DNA of 64,000 bases, taken from Corynebacterium suranareeae. Lineage in GTDB: Bacteria > Actinomycetota > Actinomycetes > Mycobacteriales > Mycobacteriaceae. The notes under the pieces were generated by a model, which had not been told where the DNA came from, did not search any database, and worked only from the letters and a program-made list of their open reading frames with translations. The position numbers were made by a program, and so were the translations under genes. Location of the stretch: assembly GCF_002355155.1 (NCBI RefSeq), contig NZ_AP017369.1, positions 1,426,001 through 1,490,000 of the forward strand, in the 5' to 3' direction. Below are positions 1-64,000 of the stretch, piece by piece. How positions within the stretch are numbered: position 1 is the first letter of the stretch; every line of letters begins with the position of its first letter.

Positions 1-1767
<1,767 letters not shown>

Positions 1768-1778
1768 GGTAGAGACAC

Positions 1779-2153
1779 ATGGCTGAAATCACCGTTGAAC
1801 TGGTGTCTGTAGAGCGCATGCTGTGGGCCGGCCAGGCCTCCATCGTGACTGCACAGACCACCGAGGGTGAGATCGGCGTGCTGCCCGATCACGAGCCTCT
1901 TCTTGGCCAATTGGTTGAGAACGGTGTCGTGACCATCCAGCCGATCGACGGCGAAAAGCTTATCGCCGGCGTTTCGGGTGGATTCCTCTCCGTATCCAAG
2001 GAAAAGGTGACGATCCTCGCGGACTTCGCCGTCTGGGCGAATGAGGTTGATACCGCATCCGCCGAGGCTGACCTTAATTCGGACGACGAGCTGGCCAAGG
2101 CACACGCCGAGGCTGGGCTGCGCGCGGTCCGCCGCAGCAGCGAAGGTCTCTAA
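1779..2153 (+). CDS. atpC: ATP synthase F1 epsilon subunit
   Basis: This 124-residue protein is the epsilon subunit, which links gamma to the c-ring and modulates ATP hydrolysis. It begins with the beta-barrel domain typical of the family ([18 protein letters not shown]; then [17 protein letters not shown], the conserved GxxGxxPxHxP segment). The C-terminal helical part is short and Ala/Glu-rich, as in other actinobacteria. It starts 11 bp after atpD with GGTAGAGAC upstream as ribosome binding site. It is the last gene of the atp operon and is followed by a strong terminator hairpin. Confidence 0.98.
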
Positions 2154-2176
2154 ACCTCCGTTTAGCTGAAGTAGTA

Positions 2177-2219
2177 AAACCCGCTGATATTTCTAAAGGA
2201 AGTATCAGCGGGTTTTGGT
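2177..2219 (+). terminator. Rho-independent terminator of the atp operon
   Basis: A 13-bp stem (AAACCCGCTGATA paired with TATCAGCGGGTTT) encloses a short A/T-rich loop and is followed by a short T run. It starts 24 bp after the atpC stop. Confidence 0.9.
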
Positions 2220-2396
2220 ATTTCAGGGTGTCGCTTTAGCCCCACTGTGGGGGTGATTTATTGGGAGTACCTTGGGTCCTGACAACCTATGATCCTTGAC
2301 CTCGGCAGGATTGATGTCGGCGGTTTCGCGCCAGGCGACATTGTGAGTAGGATCGTCTAAAATCGTTCTCTTTCGCAGGAAGGACTCAAAAAGGCC

Positions 2397-2870
2397 GTGG
2401 AATATTTGACCTGGGGTTTGGTGATTGTTGCAGTGTCGGCGGTTCTTCTTGCTGCCTGGCGGTTTTTCACCTTACGTTCTCGGGGAACCACTGTGATTCT
2501 GCGCGAGCTGCCACAAAGCGGTGTTCATGGCTGGCGCCATGGATCATTTCGCTACAACGGCAACGACTTGGAGTACTTCAAGCTGCGCTCTTTGTCTCCC
2601 ATGGCTGACCTTATTTTGAACCGCCTTTCAGTAACCTTGCTCGATCGTAGAGATCCAGCTGCTGATGAGGCGGTTTTTATGTCTCAAGGCTTAAAAATTC
2701 TGCACATTAAATCCAAAAATGACCAGATTGAATTAGCTTTGGACGCTCATGGGGAGATGGCGTTTACGGCGTGGCTGGAAGCCGCACCAGATGCGCGGGC
2801 GGAGCATTCCTTGAATCCACGTGATTTCAACCGCTTTCGATCCAGCAAAGACACCCGGAAAAACCGTTAG
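2397..2870 (+). CDS. DUF2550 single-pass membrane protein
   Basis: The 157-residue product has one N-terminal membrane segment (about residues 4-22, [19 protein letters not shown]) followed by a cytoplasmic basic domain. Its length, its position directly after atpC and the motifs [11 protein letters not shown] and GWRHGSFRY match the actinobacterial DUF2550 family, which is regularly found downstream of the ATP synthase operon. Its function is unknown. The start is GTG at 2397, with AGGAAGG at 2378-2384 upstream. It lies behind the atp terminator and probably has its own promoter. It is separated from nucS by only 26 bp and may be cotranscribed with it. Confidence 0.85.
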
Positions 2871-2896
2871 TAAGACGTCATTGTTATGGTGGGTGC

Positions 2897-3589
2897 ATGC
2901 GTTTAGTCATCGCCCGTTGTTCAGTTGATTATGTTGGCCGTTTGGAAGCTCATCTTCCTTCCGCCGATCGCCTCCTAATGGTCAAGGCGGATGGTTCAGT
3001 GTCCATCCACGCCGACGATCGTGCATATAAGCCACTGAACTGGATGACACCGCCATGTTCTCTAACTGAAACACCCATTACTGATGAAGATGGTGAAGCA
3101 ACAGGAGAGAGCCTGTGGGTGGTGGAAAACAAAAAGGGTGAACAGCTTCGAATTACGGTGGAAGAGATTCATTCGGAGCAAAACTTTGATCTCGGTCAAG
3201 ATCCAGGCTTGGTGAAAGATGGAGTAGAAGATCATCTGCAAGAACTGCTAGCTGAGCACATCACCACGCTGGGAGAGGGATACTCATTAATTCGCCGAGA
3301 GTACCCAACAGCGATTGGGCCAGTGGACATTTTATGCCGAAACGCTGACGGTGAGACCGTTGCAGTAGAGATTAAGCGACGCGGTGGCATTGATGGAGTA
3401 GAGCAGCTAACTAGGTATCTAGAGCTATTAAACCGCGATGAGCTATTAAAACCGGTGCATGGGGTATTTGCAGCCCAAGAAATAAAGCCACAGGCCAAAA
3501 CTCTGGCTGAAGACCGCGGCATCAAATGCGTTACTTTGGATTATCAAGCCCTTCGTGGCATTGAGTCCAACGAGCTCACTCTGTTTTAA
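2897..3589 (+). CDS. nucS: Mismatch-specific endonuclease NucS/EndoMS
   Basis: NucS cuts both strands at mismatched bases and is the core of the non-canonical mismatch repair used by actinobacteria and archaea that lack MutS/MutL. The 230-residue protein has the N-terminal DNA-binding/dimer domain ([20 protein letters not shown]) and a C-terminal RecB-like nuclease domain with GPVDILCRN and VAVEIKRRG, giving the D...ExK catalytic signature. The last residues, ELTLF, look like the short clamp-binding tail through which EndoMS is known to be activated by the DNA polymerase beta clamp. The ATG at 2897 is preceded by GGTGGGTG. The gene next to it encodes a small Cys/His protein. Confidence 0.95.
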
Positions 3590-3604
3590 AAGTAGCGGTG
3601 TGCA

Positions 3605-3892
3605 ATGGGACGGAAAAATAGAAGAAACAATATTCAACCAGCTCGTCAGCTGCCGGTAGATGGAACCTCGTACTGGGGTACCCAAACTCAGGAAGGACCG
3701 AGCTGGTCTTTTGGAGAGCCCTATATGGTGAGACAAATAGGCTCTTCGGCGGCGAAGAAATTCTATATTTGTCCTGGTTGCAACCAAAACATTCCTCCGG
3801 GAGTAGCTCACATTGTCGCGTGGCCTAAGGAATCTGGTGGCCGGGCGGATGACCGCAGACATTGGCACAAGCCGTGCTGGGAGCGTCGATAA
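3605..3892 (+). CDS. Small Cys/His-rich protein downstream of nucS
   Basis: This 95-residue basic protein starts 15 bp after nucS and is probably cotranscribed with it. The N-terminal half is polar and likely flexible. The C-terminal half has CPGC (about residues 57-60), a histidine at 69, and HWHKPCW near the end. This spacing suggests a zinc-binding site with a layout loosely like a zinc ribbon or degenerate HNH fold. Similar proteins are often labelled 'ATP/GTP-binding protein' in actinobacteria, but no nucleotide-binding motif is visible here. Function unknown; the link to nucS suggests a DNA-related role (inference). Confidence 0.75.
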   Translation: MGRKNRRNNIQPARQLPVDGTSYWGTQTQEGPSWSFGEPYMVRQIGSSAAKKFYICPGCNQNIPPGVAHIVAWPKESGGRADDRRHWHKPCWERR

Positions 3893-3947
3893 GCAAAATC
3901 TTTGGCGTCTAGATCATCAATAACCCTTCGAGGGTAGGGTGGCAGGC

Positions 3948-4253
3948 ATGATTGTTGCATTTTCTGTTGCTCCGACTGTGACCGACAACCCCGATGCTGA
4001 GATGGCTGATGCAGTAACTGAAGCAATCCGGGTGGTTCGGGCTTCTGGTTTACCGAATGAAACCAACGCCATGTTTACCCTCATTGAAGGTGAATGGGAC
4101 GAGGTGATGGCTGTGATCAAACAAGCAACCGAAGCCGTTTCGAGGGTATCTCCCCGCACATCGCTGGTGATAAAGGCAGATATTCGTCCTGGACATACCG
4201 GTCAATTGACTAGAAAAGTACAGGCTGTAGAAGAGCGTCTAGCTAGAGATTAG
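3948..4253 (+). CDS. Thiamine-binding-type (MTH1187/DUF77) protein
   Basis: The roughly 101-residue protein begins MIVAFSVAPTV and contains NAMFTLIEGEWDEVMAVIKQ and SLVIKADIRPGH. This matches the MTH1187/YkoF-like superfamily, small ferredoxin-fold proteins some of which bind thiamine or its precursors. I prefer ATG 3948 to the in-frame GTG 3939 because AGGGTAGGG (3931-3939) sits 8 bp before the ATG and overlaps the GTG. No thiamine gene lies beside it, so the ligand is not supported by context. Confidence 0.8.
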   Translation: MIVAFSVAPTVTDNPDAEMADAVTEAIRVVRASGLPNETNAMFTLIEGEWDEVMAVIKQATEAVSRVSPRTSLVIKADIRPGHTGQLTRKVQAVEERLARD

Positions 4254-4328
4254 CTTTGTGAATAGACTTAGAACTTTGAGTTTTAAAAGTTTTTAAATGA
4301 CGTTTAAGAAGAAAGCGTGAAATAAGTC

Positions 4329-5255
4329 GTGACGACACCGCACAATTTTGTAAGTGGCGCAATTGATTTAGGCGAAGTTAAGGCGCGGGCAGATGCGCGA
4401 CAAAAAGCACACGAGCAAGGCCCTCAATCTGAGGGTGTAGCAAGCTCGATCGATATCACCATGGAGAATTTTGAAAATGAAGTTCTTCGTCGATCCACTC
4501 AGGTGCCAGTTGTCGTCCAAATTGGTACTCCACGTAGCCCTGATTCGGAACAGCTGAAATCAGATCTCACATCTCTAGCTGCTGCAAGCAATCGTCAATT
4601 TATTTTCGCCTACGTCAATGCCGATACTGACGGACCAGTTGCACAAGCGTTTGGAGTTCAAGGACTTCCAACCGTCATTGCTGTGGCTGCGGGACGCCCG
4701 TTGGCTGACTTTCAGGGAGGTCAACCAGCAGAAGCGTTGAAACAATGGACTGACCAAGTGGTCAAAGCCGTTGCTGGGCAATTGGAAGGACTTCCTGACC
4801 AAGGTGCTAACGGGGAGGAGGCAGATGAGCAAGAACCAGAAGACCCACGTTTCGATGCAGCAACCGATGCCTTAAACCGTGGCGCATTTGATGAAGCAAT
4901 TGCAGTTTATGATTCCATTCTGGAAACTGAACCCAACAACACTGATGCCAAGCAAGCTCGAGATACAGCCAAACTTTTGGGCCGCCTCAGCATTGTGGAT
5001 AAATCAGTTGACGTGAATGCAGCCGCAGATGCTGATCCTCAAAACGTGGAGCTTGCTTTCAACGCAGCTGATGCAGCTGTGGTGGCAGGGGATCCGGAAG
5101 CGGCGTTTGATCGTTTGATCGCATTGATGACCATTAGCAGTGGTGATCAAAAGACTCAGGTTAAAGATCGCTTGCTGGAATTGTTCGGCATGTTTGAAAC
5201 TTCTGACCCACGCGTGTTGGCCGCGCGAGGGAAGATGGCGAGCGCACTGTTTTAA
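4329..5255 (+). CDS. Thioredoxin-like TPR protein (YbbN/CnoX type) without CXXC
   Basis: The 308-residue protein has an N-terminal linker, a thioredoxin fold (about residues 40-155, with NADTDGPVAQAFGVQGLPT as the cis-Pro region), then an acidic linker and a C-terminal helical TPR-like domain (residues about 175-308). This order is that of YbbN/CnoX co-chaperones. Where thioredoxins have WCGPC this protein has TPRSPDS, and no cysteine is visible at the active site, so it cannot act as a disulfide reductase. Known members work as holdases or chaperonin partners; that role is inferred here. The start is GTG 4329. It stands alone, with 75 bp upstream and a repeat region downstream. Confidence 0.85.
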   Translation: MTTPHNFVSGAIDLGEVKARADARQKAHEQGPQSEGVASSIDITMENFENEVLRRSTQVPVVVQIGTPRSPDSEQLKSDLTSLAAASNRQFIFAYVNADTDGPVAQAFGVQGLPTVIAVAAGRPLADFQGGQPAEALKQWTDQVVKAVAGQLEGLPDQGANGEEADEQEPEDPRFDAATDALNRGAFDEAIAVYDSILETEPNNTDAKQARDTAKLLGRLSIVDKSVDVNAAADADPQNVELAFNAADAAVVAGDPEAAFDRLIALMTISSGDQKTQVKDRLLELFGMFETSDPRVLAARGKMASALF

Positions 5256-5280
5256 GCGCTAAAAGTTTGAGGGGTTTCCA

Positions 5281-5355
5281 GCCCGTTTAAAGTCTCGAAT
5301 TTTCCCATGTGATTTGCTATGGACAAGCGCTACAAAACCTCTAAGAAGCGCTTCT
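5281..5355 (-). repeat. Degenerate relative of repeat family 1 (GAAGCGCTTC module)
   Basis: The segment reads cgTTTAAag..CTCGAatTTT..., then AAGCGCT, then CTAAGAAGCGCTTCTGG near 5340-5356. It aligns in order and orientation with the second half of family-1 copies at 33360-33440 (plus orientation) and 9790-9880 (reverse), but with many changes. It has no coding potential. The 677-bp gap 5256-5932 contains this segment, two hairpins, phased 10-bp repeats and the ssu promoter; the short open frames there (for example 5357-5560) have no recognisable product. Confidence 0.45.
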
Positions 5356-5567
5356 GGTGTGCCACTGGTTTTTGGGGCGGCCATTTAACGAGAACCTTTA
5401 CATAGAACCAGCTCGGGAGTTAGCGGTCGCTGCGTATGCGCGGTTTAAGCGTTCGAATTTTCGAAATGAGTATTTGGATCAACAAGGGTCTGAAAGGCTC
5501 TTAAACGCGATTCTGAGAGGGCATATTTTCAAGGGTCTCAGGCCAGATTTTAAGCAGTGACCACTGA

Positions 5568-5627
5568 AGCCAAACACACGTGCCAAGAATTTCGAAAAAT
5601 CCAAATTCTTGACACGTGTGTTTGGTT
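5568..5627. repeat. Long imperfect inverted repeat, arms about 25 bp
   Basis: The left arm (5568-5592) and right arm (5603-5627) pair with two mismatches around a 10-base loop; both arms contain the core CCAAACACACGTG. A second, weaker hairpin with AACCAAAC and GTTTGGTC ends follows at 5638-5699. The outer CCAAAC/GTTTGG ends resemble the arms of the family-1 hairpins elsewhere in the window. Confidence 0.75.
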
Positions 5628-5720
5628 TTCCTCCATGAACCAAACTCGCATGACAAAAATCCTTGAAAATCGAAAATCTTTGCACGCCTGTTTGGTCGTC
5701 GGCTATTACGTGTCAGGGAT

Positions 5721-5806
5721 AGCCACGGGCAGCCAGAGATAGCCACGGATAACCACGGATAGCCAGAGGCAGGTGGCACCACCTAAACCCACCTAAACCC
5801 ACCTAT
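5721..5806 (+). repeat. Tandem 10-bp repeats upstream of the ssu promoter
   Basis: Five consecutive 10-bp units resembling AGCCACGGAT fill 5721-5770. After a 10-bp break there are two and a half units of ACCTAAACCC (5781-5805). A 10-bp period keeps every unit on the same face of the helix. The array ends 9 bp before the first McbR-like box. Confidence 0.8.
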
Positions 5807-5814
5807 TTCTAAAA

Positions 5815-5830
5815 CAGACAAATCTGTCTA
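5815..5830. promoter_or_regulatory. McbR-like operator 1 upstream of ssuD
   Basis: CAGAC-N6-GTCTA fits the known McbR consensus TAGAC-N6-GTCTA with one mismatch. McbR is the master repressor of sulfur metabolism in C. glutamicum. A TATAAT hexamer starts at 5831, directly next to the box, so the box would overlap the region just upstream of that -10. Confidence 0.6.
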
Positions 5831-5887
5831 TATAATCATCTGAACCAATCTAATGCAAATTTGGAAATAGCTTTTATCCAGCCCGGA

Positions 5888-5918
5888 TATAATACTTTCA
5901 ACTAGACTAAGCGGTCTG
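5888..5918 (+). promoter_or_regulatory. ssu promoter -10 with second McbR-like operator
   Basis: TATAAT at 5888-5893 is a good -10 hexamer. TAGAC-N6-GTCTG at 5903-5918 fits the McbR consensus with one mismatch and would cover the transcription start. The ssuD ATG is at 5933. No clear Shine-Dalgarno is seen before that ATG. Confidence 0.6.
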
Positions 5919-5932
5919 TTTAAGTATGTTCC

Positions 5933-7090
5933 ATGACATTAACTTTTCATTGGTTCCTATCCACTTCAGGTGATTCCCGAGGCATCATCGGCGGCGGTCA
6001 TGGTGCGGAGAAATCTGGCACCTCCCGCGAGCTCAGCCACAGTTACCTCAAACAACTTGCGCTTGCCGCAGAGACCAACGGTTTTGAATCCGTCCTGACT
6101 CCAACGGGCACGTGGTGCGAAGATGCGTGGATTACTGATGCTTCGTTGATTGAGGCGACGAAGCGTTTGAAGTTCCTCGTTGCGCTTCGCCCAGGTCAGA
6201 TTGGTCCTACACTGTCTGCGCAGATGGCTTCTACTTTTCAGCGGTTGTCAAACAATCGATTGCTGATCAATGTGGTCACTGGTGGGGAAGATGTGGAGCA
6301 GCGTGCGTTTGGTGATTTTTTAAGTAAGGACGAACGCTACGCTCGCACTGGGGAATTCCTTGAGATTGTCACAAGGTTGTGGCGCGGAGAAACCGTTACG
6401 CATCATGGGCAACATTTGCAGGTGGAGCAGGCTAGCCTGGCGCATCCACCAGAGGTTATTCCGGAGATTTTGTTTGGCGGATCTTCGCCGGCTGCGGGTG
6501 AGGTAGCTGCGAGTTATGCCGATACTTACCTGACATGGGGTGAAACTCCTGATCAGGTGGCGCAGAAAATCAATTGGATCAACGAGTTAGCAGCACAGCG
6601 TAACCGGGAACTGCGCCACGGGATTCGCTTCCACGTGATTACTCGCGATACGTCTGAAGAAGCGTGGGCAGTGGCTCAGAAGTTGATCAGCGGGGTTACT
6701 CCGCAACAGGTAGCGAAGGCTCAAGCCGGGTTTGCCACATCCAAATCAGAGGGTCAGCGCCGGATGGCGGAGCTGCATGGCAAGGGTCGTGCGTTTGCTA
6801 GCGGGTCCTCTGCCCGTGATTTGGAGGTGTATCCCAACGTGTGGGCAGGTGTCGGTTTGTTGCGCGGCGGTGCTGGAACAGCCCTTGTGGGCTCGCACGA
6901 GGAGGTTGCGGATCGCATCGAAGAATACGCAGCTCTCGGTTTGAATCAGTTTGTATTGTCTGGTTATCCGAACTTGGAGGAAGCGTTTTACTTTGGGGAA
7001 GGGGTTATTCCTGAGTTGGTGCGCCGGGGTGTCGATGTGGCGAACGAGGGTGGCGTCGAAAAGCAAAATCTTTTAAGGAAAGCGTCATGA
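5933..7090 (+). CDS. ssuD: FMNH2-dependent alkanesulfonate monooxygenase
   Basis: SsuD desulfonates alkanesulfonates to sulfite and the aldehyde with FMNH2 and O2, so the cell can use them as sulfur source under sulfate limitation. The 385-residue protein is a bacterial luciferase-type TIM barrel of normal length: LTFHWFLSTSGDSR at the N-terminus, GFESVLTPTGTWCEDAW, NRLLINVVTGGE and the late GRAFASGSS active-site loop are family features. It is the first gene of ssuDCBA; its TGA overlaps the ssuC ATG (ATGA). Two McbR-like boxes lie upstream; in C. glutamicum this operon is also known to need the activator SsuR. Confidence 0.97.
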   Translation: MTLTFHWFLSTSGDSRGIIGGGHGAEKSGTSRELSHSYLKQLALAAETNGFESVLTPTGTWCEDAWITDASLIEATKRLKFLVALRPGQIGPTLSAQMASTFQRLSNNRLLINVVTGGEDVEQRAFGDFLSKDERYARTGEFLEIVTRLWRGETVTHHGQHLQVEQASLAHPPEVIPEILFGGSSPAAGEVAASYADTYLTWGETPDQVAQKINWINELAAQRNRELRHGIRFHVITRDTSEEAWAVAQKLISGVTPQQVAKAQAGFATSKSEGQRRMAELHGKGRAFASGSSARDLEVYPNVWAGVGLLRGGAGTALVGSHEEVADRIEEYAALGLNQFVLSGYPNLEEAFYFGEGVIPELVRRGVDVANEGGVEKQNLLRKAS

Positions 7091-7857
7091 CTACAACCTT
7101 GACTCGACCCAAACTTGCGCTGCCTGCGCGCATCTATTCACCGCTTGCGGTGCTGGTGGTCTGGCAGCTTGGCTCAAGCCTGGGTGCCATCCCTGAGCGG
7201 ATTCTGCCGGCACCCACGACGATCGTCGCCGCCGGCTGGGAGGTGGCTACAAACGGCACGCTTCTCGACGCCCTCCTCGTCTCAAGCCAACGCGTCCTTC
7301 TAGGCTTCGCCCTCGGTGCTGTCCTTGGAATTTCTTTGGGTGTGTTGACCGGCATGTCCAGATTCGCCGACACCGCTGTTGACCCCCTCATTCAAGCTGC
7401 CCGCGCACTGCCGCACCTGGGTTTGGTGCCACTGTTTATCATTTGGTTCGGTATTGGTGAGCTGCCGAAAGTGCTGATTATTAGCCTCGGTGTGCTGTAT
7501 CCGCTGTACCTCAATACTGCGAGTGGATTTAGACAAATTGATCCAAAACTTCTTGAGGCAGGCCAGGTGATGGGTTTCGGATTCATCCAGCGGCTGCGCA
7601 CCATCATCATCCCTTCCGCGGCACCGCAGCTTTTTGTGGGGCTGCGCCAAGCAAGTGCGGCGGCCTGGCTGTCACTGATCGTGGCGGAACAAGTCAATGC
7701 ACGCGAGGGCCTCGGCTTCCTTATCAACAACGCGCGCGATTTCTACCGTACCGACCTCGTTATTTTTGGCCTCATTGTCTACGCCACTCTCGGTCTGCTG
7801 TCTGAAGCGCTGATCAGAGCGTGGGAACGCCACACCTTCCGCTACCGAAACGCTTAA
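7087..7857 (+). CDS. ssuC: Aliphatic sulfonate ABC transporter permease
   Basis: This 256-residue membrane protein is the permease of the sulfonate importer. It has about six hydrophobic segments and the binding-protein-dependent transport signature (EAGQVMGFGFIQRLRTIIIP, the EAA loop that contacts the ATPase SsuB) around residue 155. The motif ARALPHLGLVPLFIIWFGIGELPK is typical of the TauC/SsuC branch. The start ATG overlaps the ssuD stop by 4 bp, and TAAGGAAAG upstream serves as ribosome binding site. Confidence 0.96.
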   Translation: MTTTLTRPKLALPARIYSPLAVLVVWQLGSSLGAIPERILPAPTTIVAAGWEVATNGTLLDALLVSSQRVLLGFALGAVLGISLGVLTGMSRFADTAVDPLIQAARALPHLGLVPLFIIWFGIGELPKVLIISLGVLYPLYLNTASGFRQIDPKLLEAGQVMGFGFIQRLRTIIIPSAAPQLFVGLRQASAAAWLSLIVAEQVNAREGLGFLINNARDFYRTDLVIFGLIVYATLGLLSEALIRAWERHTFRYRNA

Positions 7858-7871
7858 GAAAGTTGCTCACC

Positions 7872-8603
7872 ATGACTGCCACACTGTCACTTAAACCCGC
7901 AGCTACCGTCCGCGGACTGCGCAAATCATACGGAACAAAAGAAGTCCTCCAAGGCATTGACCTCACCATTAACCGTGGCGAAATAACGGCGCTGATTGGG
8001 CGCTCAGGCTCGGGGAAATCCACGATCCTGCGCGTGCTGGCGGGACTGTCCAATAAGCATTCAGGTTCAGTTGAAATATCTGGGAATCCTGCCGTCGCTT
8101 TCCAAGAACCTCGCCTTCTGCCCTGGAAAACAGTCCTAGATAACGTGGCCTTTGGCCTCAACCGCTCCGATATTTCCTGGTCCGAAGCGCAAAATCGTGC
8201 CTCGGCCCTGCTTGCAGAAGTCAACCTGCCCGACTCCGATGCTGCCTGGCCCCTCACGCTATCCGGCGGCCAAGCCCAACGCGTCTCGCTTGCACGAGCG
8301 CTGATCTCCGAGCCAGAGCTTTTGCTTCTCGACGAACCCTTCGGCGCCCTCGACGCCTTAACCCGACTCACCGCACAAGATTTACTTCTCAAAACTGTTA
8401 AAAACCGCAACCTCGGAGTCCTGCTGGTCACCCACGACGTCTCTGAAGCAATTGCACTAGCCGATCATGTGCTTCTGCTTGATGACGGCGCTATCACACA
8501 CAGCCTTTCAGTAGATATCTCAGGCGACCGCCGCACCCATCCCTCCTTTGCCGCTTATACCGCTCAATTACTTGAGTGGCTCGAAATCACTACACCTGCT
8601 TAG
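7872..8603 (+). CDS. ssuB: Aliphatic sulfonate ABC transporter ATPase
   Basis: This is the ATP-hydrolysing subunit of the sulfonate importer. Starting at ATG 7872 the product is 243 residues, with Walker A GRSGSGKST, the Q-loop AFQEPRLLPW, signature LSGGQAQRV, Walker B LLLLDEPFGALD and the H-loop VTHD. The frame is open further upstream (GTG 7821), but that would overlap ssuC by 37 bp and add residues not seen in the family, so ATG 7872 is chosen. It lies 14 bp after ssuC. Confidence 0.95.
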   Translation: MTATLSLKPAATVRGLRKSYGTKEVLQGIDLTINRGEITALIGRSGSGKSTILRVLAGLSNKHSGSVEISGNPAVAFQEPRLLPWKTVLDNVAFGLNRSDISWSEAQNRASALLAEVNLPDSDAAWPLTLSGGQAQRVSLARALISEPELLLLDEPFGALDALTRLTAQDLLLKTVKNRNLGVLLVTHDVSEAIALADHVLLLDDGAITHSLSVDISGDRRTHPSFAAYTAQLLEWLEITTPA

Positions 8604-8612
8604 AAAGAACTC

Positions 8613-9572
8613 ATGAAACTTAAGAAACTCGCCCTCGTGCTCGCCTTCGGATTTGGTCTTGCCTCCTGTTCATCGGCTACTGGCGATCCTGCAACCAATC
8701 CTGATGGGTCCATCGATTTGAGCGAAGTGACCCTTAATGTCGGTGATCAAATCGCTGGAACAGAACAAGTACTCCAAGCAGCAGGGCAGCTAGATGATGT
8801 CCCTTACAAAATCGAATGGTCCTCATTTACCTCCGGACCGCCCCAAATCGAAGCCCTTAACGCAGGTCAAATAGATTTCGCGATCACCGGAAACACCCCA
8901 CCGATCATCGGCGGCCCCACCAACACCAAAGTGGTTTCCGCATACAACAACGATGCTTTAGGCGATGTCATCTTAGTCGCCCCGGACTCCGGTATTGCTT
9001 CTGTTGCTGATTTAGCGGGTAAGAAGGTGGCCGTTGCCCGCGGATCCAGCGCCCACGGACACCTCATCCAACAACTCGAAAAAGCAGGCGTCAGCGTTGA
9101 TGATGTAGAAATCAACCTCCTCCAACCCTCCGACGCCAAGGCTGCTTTCCAAAACGGCCAGGTAGATGCATGGGCAGTGTGGGATCCCTACAGCTCACAG
9201 GCTGAACTTGAAGGCGCTCAAGTTTTAGTCAGGGGAGCAGGTCTAGTCAGCGGACACGGCTTCGGTGTGGCCAGTGATGAAGCCCTCGACGATCCCGCCA
9301 AGGAAGCAGCGCTGTCAGATTTCTTGGACCGCGTTGCAGACTCATACGAGTGGGCAGAGGATAACACCGATGAATGGGCAGAAATTTATAGCCAAGAATC
9401 CGGCTTTGATCCAGAGGCTTCCAAGCTCAACACCCGCAGCCTGCGCCACCAGGTGCCGCTCGATGCCGAAGTCAACACCGCTCAGAATGCGCTTATCGAC
9501 GCCTTCGTCTCCGCCGGCCTCGTTGAGGATTTCAATTTCGAAGACACGGTAGACACCCGATTTGAAAACTAG
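8613..9572 (+). CDS. ssuA: Aliphatic sulfonate-binding lipoprotein
   Basis: SsuA captures alkanesulfonates outside the membrane and delivers them to SsuBC. The 319-residue protein has a lipoprotein signal peptide with lipobox LASC (Cys19), then a type-2 periplasmic-binding fold with GQIDFAITGNTPPI, VAPDSGIASVADLAGKKVAV and AAFQNGQVDAWAVWDPY, as in the NitT/TauT/SsuA family. It is 9 bp after ssuB with AGAAAG upstream. It closes the operon; the downstream gap begins with a family-1 repeat. Confidence 0.96.
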   Translation: MKLKKLALVLAFGFGLASCSSATGDPATNPDGSIDLSEVTLNVGDQIAGTEQVLQAAGQLDDVPYKIEWSSFTSGPPQIEALNAGQIDFAITGNTPPIIGGPTNTKVVSAYNNDALGDVILVAPDSGIASVADLAGKKVAVARGSSAHGHLIQQLEKAGVSVDDVEINLLQPSDAKAAFQNGQVDAWAVWDPYSSQAELEGAQVLVRGAGLVSGHGFGVASDEALDDPAKEAALSDFLDRVADSYEWAEDNTDEWAEIYSQESGFDPEASKLNTRSLRHQVPLDAEVNTAQNALIDAFVSAGLVEDFNFEDTVDTRFEN

Positions 9573-9578
9573 GGCGGC

Positions 9579-9880
9579 GGTATGTGCCTTTAGGAGGTTG
9601 CGCCCCCGAACCCGGCATGAACCAGACCAGGAGACCCAGAAATCACGTTTTCGACGTTTGTGGGTCTCCTGGTTTGGTATATCGCGCTCATTACCAAACA
9701 CAGAGACCCAACATTTAAGTTTTTGAAGATTCTGGGTCTCCTGGTTTGGTCGGGTTGAAATTGTGGCCCCAACTCGCAAAAGTCATACCTCCCCAGAAGC
9801 GCTTTTAACGGTTTTTCAAGCTCAAGTGCATGCGTAAGTTCATCTAGGAAAACTCGAGGCTTTAAACAAGCGATAAACGT
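9579..9880 (+). repeat. Dispersed intergenic repeat family 1, copy A
   Basis: This copy carries two consecutive hairpins (about 9620-9679 and 9692-9750) with arms of the type CCAAACCAGGAGACCCA / TGGGTCTCCTGGTTTGG. They are followed by AGTCATACCTCCCCAGAAGC and a tail ending in GCGATAAACG. The same order occurs in reverse orientation at 33345-33665 and, with one hairpin missing, at 37441-37660. There is no coding potential. The short outer motif CCGAACCCGGCAT (9606-9618) is also shared with copy B. Confidence 0.85.
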
Positions 9881-9950
9881 TATTGTGCATTTTTGGCACA
9901 CAAGTGCCGTAATCAACAGCGTGTTGGTCGGGTTTGAACGAAAACTAAAC

Positions 9951-9997
9951 AAAAAATGCATCCTTGAGCCTATGGTGAGCGCAAGGATGCATTTTCT
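9951..9997 (-). terminator. Terminator of the glgE-glgB operon (probably bidirectional)
   Basis: A 14-bp perfect stem (AAAATGCATCCTTG / CAAGGATGCATTTT) has T runs on both strands. It lies 7 bp beyond the glgB stop and is oriented to end glgB transcription. Confidence 0.9.
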
Positions 9998-10003
9998 TGT
10001 CTA

Positions 10004-12199
10004 CTACTTCTGCAGGGAGTAGAACTGTGCACTCATTGCTGGGATGTGCAATTGCAAAGAGTGCGCAAAATTATCCCGAGGAATGGACACAGCCTCCACC
10101 GATTGTGCGATGTCATTATCCGCGCCGAGGAATTCAGCGTCATCGGTGTTGAGTACTAGTTGCCACTGACCACCTGCAACGACACCGAGTTCATACTCAG
10201 GCTGTGGGGTGCCAGAAAGGTTGAAGACACACAACATCTGGGAGCCATCTTTACCAAAGCGAGTAAACGCCAAGATGTTGTTGGTGGCATCATCCGCCTT
10301 ATTCCAGGTAAAGCCTTCACCGGTGAAATCTTGGGTGTGCAAGGCAGGGGAGTCCGCATATACACCATTAAGGGACTTGGTCAGTGTGCGAATGGCTTCG
10401 TGGTATTCGCCTTGCCAGCCTTCGACAACCTCCCATGGCAAACCATGGGCTTCAGACCATTCTTCACGCTGGCCGAACTCTTGGCCCATAAACAGCAACT
10501 TCTTGCCAGGGTGTGCCCACATGTAAGCAAGGAAAGTGCGAAGACCTGCGGCTTTGTTCCAGGTATCGCCAGGCATACGGTTCCACAATGAACCTTTTCC
10601 ATGGACTACTTCATCGTGGGAAATCGGTAATGCGAAACGCTCAGAGAACGCATACACCAATGAGAACGTGAGTTCATTGTGATGGAAGGCGCGGTGAACA
10701 GGATTCTTGGAAAAGTACTCCAAGGTATCGTTCATCCATCCCATGTTCCACTTCAGGGAGAATCCCAAACCGCCATCCCAAGTAGGTGCGGTGACCCCTG
10801 GCCAAGAGGTGGATTCTTCTGCGATGGTCAAAGCACCTGGGTGTAGACGCAGCACGGTGGCGTTCATTTCTTGCAGGAACTGAACTGCTTCCAAGTTCTC
10901 GCGGCCGCCGTAAATATTGGGTTCCCATTCGCCGTGCTCCCGGGAATAATCCAAATACAGCATGGAGGCCACAGCATCGACGCGAAGACCATCGATGTGG
11001 AATTCTTCAATCCAGTACAAGGCATTTGCCACGAGGAAGTTTCGGACCTCATTGCGGCCAAAGTCGAAGACTAACGTGCCCCAATCCTTTTGTTCGCCGC
11101 GCTTCCAGTCAGGGTGTTCATAAAGCGCTTCGCCATCGAAACGTGCAAGCGCCCAATCATCCTTGGGGAAGTGCGCTGGCACCCAGTCCATGATCACACC
11201 GATGCCACGGGCGTGGAAAGCATCCACAAGTGCTCGGAACTGATCTGGAGTACCCCAGCGAGAAGTTGGCGCATAGTAGCCAGTGACCTGGTATCCCCAA
11301 GAACCTCCAAAGGGGTGTTCTGCAACGGGTAAAAATTCCACGTGGGTGTATCCAAGGTCTGCAACGTAATCGACAAGCTCAGTGGCAAGATCTTCATAGG
11401 TTTTGCCCCAGCGCCACGATCCAAGATGAACCTCATACACGCTCATCGGTTGAGCAGAAACATCGGAATTCGCGCGAGTGCTCAGCCATTCGGCGTCCTT
11501 CCACTGGTACTCGGATGACGCCACGATCGAACCAGTTGCTGGTGCAAGTTCAGCACGACGAGCCATCGGATCTGCTTTGTCTCGTCGGTGGCCTTCCTTG
11601 GTTTGGATAGCGAATTTATATACTTCGCCTTCTTCTACACCTGGGATGAAAAGTTCCCACAGCCCAGATCCACCCATTGAGCGCATCGGATGCTGGGAGG
11701 CGTTCCATCCGTTGAATCCACCAACGACTGCGCATCCGATCGCATTAGGAGCCCACACAGTAAAAGCAGTGCCTCGAACGGTACCCAATGCTGTTTGATA
11801 GGTCTTGATATTTGCACCAAGAACCTCCCATAGGCGTTCGTGGCGACCTTCAGAAAACAGATAAATATCCATTTCTCCCAATGTGGGGAGGAAGAAATAC
11901 GGATCAGCTTTCACCTGCGGTTTTTGATCAGACCACGTGATTTGTAGTCGGTAATCAGTGGGCTCGCGGTCACCTAAATCAATGGCGAAAATATCATCGC
12001 CTAAAGGTGTCATGACGTGAGAGGTGCCGTCGATAAGCAATTGGACCTGCGTTGCGCCGATCTGGCGCGTGCGGATAACCGAACCTGCTTCGGTGTCATG
12101 CCACCCATAAAACGCATGCGGATCGTGGTGGTTGCAGTGGAGCAAACGCGCCAAATCTGCCTCGGGAATGGTGATGTGACTTCCGGGGTCAACGGTCAT
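10004..12199 (-). CDS. glgB: 1,4-alpha-glucan branching enzyme
   Basis: GlgB forms alpha-1,6 branches in glycogen. The 731-residue protein has the actinobacterial GlgB layout: an N-terminal N1 domain (about 1-100), a CBM48 domain with GTAFTVWAPNA, the GH13 barrel, and a C-terminal beta domain. Catalytic regions visible are DGLRVDAVASMLY (nucleophile Asp), ALTIAEEST (acid/base Glu) and PISHDEVVHGKGS (transition-state Asp). It lies 42 bp downstream of glgE on the same strand, so the pair forms an operon of the GlgE alpha-glucan pathway. Confidence 0.97.
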   Translation of the reverse strand: MTVDPGSHITIPEADLARLLHCNHHDPHAFYGWHDTEAGSVIRTRQIGATQVQLLIDGTSHVMTPLGDDIFAIDLGDREPTDYRLQITWSDQKPQVKADPYFFLPTLGEMDIYLFSEGRHERLWEVLGANIKTYQTALGTVRGTAFTVWAPNAIGCAVVGGFNGWNASQHPMRSMGGSGLWELFIPGVEEGEVYKFAIQTKEGHRRDKADPMARRAELAPATGSIVASSEYQWKDAEWLSTRANSDVSAQPMSVYEVHLGSWRWGKTYEDLATELVDYVADLGYTHVEFLPVAEHPFGGSWGYQVTGYYAPTSRWGTPDQFRALVDAFHARGIGVIMDWVPAHFPKDDWALARFDGEALYEHPDWKRGEQKDWGTLVFDFGRNEVRNFLVANALYWIEEFHIDGLRVDAVASMLYLDYSREHGEWEPNIYGGRENLEAVQFLQEMNATVLRLHPGALTIAEESTSWPGVTAPTWDGGLGFSLKWNMGWMNDTLEYFSKNPVHRAFHHNELTFSLVYAFSERFALPISHDEVVHGKGSLWNRMPGDTWNKAAGLRTFLAYMWAHPGKKLLFMGQEFGQREEWSEAHGLPWEVVEGWQGEYHEAIRTLTKSLNGVYADSPALHTQDFTGEGFTWNKADDATNNILAFTRFGKDGSQMLCVFNLSGTPQPEYELGVVAGGQWQLVLNTDDAEFLGADNDIAQSVEAVSIPRDNFAHSLQLHIPAMSAQFYSLQK

Positions 12200-12241
12200 G
12201 ATAAAAGTCCTTGGGATTCTAAGAATTCTGGATAGGGAAAT

Positions 12242-14269
12242 TTAGGCGCGGTAAGAATCATTGTCACGCCATGCAAGGCGCTCACGGCGAGATGCTGGAA
12301 GCTCAGGCAACACAAAAATGTGGGCAACATCGCGCAACGGCTCAAGGCGCACAAAATTGGTATCCGACCACAGATAACGAGAACCTGTAATAGCATCGCG
12401 GACCTCGAACTGCGCGCCGGGTTCTAAGCCCAACGCACCAAGATTCAGACGAACCGTGGCTTCGCGGGCACTGCGTGGATCAAGATTGACCACAACCAAC
12501 ACCGTGTTTCCGGTTAGAGCATCAACCTTTGAGTACACGATGATCTGATCATTATCTGCCTCATGGAACGTGATATTTCGAAGCTGCTGCAGCGCAGGAT
12601 TAGCGCGACGGATGTGATTGAGCAACGCAATATAATCTTCCAAAGAATCCCCACGCTCAAGTGCACCTTCAAAATCACGGGGACGCAGCTCATACTTTTC
12701 AGAATCCAAATACTCTTCCGAACCGGGCTTTACAGCCTCATGCTCAAAGAGTTCATAACCTGAATACACACCCCACACAGGAGACATCGTTGCTGCTAAA
12801 GCTGCACGAATGGCAAACATCGCGCGACCACCATGCTGAAGAGACGCATGCAAAATATCAGGAGTGTTGACAAAAAGATTCGGGCGAGAAACATCCGCCA
12901 TCTGCGCAATCTCAGTGGCGAACTCCGTAAGCTCCTGCTTAGTGACCTTCCATGTGAAGTAGGTATACGACTGAGAAAAACCAATCTTGGCCAAGCCATA
13001 CAGACGTGCCGGGCGAGTAAACGCCTCCGCTAAGAAAATAACCTCAGGGTTTGTCTTATGGATGGCTGAAATAAGCCATTGCCAGAAATTAGCAGGCTTT
13101 GTGTGGGGGTTATCCACGCGGAACGTGGTCACACCCAAATCCACCCAGAATTTCACCACACGATAGACCTCTTCATAGATCTTCGGAGCATCGTTATCAA
13201 AGTTGATGGGATAAATATCCTGGTACTTCTTCGGTGGGTTTTCTGCATACGCAATGGTGCCATCCGCCAACACCGTGAAAAACTCGCGGTGTTCCTGTGC
13301 CCATGGATGATCAGGGGCAGCCTGCAAAGCTAGATCAAGGGCAATTTCCAAATTGAGTTCACGCGCGCGAGCCAACAAAGCCTGGAAATCTTCAATCGTG
13401 CCCAACTGAGGATGGGTGGCATCATGCCCACCATCTTTAGAGCCAATAGCCCACGGCGAACCCACATCATGAGGTTCGGGGGTAAGGGTATTGTTGCGTC
13501 CTTTTCGGTTAACCTCACCGATGGGGTGAATTGGTGGGAAGTACACCGTATCGAAGCCCATCTTGGCTACACGCTCTAATGCGTTCGCTGTGGTAGCAAA
13601 TGTGCCGTGAACAGGTGTTCCAGATTCATCCCAACCGCCAGTAGAACGAGGGAACAACTCATACCAGGAGTTCACCAAAGCCTCACGGCGTTCCACTCGA
13701 ACCTGAAGATTGTCACCCATCGTGACCAATTCACGCAGTGGGTTGAGCTCCAACAGCTGGGTGACACCAGCCGTCAGTGCTGGAGCGAGACGCGCGCGTA
13801 CATCGCCGCCACGCCTGAGGGAGGAGGCGACGTCGAGAAGCATCACTCTGTCATCTCTAGGCAAATTCTCTGCAGCCTGCTCAAAAAGCTGTGCACCGCG
13901 CTCAAAATCGTTATACAGCTCATCAGAACCCTGACCAGCCTCAATCTTGGTGGTAATCGCGTGACGCCACGTAGCCATCGGATCCGACCACGCATCTACA
14001 CGGAACGTCCAATCACCAGGCACATCAGGAACGAAAAACGCATTTGACTGATCCTGATTATCAGGCGACGGACGCATATGAATCTGAATAGTCTCCGCAG
14101 CTACAGAAGAATCCTCCGGACCATGCACATTCAACGTCGCCGCAATGGCATCATGGCCCTCCCGCCACACCACAGCAGACACAGGAACAATCTCACCCAC
14201 CACTGCCTTCGCTGGATTCCCATCCAAAAGACGGGGACGAACATCATCGATTCCGAGACGGCCAGTCAC
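12242..14269 (-). CDS. glgE: Alpha-1,4-glucan:maltose-1-phosphate maltosyltransferase
   Basis: GlgE extends alpha-glucan with maltosyl units from maltose-1-phosphate. The protein is a GH13 subfamily 3 enzyme: [20 protein letters not shown] in the barrel entry, [16 protein letters not shown] with the nucleophile Asp, and [12 protein letters not shown] with the acid Glu. I chose the GTG at 14269 (675 residues, MTGRLGIDD...) because GAGGAG sits 6 bases upstream of it; the longer frame from GTG 14296 would read through that site. treS and the maltokinase gene are not in this window. Confidence 0.95.
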
Positions 14270-14428
14270 AGTTTTCTCCTCAACATGCGAAGTCACGTGC
14301 GAATAAACTCACACAAACGTAAAAACATCCACGCAGACACACAGGCAGACGCGCCGGGGGTATGTCTCCTCTACGAAAGCTTAATGGAGCTGTGTCACTT
14401 CCACACGGAACCGGAGAAATCAGTCAAT

Positions 14429-15307
14429 ATGGAAGCTGTGACTAATACCTTTAATAATTCAAATGTGGTGCCTGTATCTGGATCTGATGAGGACTTCAAC
14501 GAAGACCTCCTGATTGATTTCCAAGGAGTTTTCTTTAAAAGAGACGGCAGAATCTTAGTCGGCCCTGTCGATTGGCAAGTTGAATTAGACGAACGCTGGG
14601 TGATTATCGGCCCCAACGGCGCAGGAAAAACCACACTAATCCGCATGGCATCGGCCGAAGAATTCCCCTCCGGAGGAGTCGCACGCCTCATGGGAGAAAA
14701 AATCGGCAAAACTGACATGCGCGATCTCCGCTCCATGATCGGCGTGAGCTCATCAGCATTAGGCAACCGAATCCCAAGCGATGAAAAAGTCTCCGACCTT
14801 GTTATATCCGCAGGCTACGCCATCTTAGGCCGCTGGCGCGAAGACTACGACGACATGGACTTTGGACAAGCCACCGAAATCCTCGAACAAGTCGGAGCCA
14901 TGCACCTAGCAGACCGCACCTGGGGAACACTTTCCGAAGGTGAACGCAAACGAGTCCTCGTCGCACGTGCATTAATGACCAACCCAGAACTCCTCATCCT
15001 CGATGAACCAACCGCCGGAATGGACCTAGGCGGCCGCGAAGACCTAGTGGGATACCTCGGTGAACTAGCCATGGACCCAGACGCGCCAGCCATCGTGATG
15101 ATTACCCACCACGTCGAAGAAATTCCCGCCGGATTCACCCACGCGATGCTCCTCGACGAAGGAGAAATAATCGCCCAAGGACTCATCAACACCGTGATGA
15201 CCAATGAGAATTTATCCAAAGCATTCCACCAACCAATCCAAGTAGACCGCATTGGGGAACGTTACTTTGCCCGACGTGTGCGTAATGCCAAGAGCCACAG
15301 AGCTTAG
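14429..15307 (+). CDS. Lone ABC-type ATPase, no permease partner
   Basis: From ATG 14429 the product is 292 residues with one ABC domain: Walker A GPNGAGKTT, signature LSEGERKRV, Walker B LLILDEPTAGMD, and H-loop ITHHVEE. The sequence around WVIIGPNGAGKTTLIRMAS resembles the soluble ModF/YlmA-like ATPases. No membrane gene is adjacent, so the partner, if any, is elsewhere. The open frame extends far upstream (to 14078) into the glgE promoter region, which is not credible; a start at ATG 14384 is possible but would give a non-conserved extension. It is transcribed divergently from glgE. Confidence 0.85.
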   Translation: MEAVTNTFNNSNVVPVSGSDEDFNEDLLIDFQGVFFKRDGRILVGPVDWQVELDERWVIIGPNGAGKTTLIRMASAEEFPSGGVARLMGEKIGKTDMRDLRSMIGVSSSALGNRIPSDEKVSDLVISAGYAILGRWREDYDDMDFGQATEILEQVGAMHLADRTWGTLSEGERKRVLVARALMTNPELLILDEPTAGMDLGGREDLVGYLGELAMDPDAPAIVMITHHVEEIPAGFTHAMLLDEGEIIAQGLINTVMTNENLSKAFHQPIQVDRIGERYFARRVRNAKSHRA

Positions 15308-15343
15308 GTTTTCTGGGGTTTGAGTGTGGGGTTGTGATTTGGG

Positions 15344-15745
15344 TCATCGACTTCACGTGGGCTGACTTCCCAACCGCTGACTTCACGTGGTCGACTTCTT
15401 ATCGGGCGACTTCGCTATGGTTTTCTGGATTTGCGCACTGAAGTCGTATGACGTGAAGTTTGAGTACGAGAAGTCGCTACCGTGGAGTCGCCTGTTGTGA
15501 AGTCGCCCTTTAGGGGTTGTGAAGCCCTGCTTAGGGTTTCCCGGTCTTTAAGTTCGAGATCACACTTTCGAGACCTCGTACTCAATTTCTTATGTTCGAG
15601 ACCGTTAGGAAATCAGCTAGAAACCTCACGGTATCGGAGTTAAGAAATTGAGTTCAAGAAATTGAGTTCAAGGTATTGCTCTTAAGAAATCGCCGTTAAG
15701 GTCTCGAACTCGTGGTCTCGGTAGTGAGATCTCGAACTTAACGCC
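15344..15745 (+). repeat. Dispersed intergenic repeat family 2, copy A
   Basis: The copy has two modules. Module one (15344-15510) is dense in CGACTTC and GAAGTCG words on both strands. Module two (15547-15742) begins TTAAGTTCGAGATCACA and ends GATCTCGAACTTAAC, so its ends are inverted repeats, with internal AAGAAATTGAG / CTCAATTTCTT arms. The reverse complement of both modules is found at 60745-61095. The rest of the gap up to 15933 holds only the upstream region of the Nudix gene. Confidence 0.85.
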
Positions 15746-15933
15746 ACCACAAACCCCCAAAAACCAAAGGAACCCAAAACTCACAGAATTTTTTATCCAC
15801 TCAAAAAGCATGAGATGACACATTCTCGTGCGGGCTGCGCACGGAATCCATAGACTAGGCCACAGAAGTTTTTAGTGTGTGTTTACTACACGCGGAAGCT
15901 TTAACAAGCTTTACAGAAAGTCAGGGTGCAGCA

Positions 15934-16734
15934 ATGGTGATGCGAGGCATTGGTGGAAGGAAACTGGCCGCTACGGTGCTGCTGGTTCGGGATGGGATCA
16001 TCAATGGGCAGCCTGATGTAGAGGTTTACATTCAGGAGCGTGTGTCGACCATGGCTAACTTCCCTCGGGCGACGGTGTTTCCGGGTGGGGGTGTTGATTC
16101 TCGGGATTTTGCTGATGGTCATGGCAAAGAGGTGTGGAGGGGGCCGAGCGCAGAGGAGTGGGGTAGGCGCTTGGGGGTTGAACCTCAGGTGGCTTATGCG
16201 TTGGTGTTTGCTGCTGTTCGTGAGTTGTTTGAAGAGGCTGGTACGTTGCTTGCGGAGTACACCGATGGTTCTGGGTTGGTGAAGGATGCCAGTAAGTATC
16301 ATGATTATCGGGTGCGGTTGGAAACTCATGAGATGTCGCTGACTGATATGTTGCAGAGGGAAAATCTGGCGATTCGTAGTGATTTGATTGTGCCTTTTGC
16401 CAGGTGGGCTAGCCCGGAGGGGAATCGGGAGTGGTTTGATACGTTTTCTTTTGTGGCAGTGGAGCCGGAGGGGCAATGTGCAGATGGCAAGACTTCTGAG
16501 GCCTCTTCAACGGGGTATTTTCCTGCCCGGTTGATTCTGGATGGGTGGCGCGCCGGGTTGCTGCGGTTGGTGATCCCTACGTGGGCGTCGTTGTTTGAGT
16601 TGTCGCAGTTTAAGTCAGTTCAGGAAGTACTGGAATATGCTGAAACGGTTGATATGACTCCGGTGTTGGATGACGCCGTGGATAACCCGAGGTATGCGGA
16701 GTTTTATCAGGCGCTTCGAACTGAACGGTTCTAG
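15934..16734 (+). CDS. Nudix hydrolase (large, NUDT19-like form)
   Basis: From ATG 15934 (AGGG at 15923-15926 upstream) the product is 266 residues. The Nudix signature is split: FPRATVFPGGGVDSRDF supplies the first glycine region and AAVRELFEEAGTLL gives the REUxEExG core, with an insertion of roughly 45 residues in between. This pattern fits the long Nudix branch that includes NUDT7/NUDT19-type CoA or nucleotide diphosphatases; the substrate cannot be read from sequence. The frame is open back to GTG 15877, but that start lacks a ribosome binding site. The methyltransferase gene follows after 17 bp. Confidence 0.85.
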   Translation: MVMRGIGGRKLAATVLLVRDGIINGQPDVEVYIQERVSTMANFPRATVFPGGGVDSRDFADGHGKEVWRGPSAEEWGRRLGVEPQVAYALVFAAVRELFEEAGTLLAEYTDGSGLVKDASKYHDYRVRLETHEMSLTDMLQRENLAIRSDLIVPFARWASPEGNREWFDTFSFVAVEPEGQCADGKTSEASSTGYFPARLILDGWRAGLLRLVIPTWASLFELSQFKSVQEVLEYAETVDMTPVLDDAVDNPRYAEFYQALRTERF

Positions 16735-16751
16735 TTAGCTAAGGTTTCTGC

Positions 16752-17915
16752 ATGAGCTTTAGTGTGGATGAGGTGCGTTTCTTAGCGCAGGCGAAGCAAG
16801 AAATTGCTGCGGTTACTGCAGATCTTGATTTGAGTAAGAAGTCGATGATCGCAGATGTGGCTACCCTCCGGAAGCACTTTGGGGATTATGGCCGGGCTGT
16901 CGCAGAGTTGGCGGGAGCTAGGCGAAGTGCGGAGGGGAAGCTTCCGCAAGATTGGCTGATGTGTCAAGAATCGGCGCAGCAAACCACTCCGCCTGCGGTG
17001 TCAGCAGAGCGTGTTCGGCGCCTTAAAACAGCACTTGGTGAACACGCCATTGTTCATGATGTCACCTGCTCCATTGGTACTGAAGGGCACGAAGTGATCA
17101 CACAAGGCCTGCGCTATATCGGCTCTGACTTAGATTTCTCAAGAACCCTTATGGCTAAACACAACCTCCAGGGCAAAAATGCGCTTATCGCTCGCGTCGA
17201 TGCACTTTGGCCTGCAAGCAGGGGAGCCGACGTCATCATCGCGGACCCTGCTAGACGCAGCGGGGGCAAACGCATTACAAATCCGGCACAGCTCCTGCCA
17301 CCACTGCCTTCGCTTCTCGACGCCTGGCCCCACCAACCAATCGCTGTCAAGTGCGCACCCGGCCTTGATTTTTCTGAATGGACGGGACTGGTGAGCGTCG
17401 TCAGCGTTGATGGAGGAGTAAAAGAAGCCTGCCTCTACAGCGCTGATCTGGCAGATGGTGAAACCCGAGAAGCTGTTGTCATCAAAAATGGGCACACCGA
17501 TCGCATCACTAACCGTACAGACGATGCCCCGGAACAAAACCTTGCCGGTGCACCTGGTGAATACATCATCGACCCTGATGGTGCCATCGTGCGCGCCGGG
17601 TTGGTTCGACACTATGCAGTGAGGGAAAACCTGTGGATGTTGGATGAACGTATTGCCTACCTCACGGGCAATAGGATTCCTGAAGGCACGAGCGGATTTA
17701 GGTTTATTGAAGAAGTGCCGCTAAAGAAGTTGAAATCAGCAATGGCGGCACACGATGCGGGTTCAGTAGAGATTTTGGTGCGCGGGGTGGATGTTGATCC
17801 CGATCAATTGCGCAAGAAGTTGCAGCTGAAGGGGGCAAAGCCGATGGCTGTAGTGATTACGCGGATTGGTTCTCGGGGAGTGGCACTCATATGTGGCCCG
17901 AGGCAGTGGGCTTAA
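16752..17915 (+). CDS. THUMP-like class I SAM-dependent methyltransferase
   Basis: The 387-residue protein has a helical N-terminal part, a Rossmann methyltransferase core (HDVTCSIGTEGHEVI as motif I region, YIGSDLDFSRTLMAKHN as motif II), and DVIIADPARRSGGKR in place of the usual (D/N)PPY motif IV. The C-terminal region (EEVPLKKLKSAMAAHDAG onward) corresponds to the THUMP-like domain seen in this actinobacterial family. The substrate is probably RNA, by analogy with the ADPxR-motif methyltransferases (inference). It is likely cotranscribed with the Nudix gene 17 bp upstream. Confidence 0.8.
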   Translation: MSFSVDEVRFLAQAKQEIAAVTADLDLSKKSMIADVATLRKHFGDYGRAVAELAGARRSAEGKLPQDWLMCQESAQQTTPPAVSAERVRRLKTALGEHAIVHDVTCSIGTEGHEVITQGLRYIGSDLDFSRTLMAKHNLQGKNALIARVDALWPASRGADVIIADPARRSGGKRITNPAQLLPPLPSLLDAWPHQPIAVKCAPGLDFSEWTGLVSVVSVDGGVKEACLYSADLADGETREAVVIKNGHTDRITNRTDDAPEQNLAGAPGEYIIDPDGAIVRAGLVRHYAVRENLWMLDERIAYLTGNRIPEGTSGFRFIEEVPLKKLKSAMAAHDAGSVEILVRGVDVDPDQLRKKLQLKGAKPMAVVITRIGSRGVALICGPRQWA

Positions 17916-17970
17916 TAAAATTACCCAGAAAATTGTGCACCCGCCTCTGGATTGCTTAGTCTGTTCTTTA

Positions 17971-17986
17971 TAGACTGATTAGTCTG
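17971..17986. promoter_or_regulatory. McbR-like box upstream of etfB-etfA-iscS
   Basis: TAGAC-N6-GTCTG has the same half-sites as the second box in the ssu promoter and one mismatch from the McbR consensus. It lies 123 bp before the etfB ATG and is embedded in AGACTGATTAGTCT. Not tested; the site could be fortuitous. Confidence 0.4.
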
Positions 17987-18108
17987 CCTGTGTATGCGCG
18001 GTGGCCGGGCTTAGAGGCGACGGTAGGTAGGCGTCGAAAAGCAATGGGCGAAGCCCGCGTAGTATGGGCGGGCGAGTTTAAAAAACGTGAATTGAAAGGT
18101 GAGTGTGG

Positions 18109-18891
18109 ATGTCCACAATCGTGGTTCTGGTTAAGAATGTTCCAGACACCTGGTCTAAGAGGACGCTGGAAGCGGATTTCACCCTTGATCGTGAAGGCGT
18201 GGATCGAGTCCTAGATGAGATCAATGAGTTTGCTCTGGAGCAGGCACTGCGCTTGCGGGAGTCCAACCCGGATTACCGCGTTGTTGCATTAAGCGCTGGC
18301 CCTGCAACCGGTGAAGAAGCCCTGCGTAAGGCACTATCGATGGGCGCAGATGAAGCAATTCAGCTGAGCGATGATGCTTTGGCAGGATCTGATCTTCTGG
18401 GCACCGCGTGGGCGTTAAACAATGCTATTAACACCATCCCGGATGTAGCGCTCATTGTTGCAGGTTCTGCTTCTTCTGATGGATCCATGGGTGCACTTCC
18501 AGGAGTTTTGGCTGAATACCGCCAGGTACCAGCGCTAACCAACCTGTCTGCACTTAACACCGATGGCACCTCCATTACTGCCACCCGTATTGATAATCAC
18601 GGAACCTATGAACTGCAGGCAGCTCTACCTGCCGTGGTGTCCATTTCTGACAAGGCAGATAAGCCACGTTTCCCTAACTTCAAGGGCATTATGGCTGCCA
18701 AAAAGGCTGAAATTAAGAAGCTGACGTTGGCTGAAATTGGTGTCACTCCAGAGCAGGTCGGTTTGTCCCATGCGGCAACTGCGGTGACCGCTGTGGCTGA
18801 TCGTCCTGAACGAGCTCAGGGTGATGTTATTGGTGCGTCGGGTGCAGCTGAAAAGATTGCTGAATACCTCGCTGCTGAGAACCTGATCTAG
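18109..18891 (+). CDS. etfB: Electron transfer flavoprotein beta subunit
   Basis: EtfB (FixA) with EtfA carries electrons from acyl-CoA and related dehydrogenases to the membrane quinone pool. The 260-residue product starts MSTIVVLVKNVPDTW and contains the beta-subunit features DEINEFALEQALRLRE, GADEAIQLSDD and VTAVADRPERAQG near the end. ATG 18109 is preceded by AGGTGAG, so it is preferred to the in-frame GTG 18103 that lies inside that region. The 5' region (17990-18100) is GC-rich and can fold (GCCGGGCTT / GAAGCCCGC). etfA follows after 30 bp. Confidence 0.96.
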   Translation: MSTIVVLVKNVPDTWSKRTLEADFTLDREGVDRVLDEINEFALEQALRLRESNPDYRVVALSAGPATGEEALRKALSMGADEAIQLSDDALAGSDLLGTAWALNNAINTIPDVALIVAGSASSDGSMGALPGVLAEYRQVPALTNLSALNTDGTSITATRIDNHGTYELQAALPAVVSISDKADKPRFPNFKGIMAAKKAEIKKLTLAEIGVTPEQVGLSHAATAVTAVADRPERAQGDVIGASGAAEKIAEYLAAENLI

Positions 18892-18921
18892 CCACAACCA
18901 TCCAAAAAGGAGAACATTTAC

Positions 18922-19875
18922 ATGTCGATTTCTTATGTGCTGGTTGAGCAGCAAGACGGCCGCCCAGAACCAGTAACCCTTGAATTAATCACAGCTGCCC
19001 GCGCTCTTGGTGATGTCGTGGCTGTTGTTGTCGGTGAGCCAGGCGTTGGTGCTGGCCTTGCTGCAGAACTTGGCCAGTGGGGTGCAGCGCAAGTTGTTTC
19101 TGCGGAAGCTGCTGGCGCATCCAACCGCTTGATCCTGCCTGCCGTTGATGCATTGCACATTTTGGCAGCAAATAACCCAGGTCCTATCGTGATCGCAGCG
19201 AATGCTAGCGGTAATGAAATCGCTGGTCGCCTGGCTGCACGTTTGGCCTCAGGTGTGCTTACTGATGTTGTCGGAATCAACGCCGACCGCACCGCGAAGC
19301 AGTCCATTTTCGGCGATACCATCCAGGTTTCCGCTGCTGTTGGTGGAGCTTCACCGCTGTACACTTTGCGTCCCGGTGCACTCGATGGCGTGGCTGCACC
19401 TGCTGCAGGTCAGCTTGCCACTATTGAAATTCCAGGTGCCACCGCAAAGGACGTCACCATTACTTCCTTTACCCCAAGCACCCAAAGCGATCGCCCTGAG
19501 CTTCCACAGGCAAAGGTTGTTATCGCAGGTGGACGTGGTGTTGGAAGTGAAGAAAACTTCCGCACCATCGTTGAACCACTGGCAGATGCTCTCGGCGGTG
19601 CAGTGGGAGCAACCCGTGACGCAGTTGATTTGGGCTACTACCCAGGCGAGTACCAGGTGGGCCAAACTGGCGTGACGGTCTCTCCAGATCTGTACATTGG
19701 TCTTGGTGTTTCCGGCGCAATTCAGCACACATCTGGAATGCAGACCGCAAAGAAGGTTATTGTGATCAACAACGATGAGGACGCACCGATCTTCCAAATC
19801 GCAGACCTCGGTGTTGTTGGCGACCTCTTTGATATCGCCCCAGCGCTCATCGAAGAGATTAACAAGCGCAAGTAG
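18922..19875 (+). CDS. etfA: Electron transfer flavoprotein alpha subunit
   Basis: EtfA (FixB) holds the redox-active FAD. The 317-residue protein has the N-terminal EtfB-like domain and the conserved C-terminal FAD domain: VIAGGRGVGSEENF, PGEYQVGQTGVTVSPDLYI and GVSGAIQHTSGMQ, then VINNDEDAPIFQIADLG. AAAAAGGAG lies just upstream of ATG 18922. It is the middle gene of etfB-etfA-iscS, with iscS starting 5 bp after its stop. Confidence 0.97.
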   Translation: MSISYVLVEQQDGRPEPVTLELITAARALGDVVAVVVGEPGVGAGLAAELGQWGAAQVVSAEAAGASNRLILPAVDALHILAANNPGPIVIAANASGNEIAGRLAARLASGVLTDVVGINADRTAKQSIFGDTIQVSAAVGGASPLYTLRPGALDGVAAPAAGQLATIEIPGATAKDVTITSFTPSTQSDRPELPQAKVVIAGGRGVGSEENFRTIVEPLADALGGAVGATRDAVDLGYYPGEYQVGQTGVTVSPDLYIGLGVSGAIQHTSGMQTAKKVIVINNDEDAPIFQIADLGVVGDLFDIAPALIEEINKRK

Positions 19876-19880
19876 GAGTT

Positions 19881-21011
19881 TTGAACACTTTTTATCTGGA
19901 CCATGCTGCCACCACACCAATGCGTGAGGTGGCTGCAGCCGCATGGATGGAACATGCACAGGCATTAAACCCCGCGAGCCAGTATGGTTCGGGGCGTAAA
20001 GCGCGCAGTGTTGCCGATTCCGCGCGTGAAGAAATAGCATCGTTGCTGGGTTGTGAACCCATCGAGGTCATTTTCACCGCGTCTGGTACCGAGGCAGATA
20101 ACCTCGCTGTGCAGGGTTTATATCACACATCACCGCTTAGTCGGGTTATTTCTACTCCGATTGAGCACCCAGGAGTTTTAGAGACAGTCAACGCTTTAAA
20201 ACTCGGCGGGGCAGAAGTAGAGCTGTTGCCGATCGGTCCAGATGGGCGAGTGTCATCCTTTGAAGCGTTGGAAAAGCCAGCTGCCGTTGCCACGATGATG
20301 TGGGCAAACAATGAGACAGGGGCGATCCAGCCGGTTTCCGAGTTCATTGCAGCAGCGAAGGCGTCCGGGACTCCGACGCACATTGATGCCGTGCAGGTAG
20401 TTGGCCACTTGCCTGTTAATTTTGATGAGCTTGGAGCCACAACGTTGGCGGCCTCCGCACACAAATTCGGTGGGCCCCGAGGAGTTGGATTGCTGCTGGC
20501 TAGGCGCTCACCTGCACCTTCAGCAGTCCTGCACGGCGGCGGTCAAGAACGGGGCATCCGCCCAGGCACCCTCGATGTCGCCGGCGCAGCTGCCACCGCC
20601 GCCGCATTACGCGAAGCAGTGGCTGAGCTCGATAGCGAAGCCACCCGCCTTAGGGGCTTAAAAAAGATGCTTCTCGACGCCATCCTCCACCGTATCCCCA
20701 ACGTGCTAGTCCACACCACCGAACCATCCCTGCCAGGACACCTTCACTTGTCTTTCCCAGGTGCAGAGGGTGATAGTTTGATCATGCTTCTCGATTCCCT
20801 AAAGATCGAAGCCTCCACAGGCTCAGCATGTTCCAACGGTGTCAATCGCGCCAGCCACGTTCTGTTGGCCATGGGCATTTCAGAAACCGATGCCCGCGGT
20901 GCGATCCGATTCACCTTGGGGCGGACCACCACAGAAGAAGCAATCCTGGCCGTTATCGATGTGATTGAAGATGTGGTGACCAGAGCCCGTACCGCAGGAA
21001 TGGCGTTCTAG
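19881..21011 (+). CDS. iscS: Cysteine desulfurase, IscS/NifS type
   Basis: The enzyme removes sulfur from L-cysteine with PLP to supply thiolation and Fe-S assembly. The 376-residue protein has the N-terminal YLDHAATTPM, the PLP lysine in ASAHKFGGPRGVG and the catalytic cysteine in STGSACSNG, with a group I-type loop. The start is a TTG at 19881, with AGGAG unusually close (2-3 bp); the next in-frame ATG would remove the N-terminal strand, so TTG is kept. In mycobacteria the equivalent gene lies close to mnmA, its likely client; here a 5.6-kb block separates the two. Its 3' end overlaps a convergent small gene by 4 bp. Confidence 0.93.
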   Translation: MNTFYLDHAATTPMREVAAAAWMEHAQALNPASQYGSGRKARSVADSAREEIASLLGCEPIEVIFTASGTEADNLAVQGLYHTSPLSRVISTPIEHPGVLETVNALKLGGAEVELLPIGPDGRVSSFEALEKPAAVATMMWANNETGAIQPVSEFIAAAKASGTPTHIDAVQVVGHLPVNFDELGATTLAASAHKFGGPRGVGLLLARRSPAPSAVLHGGGQERGIRPGTLDVAGAAATAAALREAVAELDSEATRLRGLKKMLLDAILHRIPNVLVHTTEPSLPGHLHLSFPGAEGDSLIMLLDSLKIEASTGSACSNGVNRASHVLLAMGISETDARGAIRFTLGRTTTEEAILAVIDVIEDVVTRARTAGMAF

Positions 21012-21322
21012 CGACCAAAAATCGCATAGTGCAGCTCTGTTGCCAACGGGCATATGAGCTGCTGGTGGGACAACGGCACATGCTGGCATTCACCCACAAC
21101 GGGCGATCCTGTTGACAATATGACCGCGCCAAAAAGTCCCTGAAGCAACACAGTTTCCTGAGAACGATTCAGCCCAGTTGAGGTCATGGTAGGTAAAGAG
21201 GGATCCACCATGTCGTTTTCTGGAAACTTAGAAGAAAGCGTATTCGCCCCCGCACTTGGTGCAAACAAAGCAGTGCTTGCAATTGTCATGGCAGCAATTG
21301 TTGATAAATACTTTTTGATCAT
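21008..21322 (-). CDS. Small putative secreted protein
   Basis: The 104-residue product starts with a good Sec signal peptide: MIKKY, a hydrophobic run of about 14 residues, and a likely cleavage after APSAGA (about residue 26). The mature part is about 78 residues with two cysteines (GECQH and LICP) that could form a disulfide. I do not recognise the family. The ribosome binding site is weak. The stop overlaps the iscS stop by 4 bp on the opposite strand, so the two genes converge. Confidence 0.6.
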   Translation of the reverse strand: MIKKYLSTIAAMTIASTALFAPSAGANTLSSKFPENDMVDPSLPTMTSTGLNRSQETVLLQGLFGAVILSTGSPVVGECQHVPLSHQQLICPLATELHYAIFGR

Positions 21323-21559
21323 TGTTTAGATATTAACGGTGCGAGCTGTTTAATTCTCCGCAATCTGAAATAAAAGCCGTGCTGATTTGGTCATCAGACC
21401 CTGCTTGGATTGAACTTATTGAGGTCTTTTAACAATCGCGTCTAACAGGCCGTTTAAGAGCCCGAAGTTTCTCAATGGGTATTTGTACCACTTGAGGCCT
21501 TAAAGGGCGTTAGAGGCGATCCTGTGAGGTCACTTTTTCTAGCCCAACCTTTAAGTTTT

Positions 21560-21775
21560 ACGCCTCACTTCATCTGGTGACCAAGGCAGCTTCTACAAAT
21601 TGGATTCTTGGTCAAATATGCCGTTATCCCGGCCTGCAAAATTGATCTGGCGACCAAAAATGTTGGGAGTTTTGATGGATTTGGTCGTATGTGCTGGTTT
21701 TGGAAACTGCCTTAAACCAACTATGACTTCGATGTGATAACCGCTATCTGGTCATCAGATAAAGCGCAGTTTAAG
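21560..21775 (+). repeat. Dispersed intergenic repeat family 3, copy A
   Basis: ACTTCATCTGGTGACCAAGG, then ATTCTTGGTCAAATATGCCG and ATTGATCTGGCGACCAA align in order with 39442-39535. GACCAAG and CTTGGTC words recur as inverted arms, and a further TATCTGGTCATCAGATA follows near 21745-21762. A single related word (GATTTGGTCATCAGACC) lies at 21383. The rest of the gap 21323-21559 contains a very weak family-1-like stretch (about 21434-21520) and nothing else I recognise. Confidence 0.75.
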
Positions 21776-21783
21776 AAGCCGAC

Positions 21784-22932
21784 TTATGCTTCCCATGTGC
21801 TGCGACGGTACGAAAGAACTCTGGTGAGATCCCGGGCTGCGCGGGTGTTGAAATTGCCTGCGCTTAGGATCGTGCCGGCGGCGTTTGCTGTTGCTGAAAG
21901 GGCTGCAAGAGCGACTGACATGGCAGTTTTTTCCGGAAGCCCAATGGACGTGCAGAATTTTAAGAACTTTTTCTTACTGAGATCCTTAGTAGACCCTTGG
22001 ATTTCTAAGGCCATGGTGGTGTCGCCATAAATCGCTGTGGATGGGATGTCATATACAGGACTGATTTCAAATCCACGGCCTTTGTTGATGATGGAAATGT
22101 TCTTGGCATGAAGATCCCCGTTGCCGCTTAACCAAGCGACTGCGATTTGAAAGGCGAGATTACGCATCGCCAAGATGGGGGAAGAACACACTTTGGAAAG
22201 TGATTGTGCGATTTCTTCGTAGCTCACCGAGTATTTGTCTGCCGGCCAAATGCCTAAGACTTGTCCTGCATCCTCGACGGGGATTTTTCCCTGTGGTGTG
22301 CGATCAAATCGGTGAACGAGAAGGCCGGATCGTCCGTGTTTATCGTGAAGGACTTCGACTTTGGACAGTTCAATGCGCAGCTTGTTTTTTGCCAGCAGCT
22401 GGTAGCAGGCGGCCTCGTTTTCTACCAAGTAGGGATATTCGGGTGGGGAGAGTTTTAAGATGGCATCGCTTGCAATCGGCACTGCAATCGTGCGCGCAGA
22501 TGCTTTGTCTTGAACTCCAGCCAGTGCCACGGGATCAGCGATTCCAGCATCATTAAGTGCTAAAGAGAAATCTAGATCGCCTTCCAGTTGGATTGTGGGG
22601 GTGGGAGGTTGAGGGGTATCACCGTGGGGAACAATCGATACTGCCCCTACTGGATCGTTACCAACTGCTAGAAGCAGGGATAGTTCATCATCAGCGGATG
22701 CTTTGATGTTTTTACGCAGTGAGCTTAATCGGCGACCTTCGGGGAGTAGGCCTGCGAAGAATGGGGGGATGGCACCAGATGCGGTAGTCACAGGAGTAAG
22801 TGACAACGGCAAGGAAGTGGCAATGGGCGGACCGGTGTAGTCGTGACGGTAGCGAAAAGTTGTTTGGTGGCCTTCACGCGTGAAGTGGGCGGCAAGTGTG
22901 TTGTGGAACCAAATATCGGCAATCGGGGTCAT
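21784..22932 (-). CDS. hipA: HipA-type serine/threonine kinase toxin
   Basis: HipA toxins phosphorylate a translation factor (GltX in E. coli) and cause growth arrest and persistence. The 382-residue protein has the N-terminal subdomain with SLPLSLTP and PPFFAGLLPEGRRL, the nucleotide-site segment DAILKLSPPEYPYLVENEAA, the catalytic loop GNGDLHAKNISI (Asp and Asn), and the metal-binding SPVYDIP. It overlaps hipB by 4 bp downstream of it, the normal antitoxin-first order. All key kinase residues appear intact, so it is probably active. Confidence 0.93.
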   Translation of the reverse strand: MTPIADIWFHNTLAAHFTREGHQTTFRYRHDYTGPPIATSLPLSLTPVTTASGAIPPFFAGLLPEGRRLSSLRKNIKASADDELSLLLAVGNDPVGAVSIVPHGDTPQPPTPTIQLEGDLDFSLALNDAGIADPVALAGVQDKASARTIAVPIASDAILKLSPPEYPYLVENEAACYQLLAKNKLRIELSKVEVLHDKHGRSGLLVHRFDRTPQGKIPVEDAGQVLGIWPADKYSVSYEEIAQSLSKVCSSPILAMRNLAFQIAVAWLSGNGDLHAKNISIINKGRGFEISPVYDIPSTAIYGDTTMALEIQGSTKDLSKKKFLKFCTSIGLPEKTAMSVALAALSATANAAGTILSAGNFNTRAARDLTRVLSYRRSTWEA

Positions 22933-23150
22933 GGCTTAGCCTTTAAAGGATCGTGAATTTCTATAGTCATTTCTAATCCGAGGACGCTTAAGACATCGAT
23001 GACTTTGTTAAGTTGGACTGTTGCTTTGCCTTTTTCGACATCCCGGATGAAACGTTCAGACACACCGGCCAGGTCGGCGAGTTCAGCTTGCCGAAGGCCT
23101 AAGTCTTTGCGGGCTTTAAGCAATGCCATTCCGATTTCTTCTGCGTTCAT
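22929..23150 (-). CDS. hipB: HipB-type XRE antitoxin and repressor
   Basis: The 73-residue product from ATG 23150 has a helix-turn-helix of the XRE family (LGLRQAELADLAGVSERFI, residues about 17-35). It is expected to bind HipA and to repress the operon. ATG 23150 is chosen because AGAGGACA lies 5-6 bp upstream; the open frame continues to a TTG at 23225, which would read through the first operator. Three matching palindromes lie upstream. Confidence 0.9.
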   Translation of the reverse strand: MNAEEIGMALLKARKDLGLRQAELADLAGVSERFIRDVEKGKATVQLNKVIDVLSVLGLEMTIEIHDPLKAKP

Positions 23151-23172
23151 CTGTGTCCTCTGCGCTAAGTTT

Positions 23173-23310
23173 CGGCATGATCGTGCCGTTTTTGTGAGTG
23201 TACGGGGATTTTTGGCGTTTATCAACGGGCAATCGGCAAGAGCGTGCCGGATTTGGTGAATTCATGGGGTGAAAAGGGGGTGGGGTGGGGAAATCGGCGT
23301 GATCGTGCCG
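23173..23310. promoter_or_regulatory. Three HipB-type operators with exact 61-bp spacing
   Basis: Near-identical palindromic boxes of the form CGGCA-N6-TGCCG occur at 23173-23188, 23234-23249 and 23295-23310. The first lies 23 bp upstream of hipB and the third 31 bp upstream of the divergent acetyltransferase ATG. Start-to-start distances are 61 and 61 bp. This is the expected target of the HipB repressor and covers both divergent promoters. Confidence 0.8.
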
Positions 23311-23340
23311 GTTTTGGTTGCGTTGCTAGTCTTGGTGGGC

Positions 23341-23847
23341 ATGAGTGCATTTCACATCCGAGTAGAAGAACAGCACGATATCGATGCGATTTATGACGTC
23401 ACTGAAGCAGCCTTTGCAGGAATTGAGCAGTCTGATGGAACAGAGAAGGATCTCGTCGATAAGCTTCGTGCTGCGAAGGCGCTAAGCCTTTCGCTTATCG
23501 CTGAAGCGGGTGGCGAGGTCATTGGCCATATTGCTGCATCTGAAGTGCTGATCGGCGGTGGGGCACAGGGCTGGTTTGGCATTGGGCCTGTCAGTGTGCG
23601 ACCCGATAGACAGCAACAGGGTGTGGGCATTGCGCTTATGGGCAGCGCGCTTGATCAACTGCGAGCGGAGGGCGCTGGCGGTGCCGTATTGCTTGGTGAT
23701 CCGGGCTATTATCGACGCTTCGGTTTTGAAGTCGTGCCCGGGTTGGTCTATCCGAACGCGCCAGCGGAGTACTTTATGGCTCTATGTCTGAATTCTCCTG
23801 AATTTCCGCAAGGGGTTGTGGAGTATCACTCAGCATTTGGAGGTTAG
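23341..23847 (+). CDS. GNAT-family N-acetyltransferase
   Basis: The 168-residue protein starts MSAFHIRVEEQHDIDAIYDV and has the acetyl-CoA-binding motif A, VRPDRQQQGVGIALM, followed by VLLGDPGYYRRFGFEVV. This is the YhbS-like branch of GNAT enzymes; the acceptor is unknown. ATG 23341 is preferred because the upstream open frame (from 23269) would translate the third hip operator. Its last 74 bp overlap the 3' end of the convergent methyltransferase gene. Confidence 0.88.
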   Translation: MSAFHIRVEEQHDIDAIYDVTEAAFAGIEQSDGTEKDLVDKLRAAKALSLSLIAEAGGEVIGHIAASEVLIGGGAQGWFGIGPVSVRPDRQQQGVGIALMGSALDQLRAEGAGGAVLLGDPGYYRRFGFEVVPGLVYPNAPAEYFMALCLNSPEFPQGVVEYHSAFGG

Positions 23848-24727
23848 CGACCTCATCGTGGCGTGGCTGAGCGCCCGATGCGAATTTCCGCACCCAACTT
23901 TCATCCTTGTACTGGGCAGGGACTCCGCCACCGAGCAACTCGCGGGTAATCGCGGCAGCTTCCGTGCTAGTGGAGTTAAAAAATTCCGTGTCTGAACCTA
24001 ACAAAATGATATTGCCGTAACGACGCCCTTTGAGCATGGGCGGATCGGCGATGACGGCAACGTGTTGGAAAACTTCCAGCATGCCTGCCAGCTCAGATTT
24101 GGCACCGCGCAGATCAGGATGATCGCCACAGTTAGCAAGGTACAACCCGCCGGGAGCAAGGCCTCGGTGGCAGTGCTCAAAAAACTCCACGGTGGTAAAG
24201 CTGTTTGGTGTGACGGCTCCTGCGAAAACGTCTCGAATAATCACATCACGGCTGGCGGGAGTAAAAGATTCTGCCACCGCGCGGGCATCATCGACGCGAA
24301 TTTTCACCCGTGGAGCGCGTGGAATATCAAACCATTCCCGCGAAAGACGAGCGAGTTCCGCATCCAATTCCACGACAGTGTTACGTGACTGCGGGTAAAC
24401 ATCGGCAAAATACCTCGCCAATGTGCACGCACCACCGCCAAGGTGAGTGATCCGAAGCTTTGATGCATCAAGGTGGGCATCAATAAAAGCGCGGGCACCG
24501 GTAGCGATCCACCGCATGTACTCAAATTCAAGTGCCTGCGGTTGACCTAAGACAATATGAGAACTGGGTACTCCATTAATACTGATCAACCAGCCGTCGG
24601 TGGTGTAAGAATCAGCCTCCAACTCAATGACGGAGTATTCGCCTTCATAAGTACCGGCAATGGGAGTGTTGCCAGACTGTGAGGAGGTTTGTTTGCGGGA
24701 TTGCTTGTTGGATTGCTTACGGGCCAC
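23774..24727 (-). CDS. Spermidine-synthase-like (SpeE fold) methyltransferase homologue
   Basis: The 317-residue protein has a Rossmann core of the polyamine-synthase type: THLGGGACTLARYFADVYP (motif I), TVVELDAELARLSREWF (motif II) and IRVDDARAVAESF. The residues RDVIIRDVFAGA replace the acidic gate loop typical of true spermidine synthases, so it is more likely one of the many actinobacterial 'spermidine synthase-like' proteins of unknown substrate. The first 20 residues are Lys/Gln/Ser-rich and unstructured. The 3' end overlaps the GNAT gene by 74 bp on the other strand. It follows the AAA ATPase gene after 20 bp and is probably cotranscribed with it. Confidence 0.8.
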   Translation of the reverse strand: MARKQSNKQSRKQTSSQSGNTPIAGTYEGEYSVIELEADSYTTDGWLISINGVPSSHIVLGQPQALEFEYMRWIATGARAFIDAHLDASKLRITHLGGGACTLARYFADVYPQSRNTVVELDAELARLSREWFDIPRAPRVKIRVDDARAVAESFTPASRDVIIRDVFAGAVTPNSFTTVEFFEHCHRGLAPGGLYLANCGDHPDLRGAKSELAGMLEVFQHVAVIADPPMLKGRRYGNIILLGSDTEFFNSTSTEAAAITRELLGGGVPAQYKDESWVRKFASGAQPRHDEVANLQMLSDTPQPLAEIQENSDIEP

Positions 24728-24747
24728 GAAAAAGCTTTCTTTATTTT

Positions 24748-25890
24748 CTACTTGATGGGGCGGTGGTGGGGGCTGCTTAGGAGATGTTCGCGCATGTACG
24801 GCAAGGTGAAATTGAGGAAACCATACTTGGGAACCTCGACAAGACCTCTGCTGAGAAGCTGTTTTCTCTGCATCGACAAGGCGTTGGGCTTAACTCCCAT
24901 GAGGTGTGCGATATCTCCAGTAGACACCATTTCACCGTTTTTTGACAGTTGGGCAATCGCATACAAAATGGTCAGTTCACCATCTGGAACCTGATGCAAG
25001 CTCGGTTCGTGAACTTGCATGCCCATGCGGCGTACCACTTCATCTCGGACGGCGTCGACTTGTCCTGCTTGAATTGAATCGGAGCTGTCAAGAGTGCTTC
25101 GAGCCCAAGCCAGGGATCCGGTCAATTGCATGGAATAGGGGTAACCCTTGCTGATTTCTGCCGCTAACTCAGCAGCTTCTGACGTCATCTGCCGTTGGCC
25201 TTCAGCTGCGGTGTCGATAAACATCTGTACAGAATCTTCGTGGTTTACGGGGCTAAGTAAGATTCTTTCAGCTCTGCGAATAAATGTGGTGCCCTCGTGT
25301 TGAAGAAGACGGTCAATGCCTTCAGGCAAGCCAGCTGCAACCAATGCGATATCGAAATCATCCCGGAGGAGGTCTTGGACCGCAGTGGCCAGCACATGTA
25401 AGAGATCCACGTTGGCGCTTTGGAGTTCATCAAGGGTGATCAAAATTCCAGAGCCGTGCTTTTGTAAACGAGTAGCCAACTCACGCAACCTGGAAATCAG
25501 CGTGGGAGTGGGGTCCTTCTTGGTTGGATCAGCAATGGCCGTCACCGTAGCAATTCCAGGAATGGCCACACCACTGAGCATTCTTTTGGACTGCGGTCCG
25601 TCAAGATTCTGTAGCGCCTCCGGGATGGCGGAATTGACCAAAGCATCCACCATGGAATTATCCGGATAAGCACGAAGCGTGATCCATCCTTGAGACGCAG
25701 CCGCATCTTCAAACTCATTGAGCAGCACAGTTTTGCCCATGCCACGAGATCCAGAAATCAGCAATGCTCTAAAGGGGCTTCCGGGGCCTTCTGCGAGACC
25801 AAGTTTGAAAGACTGTAGAAGTGAGTCGCGACCAGCAAGTACGGTGGGGGAAACCCCGAAAGTGGGGCGGAACGGATTGCGAGCTGACAT
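24748..25890 (-). CDS. AAA ATPase with C-terminal winged helix (archaeal ATPase/Orc1-like)
   Basis: The 380-residue product has Walker A SGSRGMGKT (about residue 45-53), Walker B GILITLDELQSA, a sensor-type segment IALVAAGLPEG, and a C-terminal winged helix (STGDIAHLMGVKPNALSMQ, then LLSRGLVEVPKYGFLNF). This is the order seen in archaeal-type ATPases and Cdc6/Orc1-like proteins; its role in bacteria is unknown. ATG 25890 has AAGG 8 bp upstream; the GTG at 25899 would lie on top of it. Three 16-bp iterons start 77 bp upstream, and the winged helix could bind them. Confidence 0.82.
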   Translation of the reverse strand: MSARNPFRPTFGVSPTVLAGRDSLLQSFKLGLAEGPGSPFRALLISGSRGMGKTVLLNEFEDAAASQGWITLRAYPDNSMVDALVNSAIPEALQNLDGPQSKRMLSGVAIPGIATVTAIADPTKKDPTPTLISRLRELATRLQKHGSGILITLDELQSANVDLLHVLATAVQDLLRDDFDIALVAAGLPEGIDRLLQHEGTTFIRRAERILLSPVNHEDSVQMFIDTAAEGQRQMTSEAAELAAEISKGYPYSMQLTGSLAWARSTLDSSDSIQAGQVDAVRDEVVRRMGMQVHEPSLHQVPDGELTILYAIAQLSKNGEMVSTGDIAHLMGVKPNALSMQRKQLLSRGLVEVPKYGFLNFTLPYMREHLLSSPHHRPIK

Positions 25891-25930
25891 AGAAGACACC
25901 TTGGATGGTCTAGTCGGGTTTGCGGAATGT

Positions 25931-25960
25931 GGTGTTGGACTGTGTTGGACTGTGTTGAAA
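25931..25960. repeat. Three tandem 10-bp repeats in the AAA ATPase leader
   Basis: GGTGTTGGAC, TGTGTTGGAC and TGTGTTGAAA follow each other without a gap. The 10-bp period is close to one helical turn. They lie between the iterons and the ATPase start codon. Confidence 0.75.
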
Positions 25961-25966
25961 CGGCAC

Positions 25967-26038
25967 TTTAGATCTTTTAGAAGTCTAGCGCGAGTTTAGA
26001 TCTTTTAGAACCACTGTGGTGGCTTAGATCCTTTAGAA
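25967..26038. repeat. Three 16-bp iterons at exact 28-bp spacing
   Basis: TTTAGATCTTTTAGAA occurs at 25967-25982 and, identically, at 25995-26010. CTTAGATCCTTTAGAA (two differences) is at 26023-26038. Start-to-start spacing is 28 bp twice, with unrelated 12-bp spacers. The array sits between the divergent AAA ATPase gene and the small gene at 26085. Confidence 0.85.
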
Positions 26039-26084
26039 CTCTCTCTGTTATGAGATAAGCGGGGCAATAGTAGAGGTGGAAGCA

Positions 26085-26483
26085 ATGAGAGTTGAAACAG
26101 AATATGTTGAGCGGCTTTATGTATTTTCTACAGACCGCCAGGCTCAAGAGATTTCCAAGGAGTTGGCGGTTGAATTTTTGAAAGAAAACCCCGGTATTTC
26201 ACACCATGAAATATCGGTACAGCACTCAGTGGACGACCCTTTAGAAGTTGAAAAGTCTTGGGTGGAAATGTTCGGCGATAGTACTGATATCCAAGACCGC
26301 ACAATTTCGCTCATTGAATATAGGTTCACCATCAATTCAAATGCGGATGAAGACATGGATGAACTCAGCATGGATATTTATGCGGTCATCCGGGCTCTCA
26401 TCAAAAAACACTCAAAGGTGGAGTATTTCAGCATGTTTTCGCTTGCATCAGATCTACGTGCATCAGATTTAGAGGAAGAGTGA
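26085..26483 (+). CDS. Hypothetical acidic protein
   Basis: The 132-residue product (from ATG 26085, with AGAGGTGGA at 26072-26080 upstream) is strongly acidic and contains no recognised motif. It looks like an alpha/beta protein with TEYVERLYVFSTDRQ at the start and EYRFTINSNADEDMDEL before a C-terminal helix ending DLEEE. It is transcribed away from the AAA ATPase and shares the iteron-bearing intergenic region with it. Base composition is AT-richer than in the neighbouring mnmA. Confidence 0.65.
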   Translation: MRVETEYVERLYVFSTDRQAQEISKELAVEFLKENPGISHHEISVQHSVDDPLEVEKSWVEMFGDSTDIQDRTISLIEYRFTINSNADEDMDELSMDIYAVIRALIKKHSKVEYFSMFSLASDLRASDLEEE

Positions 26484-26615
26484 ATGCTTAACCATGAAAG
26501 CTTGAAAATCCTCCCTAAATAAAAGAAATTCGGGATTTCGGGAACATGCGGATACGCTACGTTGTTGAGATTAATTAAGTAAACGTAGGTTAAAAAGCTT
26601 TGTAGAGGGGAGATC

Positions 26616-27713
26616 ATGCGGGTTCTTGCAGCAATGAGTGGAGGCGTTGATTCCGCCGTCGCAGCGTCACGCGCTGTCGCAGCTGGTCATGAGGTAGTAG
26701 GCGTCCATTTGGCGTTGTCGCAAGATCCGCAAACCGTGCGTGAATCCTCGCGTGGTTGCTGCTCTTTGGAAGATTCTGCTGATGCCCGTCGCGTATGTGA
26801 CAAGTTGGGTATCCCATTTTATGTGTGGGATTTCTCGGATCGCTTCAAGGAAGATGTGATTGACAACTTTATTGATTCTTATGCGATTGGTGAGACCCCA
26901 AACCCTTGCCTGCGTTGTAATGAAAAGATCAAGTTTGCTGCCTTGCTTGAGCGTGGTATCGCGCTTGGTTTCGATGCGGTGGTTACTGGTCACTATGCAC
27001 GGTTGACTCAGCCAGCAGATGGTGGTGATGGCTACCTTCGTCGTGGAGTTGATCCAAATAAGGATCAGTCCTATGTCCTTGGTGTGCTCGGAGCTCATGA
27101 GATTGAGCACTGCATGTTCCCAGTCGGAGATACCATTAAGCCTGAGATCCGTGAGGAGGCAAGTGCCGCTGGTTTCTCGGTGGCAAAGAAGCCAGATTCC
27201 TATGACATTTGCTTCATTCCAGATGGCAATACTCAAGCATTCTTAGGCAAGCACATCGGTATGCGTCCTGGAATGATCGTGGATCAAGATGGCACCGAAC
27301 TTCGTGAGCACGCAGGTGTACATGAGTTCACCATCGGTCAACGCAAGGGGCTTGATATTAAGGCGCCGGCTGCTGATGGTCGACCACGTTACGTCACCGA
27401 CATTGATGCCAAGACCGGAACCGTGACGGTGGGTGCGCGTGAAAACCTGAAGGTCACCACCATCCACGCTGATCGTTTGAAGTTCCTGCACCCAGCGATG
27501 GACGGACAGATCGATTGTGAAGTCCAGGTCCGCGCCCACGGTGGAGTAGTTTCTTGCTCTGCGACGATTGATCGTGGTGCAGATTTCATGGTGCTCAACC
27601 TCAACGAGCCGTTGCAGGGTGTTGCTCGCGGCCAGGCTGCCGTGCTGTATTTGCCTGATGCAGACGGCGATATTGTGTTGGGATCTGGCACCATTTGCCA
27701 CACGGAGTCTTAA
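26616..27713 (+). CDS. mnmA: tRNA-specific 2-thiouridylase
   Basis: MnmA (TrmU) puts sulfur on U34 of tRNAs for Lys, Glu and Gln. The 365-residue protein has the PP-loop [11 protein letters not shown] at the N-terminus, the catalytic cysteine in [12 protein letters not shown], the second active cysteine in [10 protein letters not shown], and a C-terminal beta-barrel. ATG 26616 follows AGAGGGGAG. The sulfur comes from a cysteine desulfurase, most likely the iscS product 5.6 kb upstream. The downstream gene starts 4 bp after the stop. Confidence 0.97.
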
Positions 27714-27717
27714 TACA

Positions 27718-28710
27718 TTGGGCGCTTATGGTCTAGGGGAGCTTCCCGGAACCTCCGTTTTGGAAGCAGCGGATGTCATTCAGGGCGAAACCGGTGATCT
27801 TCTTCATCTGCCACAATTGCCGGCTCGCGGTTTGGGTGCTGATCTAATCGGTCGCACTGTCGGTTTGTTGGACATGATCAATGTTGATCGGGGTGCGCGT
27901 TCCTGGGTGATGAGCACCCGTCCCAGCAGACTGACCCACCTGACCGGTGATTTCCTTGATATGGATTTGGATTCCTGTGAGGAAAAGTGGGGAAGTGGCG
28001 TCGATAAGCTAAAAGTCCAAGTTGCTGGCCCCTGGACTTTAGGTGCGCGCATCGAGCTGGCCAATGGCCATCGCGTTTTAACTGATCGTGGTGCGATGCG
28101 TGATCTCACGCAGGCTCTGATCGCAGGCGTTGATGCGCATGCACGCAAGGTTGCGCGGCGGTTCCGCGCCGAAGTGCAGGTGCAAATTGATGAGCCGGAG
28201 CTGAAATCGCTTATCGACGGATCCCTCCCTGGCACCTCCACCTTTGACATTATTCCTGCGGTCAATGTCGCAGATATCAATGAACGTTTGCAGCAGGTTT
28301 TTGCTTCAGTCGATGGGCCGACCTACCTCAATCTCACCGGACAGGTTCCTACCTGGGATGTTGCTCGTGGCGCGGGTGCTGATACCGTGCAGATTTCCAT
28401 GAACCAAGTGCGCGGAAATGAGCATTTGGATGGATTCGGTGAGACCATCACCGGTGGTGTGCGGTTAGGGCTTGGTATTACCCGTGGTAGTGATGTTGTC
28501 GATGAGCTTTTAGAGCGTCCGCGTGAAAAAGCTGTTGAGGTAGCGCGCTTTTTTGATCACCTTGGTGTGAGCCGGAACTATCTGGTGGATGCCATTGATG
28601 TTCATCCAGGTGAGGATTTAGTAAACGGCACCATCACCGAAGCTGCCCATGCGTATCGAATGGCTCGGGTGATGGCAGAGATGTTGGCTAAGGATTCAGG
28701 GGACCTTTAA
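27718..28710 (+). CDS. MetE-like (cobalamin-independent methionine synthase C-terminal domain) protein
   Basis: The 330-residue product corresponds to the C-terminal barrel of cobalamin-independent methionine synthase only, the type found next to mnmA and ligA in actinobacteria. Visible features are GLGELPGTSVLEA at the start, VQVAGPWTLG, VQVQIDEPELKSLIDG and LGLGITRGSDV. The zinc ligand pattern HxC of true MetE is not apparent, so catalysis of methionine synthesis is doubtful. The start is inferred as TTG 27718 (CGGAG about 10 bp upstream); the frame is also open back into mnmA, but those residues are not related to the family. Its stop overlaps the convergent exporter gene by 4 bp. Confidence 0.78.
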   Translation: MGAYGLGELPGTSVLEAADVIQGETGDLLHLPQLPARGLGADLIGRTVGLLDMINVDRGARSWVMSTRPSRLTHLTGDFLDMDLDSCEEKWGSGVDKLKVQVAGPWTLGARIELANGHRVLTDRGAMRDLTQALIAGVDAHARKVARRFRAEVQVQIDEPELKSLIDGSLPGTSTFDIIPAVNVADINERLQQVFASVDGPTYLNLTGQVPTWDVARGAGADTVQISMNQVRGNEHLDGFGETITGGVRLGLGITRGSDVVDELLERPREKAVEVARFFDHLGVSRNYLVDAIDVHPGEDLVNGTITEAAHAYRMARVMAEMLAKDSGDL

Positions 28711-30185
28711 GGTTTCGCTGGCGCTGGTTTTGCAGGTGCTGGAGGAGTATTTTTGCCAGCCATTAGCGATGCCACAATGCCGATGAGCAAAACAGCGGTG
28801 GCAAGAAGGATCGCTTGACCGAAGGCTGCGCCTTCATCGCCTGCCGCGAGTCGAATTTGAATCACCGCACCAATGGCTGCTGCGCCGATAACAGAGCCCA
28901 ACTGGCGGGTGGTGTTGAATACACCTGATCCTGCTCCCATGAACTTGTGTGGAAGATCGCGCATGGTAGATGTGGAGTTTGGTGCCCAGACAAATGCGTT
29001 GCCTAGTCCCAGCAATGTCATGGCAACAAGTGCCACGACTAGACCCCAGTCAAAGATCATGGTGAGCGCCAACAATGAAATGGACACTGCAACAGTAGTA
29101 AAACCTAACGCCGCGAGGAAGCCTGGGTTGGAGCGGTCGACTAATTTTCCAACAAATGGAGACAGCACAGCAGCCATGAGCGCTTGGGGGATCATCATAA
29201 ATCCTGCTTCCATGGCGTTCATGCCGTGAGCTTGTTGGAAGTACAACATGATGGGAAGTGGTGTTCCTGCCACCGTGAATCCCATGGTCATGATGCAGAT
29301 ATTGCCCAGGCTGAAGTTTTTAAACTTGAAGATTTCTAGTGGAACAAGCGGATCGTTTCCTGATTTTTCTGCTTGGCTTTGTTGATAAATAAACCAGGCA
29401 AACAAGACAAAGGCAGCGACGATCATGATCCAAATCCAAGGTGCCCAGCCCGCGCCTTCGCCTTCTTGGAAAGCAAACACCAGGAAGAACACTGCCACGA
29501 TGGACAAAATGATGGATAGTGGATCAAGAGGTCGAGTCAGTGGTGGGAATTCTGGTACGTATTTTAAGACTGCGATTACTGAGATCACGCCGATGGGAAC
29601 ATTGATATAAAACACCCACTGCCAACCCCAGTTTTCCGTGATAACGCCACCGAGAATAGGGCCTGCCAGGGAAGCAAGACCTGCTGTAGAGCCCCATACT
29701 CCAAGGGCCGCTCCGCGACGCTCAAATGCGAAAATACGGTTGATGGTTGCCATCGTTTGTGGAGTGAGAAGCGCTGCGCCTAAACCTTGGACACCGCGGG
29801 CGATAATCAGAGTCAACATATCGGGTGCAAGACCGCAGGCCAGCGAGCTGAGGGTAAAGATGACCATGCCCGCCACATACACATTTTTAGGTCCATACTT
29901 GTCTCCCAACCGGCCGGTGACCAATAGCGGCACGGCAAAGGTAAGGAGATATACCGAGGTCACCCAGATGACTTCGTTGTATGAGGCCTGCATATCGTCC
30001 TGCAAGGCGGGGGTAGAAACCGCCACAATGGTCTGATCCAGCAAGATCATGAAAAACCCGATGCACAAAGCAATTAGGGCTGGCCATGCTTGCTTCTCAG
30101 GCAAAGGCATAGCTGGGTAAACCTTGCTGTGAGGTGCAGCTACACCTGCTGCAGAGGTTGAGGGATCCTGCTTGTTATCAGACAC
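28707..30185 (-). CDS. MFS drug exporter, DHA2 (14-TM) family
   Basis: The 492-residue membrane protein has about 14 hydrophobic segments. Motif A is GRLGDKYGPKNVYV after TM2, and the N-terminal LDQTIVAVSTPALQDDM and motif C-like GLASLAGPILGGVI identify a drug:H+ antiporter of the EmrB/QacA type. The C-terminus is a Pro/Ala/Lys tail. The start is GTG 30185. The substrate is unknown. It converges on the MetE-like gene with a 4-bp overlap. Confidence 0.92.
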   Translation of the reverse strand: MSDNKQDPSTSAAGVAAPHSKVYPAMPLPEKQAWPALIALCIGFFMILLDQTIVAVSTPALQDDMQASYNEVIWVTSVYLLTFAVPLLVTGRLGDKYGPKNVYVAGMVIFTLSSLACGLAPDMLTLIIARGVQGLGAALLTPQTMATINRIFAFERRGAALGVWGSTAGLASLAGPILGGVITENWGWQWVFYINVPIGVISVIAVLKYVPEFPPLTRPLDPLSIILSIVAVFFLVFAFQEGEGAGWAPWIWIMIVAAFVLFAWFIYQQSQAEKSGNDPLVPLEIFKFKNFSLGNICIMTMGFTVAGTPLPIMLYFQQAHGMNAMEAGFMMIPQALMAAVLSPFVGKLVDRSNPGFLAALGFTTVAVSISLLALTMIFDWGLVVALVAMTLLGLGNAFVWAPNSTSTMRDLPHKFMGAGSGVFNTTRQLGSVIGAAAIGAVIQIRLAAGDEGAAFGQAILLATAVLLIGIVASLMAGKNTPPAPAKPAPAKP

Positions 30186-30247
30186 GTTGAGTTATTCTTT
30201 CACGCGCAACGGCGACTAAAAAGATCAAATGGATTATTTAAGGGGTT

Positions 30248-30961
30248 TTAAGCATTCGGTTCAGTTTGAACCGGCCACGCAGTGTTGACATCTGATGGGT
30301 CTCGTCCTTGGCCCACAAGGTAGCTTTGAAGGCTTTTTTGTTGCTCGTAATACTTTACCGCTTGAAATTCCATGAGCTCCTCACCGCTCATTTTGGTAAG
30401 TTCTGGCCAGATACGTGCTTGTTTCCACGCGATACGTGCTGCTGCTAAAGCATCTGACGTGGCTTCGTGGGCATTGCCTAATTGGACGTCATAATGCGCA
30501 CACATCTCAGTCAAGGTGCGCTTACCCTTCCGGTAGCGGTCCTTTACTTTGTCGATGACAAAAGGATCATAAACAAGGCCGTCAATGGTAAAGCTTGGAT
30601 CATGATTTCTTAAAACAGTCAGATCATAAGAGGCATTAAACACAATCACCGCTAATCCAGCTTTCCAACCCTCTCTTAGTCTGGTGATGGTTTCCGCTAA
30701 CACCTCATCATGTGGCTTGCCATTTTCACGAGCGTGTTCTGTAGTGATGCCGTGCACTGCTGTTGCGGCTTCAGGGATTTCAACGCCAGGATCAGCCAAC
30801 AGCTCTATTGGTTCTGCACCATTTTTGGTGATGGTGACCATAGCGGACGTAACGATACGAGCCTTAAAGGGATCAACCCCCGTTGTCTCCAAATCGAAGG
30901 AGAGCATTTTCGAGGCATTAAAACTAGGGATCGAAGGAGTGGAGTTGCTTTGTGAGTTCAT
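30248..30961 (-). CDS. DEDDh 3'-5' exonuclease (DnaQ-like)
   Basis: The 237-residue protein has the RNase T/DnaQ fold: SFDLETTGVDP (ExoI, with D and E), FNASYDLTVL (ExoII Asp), and NAHEATSDALAA (ExoIII, His and Asp). These are the four acidic residues and the histidine of the DEDDh class. It is a stand-alone exonuclease, not fused to a polymerase. ATG 30961 follows TTAGGA. It is transcribed divergently from ligA and is the neighbour of another DNA metabolism gene. Confidence 0.9.
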   Translation of the reverse strand: MNSQSNSTPSIPSFNASKMLSFDLETTGVDPFKARIVTSAMVTITKNGAEPIELLADPGVEIPEAATAVHGITTEHARENGKPHDEVLAETITRLREGWKAGLAVIVFNASYDLTVLRNHDPSFTIDGLVYDPFVIDKVKDRYRKGKRTLTEMCAHYDVQLGNAHEATSDALAAARIAWKQARIWPELTKMSGEELMEFQAVKYYEQQKSLQSYLVGQGRDPSDVNTAWPVQTEPNA

Positions 30962-31056
30962 GGTTCCTAACCCTAATAGCTGTATGGGACACCGGGTGCC
31001 CCCGGGCAGCTAATTAGCAGGTCTGCGCCCATTTATCGAGGCAGTGAAAGCGGTGA

Positions 31057-33129
<2,073 letters not shown>

Positions 33130-33150
33130 GTAGAAGTTTCTACACGTCCT

Positions 33151-33219
33151 GGACCACAAAAACACACTGCCCAAAGAATCTAAAAAATGATTCTTTGGGC
33201 AGTGTTTTTTAGTGGTCCG
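33151..33219. terminator. Terminator after ligA
   Basis: The hairpin is long: ACTGCCCAAAGAATC pairs with GATTCTTTGGGCAGT, extended by AAAACAC / GTGTTTT and outer GGACCAC / GTGGTCC. The T-rich segment after the inner stem suits Rho-independent termination on the plus strand. Confidence 0.92.
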
Positions 33220-33344
33220 GCAGTCACATTTTTAGGGCCGACTGGGGTCAATCCCACCCGAAGAAGATCATATTGGCTCTCTGACCAGTGCAGATTTTTG
33301 GGTAGGGGAGAATTTCGGCACTAGTTCGCCAAACACTGATGCCT

Positions 33345-33665
33345 TGAACATGCGCGTGAGCGTTTATCGCTTGTTTAAGCCCTCGAGTTTTACTGAATGA
33401 ACTTGGGTATGCGCTTGACCTTGAAAACCCGTTAGAAGCGCTTCTGGGGAGGTATGACTTTTCAGGTGTCGCACCAAAATGTGAGAGCGACCAAACCAGG
33501 AGACCCAGAATCTTCAAAAACTTAAATGTTGGGTCTCTGTGTTTGGTATTAACAGCGATATACCCAACACAGAGACCCACAAACGTCGAAAACGTGATTT
33601 CTGGGTCTCCTGGTTTGGTCTTATGCCGGGTTCAGGGACGCGACTTCTTAAACGCGCATACTTCA
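33345..33665 (-). repeat. Dispersed intergenic repeat family 1, copy B
   Basis: This is the reverse complement of the copy at 9579-9880: tail CGTTTATCGCTTGTTTAA, the 12-bp palindrome AGAAGCGCTTCT near 33431, GGAGGTATGACTTTT, then two hairpins (33489-33548 and 33561-33620) with CCAAACCAGGAGACCCA arms, and CCGGGTTCAGG. Identity with copy A is highest in the hairpins. The gap 33130-33689 contains the ligA terminator and this repeat, no gene. Confidence 0.85.
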
Positions 33666-33689
33666 GCACTAATTTGACCCAAGTCGGGT

Positions 33690-34364
33690 TTAGGAAGCTT
33701 GTTTCGGAAGCATTGCTCCGATGATGTCGCCAAGCTGTCCCAAGTGCTCGACTTCGCTGGCGAGGAAATCAGGTCCACCTGGTCGACCGATGATTAATGC
33801 CAGGCCGTGCTTTCCAATGGGAGCAATGGCAAGGGATGAATCAAGGAGTGTCCAAGTTTCTGGAACCCATGGATCATTTTGTGGGGTCAGCATGCGTGCT
33901 TCAGTGAGCTCGATGTTTAGTGGAACAGTTCCATCATCTGCTGGAGCAGCTAAAGAACCGGCAATGCGAGTGATTGAGCCTTTAAGATCAATCACGATTG
34001 CCCAGCCAGATGTCATTGTTTTGGGGATGACATCGACCATTTCTTCCATTGCTTTGGTGATGTCGTGGCGCTGGTGGGCGACCGAAGCCAGCATTTGGAT
34101 CTGACCGCGGCGATCAACGGTTCCGGAGAAAGGTCGGATCGAATCAATTTCGACGCCTTCGACTTCTTCTGCAGCGGTAATGATGGTGTCCGCCATGACG
34201 TCACGAGGGATAGAAATCACCAGGTCGTCCATGACGGTGCCGTTGGGGAAGCGCTCGACCACGTCCACTGATTGAATATTGGCCTCTACAATCCCGAGTG
34301 CTTCTGCCAACAATGCGAGGCTGCCTGGGGTGTCGGACAACAGGACGCGGATCAGGAATGACAT
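33690..34364 (-). CDS. ACT-domain protein
   Basis: The 224-residue protein has an N-terminal ACT domain (LIRVLLSDTPGSLALLAEAL, then NIQSVDVVERFPNG, residues about 3-75). The C-terminal half (SGWAIVIDLKGSITRIAGSL, ALIIGRPGGPDF) is not a known enzyme. ACT domains bind amino acids and regulate metabolism, but the ligand is unknown. The same gene sits between ligA and gatC in mycobacteria. It is transcribed divergently from gatCA. Confidence 0.85.
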   Translation of the reverse strand: MSFLIRVLLSDTPGSLALLAEALGIVEANIQSVDVVERFPNGTVMDDLVISIPRDVMADTIITAAEEVEGVEIDSIRPFSGTVDRRGQIQMLASVAHQRHDITKAMEEMVDVIPKTMTSGWAIVIDLKGSITRIAGSLAAPADDGTVPLNIELTEARMLTPQNDPWVPETWTLLDSSLAIAPIGKHGLALIIGRPGGPDFLASEVEHLGQLGDIIGAMLPKQAS

Positions 34365-34585
34365 TGAATCGCTTCCTTCTTTTCAATATTCGGACGGATG
34401 ATTGGTTTCGACAGTACCACCGTATTTTGCCTTCAGGATGAAAACACTGGATTGAAATCCCTGATGGTTGCACCCGCGCCGATGTGTGTCCACCCCGTGC
34501 AGTAAGATAAACCAACAGTTACGCCAAGCGCGTAAGTTTAATTTTCTTGTACCCATTGTGACTAGCGAAGAGGATCAGAAACCAA

Positions 34586-34885
34586 GTGCCTGAGATTTCG
34601 CGCGACCAGGTCGCTCACCTTGCCAAACTTTCCAGACTGGCGCTCACTGAGGAAGAACTTGAGCAGTTTGCTGGACAGATCGATGACATTGTCGGATATG
34701 TTTCCGCTGTTCAAAACGTCGACGCAGCAGGGGTTGAGCCGATGAGCCACCCGCACAGCATTGCCACCACCATGCGTAAAGATGTGGTGAACAAAACCCT
34801 TGATGCGAAGGCTGCTTTGGATCAAGCGCCGGCTGTTGAGGATGGACGTTTTATGGTTCCGCAGATTCTGGGTGAGGGCGACTAA
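34586..34885 (+). CDS. gatC: Glu-tRNA(Gln)/Asp-tRNA(Asn) amidotransferase subunit C
   Basis: GatC stabilises GatA in the GatCAB complex that converts mischarged Glu-tRNA(Gln) to Gln-tRNA(Gln). The 99-residue protein has the family features [19 protein letters not shown] and [11 protein letters not shown], normal length. The start is GTG 34586 with GAGGATC about 10 bp upstream. gatA follows after 5 bp. The third subunit, gatB, is 11 kb downstream. Confidence 0.96.
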
Positions 34886-34890
34886 CTATT

Positions 34891-36384
34891 ATGACCGACA
34901 AGTACCTGGTTGAAGGCTCAGAGAATGAGCTGACCACAAAGACTGCTGCTGAGCTGGCAGGTCTTATTCACTCCCGTGAAGTGACTTCTCGTGAAGTTAC
35001 TCAAGCGCATCTTGATCGTATCGCTGCTGTTGATGGCGATATCCATGCATTCCTGCACGTTGGGCAGGAAGAGGCGTTGAAGGCGGCTGAGGACGTCGAT
35101 AAGCGTCTGGACGCTGGGGAGGCACCTGCCTCAGCTTTGGCTGGTGTGCCGCTTGCTTTGAAGGATGTTTTTACAACCACTGATGCGCCGACGACGGCGG
35201 CGTCGAAGATGCTTGAGGGCTACATGAGCCCTTATGACGCCACAGTGACCAAGAAGATCCGTGAGGCCGGCATTCCAATTTTGGGTAAGACCAATATGGA
35301 TGAGTTTGCGATGGGTTCTTCAACTGAGAACTCCGCATACGGCCCAACCCACAACCCGTGGGATCTGGAGCGTACCGCTGGTGGTTCCGGTGGTGGATCG
35401 TCTGCTGCTCTTGCTGCAGGTCAAGCGCCACTTGCTATTGGTACTGATACTGGTGGTTCTATCCGCCAGCCAGCTGCGCTGACCAATACCGTTGGTGTTA
35501 AGCCAACCTACGGCACCGTGTCCCGTTATGGTTTGATTGCCTGTGCGTCCTCGCTCGACCAGGGTGGCCCAACGGCGCGCACCGTGCTTGATACTGCACT
35601 TTTGCATGAGGTTATTGCAGGCCATGACGCTTTCGATGCAACTTCGGTGGATCGCCCGGTTGCCCCTGTTGTCCAGGCTGCGCGTGAAGGCGCAAATGGT
35701 GACCTTAAGGGTGTGAAGGTTGGTGTGGTCAAGCAATTTGACCGCGAGGGTTACCAGCCTGGCGTCATGGAGGCATTCCATGCTGCTGTTGATCAATTGC
35801 GTTCCCAGGGTGCTGAGATCGTTGAGGTAGATTGCCCTCATTTTGATGATGCGCTCGCTGCCTACTACTTGATTCTTCCTTGTGAAGTGTCGTCAAACCT
35901 CGCGCGTTTTGATGGCATGCGTTATGGTCTGCGCGCTGGCGATGATGGAACACGTTCTGCGGATGAGGTCATGGCGTACACCCGTGCGCAAGGATTTGGC
36001 CCTGAGGTCAAGCGCCGCATCATCCTTGGTACTTACGCATTGTCTGTTGGCTACTACGACGCGTATTACCTGCAAGCGCAGCGTGTGCGTACCCTAATCG
36101 CCCAGGACTTTGCCAAGGCGTATGAAAAGGTCGACATTTTGGTTTCTCCAACCACGCCAACCACGGCGTTTAAGTTGGGGGAGAAGGTCACCGATCCTTT
36201 GGAGATGTACAACTTCGACCTGTGCACCTTGCCATTGAACCTCGCTGGTCTTGCTGGTATGTCGTTGCCTTCTGGTTTGGCATCTGATACTGGCTTGCCA
36301 GTTGGTTTGCAGCTGATGGCACCTGCTTTCCAGGACGATCGCCTCTACCGCGTCGGTGCAGCATTTGAGGCTGGACGTAAGTAA
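34891..36384 (+). CDS. gatA: Glu-tRNA(Gln)/Asp-tRNA(Asn) amidotransferase subunit A
   Basis: GatA is the glutaminase of GatCAB, releasing ammonia for tRNA-dependent amidation. The 497-residue protein is an amidase-signature enzyme with the Ser-cisSer-Lys triad K91 (LALKDVF), S166 (AGGSGGGSS) and S190 ([11 protein letters not shown]). It starts with ATG 34891, 5 bp after gatC, and is followed by a terminator. Confidence 0.98.
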
Positions 36385-36400
36385 ACGCGCGTTTTTAAAA

Positions 36401-36437
36401 GAATTGGTCACCTGTGTTTAGGTGGCCAATTTTTTTG
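36401..36437 (+). terminator. Terminator after gatCA
   Basis: AATTGGTCACCT pairs with AGGTGGCCAATT around a 6-base loop and is followed by seven T residues. Confidence 0.93.
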
Positions 36438-36464
36438 CGTGCTTACACGTTGTCGAAATATTTG

Positions 36465-36483
36465 TTAGGATAGCCTACGTCCA
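36465..36483. promoter_or_regulatory. DtxR-type iron box upstream of viuB
   Basis: TTAGGATAGCCTACGTCCA matches the 19-bp DtxR consensus (TTAGGTTAGSCTAACCTAA) well in the left half and centre and less well on the right. It is 31 bp before the start codon, where binding of Fe-DtxR would block transcription. Confidence 0.65.
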
Positions 36484-36514
36484 TTAAAGATATATCGATA
36501 AGAGGTAGAGCGCC

Positions 36515-37372
36515 ATGAGCAACACAGAAGCGCCACGCAAAAAACGCAGCATGAAAGCCAAATCAGCAACCGTTACCGGAATCAAGCAGATTTCCCCCGA
36601 ACTCATCCGCCTTAGTTTCGATTGCCCTGACATCATTGGTGCTGATCTGGCATTTACCGATCACTACATCAAGATCCTGTTTGTTCCAGAGGGGGCAGAC
36701 TATTCCTGGCCGTTCGATTTGGCTGAAATTTCAGAGACCAAGCCACGCGACCAGCACCCGGTGCGCCGCACTTACACCTTCCGTACCGTCGATACTGTCG
36801 CAGGCACCTTTGATGTAGATTTCGTCGCACACGGTTCAGATGGCCTAGCCGGACCTTGGGCACAGCAAGCCAAAGTGGGCGATACCATCGCATTCGTTGG
36901 GCCAGGTGGCGCATGGAAGCCAGAATCAGACTACGAGCACTTTGTTCTAGCCGGCGATGAAGCCGCAGCGCCAGCGATTTTCGCCGGCCTGGAAAACCTC
37001 CCCGACGGCACCACGGCCACCGCCTACATCGAGATTTCCTCATCAGAGGCGCGTTTCGACGCCCCCACCAGCGACAACATCGAGGTCGTCTGGGTGCCCC
37101 GCGACGGTGCCACACATGGCACTTTGCTTATCGACGCCCTCCGCAACAGCGGGTACCCCTCCAAGAAGACCTCCTGGTTTATCCACGGTGTTGCCGAAAT
37201 GGTGAAAGAAACCCGCAAATTCCTCTTTGTCGAAGGCGACGTTGAAAAAGAAGATGCATCCATTTCCGGATACTGGCGTCTTGGTATGACTGAGGATCAA
37301 TGGCAGGCATCCAAGATGGAATTTAATGCCGAAAATGAGGCTGAAGAGCAGGCGTTAGCTAAAGCCAAATAA
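36515..37372 (+). CDS. viuB: Siderophore-interacting FAD/NAD(P)H protein (ViuB type)
   Basis: The family reduces Fe(III)-siderophores in the cytoplasm and so releases iron. The 285-residue protein has the FAD-binding beta-barrel with RRTYTFRTVD, DVDFVAHGSDGLAGPWA and GDTIAFVGPGG, then an NAD(P)H-binding half (FVLAGDEAAAPAIFAGLE) and the C-terminal GYWRLGMTEDQW. The start is ATG 36515 with AGAGGTAGAG upstream. A DtxR-type box precedes it, consistent with iron repression. Confidence 0.92.
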   Translation: MSNTEAPRKKRSMKAKSATVTGIKQISPELIRLSFDCPDIIGADLAFTDHYIKILFVPEGADYSWPFDLAEISETKPRDQHPVRRTYTFRTVDTVAGTFDVDFVAHGSDGLAGPWAQQAKVGDTIAFVGPGGAWKPESDYEHFVLAGDEAAAPAIFAGLENLPDGTTATAYIEISSSEARFDAPTSDNIEVVWVPRDGATHGTLLIDALRNSGYPSKKTSWFIHGVAEMVKETRKFLFVEGDVEKEDASISGYWRLGMTEDQWQASKMEFNAENEAEEQALAKAK

Positions 37373-37440
37373 TTAGGACGCAAAACAGCCTCAGGATTGT
37401 TCTGCGTTTCTGCAAATCGGGAGTATTCGTGCGCAGGATC

Positions 37441-37660
37441 GCTGGATAGCCTGCCGGACTGCATGAGACCAAACCAGGAGACCCAGCATTTAAGTTTTTG
37501 AAGATTCTGGGTCTCCTGGTTTGGTCGCCCTCATATGTTTGTGCGACATCTAAAAAGTCATACCTCCCCAGAAGCGCTTCTAAGAGGTTTTAGTGGGTTC
37601 GTGCAAGTAAACAGTCGTCCGAGAAAACTTGTGGTGTTAAACGGGCAATAAACGCCTCAA
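37441..37660 (+). repeat. Dispersed intergenic repeat family 1, copy C (one hairpin)
   Basis: One hairpin (37467-37527) with ACCAAACCAGGAGACCCAG arms is followed by AGTCATACCTCCCCAGAAGC, the palindrome AGAAGCGCTTCT and a tail ending GGCAATAAACG. It is in the same orientation as copy A but lacks one of the two hairpins. The gap 37373-37729 holds this repeat and a terminator only. Confidence 0.85.
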
Positions 37661-37675
37661 CCTGATTTTGATCAA

Positions 37676-37722
37676 AAAGAAGAACGCGGAGCAATCCTTA
37701 AACTGTTCCGCGTCCTTTTTGT
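37676..37722. terminator. Bidirectional terminator
   Basis: CGCGGAGCA pairs with TGTTCCGCG around a short loop, with an A run on the left and a T run on the right. On the minus strand it can end the small membrane protein gene at 37730. Confidence 0.75.
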
Positions 37723-37729
37723 TTTAACT

Positions 37730-38077
37730 TTACTGGGAATCTGAGACTGCGTAAGCAATCGCAGCAGCACCGGCAGTAACAGTCAAAACGGCAGGCCATG
37801 CACCGATCTTCTTTGCCAGTGGGTGTGACAATCCAAATGCGCCAATGTAGGTTGCCAATAGTCCCGTTGCTACAGCAGGGCCCTTCTTTTCATTCCAGCT
37901 CCGCGCAGCCAGTGCGCCGGATGCAGCCAACGGAATGGTGCCAAGTGGACGAATTCCAGATTCCCTTGCTGTGAGCCATCCACCGATCAAACCTGCTGCG
38001 ACAACAGTTGCAGTGCTGACCTGGGATGCCTTTTTCAATTTCATATCCATGGTGAGCCAGTCTAGATCCAAATTCAT
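37730..38077 (-). CDS. Small multi-pass membrane protein
   Basis: The 115-residue product has three to four hydrophobic segments (VSTATVVAAGLIGGWL, IPLAASGALAA, VATGLLATYIGAFGL, WPAVLTVTAGAAAIAYAV). I do not recognise the family. Two starts are possible, ATG 38077 or ATG 38050 (MDMKLKK...); neither has a clear ribosome binding site. A terminator lies just beyond the stop. It is transcribed divergently from pfkA. Confidence 0.65.
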   Translation of the reverse strand: MNLDLDWLTMDMKLKKASQVSTATVVAAGLIGGWLTARESGIRPLGTIPLAASGALAARSWNEKKGPAVATGLLATYIGAFGLSHPLAKKIGAWPAVLTVTAGAAAIAYAVSDSQ

Positions 38078-38318
38078 TTACTGGGGTTTGAGTGCGCCAC
38101 TTTTATCGGCATGTAAACGGCGCGTGGAATTGAAATCGCTGTCCGATCAAAAATGTGTATGACACCACATGTCCGTTCGGGCAAAGTATATTTGTTAATA
38201 AAAGTGCAGCTCGTGGGATAAAAAGTAGTGGTCAAAGATAGTTTTTCTTCCATGAAACCGAGTTTGTTTAACTATTTTTGAGTGATTGTTCCGGCACGAG
38301 TGTTGTGATGGGTTTAAT

Positions 38319-39359
38319 ATGGATTACATGCGAATTGCCACTCTCACGTCAGGCGGCGACTGCCCCGGACTAAACGCCGTTATCCGAGGAATCGTCCGCA
38401 CAGCCAGCAATGAGTTCGGTTCCACCGTCGTGGGTTATCAAGATGGTTGGGAGGGACTGCTTGCCGATCGTCGTGTACAGCTTTATGACGATGAAGATAT
38501 TGATCGAATCCTGCTTCGCGGTGGCACGATTTTGGGCACGGGACGCCTCCACCCGGATAAATTTAAAGCTGGAATTGATCAGATTAAGGCCAATCTTGAA
38601 GATGCAGGCATTGATGCCTTAATTCCAATTGGTGGTGAAGGAACCCTCAAGGGAGCCAAGTGGTTGTCCGATAACGGCATCCCTGTTGTTGGTGTGCCTA
38701 AGACGATCGACAATGACGTCAACGGTACCGACTTTACTTTCGGTTTCGATACCGCCGTTGCGGTTGCAACTGATGCGGTTGACCGTCTACACACCACCGC
38801 GGAATCCCATAACCGTGTGATGATCGTTGAGGTCATGGGCCGTCACGTTGGCTGGATTGCACTACATGCTGGTATGGCCGGCGGTGCTCACTACACCGTG
38901 ATTCCAGAAGTTCCTTTCGATATTGCAGAAATCTGCAAGGCGATGGAACGTCGCTTCCAAATGGGAGAGAAGTACGGAATTATCGTGGTCGCAGAAGGCG
39001 CGTTGCCACGTGAAGGCACCATGGAATTGCGTGAAGGCGAGGTTGACCAGTTTGGCCACAAGACTTTCACGGGCATTGGCCAACAGATCGCCGATGAAGT
39101 CCATGCGCGTTTAGGCCATGATGTACGCACCACTGTTCTTGGACATATCCAGCGAGGTGGTACTCCCACAGCTTTCGATCGTGTGCTTGCTACCCGTTAT
39201 GGTGTGCGTGCTGCTCGAGCATGTCATGAGGGCAACTTCGATAAAGTTGTCGCGCTGAAGGGTGAAAGAGTAGAAATGATTTCTTTCGAAGAAGCGGTGG
39301 GAACTTTGAAAGAAGTCCCTTATGAGCGTTGGGTAACGGCTCAGGCAATGTTTAGGTAG
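38319..39359 (+). CDS. pfkA: 6-phosphofructokinase
   Basis: PfkA phosphorylates fructose-6-phosphate in glycolysis. The 346-residue protein has [17 protein letters not shown], the nucleotide loop [21 protein letters not shown] with the catalytic Asp, and [13 protein letters not shown]. The Gly in GGEG is the residue of ATP-dependent enzymes (PPi enzymes have Asp), while the Lys in PKTID is the residue of PPi types; this mix is known in actinobacterial ATP-PFKs. ATG 38319 is chosen, matching the 346-residue length recalled for the species; ATG 38328 is the alternative. Confidence 0.96.
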
Positions 39360-39376
39360 TTCCGGGTTCGTTAAAT

Positions 39377-39420
39377 AAACAGCTTCTCATCATTATGTGG
39401 TGCGGGAGCTGTTTTTATTT
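39377..39420 (+). terminator. Terminator after pfkA
   Basis: AAACAGCT pairs with AGCTGTTT around a 22-base loop and is followed by a T-rich run. It begins 17 bp after the pfkA stop. Confidence 0.8.
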
Positions 39421-39439
39421 TGCTAGTGGGATATCTGGG

Positions 39440-39580
39440 TTGACTTCATCTGGCGACCAAGCGGGCGTGTGGATAAGAAATTCTTGGTCAAATATGTCGT
39501 TGAACTAGGTGCTTAAATTTGATCTGAGGACCAAGGATGGTGGACACTCTGCCGGTTTTGGTCAAACTTGCATCAAAAAA
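39440..39580 (+). repeat. Dispersed intergenic repeat family 3, copy B
   Basis: TGACTTCATCTGGCGACCAAG, ATTCTTGGTCAAATATG at about 39480-39496 and TTTGATCTGAGGACCAA align in order with 21573-21657. The two copies are in the same orientation, about 18 kb apart. The rest of the gap to 39742 shows nothing that I can assign. Confidence 0.75.
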
Positions 39581-39742
39581 ACCGATGCGAAGATCCCAGC
39601 TCTGAATATTCCTGCGAGACCGTGCAGCCACCACTATGCTTAGACTCTTGGGGGAAGTAGTGGCTTGAGTCAAAGTGTTTGTAAACTGTGACCTGGGCGT
39701 CTTGACTTGCTTTGGGGATAGGGATAAGTTCAATCTAAACAC

Positions 39743-39760
39743 AATGCAATCGATTGCATT
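39743..39760. promoter_or_regulatory. LacI-type palindromic operator of the rbs operon
   Basis: AATGCAATCGATTGCATT is a perfect 18-bp palindrome with the central CG typical of LacI-family operators. It lies 51 bp upstream of rbsR and is the likely RbsR binding site, so RbsR would control its own operon. Confidence 0.85.
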
Positions 39761-39810
39761 CAGTTCTTTATCCCACAATAGGGGTACCTTTTCAGAAAGG
39801 TGGTGAAAAG

Positions 39811-40878
39811 ATGGCTTCCGAAAACCCAATGCCCAAAAAGCGAGCGACCACTCTCAAAGACATTGCCCAGGCAACTCAGCTTTCAGTAAGTACAGTGTCA
39901 CGGGCATTGGCAAATAACGCAAGCATTCCGGAATCCACACGCACTCGGGTTTTAGAATCGGCTAAGAAGCTGAATTACCGCCCAAATGCGCAGGCTAGAG
40001 CTTTAAGGAAATCCCGGACAGACACCATCGGTGTGATCATTCCCAATATCGAGAATCCGTATTTTTCTTCTCTTGCTGCGTCTATCCAAAAGGCTGCTCG
40101 TGAGGCCGGAGTGTCAACCATCTTGTCCAACTCGGAGGAGAACCCAGAGCTTCTTGGGCAGACATTGGCGATCATGGATGATCAACGCCTTGACGGAATA
40201 ATCGTGGTTCCGCACATTCAGTCTGAAGAGCAGGTCACAGATTTAGTAACCAGGGGAGTGCCTGTGGTGCTGGCGGACCGCAGTTTTGCCAATGCTTCCA
40301 TTCCTTCGGTGACTTCTGATCCTGTTCCAGGCATGACGGAAGCTGTTGATCTGCTTACTGCTGCTGATGTGCAGTTGGGTTATCTTGCAGGGCCTCAAGA
40401 TACTTCTACTGGTCAGTTGCGTTTGAAAACATTTGAACAGTTGTGTGTTGATCGGGGCATCGTCGGGGCATCCGTGTATTACGGCGGTTACCGGCAAGAA
40501 TCTGGCTATGAGGGCATCAAGGTGTTGATCAGTCAGGGCGCAAACGCCATCATTGCTGGTGACTCCATGATGACTATTGGTGCGCTTTTAGCAATTCATG
40601 AGATGGATTTGAAGATCGGCGAGGATGTTCAGCTGATCGGTTTTGATAACAACCCGATTTTCCGGTTGCAGAATCCACCTCTCAGCATCATTGATCAGCA
40701 TGTCCAGGAGATGGGACGGGTTGCTTTTGAGATTTTGCAAAAGTTAATCGCAGGCGACACCAAACAAGAGTCAGTGGTGATACCGACTCGTCTTAACATT
40801 CATGGGTCTACTGCGGTGTCACAAAAAGCAGCTGAGTCCGCAGCACGGAAAAAGAAAAAGGGTGGTGCTGATGAGTGA
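39811..40878 (+). CDS. rbsR: LacI-family ribose repressor
   Basis: The 355-residue protein has a LacI helix-turn-helix with TTLKDIAQATQLSVSTVSRA, the hinge, and a ribose-type periplasmic-binding fold (TDTIGVIIPNIENPYFSSLA, LIGFDNNPIFRLQNPPLS). ATG 39811 follows AAAGGTGG by 7 bp; the upstream open frame to 39754 would translate the operator. It overlaps rbsA by 8 bp and is the first gene of rbsRACBD. In C. glutamicum RbsR is known to repress this operon. Confidence 0.94.
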   Translation: MASENPMPKKRATTLKDIAQATQLSVSTVSRALANNASIPESTRTRVLESAKKLNYRPNAQARALRKSRTDTIGVIIPNIENPYFSSLAASIQKAAREAGVSTILSNSEENPELLGQTLAIMDDQRLDGIIVVPHIQSEEQVTDLVTRGVPVVLADRSFANASIPSVTSDPVPGMTEAVDLLTAADVQLGYLAGPQDTSTGQLRLKTFEQLCVDRGIVGASVYYGGYRQESGYEGIKVLISQGANAIIAGDSMMTIGALLAIHEMDLKIGEDVQLIGFDNNPIFRLQNPPLSIIDQHVQEMGRVAFEILQKLIAGDTKQESVVIPTRLNIHGSTAVSQKAAESAARKKKKGGADE

Positions 40879-42445
40879 TTCTGAGACCCTTTTGCACAAA
40901 GATGATCCAGCACCTGTTCTTCAGTTGGATAAAGTGTCCAAATCTTTTGGACCAGTCAATGTGATTAACCAAGTCAGTATTGATGTGCGACCTGGGCGTG
41001 TGTTGGCGCTATTGGGTGAAAATGGTGCTGGAAAGTCCACGTTGATCAAGATGATGTCGGGTGTGTATCAGCCTGATGGTGGTCAGATCTTGGTGGATGG
41101 AAAGCCGACAACATTGCCCGATACCAGGACGGCGGAGTCTTTAGGTATCGCAACGATTCACCAAGAACTGAATTTGGTGCCCACCATGACTGTGGCGGAA
41201 AACGTCATGTTGGGTCGCACGCCCAGAAAATGGGGTTTGGTTAATTTCAAGCATTTGCGCAGGCAAGCGCAGGCTGCTTTGGATCTTATTGGTGTGGATG
41301 TGGATCTAAATGCCCAGGTGGGTTCTTTAGGTATTGCTCGCCAGCAGATGGTGGAGATCGCCAAAGCGTTGTCTATGAATGCGCGGATCTTGATTCTGGA
41401 TGAACCCACGGCGGCTCTGACTGGCAGGGAAATTGATCAGCTTTTCAAAGTGGTGGACCAGCTGAAGGAAAAAGGCGTGGCCATGGTGTTTATTTCGCAC
41501 CACTTGGATGAGATCGCACGCATCGGAGATACCGTGTCGGTGTTGCGAGATGGCCAGTTTATTGCAGAGCTTCCAGCGGATACTGATGAAGATGAGTTGG
41601 TGCGCCTTATGGTTGGGCGCAGCATTGAAAATCAATATCCGCGCAGTGCTCCAGAGATCGGGCCACCGTTGCTAGAGGTAAAAAACTTAAGTGCAGAAGG
41701 CCGATTCACCGATATTTCACTCACCGTTCGTGCGGGTGAAGTAGTAGGACTCGCAGGGCTTGTGGGTGCTGGCCGGACTGAAGTTGTGCGTTCGATCGCT
41801 GGCGTCGACCGTGTTGATTCAGGCGAAGTTATCGTTGCTGGCAAGAGATTGCGTGGCGGTGATATTTCAGAAGCTATCAAAAATGGCATTGGGCACATCC
41901 CGGAGGATCGTAAAGCTCAAGGTTTGGTGTTGGATTCTTCTGTGGAAGAGAACTTGGGCCTGGCCACGATGGCTTCTACCGCACGTGCCGGTCTGGTCGA
42001 TCGCTCAGGGCAGCATCGTCGCGCGCAGGAAGTCGCAGATAAACTGCGCATCCGCATGGCAAACATCAAGCAGCCCATTCGCGATTTATCGGGCGGCAAT
42101 CAGCAAAAGGCCGTGTTTGGCCGCTGGGTGCTTGCAGGTTCCAACGTTTTGCTTCTCGACGAACCCACCCGTGGCGTTGATGTCGGTGCGAAGGTTGAGA
42201 TCTACAACATCATCAATGAGATCACCGAAAAAGGTGGCGCTGTACTTATGGTGTCATCTGAACTACCAGAGGTTTTAGGCATGGCAGATCGAATATTGGT
42301 GATGTCGGGTGGCCGAATCGCAGGTGAACTTCCAGCAGAAGGCACAACTCAAGATGATGTCATGGCGTTGGCGGTCTCTCAGGTCGATGATTCCATCACG
42401 GACGAAGCAGCAGCAGAAATCGAGAACTTAAAGGAGGACCGTTGA
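40871..42445 (+). CDS. rbsA: Ribose ABC transporter ATPase (two ABC domains)
   Basis: The 524-residue protein has two fused ABC domains. The first has Walker A GENGAGKST, LGIARQQMVEI in the signature region and Walker B ILILDEPTAAL. The second has GLVGAGRTE in place of a canonical Walker A, signature LSGGNQQKA and Walker B LLLDEPTRGVD. This asymmetry is normal for RbsA/MglA-type proteins. ATG 40871 lies inside the end of rbsR with GGTGGTG upstream. The stop overlaps the rbsC start by 4 bp. Confidence 0.96.
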   Translation: MSDSETLLHKDDPAPVLQLDKVSKSFGPVNVINQVSIDVRPGRVLALLGENGAGKSTLIKMMSGVYQPDGGQILVDGKPTTLPDTRTAESLGIATIHQELNLVPTMTVAENVMLGRTPRKWGLVNFKHLRRQAQAALDLIGVDVDLNAQVGSLGIARQQMVEIAKALSMNARILILDEPTAALTGREIDQLFKVVDQLKEKGVAMVFISHHLDEIARIGDTVSVLRDGQFIAELPADTDEDELVRLMVGRSIENQYPRSAPEIGPPLLEVKNLSAEGRFTDISLTVRAGEVVGLAGLVGAGRTEVVRSIAGVDRVDSGEVIVAGKRLRGGDISEAIKNGIGHIPEDRKAQGLVLDSSVEENLGLATMASTARAGLVDRSGQHRRAQEVADKLRIRMANIKQPIRDLSGGNQQKAVFGRWVLAGSNVLLLDEPTRGVDVGAKVEIYNIINEITEKGGAVLMVSSELPEVLGMADRILVMSGGRIAGELPAEGTTQDDVMALAVSQVDDSITDEAAAEIENLKEDR

Positions 42446-43416
42446 GTACCGCAGTAGTTACTCAAAAGAAGTCCACAACTGCATCCAAGATCGGACATTG
42501 GATGCTCGACAACGGTGCGTTGGTGGGATTGATAGCACTGTGCATTGGGCTTTTTATCGCAACGCCACACTTTTTGACAGTTCCGAACCTGATAAATATC
42601 GGCATTCAATCAGCTACCGTGGCAATTTTGGCGTTCGGCATGACCTTTGTCATTGTCACCGCAGGCATTGATTTGTCTGTTGGTTCAGTGGCAGCGCTTG
42701 GTGCAATGACCTCGGCGTATTTCTTTGCTGAGGTGGGCTTGCCAGGGTGGATCACACTCCTTATTGGTTTGTTCATTGGATTATTAGCCGGTGCGATCTC
42801 TGGCATTTCCATTGCATATGGCAAGCTACCAGCGTTTATTGCCACGTTGGCCATGATGTCGATTGCCCGTGGTGTGACTTTGGTGATTTCCCAAGGCTCA
42901 CCGATTCCTAGTGCGCCAGCTGTTAATGCTTTGGGTCGCACATACTTTGGCATCCCGATGCCAATCCTCATGATGGCTCTGGCAGGCATTGTGTGTTGGT
43001 TTATTTTAAGTCGCACTGTGCTGGGTCGATCCATGTATGCCATTGGCGGAAACATGGAAGCGGCACGCTTGTCCGGCCTGCCGGTGAAAAAGATCCTGGT
43101 CATGGTCTACGCGCTGGCTGGCGTGTATGCGGCACTAGCGGGTCTGGTCATGACGGGACGGTTGTCCTCGGCACAACCACAGGCCGGTGTGGGATATGAA
43201 CTTGATGCTATCGCTGCTGTGGTTATCGGCGGTGCATCACTTGCTGGTGGAACAGGTAAAGCCACCGGCACGTTGATCGGTGCCATTTTGTTGGCGGTGA
43301 TTCGAAATGGTTTGAACATTTTGAACGTGTCGTCATTTTGGCAACAGATTGTCATCGGCTGTGTCATCGCACTTGCGGTGGGCTTTGATGTCATTCGAAA
43401 CAAAACCTCTAAATAA
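42442..43416 (+). CDS. rbsC: Ribose ABC transporter permease
   Basis: The 324-residue membrane protein has eight to ten hydrophobic segments and the RbsC signatures FVIVTAGIDLSVGSVAALGA and IGGNMEAARLSGLPVKK. The start is a TTG at 42442 with a strong AAGGAGG upstream, overlapping the rbsA stop by 4 bp. It forms the membrane channel of the ribose importer. Confidence 0.96.
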   Translation: MSTAVVTQKKSTTASKIGHWMLDNGALVGLIALCIGLFIATPHFLTVPNLINIGIQSATVAILAFGMTFVIVTAGIDLSVGSVAALGAMTSAYFFAEVGLPGWITLLIGLFIGLLAGAISGISIAYGKLPAFIATLAMMSIARGVTLVISQGSPIPSAPAVNALGRTYFGIPMPILMMALAGIVCWFILSRTVLGRSMYAIGGNMEAARLSGLPVKKILVMVYALAGVYAALAGLVMTGRLSSAQPQAGVGYELDAIAAVVIGGASLAGGTGKATGTLIGAILLAVIRNGLNILNVSSFWQQIVIGCVIALAVGFDVIRNKTSK

Positions 43417-43438
43417 TTGTTGAAAGGAATTTCTTCCG

Positions 43439-44371
43439 ATGTACGCTCGTAAACTTATTGCACTATCTGCATCTGCTGTTCTAGCTCTCAGCCTGACTGC
43501 GTGTAACCGTGAATCCTCTGACACCACTGCTGCTGATGGGTCAGTCACCCTCGCGCTGTCAACCCAAACCAACCCGTTTTTTGTGCAGCTTCGTGATGGT
43601 GCTCAGGAAAAAGCTGATGAATTAGGGGTTACCCTCAATATTCAAGATGCCTCCGATGATGCCGCGACTCAGTCCAACCAGCTCAACAACGCTATTACCA
43701 CTGGTGCAGGTGTGGTCATTGTGAACCCAACAGATTCTGATGCTGTTGTGCCATCTGTTGAGGCGCTGAACCAAGCTGATATTCCAGTTGTGGCAGTAGA
43801 CCGTTCCTCAAATGGCGGCGAGGTGGCATCCTTCGTTGCATCTGACAACGTTGCTGGTGGTGCCCAGGCTGCAGCGGCTTTGGCTGAAGCAATTGGCGGT
43901 GAAGGTGAGATCATCATGCTTCAAGGTATTGCCGGTTCTTCTGCTTCACGTGATCGCGGTAAAGGATTTGAAGAAGAGATCGCAAAGCATGAAGGCATCA
44001 CCATTGCAGCGAAGCAGACGGCAAACTTTGACCGCGGTGAGGGCCTCGATGTTGCCACCAACCTGTTGCAGGCACATCCCAATGTGAAGGCGATCTTTGC
44101 TGAAAACGATGAGATGGCACTAGGTGCAATTGAGGCATTGGGTGCTCGTGCTGGTGAAGATGTTATTGTTGTTGGCTTCGATGGCACCGATGATGGGCTA
44201 GCAGCAGTTGAAGATGGCCGTATGCTTGCCACCATTGCACAGCAGCCAGAAGAACTTGGCGCAAAGGCAGTTGAAGAGGCAGCGAAATTGCTGCGCGGTG
44301 AAGATGCTGAAGCAGAAGTTCCAGTTGAGGTTGTTACCGTCAAGCTGGATAACGTTGCGGACTTCAAGTAG
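43439..44371 (+). CDS. rbsB: Ribose-binding lipoprotein
   Basis: The 310-residue protein has a lipoprotein signal peptide with lipobox LTAC (Cys22) and a ribose-type binding fold: VTLALSTQTNPFFVQLRDGA, NPTDSDAVVPSVEALNQ, IPVVAVDRSSNGG and AIFAENDEMALGAIEAL. It delivers ribose to RbsAC. GAAAGGAA lies upstream of ATG 43439, which starts 22 bp after the rbsC stop. Confidence 0.96.
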   Translation: MYARKLIALSASAVLALSLTACNRESSDTTAADGSVTLALSTQTNPFFVQLRDGAQEKADELGVTLNIQDASDDAATQSNQLNNAITTGAGVVIVNPTDSDAVVPSVEALNQADIPVVAVDRSSNGGEVASFVASDNVAGGAQAAAALAEAIGGEGEIIMLQGIAGSSASRDRGKGFEEEIAKHEGITIAAKQTANFDRGEGLDVATNLLQAHPNVKAIFAENDEMALGAIEALGARAGEDVIVVGFDGTDDGLAAVEDGRMLATIAQQPEELGAKAVEEAAKLLRGEDAEAEVPVEVVTVKLDNVADFK

Positions 44372-44377
44372 ACCAAG

Positions 44378-44749
44378 ATGAAAAAGTCTGGCTTATTAAA
44401 CCCTGAGCTGTGTTATGCCATCGCACGGCTTGGACACACGGACACTTGGGCTGTGGCGGATTGTGGTCTGCCCATCCCAGACCATGTAGAAGTCATTGAT
44501 TTGGCGTTGGTGTTTGGCATCCCAAGTTTCGAGCAGGTCATTGCAGCGTTGAAGCCAGAAGTGGTTGTTCAAGGCGCTGCGATCGCAGATGAAACACCCG
44601 AACATATCCGCGAAATTTTAGGTTTGCCCTGCGAGGAGATTACGCATGAGGAACTTAAAAACAGAATTGCGGATTGCTCTTTTGTGGTTCGAACAGGGGA
44701 GACCACGCCGTATGCCAATGTGATCTTCACATCCGGCGTAGCCTTCTAG
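44378..44749 (+). CDS. rbsD: D-ribose pyranase
   Basis: RbsD interconverts the pyranose forms of ribose. The 123-residue protein has LLNPELCYAIARLGHTDT, the active-site histidine region, VADCGLPIPDHV and the C-terminal RTGETTPYANVIFTSGVAF, all typical of the family. It starts 6 bp after rbsB and is the last gene of the operon; no ribokinase gene follows. Confidence 0.96.
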   Translation: MKKSGLLNPELCYAIARLGHTDTWAVADCGLPIPDHVEVIDLALVFGIPSFEQVIAALKPEVVVQGAAIADETPEHIREILGLPCEEITHEELKNRIADCSFVVRTGETTPYANVIFTSGVAF

Positions 44750-44767
44750 GAAAAGTGTCGGTTTTTG

Positions 44768-44810
44768 TGCACCGTTTTTGTTGCGCCCCAAGCGCGACAA
44801 AAGGGGTGCA
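44768..44810. terminator. Hairpin after rbsD, probable terminator
   Basis: TGCACC pairs with GGTGCA and TTTTGTTGCGC with GCGCGACAAAA around a short CCCAA-type loop. The 3' side has only a short TTT run, so termination is likely but not certain. Confidence 0.55.
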
Positions 44811-44890
44811 TTTAAGCGTCGAAAAGCAATGAATTTAATAGTTTTAAGCTGTGTTTTCTCCGAAAATAGGACAAAACGGGTTTCTGTGAC

Positions 44891-44903
44891 TATATTCATC
44901 TCA
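44891..44903 (+). promoter_or_regulatory. Putative leaderless promoter of the GNAT gene
   Basis: The -10 hexamer TATATT (44891-44896) lies 6 bp before the ATG at 44903, so transcription probably begins at the A of the start codon. No ribosome binding site is present. Confidence 0.55.
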
Positions 44904-45541
44904 TGCAGTTCGCACAAAACCCGCGTCTGGCGAACGACGCGGTGATCTTAGAACCACTGTCACATCAGTGGACTCGGGATCTCCAGGAAGCTGTCGCCTC
45001 ACAAGAATTGTGGCGCCATTGGTTCGTCGCTCTACCCACTCCAGAGGGCATGGCGGAGGAAATTGACCGTCGCCTAGCCGAACATGCAGACGGACTGTGT
45101 GCGCCTTGGGCAATCATTTCCGCTGCAACCGGTCGTGCTGTTGGTATGACCGCATTTCATACTCTTGATCACGCGAATAGACGCCTGGAAATTGGTCGCA
45201 CATGGATGGCTGCCCATGTGCATGGAACAGGCATTAATCCGTCAGTGAAATACCTGCAGCTTGAACGCGCTTTTGAAACGCTGGGCGTTAATGCTGTGGA
45301 ATTTCGCACCAACTGGCACAACCATCGCTCCCGGGCTGCCATTGAGCGCCTCGGCGCAAAGCAGGACGGCGTGTTGCGCAAGCATCGCATTCATCCGGAC
45401 GGCACGGTGCGCGACACGGTCATCTATTCCATCACCAATGACGAATGGCCTGCGGTCAAGCTCACGCTGATGGAGCGGCTGCAGCGCCGCTTGCAGGTTC
45501 CAACCATCCCCAACGAGGCATCGCTTTTCGACGCCAGCTAG
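44903..45541 (+). CDS. GNAT acetyltransferase, RimJ/RimL type
   Basis: The 212-residue protein belongs to the RimJ/RimL-like branch: NRRLEIGRTWMAAHVHGTGI and ERAFETLGVNAVEFRTNWHN, then SRAAIERLGAKQDGVLRKHR. The usual substrates are protein or small-molecule amino groups; the target is unknown. It has a probable leaderless start and a downstream terminator, so it forms its own transcription unit between rbs and the siderophore gene. Confidence 0.88.
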   Translation: MQFAQNPRLANDAVILEPLSHQWTRDLQEAVASQELWRHWFVALPTPEGMAEEIDRRLAEHADGLCAPWAIISAATGRAVGMTAFHTLDHANRRLEIGRTWMAAHVHGTGINPSVKYLQLERAFETLGVNAVEFRTNWHNHRSRAAIERLGAKQDGVLRKHRIHPDGTVRDTVIYSITNDEWPAVKLTLMERLQRRLQVPTIPNEASLFDAS

Positions 45542-45558
45542 CCCCTTTGTTCACCCAT

Positions 45559-45612
45559 ACCGACGCTTACAGTGAATTTTCAATTCTCCTGTGTGGCGTC
45601 GGTTTTATTTTT
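45559..45612 (+). terminator. Terminator after the GNAT gene
   Basis: ACCGACGC pairs with GCGTCGGT, extended by TTACAG opposite CTGTGTG, and is followed by a T-rich run (TTTTATTTTT). Confidence 0.8.
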
Positions 45613-45664
45613 GTTGTGGGGTTGGGGTTCTTTTTGGTGGCTGATCCCAGTATCCTCAAAGCGA

Positions 45665-45683
45665 TTAGGTAAGGTTTGCATAA
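45665..45683. promoter_or_regulatory. DtxR-type iron box upstream of the siderophore-binding lipoprotein
   Basis: TTAGGTAAGGTTTGCATAA fits the 19-bp DtxR consensus at about 16 of 19 positions. It lies 47 bp before the GTG start. Confidence 0.65.
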
Positions 45684-45729
45684 TCTTTTGACCTTTGTGT
45701 GCGATACAACTGCGAGAGGACAGTCACCA

Positions 45730-46746
45730 GTGAAATTAAGAAGTAAAAACCTATTTAGGTCAGTGGCATCGATTGTGGCAGTGGCAGGCATGGCGTTAGG
45801 TGTTGCCAGCTGCTCATCCACAGACTCGTCCAGTGATGCCAGCACCGACGCAGCGAATTCTGCCGATGGCGCTTTCCCAGTTTCCATCTCCACCAAATTT
45901 GGTGATATCACCATCGAGAGCCAGCCCGAGCGCGTCGTTGCACTGGGTTGGGGAGACGCTGAGGCGGCACTTGAGTTTGGAGTGCAGCCCGTGGGAGCAT
46001 CCGACTGGCTTGCCTTCGGCGGTGAGGGAGTAGGTCCGTGGATTGAATCAGGTGCCTATGATGAAGCACCAGAAATCATCGGAACCATGGAACCAGAATT
46101 TGAAAAAATCGCCGCACTGGAACCAGACCTGATTCTTGATGTGCGCAGCTCCGGCGATCAAGAGCGATACGACAAACTGTCTTCTATCGCTCCAACCATT
46201 GGTGTGCCTGAAGGCGGGGACAGCTACCTTACTCCCAGAAGCCAGCAAGTCAGCATGATTGCCACCGCTCTAGGCCAGGCAGAACGTGGCGAAGAGGTCA
46301 ATGCGGAATACGAGCAGCTCACCGCTGACATCCGCGAAGCACATCCAGATTGGTCTGAAAAGACAGCAGCGGCAGTATCTGCTACTGCAACCAGCTGGGG
46401 TGCTTACATCAAGGGATCAAACCGCGTTGATACTTTGCTGGACCTTGGCTTCCAGGAAAACCCAGAATTGGCAGCACAGGATCCAGGCGATACTGGATTT
46501 TCCCTTGATTTGGGTGAAGAAACATTCACTGTTGTTGATTCTGATCTTGTTGTTGGTTTTGCCATCGGCATGACACCAGAAGAAATGGCCGAAAAGCTTC
46601 CTTGGCAGATGTTAGAGGCAACTCGTGATGGACGCTCATTTGTGATGCCTCGTGAAATTTCAAGCGCCTTTTCTTTGGGATCTCCTCAGTCCACCCGTTT
46701 CGCGTTAGAGCAGTTGGTCCCGCTTTTGGAAAAACACACTAGCTAG
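45730..46746 (+). CDS. Iron-siderophore-binding lipoprotein (orphan)
   Basis: From GTG 45730 the product is 338 residues with lipobox VASC (Cys28) and a class III (FepB/FhuD-like) binding fold: FGDITIESQPERVVALGW, LEPDLILDVRSS and a C-terminal ALEQLVPLLEKH. GAGAGGA is about 9 bp upstream of the GTG; the longer frame from 45676 would put residues before the signal peptide. No permease or ATPase gene is adjacent, so it must share a transporter encoded elsewhere. The DtxR-type box supports iron repression. Confidence 0.9.
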   Translation: MKLRSKNLFRSVASIVAVAGMALGVASCSSTDSSSDASTDAANSADGAFPVSISTKFGDITIESQPERVVALGWGDAEAALEFGVQPVGASDWLAFGGEGVGPWIESGAYDEAPEIIGTMEPEFEKIAALEPDLILDVRSSGDQERYDKLSSIAPTIGVPEGGDSYLTPRSQQVSMIATALGQAERGEEVNAEYEQLTADIREAHPDWSEKTAAAVSATATSWGAYIKGSNRVDTLLDLGFQENPELAAQDPGDTGFSLDLGEETFTVVDSDLVVGFAIGMTPEEMAEKLPWQMLEATRDGRSFVMPREISSAFSLGSPQSTRFALEQLVPLLEKHTS

Positions 46747-46768
46747 AGTTTGTGTATGGCCAGTGATT

Positions 46769-46794
46769 TGAGACAAAATGATTTAATTGTCTCA
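46769..46794. promoter_or_regulatory. Inverted repeat upstream of the BASS transporter
   Basis: TGAGACAA and TTGTCTCA are perfect 8-bp arms around a 10-bp centre. It lies 36 bp before the ATG at 46831 and has no long T tail, so it could be an operator rather than a terminator. Confidence 0.5.
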
Positions 46795-46830
46795 GTAGTT
46801 GGGACATTTTAATGTGAAGAATGGGAGCTC

Positions 46831-47811
46831 ATGAGTACGCAAGTTGAACTCAAAACACCAAAATCAGAAGATCGTGCAGCATATATCGCGGCACTAGGCT
46901 TCCCGATCCTGGTGATCATCGGTGGAATAATCGGGTTTACTGCATCGGATGTAGTTCTCAATATTTCATCCTGGGTGAACCCACTGCTGGGAGTCATCAT
47001 GTTCGCCATGGGATTAACCCTGAAGCCTGTTGACTTTGCCCTGGTTGCTAAACGCCCACTGCCAGTTCTAATTGGTGTGGTAGCGCAGTTTGTTATCATG
47101 CCGCTCACCGCTCTGTTTGTTGTCTGGATCCTTCAACTGCCTGCAGAAATCGCAGCTGGTGTGATTTTGGTTGGTTGCGCACCTGGCGGCACATCATCCA
47201 ATGTGGTTTCCTACCTTGCTCGTGGCGATGTAGCTCTGTCTGTCACCATGACATCTATCTCCACACTGCTTGCCCCCATCTTCACTCCATTGCTGACACT
47301 GTGGCTGGCAGGGCAGTACATGCCTCTTAATGCTGCAGACATGGCCGTTTCAATTGTTCAAGTTGTGCTGATCCCAGTTATCGGTGGACTTGTTGTGCGT
47401 CTGATTTTCCCGAAGCTCATCGGCAAACTTTTGCCATTGCTGCCATGGATTTCTGTAGTTGCAATTTCCATGATCGTTGCCATCGTGGTCGCAGGATCTA
47501 GAGACAAGATCGTCGAAGCCGGATTGCTAGTCCTTGCCGCTGTGATCATTCACAACACTTTGGGTTACAGCCTTGGATACCTTGCTGCAAAGTTCACTGG
47601 TCAACCTGCAGCCGCACGACGTACCACTGCAATTGAAGTAGGCATGCAAAACTCTGGCCTGGCGGCCGGACTGGCAGCACAGTACATGTCACCGATGTCT
47701 GCGTTGCCAGGTGCTATTTTCTCAGTCTGGCACAACCTGTCAGGTGCGCTTCTTGCCGCACTGTGCCGTGCCTCTGATAAAAGAGCAGCGCAAAAAGAAG
47801 TAGCTGATTAA
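46831..47811 (+). CDS. BASS-family (bile acid:Na+ symporter-like) transporter
   Basis: The 326-residue membrane protein has about ten hydrophobic segments and the SBF/BASS motifs FAMGLTLKPVDFALV, GVILVGCAPGGTSSNVVSYL and AIEVGMQNSGLAAGLA. Members move organic anions such as pyruvate, pantoate or bile acids with Na+; the substrate here is not known. GGGAGC lies upstream of ATG 46831. Confidence 0.9.
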   Translation: MSTQVELKTPKSEDRAAYIAALGFPILVIIGGIIGFTASDVVLNISSWVNPLLGVIMFAMGLTLKPVDFALVAKRPLPVLIGVVAQFVIMPLTALFVVWILQLPAEIAAGVILVGCAPGGTSSNVVSYLARGDVALSVTMTSISTLLAPIFTPLLTLWLAGQYMPLNAADMAVSIVQVVLIPVIGGLVVRLIFPKLIGKLLPLLPWISVVAISMIVAIVVAGSRDKIVEAGLLVLAAVIIHNTLGYSLGYLAAKFTGQPAAARRTTAIEVGMQNSGLAAGLAAQYMSPMSALPGAIFSVWHNLSGALLAALCRASDKRAAQKEVAD

Positions 47812-47827
47812 CCACACCTGCTTTATT

Positions 47828-47877
47828 ACCCACCTGGATTTCGTTTGGAGTTTGTGCGAAATGCAGGTGGGTTTTTG
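47828..47877 (+). terminator. Terminator after the BASS transporter
   Basis: ACCCACCTG pairs with CAGGTGGGT, with further pairing of TTTCG / CGAAA inside, and is followed by TTTTTG. Confidence 0.85.
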
Positions 47878-47956
47878 TATGGGAAATTTTTGGGTGAATT
47901 TTTCGGTGCCACCCCATGACAACATGTGCGCACAATGATGACTAGAATAATGACCC

Positions 47957-49462
47957 ATGACTGCAGCCTTTTATGATCTGATGGACTTCGATGAAGTTCT
48001 AGAGAAATATGACCCGGTGATGGGACTTGAGGTCCACGTCGAATTGGGCACCGAGACCAAGATGTTCTCCGCGTCTTCTGCGCACTTCGGCGCTGAGCCC
48101 AATAGCAATGTCGATCCAGTTTCTTTGGGCCTTCCCGGTGCACTTCCAGTGGTTAACGCCAAAGGTGTGGAGTGGGCAATCAAGATTGGGCTGGCGCTGA
48201 ACTGCAGCATCGCTGAGTCCTCACGCTTTGCCCGTAAGAACTACTTCTACCCAGATCAGCCAAAGAACTACCAGATCTCCCAGTATGATGAGCCAATCGC
48301 GTATGACGGCTACCTGGATGTTGTGCTGGAAGATGGTACTGAGTGGCGTGTGGAAATTGAACGCGCACACATGGAAGAAGACACCGGAAAGCTCACCCAC
48401 CTGGGTGGTACTTCTGGTCGCATCCACGGCGCAACCGCATCCTTGGTGGACTGCAACCGCGCTGGTATTCCATTGATTGAGATTGTTACCAAGCCAATCG
48501 AAGGTGCTGGTGCTCGCGCTCCAGAGATCGCTAAAGCATATGTCTCAGCACTTCGTGATCTGGTTAAGGCACTTGGTGTATCGGATGGTCGTCTGGACCA
48601 GGGCTCCATGCGTGTTGATGCCAACCTGTCCCTGCGCCCAGTTGGACAAAAGGAATTTGGCACCCGTACCGAAACCAAGAACATCAACTCACTGAAGTCT
48701 GTTGAGCAGGCTATTACCTTTGAGATGCAACGCCAGGCTCAGGTTTTGGATAACGGTGGCGTGATTGATCAGGAAACCCGCCACTACCAGGAAACTGACG
48801 GCAGTACCTCCAAGGGTCGTCCAAAGGAAACCGCTGAAGATTACCGCTACTTCAACGATCCTGACCTGCCTCCAGTGATTGCTCCGCGTGAGTGGGTTGA
48901 AGAAATCCGCGCAACCCTTCCAGAGCTTCCTTGGGTTCGTCGTGCACGAATCCAGGAAGAGTGGAAGCTTTCCGACGCCGAGATGCGTGACCTCATCAAC
49001 GCCAACGCTCTCGACCTCATCATTGAGACCGTTGAAGCGGGTACCACTCCGGATGAAGCACGCGCGTGGTGGGTGTCCTACATTTCCCAAAAGGCTAACG
49101 AGTCCGGTGTAGAACTGGATGCACTGGGAATTACTCCAGCACACGTTGCTCGCGTTGTGGCATTGGTTTCTGAAGGCAAGCTGACTAACAAGCTGGCACG
49201 TCAGGCAATTGACGGTGTTATCGCTGGCGAAGGCGATGTTGACGCAGTTGTCGCAGCACGTGGACTTGAAGTTGTTCGCGATGACGGTGCGATTGAAAAG
49301 GCTGTCGATGATGCCTTGGCAGCCAACCCAGATATCGTGGAGAAGTACCGCGCTGGCAACACCAAGGTCACCGGCGCCATCGTGGGTGCTGTGATGAAGG
49401 CAACTCGTGGCAAGGCTGATCCTGCTCAGGTGAACCAATTGATTGCTAAGAAGCTAGCGTAA
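47957..49462 (+). CDS. gatB: Glu-tRNA(Gln)/Asp-tRNA(Asn) amidotransferase subunit B
   Basis: GatB activates the mischarged tRNA with ATP and receives ammonia from GatA. The 501-residue protein starts near [18 protein letters not shown], has the metal-site segment [31 protein letters not shown], and the tRNA-binding YqeY-type tail from about residue 345 to KKLA. It stands apart from gatCA, as in mycobacteria where pfkA and gatB follow gatA. Confidence 0.97.
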
Positions 49463-49484
49463 TTTTTTTACTTCGCTAGCCGTT

Positions 49485-49532
49485 AAACCGTAGTGTAGGA
49501 AATTCTTATAAGAATTTCCTACACTACGGTTT
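49485..49532. terminator. Perfect 48-bp palindrome after gatB
   Basis: The 24-bp arms match exactly with no loop (ends AAACCGTAG / CTACGGTTT, centre TTCTTATAAGAA), followed by TTTTCG. It probably terminates gatB on the plus strand. A smaller GCTAGCG / CGCTAGC repeat lies just before it (49454-49479). Symmetry as perfect as this is unusual for a simple terminator. Confidence 0.85.
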
Positions 49533-49561
49533 TCGTGTGCCACCAAGTTATTGGTAATGGC

Positions 49562-49589
49562 TTGACATTTTGCCAGATCAAAATGTCAA
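49562..49589. promoter_or_regulatory. Perfect 11-bp inverted repeat, candidate operator
   Basis: TTGACATTTTG and CAAAATGTCAA are perfect arms around CCAGAT. It lies 198 bp upstream of the large XRE-nuclease-ATPase gene and 30 bp after the 48-bp palindrome. The absence of a T run argues against a terminator, and the XRE domain of the downstream protein is an obvious candidate binder (inference). The rest of 49590-49774 shows nothing clear. Confidence 0.5.
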
Positions 49590-49774
49590 AGACGACAAGG
49601 AAAGCACAAATTTGGCAATTCACAATAGGGAAATTTATTGCTTTGAAAACCTATGATCTAAGTCTGCCGAGTTTGGATGTCGTTTTGTAGTCTCACTATT
49701 GAAGCTGGGCTGTTATGTCAGACTGAAGCATGGTAGATCTTCGATAGTTTTACCAGTACGTGTGGCCAATTAAG

Positions 49775-49787
49775 TAATATTCGTTTA
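49775..49787 (+). promoter_or_regulatory. Putative leaderless promoter of the XRE-nuclease-ATPase gene
   Basis: The -10 hexamer TAATAT (49775-49780) ends 6 bp before ATG 49787, the same geometry as at 44891. No ribosome binding site is present upstream of the ATG. A convincing -35 was not found. Confidence 0.5.
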
Positions 49788-52700
49788 TGGCTGCAAATAT
49801 GGATGATGTTCCTTACCTAAAACTGGGTCAACTTATTCGATTATGTCGCGAGGCTCTCACAGTTAGCCAGTCAGCTCTGGCAGATCAGCTAGATGTCAAA
49901 CAGCAAACAGTTGATGGGTGGGAAAAGGGTAGGTCGAGGCCCCGACGGACAGCGCTTTCAACACTTTCTCTTCACCTCGGAATCGAGGAGGATCAACTTG
50001 TTGAGGTTGGTGGATATCGAGTCTCAGATAATTCGATTTCTCTTCCAGTCACCCCGTTAACTCGTACGCTTCCGCTTGATAAATTGCCTGAGGAACGATT
50101 TGAAGACCTACTAGTAGAAATCATGCGGTTGATTTTTCCCAATGGTCAACCCCACCTGTTTGGCGGTCGAGGACACAAGCAAGATGGCATCGATATTCTT
50201 GTAACCAGCGAGGGCGTCAATCTCGGGACTGGTCAGTGCAAGAGACATAAGGAATTTGGCCCGGCAGCAGTTCGAAAGGCAATTGATGCTGTAACAATCG
50301 AAGCTCCCAAGAACTATTTGTTTCTCAGCCGTGAAATTGCCTCTCCACAGGCTCGAAAAGAAGCAAATCGACATCCCAAATGGGAGCTTTGGGATGGTCA
50401 AGATATTTCTAGATACATCAGGACATTATCTACGGAAGTGGCTGTGAGAATCGTAGATACCTACTTTCCAGGGTATCGAGAGCCTTTTCTGGGTGTTGCA
50501 AATCCAAGCCCGTGGCTATTCGCAGAAGAGTATTTTGATGTAACTTCGAACCCACTGTTTAACCATGGCTGGAATCTGGCAGGTCGAGAGAAGGAACTTG
50601 CCGAAGTCGCACTGTTGGCGTTCTCAAAAAACATGTCACTTTCAACTGTGATCGGGTCAGGTGGTCTTGGTAAGACACGATTTTTGAAAGCGCTCTGTGA
50701 ACTTGCGCCATCTGATTTTCAAGTTCGGATACTTCCTGGTGACTCCCAAACATCGGTAGTAGATTTTGAATTACTCCCTCAAGTTTCAAATCTCACTGTG
50801 ATGATTGATGATGTCCACGAGATAGCAAGTGTTTCCCAGATCATTTCGGGAATCTGGCGTCGCAACCCTAAGGCGAGCATAGTTCTTGCAGTAAGGCCTT
50901 ATGGTCGGCAATATCTGAAAAGTGACCTGGAGCAAAATGGTCTTATTCCTGAATCTTCAGTCGAAGTAGAGCTCAAGGACTTAAGCTTCGAAGAAGCATC
51001 TGTACTTGCTCGTGAAGCTTTAGGTGAGGAAATTTCTGAAAGGGTAGTCCATCGACTTGCAGGACTCACAGCAGACTTTCCACTGATAACTGTTGTTGGT
51101 GGATCTCTAATCCGACAGAAGGAACTATCTCTTTTGTCGCTCGAACAAAGTGGAAATGTTCAATCAACGATCTTAAACAAGTTTAATGATGTACTTGTTA
51201 CGGACCAATCAACTACTGACCCGTCTCTGAGACGAAAAGTCCTAGATGCTCTTTCTGTGCTTCAACCATTTAGATCAAATGACCAAACAGCCCGACAGTC
51301 TCTCGAGAATATTGTCGGAAAGCCATTTGACGAGATCCAAAGGCAATTACGAAGTCTCGAAGAAGCAGGTATTTTGCGACGTCGTGGCAGGTCAATTCGG
51401 ATTGTGCCAGATCTCCTTGGAGATATTATATTGACGAGAGCAGCAATTGACGAACGAATATTTGAGAGTACCGGGTACCTTGAACGGATTGAACCTTTGA
51501 TCCAGGGGGACAGCAGAGATCACCTCTTTGTTAATGCGAGTCGTGTTGACCACCAACTTCTAAACCAGGATAGGTCGAAAGAAGGACTGGCTGCTCCTCT
51601 GTGGGATTCCTTTAATAAGAGAATTATGGTTGCGGACTTGGTTGATCGATGTACTCTTCTCAAAACTCTTGAGAAAGTAGCATACTTTCAGCCAAAACGG
51701 GTGTTGGAGATAGTCCGGTGGGTTATTGACAATCCCACAAATGTTGTTCACGAAGAAAACCGAATTTGGTTGAGCATTTATGGAAATGATTACAGCGCAG
51801 TATTGAACACATTGCCCTCACTACTCAAGCGAGCCGCTTTTAACTCCGAGATACTTCCAGAAGCACTAAACATATTATGGACTTTGGCTCAACTCGATGA
51901 GTCTTCTACGTCAAGTCGTTCAGACAGCGCGCTGGATGCGATAAGACATCTTGCGAAAATGGAGTGCACAAAGCCGATATGGTTTATCGATCAAATAATT
52001 GATACTGCGTCCACGTGGTTTTCGGGAACGCAAAAAATTTCACCTTTTAAAGCACTAGAACCAATCTTGGCAACTGAAGCAGAAGAAGTTCTAGGTGACG
52101 GCTATGTCTATACATTTCGAACATATGGATTTGATCCTAAAGGAGTCGCGCAGGTTCGCCAGAAGGCTATCGACCTTGCATTCAACGAACTTTGTTCATT
52201 GAATCTTCAGCATGCTGGAGATGCCGTAAAATTTATTGGACTAGCGATTCAGTATTCCCCCGGGAGCATCAAAAACAAGAATTTTCATGACGGATGGACC
52301 GATATTTTTGTTGATATTATTTCAAGATTGGGAACTATCGTTATTGATAGCGAATTAGACCCTGCAATTATAGTTAGTATTCGGGAAATCCTACGTTGGC
52401 ATGTGGCTTATGGCGCTGGATTGGCTCACGATGCAGCGAGAGACCTTGTAGATTCGCTCCCGGGCGACATAGAGTCAAGATTTGCTTTTGCACTTCATGG
52501 GAATTGGGAAGGTTTCTTCGACACCAGAAATGAAGAATTAAACTCAATTCATTTAGAGATTGATGCATATATTCAGAGTGTTATATTCGACCTAGCGCAT
52601 CTAACTGAAATTGAAGTATTTGATCTTCTTACTGTACGGCTAAAAGCTGAAAAGGAGGTTTTTCAAAGCAGTGCAATTAGTTCTTATGCATTTTTAATGG

Positions 52701-53884
52701 CTGTTATTGAAAACCTGCCAGGTATTGTGCCAAAAATTCTTTCATCACTGCAAGATTCCCCCTCTTCGATTTATGATCCGCTACTTTCGATTATCTTAGG
52801 AACATACGCAGCAGTAGCTCCAGGAGCAGCATTCAATCATATTAAGAGTCTGATCTCAGGAGAGGCAGAACATAGACGTCTTGCAGCGGTTCAATCATTG
52901 GGGTGGCATCGATCCGGACGAGCTCTCCACCCTGGTGAACTGAACTTAATTATTGACTTGGCTAAAGACCCTGAACAGCTTGTTCGCTTGAGTATTGCTC
53001 AAGTTATTCCAGTATTAGCTCGTGAATCACCTCAAGAAGCGAAGCAAATTTTTGTTGCTTTTAGATTTGGAGAGGATGCTGTTTTGGCAGATAAGATTTT
53101 TGCTGCTTTTGATGAAAGAGCTGGTCTTTCGTGGAATGATTTCTCAAGTTCAGAACTTGACGTGATGCTTGAAGATCTGATTGTGTTACCTCGAATCGAC
53201 TCTACTTGGGTAATTAAAGCTCTCGCAGACCGTTCAAAATTAGATCCAATTTGGATAGTGGATCTTTTGAAAGCACGGGTATTGAGAAGCGAAAGTGCTA
53301 ATCGGGTCGATGGTTATAGAGCGTTGCCTTTTTCTTGGCAGGCTGAGCTCCAAATACGCGGTACTGACAAGTTCCTTCCCATTATTCATGAAGTTCTAGA
53401 ATGGGTCGCGGAGATTCAAGATTCGACCTTTCAACGAGAGCAAAGGGCCGAGTTGTTTGCGGCGATTGTTAAAGATTTTGATGCTGAGATTGTTCAATTC
53501 TTGGTAGATGAAGTCGGAAAAAATAAAAAAGAGCTGACTAAAGCAATCGCCGCAGTTCTCAAGCAAGTCCCTAGAACATTCGTTTGGGAATATTCGGAAT
53601 TTGTAGCTACAGCTTTGCGTTCTGCAAAATTGATGGGGAATGATGTACTTTCGGCTTTGATGCGAGCGTTGTGGGATGCGACGACTCTTGGTTCTCGCAG
53701 TGGAACAGTTGGTGAACCTTATCCTGAATCAATTGAGCAGCGTGACAGGTCGCAAGCGATCGCTAGTGCAATGAAAGTCGGCTCAATCGAGCGAGATTTC
53801 TATCTTAGATTGGCAGAAAGCGCTATAAGCGACATCAAGCGAGATGGTGAATCAGATTCGCCTCCAGATGGGAGGGATTGGTGA
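49787..53884 (+). CDS. XRE - Mrr-like nuclease - STAND-type ATPase - helical repeat protein (candidate antiphage protein)
   Basis: The 1365-residue protein has four parts. Residues 12-70 form an XRE helix-turn-helix (VSQSALADQLDVKQQTVDGW). Residues about 100-215 form a Mrr/PD-(D/E)XK-type nuclease: D136 in DGIDI and Q150-C-K152 in GTGQCKRH give the D...QxK signature. Residues about 265-500 form a P-loop ATPase with Walker A G290-T297 (GSGGLGKT) and Walker B M339-I-D341-D342. The remaining 850 residues are predicted all-helical, with HEAT-like repeats around 1015-1110. STAND/Avs-type antiphage proteins share the nuclease-ATPase-repeat order; an N-terminal XRE domain is not part of those I know. 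Two hand-counted 60-base lines gave 33% and 45% GC against 58% in a gatB line, suggesting transfer. It is a single gene between gatB and an oxidoreductase. Confidence 0.85.
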   Translation: MAANMDDVPYLKLGQLIRLCREALTVSQSALADQLDVKQQTVDGWEKGRSRPRRTALSTLSLHLGIEEDQLVEVGGYRVSDNSISLPVTPLTRTLPLDKLPEERFEDLLVEIMRLIFPNGQPHLFGGRGHKQDGIDILVTSEGVNLGTGQCKRHKEFGPAAVRKAIDAVTIEAPKNYLFLSREIASPQARKEANRHPKWELWDGQDISRYIRTLSTEVAVRIVDTYFPGYREPFLGVANPSPWLFAEEYFDVTSNPLFNHGWNLAGREKELAEVALLAFSKNMSLSTVIGSGGLGKTRFLKALCELAPSDFQVRILPGDSQTSVVDFELLPQVSNLTVMIDDVHEIASVSQIISGIWRRNPKASIVLAVRPYGRQYLKSDLEQNGLIPESSVEVELKDLSFEEASVLAREALGEEISERVVHRLAGLTADFPLITVVGGSLIRQKELSLLSLEQSGNVQSTILNKFNDVLVTDQSTTDPSLRRKVLDALSVLQPFRSNDQTARQSLENIVGKPFDEIQRQLRSLEEAGILRRRGRSIRIVPDLLGDIILTRAAIDERIFESTGYLERIEPLIQGDSRDHLFVNASRVDHQLLNQDRSKEGLAAPLWDSFNKRIMVADLVDRCTLLKTLEKVAYFQPKRVLEIVRWVIDNPTNVVHEENRIWLSIYGNDYSAVLNTLPSLLKRAAFNSEILPEALNILWTLAQLDESSTSSRSDSALDAIRHLAKMECTKPIWFIDQIIDTASTWFSGTQKISPFKALEPILATEAEEVLGDGYVYTFRTYGFDPKGVAQVRQKAIDLAFNELCSLNLQHAGDAVKFIGLAIQYSPGSIKNKNFHDGWTDIFVDIISRLGTIVIDSELDPAIIVSIREILRWHVAYGAGLAHDAARDLVDSLPGDIESRFAFALHGNWEGFFDTRNEELNSIHLEIDAYIQSVIFDLAHLTEIEVFDLLTVRLKAEKEVFQSSAISSYAFLMAVIENLPGIVPKILSSLQDSPSSIYDPLLSIILGTYAAVAPGAAFNHIKSLISGEAEHRRLAAVQSLGWHRSGRALHPGELNLIIDLAKDPEQLVRLSIAQVIPVLARESPQEAKQIFVAFRFGEDAVLADKIFAAFDERAGLSWNDFSSSELDVMLEDLIVLPRIDSTWVIKALADRSKLDPIWIVDLLKARVLRSESANRVDGYRALPFSWQAELQIRGTDKFLPIIHEVLEWVAEIQDSTFQREQRAELFAAIVKDFDAEIVQFLVDEVGKNKKELTKAIAAVLKQVPRTFVWEYSEFVATALRSAKLMGNDVLSALMRALWDATTLGSRSGTVGEPYPESIEQRDRSQAIASAMKVGSIERDFYLRLAESAISDIKRDGESDSPPDGRDW

Positions 53885-53965
53885 GGTGGCCTTTTGGCAC
53901 AGTGTTGTATCTTGGATGTTATGCTTCAAAGCGCCTGTGAGCTGCTAAAAACCTCAATTAAAAAG

Positions 53966-53996
53966 ATGTGCTCTCCTTCGGGGGAGCATTTCTTTT
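53966..53996 (+). terminator. Terminator after the XRE-nuclease-ATPase gene
   Basis: TGCTCTCC pairs with GGGGAGCA around the UUCG tetraloop, followed by TTTCTTTT. Confidence 0.85.
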
Positions 53997-54006
53997 AAAG
54001 AATTTA

Positions 54007-54037
54007 CTTGACAAGTCAAGCAATTTAGCGTTAAAGT
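54007..54037 (+). promoter_or_regulatory. Promoter with palindromic -35 region
   Basis: CTTGAC-AA-GTCAAG (54007-54020) is an inverted repeat that contains a consensus -35, TTGACA. TAAAGT (54032-54037) is a possible -10 at 18-bp spacing. A regulator bound at the repeat would cover the -35. Confidence 0.5.
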
Positions 54038-54044
54038 AGGGACC

Positions 54045-54719
54045 ATGATCAAAGAACTGCTCAACAAACTCTTTGGAAACAAAGACGTTTCCCCAGCAAT
54101 GACTCAAACCGAAACCGCTACACACAAGGAGAACAACACAATGACCACTTACACCATCTTCGGCCGCGGCAACATGGCAACCGCTATCGCAGGCATCCTC
54201 ACCAAGGGGGGCGCAACTGTAGAGCACATTGGTTCTGCAGATTCTGCTTCCGCAAAGATTAACGGTTCCGTTGTTATCCTCGCTGTTCCTTACCCAGCTG
54301 TTGATTCCATCATTGCAGCTCACAAGGATGAGCTTGCAGGCAAGACCGTTATTGACATCACCAACCCACTAAACTTTGAGACCTTCGATTCCCTCGTTGT
54401 TCCAGTCGGATCTTCCGCTACCGCTGAGATTCAAGCTAAGCTGCCACAGTCTCGCGTACTGAAGGCTTTCAACACCAACTTTGCAGCTACCTTGTCCACC
54501 GGAAAGATCGGTGATATCACTACCACCGTGCTGGTTGCAGGCGATGATGCAGATGCCAAGCACGCTCTGATTACTGATGTCAACGCTGGCGGCTTAGACG
54601 CACTTGATGCAGGTTCCCTCAAGCGCGTTCACGAGCTTGAAGCTGTTGGTTTCTTGCAGCTCACCCTTGCTGGTTCTGAGAAGATCAGCTGGACCGGCGG
54701 ATTCGGCTTGGTTAAGTAA
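54045..54719 (+). CDS. NADP-binding (F420-dependent oxidoreductase-like) protein
   Basis: From ATG 54045 the product is 224 residues. Residues 33 onward (TYTIFGRGNMATAIAGIL) form a dinucleotide-binding Rossmann fold, followed by VVILAVPYPAVDSII, TVIDITNPLNFETF and LKAFNTNFAATL, as in NpdG-like NADP oxidoreductases. A second start, ATG 54141, has AAGGAG upstream and begins right at the fold, so the 192-residue form may be the real or major one. The 32-residue extension is not conserved in the fold. Substrate unknown. Confidence 0.82.
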   Translation: MIKELLNKLFGNKDVSPAMTQTETATHKENNTMTTYTIFGRGNMATAIAGILTKGGATVEHIGSADSASAKINGSVVILAVPYPAVDSIIAAHKDELAGKTVIDITNPLNFETFDSLVVPVGSSATAEIQAKLPQSRVLKAFNTNFAATLSTGKIGDITTTVLVAGDDADAKHALITDVNAGGLDALDAGSLKRVHELEAVGFLQLTLAGSEKISWTGGFGLVK

Positions 54720-54751
54720 GTCGCATAATTCACCGCATTTAAAGCACGTTT

Positions 54752-54806
54752 AAAGCAGCCTTAAAGCAGTCAACCCACCTAGGATTGGCTGCTTTAAGCC
54801 TGCTTT
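54752..54806. terminator. Inverted repeat after the oxidoreductase, probable terminator
   Basis: TTAAAGCAGTCAA pairs with TTGGCTGCTTTAA, and the stem continues outward as AAAGCAGCC / GGCCTGCTTT-like sequence, about 22 bp with few mismatches. TAAAGCA words are repeated just upstream as well. Confidence 0.65.
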
Positions 54807-54844
54807 ATTCATTTACGTGGCACAAACGCGGCAAACTGAGCACA

Positions 54845-55930
54845 ATGGCAGTCATGGCATATCAACCAGCAGACAATCGCTATGACAATATGATCTACCG
54901 CAAGGTAGGAAACTCCGGGCTGAAGCTTCCAGCAATTTCGCTTGGAATGTGGCACAACTTCGGTGATGATAAACCTCTAGCAACACAGCGCGACATTATT
55001 CACCGCGCGTTTGATAGGGGAGTCACCCACTTTGATTTAGCAAATAATTATGGCCCACCAGCAGGATCTGCAGAAACCAATTTTGGCAGGATCCTTCGCG
55101 AAGATCTGAAAAATTACCGCGATGAGCTGATCATTTCTTCCAAAGCTGGTTGGGATATGTGGCCCGGCCCTTATGGCTTTGGTGGTTCACGTAAATATTT
55201 GATGAGCTCCCTGGATCAGTCACTTGATCGTTTGGGCTTGGACTATGTAGATATTTTCTACCACCACCGCCCAGACCCAGAGACCCCTTTGGAAGAAACC
55301 ATGTACGCATTGCGCGATATCGTGGCATCTGGAAAAGCGCTTTATGTAGGTATTTCTTCCTATGGGCCAGAGCTAACCGCAGAGGCTGCTGAGTTCATGG
55401 CAGAGGAGGGCTGCCCGCTGCTGATTCATCAGCCAAGTTATTCCATCATTAATCGGTGGGTGGAGGAGCCTGGCGATGACGGCGAAAGCTTGCTGCAGTC
55501 AGCTGCCAACAATGGACTTGGCGTCATTGCATTTTCACCGCTTGCGCAGGGTCTTTTGACTGATAAATACCTTGATGGCATTCCGGAAGGATCCAGGGCT
55601 AGCCAGGGTAAGTCTTTGTCAGAAGGTATGTTGAGCGTGGACAATATTGATATGGTCCGCAAGCTCAATGACATCGCCCAAGAACGCGGCCAATCCCTTG
55701 CTCAGATGGCTCTTGCCTGGGTTTTGCGTGAGCAGGGCGAATACGGTGCAGATACTGTGACCAGCGCGTTGATCGGTGCGTCATCAGTGCGCCAGCTGGA
55801 CAATAGCCTTGATGCGCTGAATAATCTGGAGTTTTCTGAGGCCGAGTTAGAAGCAATTGATGAGATCTCCCATGATGCGGGAATCAATATCTGGGCTAAA
55901 GCCACTGACTCAAAAACTAGGGAAAACTAA
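54845..55930 (+). CDS. Aldo/keto reductase (YghZ-like)
   Basis: The 361-residue protein has the AKR tetrad: Asp in HFDLANNYG with Tyr, Lys in IISSKAGWD, and His in FYHHRPDPET. It has the GPPAGSAE and GGSRKYLMSSLDQS segments typical of the YghZ (AKR14) branch, which reduces glyceraldehyde-3-phosphate or methylglyoxal in E. coli. The start is ATG 54845 (or 54854, both in frame); the longer frame to 54785 covers the upstream inverted repeat. Its stop overlaps lysE by 4 bp on the opposite strand. Confidence 0.9.
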   Translation: MAVMAYQPADNRYDNMIYRKVGNSGLKLPAISLGMWHNFGDDKPLATQRDIIHRAFDRGVTHFDLANNYGPPAGSAETNFGRILREDLKNYRDELIISSKAGWDMWPGPYGFGGSRKYLMSSLDQSLDRLGLDYVDIFYHHRPDPETPLEETMYALRDIVASGKALYVGISSYGPELTAEAAEFMAEEGCPLLIHQPSYSIINRWVEEPGDDGESLLQSAANNGLGVIAFSPLAQGLLTDKYLDGIPEGSRASQGKSLSEGMLSVDNIDMVRKLNDIAQERGQSLAQMALAWVLREQGEYGADTVTSALIGASSVRQLDNSLDALNNLEFSEAELEAIDEISHDAGINIWAKATDSKTREN

Positions 55931-56637
55931 CCCAGGAGCATCAATTTGATGGCCAATGCGGTCATCACGATTGCCACGCCGACGTTGATCCAGCGCCACA
56001 CTTTGGGGCTGGATAGCGGGCGTGACAGGGCTGCCGCGCCATAGCCAACCAGCGGGAACCAGATCAAGCTGGCTAAGAATGCGCCTGCCGCGAAAATCCA
56101 GCGTCCGGTTTCGCCGTACTGCGCGCCCACGCCACCGATAAAGACAAATGCGTCCAAGTACGCATTTGGGTTTAACCAGGTCAATACGATCGCCATCAGC
56201 ATAGTCTTTACCCAAACACGCTGCTTTTCGACGCCCACCTTCACCCTTACACGGCTACGCGTGTCAGTGGCCACGGCCGAACCGCCATGAGGTGTGCCAT
56301 CTGGAACTGTGGGTTCTGTTTCTTCGACGATCTTCGGTGCCTCAACTTTGTTGCCAATGGCATCTTTCGCTGCGATGACAGCAAACCACAGCAGATAGGC
56401 TATGCCGGCCCAGCGCATAATATCCAAAACGATCGGCGCAGCTGTAGATAATAGATCAACGCCCAAGGTGCCTGCGGTGAACAAGAAGACATCAGAAACT
56501 AAGCAGACAAGGATGACAGCCAAAAGGCCTTCGCGTTTAATTCCTTGTTTAATCACCAGTACATTCTGCGGACCGATGGACAGCAAAAGACTGGCCCCCA
56601 AAAGCAGACCTGTAATGAAGATTCCCATGTGATACAT
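55927..56637 (-). CDS. lysE: L-lysine/L-arginine exporter
   Basis: LysE exports lysine and arginine when they accumulate. The 236-residue protein has about five or six membrane segments with FITGLLLGASLLLSIGPQNV at the start and WLNPNAYLDAFVFIGG in the second half, the signatures of the LysE superfamily. ATG 56637 is chosen with AGGTGA just upstream; GTG 56643 is a little longer. Compared with my recollection of the C. glutamicum type-strain protein it shows scattered differences, for instance in the central hydrophilic loop. Confidence 0.95.
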   Translation of the reverse strand: MYHMGIFITGLLLGASLLLSIGPQNVLVIKQGIKREGLLAVILVCLVSDVFLFTAGTLGVDLLSTAAPIVLDIMRWAGIAYLLWFAVIAAKDAIGNKVEAPKIVEETEPTVPDGTPHGGSAVATDTRSRVRVKVGVEKQRVWVKTMLMAIVLTWLNPNAYLDAFVFIGGVGAQYGETGRWIFAAGAFLASLIWFPLVGYGAAALSRPLSSPKVWRWINVGVAIVMTALAIKLMLLG

Positions 56638-56698
56638 CGTCACCTATGAAAGTACTTAAGTAAAATGATTGGTTCTTAACATGGTTTAGAATTGCTTC
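56638..56698. promoter_or_regulatory. lysE-lysG divergent control region
   Basis: The 61-bp gap between the divergent lysE and lysG starts is where LysG is known to bind in C. glutamicum. It contains AAGTACTTAAGTAAAATGATTG (split here as AAGTACTTAAG and TAAAATGATTG); no perfect palindrome dominates. Confidence 0.6.
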
Positions 56699-57571
56699 AT
56701 GAACCCTTTGCATTTGGAAACGCTGCTGTCCATCATCGATGAAGGCAGCTTCGAAGGCGCCTCCTTGGCTCTATCCATCTCACCCTCTGCTGTGAGCCAA
56801 CGCGTTAAAGCGCTAGAACATCACGTCGGCCGAGTGCTGGTCTCTCGAACTCAGCCAGCAAAAGCCACAGAAGCAGGCGAAGTATTAGTGCAAGCGGCAA
56901 GGAAAATGGCCTTGTTGCAGGCAGAAACGAGAGCGCAGCTGTCAGGTAGGCTTGCTGAGATTCCACTGACCATCGCAATTAATGCGGATTCACTTTCTAC
57001 GTGGTTTCCGCCAGCGTTCAACGAGGTGGCGTCCTGGGGTGGGGCAACCTTAACGCTGCGACTTGAAGATGAAGCGCACACACTATCGCTGCTTCGCCGT
57101 GGTGATGTCTTAGGCGCAGTCACCCGCGAAGCCAATCCAGTAGCCGGATGTGAAGTAATTGAATTAGGTACCATGCGCCATTTGGCAATCGCCACCCCAG
57201 CTTTGCGCGACGCGTACATGGTGGACGGAAAACTTGATTGGGCAGCGATGCCAGTGCTGCGCTTTGGGCCGAAAGATGTTCTTCAAGACAGAGACCTTGA
57301 CGGGCGAGTGGAGGGACCCGTGGGACGGCGGAGAATTTCCATCGTGCCGTCCGCTGAAGGTTTTGGCGAAGCGGTGTCTAGAGGTCTTGGTTGGGGATTA
57401 CTTCCAGAAGCTCAAGCAGCCCCCATGCTTGATGCGGGTGATGTGGTGATCTTAGATGGCACACCCATCGATACACCCATGTATTGGCAACGATGGCGCC
57501 TGGAATCTAGATCGCTAGCTAGACTCACAGACGCCGTTGTGGATGCTGCAATTGAAGGGTTGCGCCCTTAA
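56699..57571 (+). CDS. lysG: LysR-type activator of lysE
   Basis: LysG activates lysE with lysine, arginine, histidine or citrulline as co-inducers. The 290-residue protein has an N-terminal winged helix (ETLLSIIDEGSFEGASLALS, then ISPSAVSQRVKALEHHVG) and a C-terminal effector domain. It is divergent from lysE, the normal arrangement. Its stop touches the next minus-strand gene at 57572. Confidence 0.95.
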   Translation: MNPLHLETLLSIIDEGSFEGASLALSISPSAVSQRVKALEHHVGRVLVSRTQPAKATEAGEVLVQAARKMALLQAETRAQLSGRLAEIPLTIAINADSLSTWFPPAFNEVASWGGATLTLRLEDEAHTLSLLRRGDVLGAVTREANPVAGCEVIELGTMRHLAIATPALRDAYMVDGKLDWAAMPVLRFGPKDVLQDRDLDGRVEGPVGRRRISIVPSAEGFGEAVSRGLGWGLLPEAQAAPMLDAGDVVILDGTPIDTPMYWQRWRLESRSLARLTDAVVDAAIEGLRP

Positions 57572-58651
57572 TTACTTCTGAAATGCTTCTGGATTTTTTA
57601 CTTCCTCGCCAGCTGGAATTGGTCCAGGAAGTGTCACACCTTCAGCAAATGGGGATCCGCCGAGCTTTTCACGACCATGAGGTGTGGCAAAACCGGAAAG
57701 ATCAGGACCCACTGGCACGATCTGGGTTGGATTGACCTCAGCGTGAGTGATGTAATAGTGTTGCTTGATCTCGGTGAAGTCGGTGGTGTCACCAAACCCA
57801 GGAGTCTGGAAAAGGTCACGAAGATAGCCCCAGAGATTTGGCATCTCGGTGATCTTGTTGCGACCACACTTAAAGTGTCCGTGGTAAACGGCATCAAAGC
57901 GAACGAGGGTGGGGTAGAGGCGGATATCGGCCTCGGTGATGTGATCGCCCATGAGGTAACGACGCGTCGATAAGCGTTCTTCTAGCCAGTCCAATGCAAC
58001 CCAAAGGCGCTCGTACGCCTCGTTGTGTGCTTCCTGGCTACCGGCAAAGCCGGTCCGGTAAACGCCGTTGTTGACCTCGGTGAAGATGCGTTTCATCACC
58101 GGCGCCATCTCTTCGCGCAGTTCCTCGGGGTAGAGGTCAGGTGCGCCCTCGCGGTGGAACTGCTTCCACTCCAGATTGAAATCAATGGTGATCGAAGGGT
58201 AGTCATTGGTGACCACCTTCTTGGATGATTCCTCAACGATCGCAGGCACAGTGATGCCTCGAGGGTAATCGGGGAAACGGTTGAAGTAGGCATCCTGAAG
58301 TCGGGGAATCTGCAAGACCGGATCAAGGTGATTAGGGTCCAGGTCAAACGTCCAGGAACGAACGTCGTGGGTCGGGCCGGTAAGACCTAAAGAGATCACG
58401 TTTTCTAAGCCAAGGAGACGGCGAGTGATAACCGTGCGATGAGCCCAGGGGCATGCACGAGCTGCTACAAGACGGTAACGACCTGCCTCTACAGGCCAAT
58501 GGAAAGTGCCGTCTTCTTGCGCTACTGGATCTGATCCTGCTGGAATATCGGCAACAATTCGGTCATCGATGTAGTTGGTATCGCGTACGAATTCGCCGTT
58601 TTGAGATGCATTTTGTGGGGCGCCAGCCCAGTCTGACGATGACTCTGCCAT
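57572..58651 (-). CDS. Glutathione S-transferase-like reductase (Xi class, ECM4/YqjG type)
   Basis: The 359-residue product from ATG 58651 has the Xi-class features: catalytic cysteine in ARACPWAHRT, GITVPAIVEESSKKVVTND, and the C-terminal all-helical domain with GDHITEADIRLYPTLVRFD. In other bacteria these enzymes reduce glutathionyl-hydroquinones. Corynebacteria use mycothiol in place of glutathione, so the natural thiol is probably mycothiol (inference). AGAGGACA lies upstream of the ATG; the longer frame to 58693 has no such site. Confidence 0.9.
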   Translation of the reverse strand: MAESSSDWAGAPQNASQNGEFVRDTNYIDDRIVADIPAGSDPVAQEDGTFHWPVEAGRYRLVAARACPWAHRTVITRRLLGLENVISLGLTGPTHDVRSWTFDLDPNHLDPVLQIPRLQDAYFNRFPDYPRGITVPAIVEESSKKVVTNDYPSITIDFNLEWKQFHREGAPDLYPEELREEMAPVMKRIFTEVNNGVYRTGFAGSQEAHNEAYERLWVALDWLEERLSTRRYLMGDHITEADIRLYPTLVRFDAVYHGHFKCGRNKITEMPNLWGYLRDLFQTPGFGDTTDFTEIKQHYYITHAEVNPTQIVPVGPDLSGFATPHGREKLGGSPFAEGVTLPGPIPAGEEVKNPEAFQK

Positions 58652-58785
58652 GTTAGTTGTCCTCTCAAAGAAATTTAGATGATATGTCAACAATATTACG
58701 TGCGGTGGGAAAAATCAATGAGGGAACAAATGTTCGGGGTGATGCTCAGTGATGTCGCAGGTGATTGCTAAGGTGTGAAACCATC

Positions 58786-59532
58786 ATGTCCAGATCTCTC
58801 AATAAAACATCGATGCGCAGGTCAACTAAGAAAATTAAGGGCCTAATTTCGAGCATCATCACGGTAGTAGTCGCAGCAATCGCAGTCATTGCATTTGTGA
58901 TCGACGGGGATGCTGATGAAATTCCCGTTGTCACAGAAACAACCACGGCAGAATCCCCGGCAATGGAATATCGAACCATGCTGGATTCTTTGGCTATTAA
59001 AGGCAGGGCACCAGCTACTGGGTATGAGAGAGAAAAATTTGGTTCCGCGTGGACCGATGATGTCACCGTGGCGTTTGGGCACAACGGCTGCGATACCCGA
59101 AATGACATTTTGCAACGAGACCTCACCGGCATCCAGCTCCGTGAAGGTACACACGGGTGCATCGTAGAAAACGGCACTCTTGACGATCCATTTTCTGGTG
59201 AAATCATTGACTTTGTCAGGGGAGAACGGTCAAGCGAAGTTCAAATTGATCACCTGGTACCACTGCATGATGCATGGGTGAAAGGTGCACAACAATGGGA
59301 TGAACAAACCCGTAAAGACTTCGCCAATGATCCAGACAACCTTTTGGCTGTTAAAGGCTCACTAAACCAACAAAAAGGTGCTGGAGATGCTGCCACATGG
59401 CTTCCACCAAATAGGTCATTTAGGTGCGAATATGCTCAAAAAATCATTACGATCAAAGACCGCTATCAAGTGTGGGTCACCGAAGCTGAAGCCAGTGCGC
59501 TACACCGCCAATTAGACACCTGCACTGCATAA
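58786..59532 (+). CDS. Secreted or membrane-anchored HNH nuclease (DUF1524/GmrSD C-terminal type)
   Basis: The 248-residue protein has a basic start, one hydrophobic segment (about residues 20-40, SSIITVVVAAIAVIAFVI) and an extracytoplasmic domain. QIDHLVPLHDAW, DNLLAVKGSLNQQKG and ATWLPPN are the HNH-like motifs of the DUF1524 family, common as secreted proteins in actinobacteria. Four cysteines (CDTRND, GCIVEN, RCEYAQ, LDTC) could form two disulfides outside the cell. ATG 58786 has AAGGTG upstream. Role unknown; nutrient acquisition from DNA or competition are possible. Confidence 0.85.
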   Translation: MSRSLNKTSMRRSTKKIKGLISSIITVVVAAIAVIAFVIDGDADEIPVVTETTTAESPAMEYRTMLDSLAIKGRAPATGYEREKFGSAWTDDVTVAFGHNGCDTRNDILQRDLTGIQLREGTHGCIVENGTLDDPFSGEIIDFVRGERSSEVQIDHLVPLHDAWVKGAQQWDEQTRKDFANDPDNLLAVKGSLNQQKGAGDAATWLPPNRSFRCEYAQKIITIKDRYQVWVTEAEASALHRQLDTCTA

Positions 59533-59606
59533 CAGTCACATAGCATTTGGTGGCGCGCCGAAGTTATTTCCACCTCGGCGCAGTTAAATCGCATATTCTA
59601 GGGCAC

Positions 59607-60647
59607 ATGACTGACAACTCGCGAAATTCAAACAAGAATTATGATCAACCAGATCTTCATGATCTTGATGATGATTCATCCATCCCTACCTATAAAGGGG
59701 CATCACCATCCGCGAATTCCGCAACGGCGTCAGAGCGTCTCGGAAGCTTATACGATCGAACCGGACGAGCTGCTCCGCAAAATATCCCACCCGCTGCCCC
59801 TGCGACTCCGGCTTCTGACTCAACGGAAACCACCGCGTTTGAGCGTCCAGATAATCAAACAGCTAATGCAGCTGCAGGTTCTGACGCCCCAACGACTGTC
59901 ACGCCAGCAGCCAGTGATTCTTTAGCCTCTGATGCGCCGACAACGTATCAGCAGAGCCAGCCCCCGGCTCCACCAACTCAAGTAACGAGACAGCTTAGCC
60001 GCCCTGAAGAACCAGCTTATGAGCCACAGCCTGTTTACTCTGAACCATATACTGATTCAGATTTTGCACCAGCTGGGGCTGCCGCTGTGGCTGAGCAACC
60101 AGTATTTGCAGAACAGCCACAAATTATCGAAGACGCCCGCCGCGGCACCCTCGATTTTGGTCTGTTAATTATCCGAGCTGTCATCGGCGTTTACCTCATC
60201 GTTCGCGGAGTCTTTACCTTCTTTACTCTCGGAGGCTCCGCAGGACTAGCTGGGCTTGAAGCAGATTTTGCCGGCTACCAATGGCCAGAAATCCTAGCGA
60301 TCCTCCTGCCATCCATTGAGTTGGCAGCTGGTGTCTTCCTTCTACTTGGACTGATGACACCAGTCGCAGCTGCAGTTGCCACGGTCGCTACTTCCTTTAC
60401 CACCCTTCATCAGGTCAACACCCATGAAGGTAGCTGGGGAGAACTCAGTGAACCATTGATGCTGGCACTAATTTTGACCATCGTTGTCATTGGTTTGCAG
60501 TTCACAGGGCCAGGAAAAATTTCACTTGATTCTGGTCGCGGCTGGGCAAAGCGTCCACTTGCAAGCTCCTGGATCTTCGTGATCATCGGAATCGCAGGTG
60601 CAGTATTGCTCTGGTGGTTTGGCGCAGGAGTCAATCCGATTGCGTAG
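59607..60647 (+). CDS. DoxX-family membrane protein with long disordered N-terminus
   Basis: The 346-residue protein has about 180 N-terminal residues rich in Pro, Ala, Ser, Thr and acidic residues, with no fold expected. The C-terminal 165 residues have four to five membrane segments with the DoxX features DFGLLIIRAVIGVYLIVRG, ELAAGVFLLLGLMTPVAAAV and EPLMLALILTIVVIG. ATG 59607 has AGGG just upstream; the open frame to 59547 would translate a region without a ribosome site. A terminator follows. Confidence 0.85.
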   Translation: MTDNSRNSNKNYDQPDLHDLDDDSSIPTYKGASPSANSATASERLGSLYDRTGRAAPQNIPPAAPATPASDSTETTAFERPDNQTANAAAGSDAPTTVTPAASDSLASDAPTTYQQSQPPAPPTQVTRQLSRPEEPAYEPQPVYSEPYTDSDFAPAGAAAVAEQPVFAEQPQIIEDARRGTLDFGLLIIRAVIGVYLIVRGVFTFFTLGGSAGLAGLEADFAGYQWPEILAILLPSIELAAGVFLLLGLMTPVAAAVATVATSFTTLHQVNTHEGSWGELSEPLMLALILTIVVIGLQFTGPGKISLDSGRGWAKRPLASSWIFVIIGIAGAVLLWWFGAGVNPIA

Positions 60648-60660
60648 CTGATTTTTAAGA

Positions 60661-60689
60661 AGAGACCCTCCTTGTGAGGGTCTTTTTCT
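60661..60689 (+). terminator. Terminator after the DoxX gene
   Basis: AGACCCTC pairs with GAGGGTCT around CTTGT, followed by TTTTCT. Confidence 0.9.
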
Positions 60690-60744
60690 GTTTGGGGTTC
60701 TTTGTGTGGCTTTTTGGGTAGTGGTGGTTTTCGGTGCTGTATGG

Positions 60745-61095
60745 GGCGTTAAGTTCGAGATCACGGTTTCGATTTCTTAAGTGCAATACCTTGTGCTCAA
60801 TTTCTTGCGCTCAATTTCGCAAGTTCGATACCTTTAGGTTTTTGGCTGATTTCCTAACGGTTTCGAAAATAAGAAATTGAGTATGAGGTCTCGAAAGTGT
60901 GATCTCGAACTTAAGTAATGCAGAGACCAGCAACCCAGAGCTTCGTAGGTACTAACCTACGACTTCACGGTGACGACTTCACGTACTCAACTTCATACGA
61001 CATCAGTCGTCGGGAAAGCCAGGAAAACCATAGCGAAGCCGTCCTATGAGAAGTTGAGGGCAAGAAGTCGCCTGCCGAGAAGTCGTCCTAGTGGA
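60745..61095 (-). repeat. Dispersed intergenic repeat family 2, copy B
   Basis: This is the reverse complement of the copy at 15344-15745. 60749-60916 corresponds to the TTCGAGATC module (ends GTTAAGTTCGAGATCAC and GATCTCGAACTTAAG) and 60958-61090 to the CGACTTC module. The two copies are 45 kb apart. The rest of the gap (61096-61483) has no recognisable gene; a weak family-1 scrap (CTCCCAG...GCGCTTCTAAG) lies at 61354-61372. Confidence 0.85.
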
Positions 61096-61483
61096 ACACA
61101 GGCGTGCCGGAATGCTTCAATTGCTAACCTTCTTAAGGGCTTGCCCCCTAATTGCCTCCATAATCGCAATTATGTGCGAAAATTCGTTCCAATTCAGTGG
61201 CTCGCCACGGAAAGTAATCGAATATTTGCACGAATGGCGGCAGTTGATGCAAAAATTCTTTCGATTTAAGGCTTCATTAGTGCTATGTGAACGAATTCTT
61301 GATCAGTAAGCCTTCAGGTTTCACATCTGCCCCAAGAGTCCCAAAATTAACCACTCCCAGCGGCGCTTCTAAGCACCTAAAAAGCCCTCATCCATACTTT
61401 GACTCATCTGAGGAACTTCACCTCTTTAAATCGCCTGCCAACAAAAACCTGACGTAGGCCATTCCTCCAAAACGCACCCAAGC

Positions 61484-61520
61484 AAAAGCACCGGCTCCCA
61501 AAGTAGGGAACCGGTGCTCA
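61484..61520 (-). terminator. Terminator of ilvD
   Basis: AGCACCGGCTCCC pairs with GGGAACCGGTGCT; on the minus strand it is followed by TTTTGCTT. It lies 18 bp beyond the ilvD stop. Confidence 0.85.
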
Positions 61521-61537
61521 AACTACGAACCTAAAGG

Positions 61538-63379
61538 TTAGTCAACCTGACGGACTGCGCCCTTGTCGGCAGAGGTGGCCATCTTTGCGTAAGCGCGCAG
61601 AGCCTTGGTGACTACGCGGTTACGGTTTACTGGCTGCCATGGCTTGTCGGATGCGTTCATGGCGTCGCGGCGGCGTTGGAGTTCTTCGTCGGAAACCTGA
61701 ACTTCGAGCTTGCGGTTGTGGACGTCGATGGTGACGATATCGCCATTTTCGATCAATCCGATAACTCCACCGTGGGCAGCTTCTGGGGAGACGTGGCCGA
61801 TGGACAGACCTGAGGATCCGCCGGAGAAACGACCGTCGGTGATTAGTGCACACTTTTTGCCCAGACCGGATCCCTTGAGGAATGCGGTTGGGTGGAGCAT
61901 TTCCTGCATGCCTGGTCCACCGGATGGTCCTTCGTAGCGGACAACTAGAACTTCGCCAGCTTGGATGGTCTTGGTCAAGATGACGGAGACTGCTTCTTCC
62001 TGGCTTTCCACAACGCGTGCTGGGCCGGTGAAGTTCCACAGTTCTTCTTCGATGCCGGCAGACTTGATCACGGCACCGTCAGGGGAGATGTTGCCACGAA
62101 GCACAACGAGGCCACCGTCGGCGGTGTATGCGTGTTCGACGTCGCGGATGCAGCCCTTGGCAGCGTCGGTGTCGAGTTCATCCCAGCGGTTTTCGGTGGA
62201 GAATGCTTCGGTGGTGCGAATTCCACCTGGTGCGGCGTGGAAGAGTTCGATTGCTTCGTCGGTGGTGTTGCCAGAGCGGATGTCCCAGTCGCTGAGCCAG
62301 CTTTCCAGGTCGTTGGAGTGAACTGAGTGGACATCGGTGTTGAGTAGTCCGCCACGGTTGAGTTCGCCGAGCAGTGCTGGGATGCCACCGGCACGGTGAA
62401 CGTCTTCCATGTGGTAATCGGAGTTTGGTGAAACCTTGGACAGGCAGGGGACTTGCTTGGAGAGCTCGTCGATGTCGGCTAGGTTGAAATCAACTTCGCC
62501 TTCTTGAGCAGCAGCAAGGATGTGCAGGATGGTGTTAGTGGATCCACCCATGGCCATGTCCAGTGCCATTGCGTTTTCGAAAGCCTTCTTGGTGGCAATT
62601 CCGCGAGGCAGGACGGACTCGTCTTCTTCGCCGTAGTAGCGGCGGCAAAGCTCGACTACGGTTTCGCCAGCTTTTTCAAACAGTGCACGACGAGCTGCGT
62701 GGGTAGCCAGGGTGGAGCCGTTTCCTGGGAGGGAAAGTCCGAGTGCTTCGGTGAGGCAGTTCATGGAGTTTGCAGTGAACATGCCGGAGCAGGAACCGCA
62801 GGTTGGGCAAGCGGATGCTTCAACGGCTGCTAGACCTGCATCATCAACAGCGTCGCTAGCAGATGCCGAGATCGCGGTGATCAGGTCGGTTGGTGCGTGG
62901 GCAACGCCGTCTACAACAACAGCCTTGCCTGCTTCCATTGGGCCACCGGAGACAAAGACTACGGGGATGTTCAGACGCATTGCTGCATTGAGCATGCCCG
63001 GGGTGATTTTATCGCAGTTGGAGATACATACCATGGCGTCAGCGGTGTGAGCGTTGACCATGTACTCGACGGAGTCGGCGATGATTTCACGAGAAGGTAG
63101 GGAGTACAGCATGCCGCCGTGTCCCATGGCGATGCCGTCGTCGACAGCAATGGTGTTGAATTCCTTTGGAACGCCACCGGCTTTGCGCACTGCATCCGCT
63201 ACAATGTCGCCGACGTTCTTAAGGTGAACGTGTCCGGGCACGAACTGGGTGTAAGAGTTAACAATGGCCACGATTGGCTTGCCGAACTCGTTTTCCTTGG
63301 TGCCGGTTGCACGCCAAAGGGCGCGAGCGCCAGCTGCATTGCGACCGACGGTGGTGACTTTTGAACGAAGTGGGATCAT
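61538..63379 (-). CDS. ilvD: Dihydroxy-acid dehydratase
   Basis: IlvD converts 2,3-dihydroxy-isovalerate or -3-methylvalerate to the keto acids of valine and isoleucine synthesis, with an Fe-S cluster. The 613-residue protein has the cluster cysteines in [11 protein letters not shown] and [15 protein letters not shown], and the C-terminal [19 protein letters not shown] and [26 protein letters not shown] on the minus strand (63425-63420) may be the -35 of its promoter; the -10 is unclear. It is a single gene with a terminator. Confidence 0.98.
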
Positions 63380-63507
63380 GATGCGCTTTTCAAATCTGCT
63401 CGTTAGAGCTGCGGGTGGTTGTCAAGAATCAACGGCACTGTAAAAACTTGGGTGAGCTTTTATAAGTGCGAAGTTTTGGACCTTTGGTTCGGACTGCTTT
63501 TTACACC

Positions 63508-64000
63508 TTAGTGTTGTGACGCTGGGTTATCACGATGTGGTGATTCCGAAATTGCTTCTTCGGTCTCTTGGGCTTCAACGTCTTTTGTTTCTGTTGTATT
63601 CCCGGTTGTTTCGTTGTCATCGAAGTTCAGCTGGACTGGTTTACCAAGTGCCTTTTGACGCTCTAGGTACTCTTCCTTGGACATCATCACTGAGTATCCA
63701 TCTTCCTGCACCACAACGACCTTGCCGTCTGCTGCTTCCTGGCTTGCAGTAATTGCGTCAGGAATTCGGCCATAGGAAGCTTTTTCCAGGCGGGGGAGGG
63801 AGTTGAAGGTAACTCCAGGGAGGGTGACTTCAGAATCGGAGGTGGTGCGGGCAAAAGTGCGGGCACCTTTGAATCCGATTCCGGCGAGGTCTTCCCAGGC
63901 CACAACCTTTTTACCTTTGAAGGCGTAGTTTGCGGTAATGCCCTGTTCATCAACAATCGTGGATGATTTTAGGACCCAGTAGATGAAAATGAGGGGAAGT
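63508..64000 (-). CDS. PH-domain-type membrane protein, C-terminal part (truncated by window edge)
   Basis: The frame is open from the window edge to the stop at 63508 and covers about 163 residues. The first residues (LPLIFIYWVL) are the end of a membrane segment. SSTIVDEQGITANYAFKGKK and VVAWEDLAGIGFKG are typical of bacterial PH domains in actinobacterial membrane proteins. The acidic Thr/Glu-rich C-terminus is probably disordered. A GTG at 63903 is an internal codon, not the start. It is transcribed in the direction of ilvD with a 128-bp gap. Confidence 0.8.
   Translation of the reverse strand, partial: LPLIFIYWVLKSSTIVDEQGITANYAFKGKKVVAWEDLAGIGFKGARTFARTTSDSEVTLPGVTFNSLPRLEKASYGRIPDAITASQEAADGKVVVVQEDGYSVMMSKEEYLERQKALGKPVQLNFDDNETTGNTTETKDVEAQETEEAISESPHRDNPASQH

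Follow-up and report, generated by a model that had tools for sequence, protein, structure and literature searches.

A STAND ATPase fused to XRE and Mrr-type nuclease domains in Corynebacterium suranareeae, and an operator in the promoters of its relatives

One gene in the window (64,000 nucleotides of Corynebacterium suranareeae contig NZ_AP017369.1) encodes a protein in which an XRE helix-turn-helix (HTH) domain precedes a nuclease, an ATPase and a long repeat region. The locus raises the question of what a DNA-binding domain does at the front of such a protein. The first-pass annotation had called it a candidate antiphage system and suggested that the XRE domain either makes the sensor its own repressor or delivers it to DNA.

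Domain layout, family and known relatives

The open reading frame had exactly the coordinates and length first assigned to it, and the Walker A, Walker B, D136 and Q150-x-K152 positions were all correct (Table 1). We performed the HMM and structure comparisons proposed with that annotation. Matches to HTH_3, Mrr_cat and nSTAND_NTPase5, together with the located catalytic residues, bore out the XRE, Mrr-like nuclease and P-loop ATPase assignments. Walker A reads GSGGLGKT, Walker B reads MIDD and the nuclease motif reads Q150-C-K152. All of the STAND features were present (Walker A, Walker B with its acidic pair, winged helix, C-terminal repeats), as were those of Mrr-type enzymes (a catalytic acidic residue and Q-x-K), with the nuclease ahead of the ATPase. 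Pfam matches under the families' own cut-offs were nSTAND_NTPase5 (residues 280-370, E = 1e-5), the HTH_20 winged helix (residues 481-532, E = 0.0035) and HEAT_2 (residues 1018-1073, E = 1e-4). The helical repeat region, first put at about 850 residues, came to ~800 and was HEAT-like. The gene was also AT-richer than its neighbors, as claimed (GC 0.42-0.46 versus 0.48-0.55 in the 6 kb on each side, 1-kb windows).

Table 1. Coordinates of features at the locus and of two related Streptomyces genes
Feature	Position	Strand	Details
XRE-Mrr-STAND-HEAT protein	49787..53884	+	ATG start, 1365 aa; ORF, domain calls and protein search
XRE/HTH_3 domain	49835..49996	+	residues 17-70; Pfam HTH_3, E 7e-9
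Mrr-type nuclease domain	50075..50413	+	residues 97-209 (E106, D136, Q150, K152); Pfam Mrr_cat, E 2e-6
STAND ATPase and winged helix	50564..51421	+	about residues 260-545; Walker A 290-297, Walker B 339-342, D430-x-P432
Helical HEAT-like repeat region	51440..53881	+	residues 552-1365; putative sensor
Possible -10 element TAATAT	49775..49780	+	six nt before the ATG; picked by eye (automated pick: overlapping AGTAAT); leaderless layout like relatives
Inverted repeat TTGACATTTTG-N6-CAAAATGTCAA	49562..49589	.	198-225 nt upstream of the start; candidate alternative operator
48-nt perfect palindrome	49485..49532	.	directly after the gatB stop codon; only genome match at ≤3 mismatches; probable gatB terminator
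F420_oxidored (NADP oxidoreductase) gene	54045..54719	+	right neighbor; not supported as a member of the system
PNP_UDP_1 phosphorylase genes	L018:8904-9857, L021:7115-8068		directly upstream of effector-less STAND genes; two Streptomyces

Fold comparison with the predicted structure showed that the ATPase module resembles NLRC4, Apaf-1 and NOD2, and the top Foldseek match was Avs4 (PDB 8dgf), a Mrr-STAND phage sensor. This bacterial protein is related to the immune receptors of animals and plants and also carries DNA-cutting and small DNA-binding domains; NLRs and Apaf-1 (NLRC4, NOD2, NLRP3) have different domains at the front and the back. Avs4 (AVAST type 4) carries an N-terminal Mrr nuclease, and its repeats are TPRs. 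The window's protein shares with it the STAND ATPase and the long C-terminal repeat region, but adds an XRE domain and has HEAT-like repeats. Kinship with Avs/STAND sensors, proposed from the nuclease-ATPase-repeat order, agreed with sequence, fold, effector exchange and patchy distribution, but not with PADLOC. No AVAST model was among the 13 PADLOC families matching the protein at E up to 1 (ten of them, HTH_VI and RmrA, hit the HTH; the other three, two Csa3 and one CARF, gave weak matches in the winged-helix region), so by that test the protein is not an Avs member. Avs4 was not among the 60 of 127 PDB matches listed for the family profile.

A protein search, which scored the 7994 candidates with the most shared words, gave 88 matches covering at least 95% of the query among the 100 listed, the query itself being one. 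We aligned 53 of these 100 proteins, hand-picked for spread. E106, D136, Q150 and K152 were each retained in 52/53 members, and K296, D341 and D342 in 53/53. The sole exception for the nuclease residues (P0097) carries DUF4062 where the others have the nuclease. The near full-length matches and nearly invariant catalytic residues indicate a family that is more than chance. Its C-terminal tail (53684-53773 in the window) keeps a strongly conserved GTPGEPFPE..EQRDRS, which is odd for the variable end of a sensor. In genome G511 (L103), the family's C-terminal stretch lies inside a frame with a transposase-like beginning, apparently a broken copy.

STAND conflict systems usually keep the ATPase and repeats constant and exchange the effector. 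When 10 distant members served as queries in a second search, 258 matches were returned; besides Mrr, the front domains among the best 120 of these were DUF4062 (many), caspase (P0133), EAD8 (P0134, P0138) and SMEK (P0153, P0163). In a rough motif scan of 219 family proteins, HTH was found in 84, all of which also had Mrr (83 by motif, P0072 by its Mrr Pfam entry). The 135 proteins without HTH divided into 62 with Mrr, some of which start inside the HTH as annotated, and 73 with no Mrr. nSTAND_NTPase5 proteins (Pfam PF25199) are like the window's protein in ATPase family and exchanged effectors, and differ in that these 135/219 have no XRE by the scan and that the window's score is under the Pfam cut-off. 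Two of four loci with no fused effector (L018 and L021) sit directly after a PNP_UDP_1 gene, likely a two-gene version of the system.

An operator upstream of HTH-bearing members

We observed that the palindrome ACGCA-N5-TGCGT recurs upstream of HTH-bearing members. Across 22 HTH-bearing loci, the best match within 60 nt before the start had 0 mismatches in 8, 1 in 4, 2 in 5, 4 in 4 and 5 in 1 (≤1 mismatch in 12/22; ≤2 in 17/22), with start codons hand-chosen as anchors; since the motif was discovered in the same loci, this count is not an independent test. Among 7696 background windows from these loci, 0 mismatches occurred in 0, 1 in 10 and 2 in 146. As a control, the arm letters were put in 29 other orders, and no locus matched any of these at ≤1 mismatch. 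None of five HTH-less members had an operator match within 3 mismatches. Searches of eight whole genomes on both strands with the palindrome plus a -10 pattern gave 1-7 matches each at ≤1 mismatch (backwards control, 0-3), and every zero-mismatch match lay at the gene's own promoter.

The position of the site was also mostly fixed. In 15/17 site-bearing loci (L008 by eye), one copy begins 26 or 27 nt upstream of the start codon, and the remaining sites lie at 31 nt (L011) and at 19 and 56 nt (L071). An identical 15-mer lies 27 nt before the start in both Nocardioides gansuensis (L006) and a Shapirobacteria bin (L022). Second copies, 19-37 nt apart, were found in five loci (L003, L007, L009, L013, L071). 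In 17/22 loci the best -10-like hexamer, chosen from four allowed places, ends 6-7 nt upstream of the start codon; it overlaps the right end of the palindrome wherever the palindrome is present. A -35-like hexamer 16-18 nt further upstream varied in quality among the loci, from good (TTGACA in L022 and L025) to poor. The short distance between -10 and start codon suggests that the promoter in the family yields a leaderless message. In P0015, P0018, P0024, P0039 and P0047 (about 1312 aa) the entries start inside the HTH; a leaderless true start could have led gene callers to an internal start in such cases.

The operator falls over the -35/-10 spacer, the position of a repressor site, which suggests that the XRE domain in the family is probably an autorepressor. 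The family profile matched the P22 C2 and 434 repressors (E = 3e-9 and 1e-7). The recognition helix of the 434 repressor starts with paired glutamines, as does the one here. In these lambdoid-type systems the repressor differs from the XRE domain here, which is part of a 1365-residue effector protein. At the family level, the operator in the promoter thus lends strong support to the initial suggestion that the sensor is its own repressor, but the window's own promoter lacks the site.

The window's own copy and its genomic setting

For the gene in the window, the best operator match within 60 nt upstream of the start codon had 5 mismatches (4 in a slightly different stretch), which places it with L010, L012, L015 and L024 among the loci with no site. 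The recognition helix of its protein is KQQTVDGW, with aspartate at residue 43. Serine occupied this place in 41/42 members of alignment A1 having a residue there, and the nearest relative, P0002, also has serine. The helix pattern was matched in 79 of the 100 listed proteins, 78 with S43 and the window's alone with D. S43 was present in 17/17 loci with the site compared to 1/5 without (P = 7e-4, Fisher), an association that is a lead and not proof because the loci are related (two of the exceptions are Nocardia). The window's protein either reads another site or has decayed autoregulation. The inverted repeat in Table 1 was the only match to its pattern in the genome at ≤3 mismatches.

We also assessed the claim that the gene sits alone between core genes. 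This held on the left, where gatB was present in 61/61 genomes of the genus searched, but not on the right: of eight genomes of the genus searched for the F420_oxidored gene, only the window's own had it, and the other 7 gave no match. That gene has its own promoter-like site (54008-54044), with its TTGACA within the palindrome CTTGACAAGTCAAG. In the two genomes with the most similar gatB (G044, G046), the STAND gene was absent after gatB and an aldo-keto reductase gene came next; in the window, this gene lies beyond the STAND and F420_oxidored genes. The gap between gatB and the reductase gene in G044 (L065) holds three short ordered pieces resembling the F420_oxidored protein, which may be the remnant of a decayed copy. 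This apparent remnant speaks against a joint insertion of both genes: the F420_oxidored gene is probably the older resident, and the STAND gene probably came in separately, on about 4.5 kb.

The full-length protein was found in 1/242 genomes of the genus, the window's only. Another species of the genus (G029; L026, L069) has a distant Mrr-STAND gene, a 1329-aa open frame with 24% identity in which no HTH was seen. In a sample of the phylum, with few candidates scored, 3/396 genomes had a match at 1e-40. Plain counts over 117 neighboring ORFs at 22 loci, taken with no control set, gave five integrases, three TrwC relaxases, three resolvases, two Cas1, one type IV restriction enzyme and one PD-Lambda-1. 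The neighbors of a Rhizobium etli homologue were HEPN, HNH, helicase, AAA and MoxR genes. Homologues were also found on two alphaproteobacterial plasmids.

Proposed role and alternatives

Computation establishes the domain layout, the conservation of the catalytic residues, the fold predicted for the ATPase module, the exchange of effectors and the conserved operator. Our preferred reading, to which we give a probability of roughly 75%, is a single-protein STAND immune sensor whose Mrr domain cuts DNA on activation and whose XRE domain, in the family, represses its own promoter. The resting protein would be ADP-bound and inactive. The repeat region would recognize a product of a phage or other invader, upon which the ATPase would open and the protein oligomerize. 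Mrr domains brought together in this way would cut DNA, and the infection would be stopped or the cell killed; the window's gene may have such antiphage activity. In the family, XRE would dimerize on the palindrome between -35 and -10 in the promoter that drives its own gene, probably as a leaderless message, and so keep a dangerous protein scarce.

The same domains could belong to a MalT-like STAND transcription regulator, in which the ATPase senses a signal, the HTH regulates promoters and Mrr is a remnant or an aid to DNA binding. Near-invariance of the four nuclease residues argues against this, as do the restriction of zero-mismatch sites to the gene's own promoter in the genomes searched and the lack of HTH, by motif scan, in members with other effectors; we consider such a regulator quite unlikely. 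Delivery of the nuclease to a DNA site by XRE, as in a homing or site-guided restriction enzyme, would fit the finding that every HTH protein scanned also has Mrr. However, in 15/17 site-bearing loci the operator lies within the -35/-10 spacer at a fixed distance from the start codon, and a cut at that place would destroy the enzyme's own gene; this reading is the least probable of those weighed here. A target in plasmids or other mobile DNA, or a selfish addiction element, draws on the integrases, relaxases and resolvases among the neighbors and on the plasmid-borne homologues. Against it stands Avs4: of the structural relatives whose target is known it is the closest, and it senses a phage portal (PMC12931631). 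We regard it as improbable, though the strongest of these competitors.

The immune-sensor reading admits an extension. With repressor, sensor and effector joined in one molecule, activation might feed back on the supply of the protein: after trigger binding and oligomerization the XRE dimers would come off the operator and the promoter would open, so that more sensor is made and a scarce guard turns into a burst. This feed-forward loop is a tentative and rather doubtful idea; in the window's lineage it would have been lost or re-aimed, given the missing operator and D43.

In one respect the gene adds one more nuclease-bearing STAND effector; its unusual side is the fused XRE domain. What is new here is the ACGCA-N5-TGCGT operator in the promoters of HTH-bearing family members, and no description of an XRE-fused STAND nuclease with its own operator was found in the literature searched. 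CapW/BrxR-type regulators (PMC9122588, PMC9122601, PMC9122589) likewise place a dangerous defense system under transcriptional control, but as separate WYL proteins, whereas here the repressor is fused to effector and sensor. The operator turns the fusion from an oddity into a circuit that reporter and gel-shift assays can test, and it offers a DNA signature for finding further family members. Overall, our data bear on how bacteria restrain suicidal immune sensors while keeping them ready for use: in this family, repression apparently comes from the sensor itself, through an operator recognizable in both Actinobacteria and a candidate-phylum bacterium.
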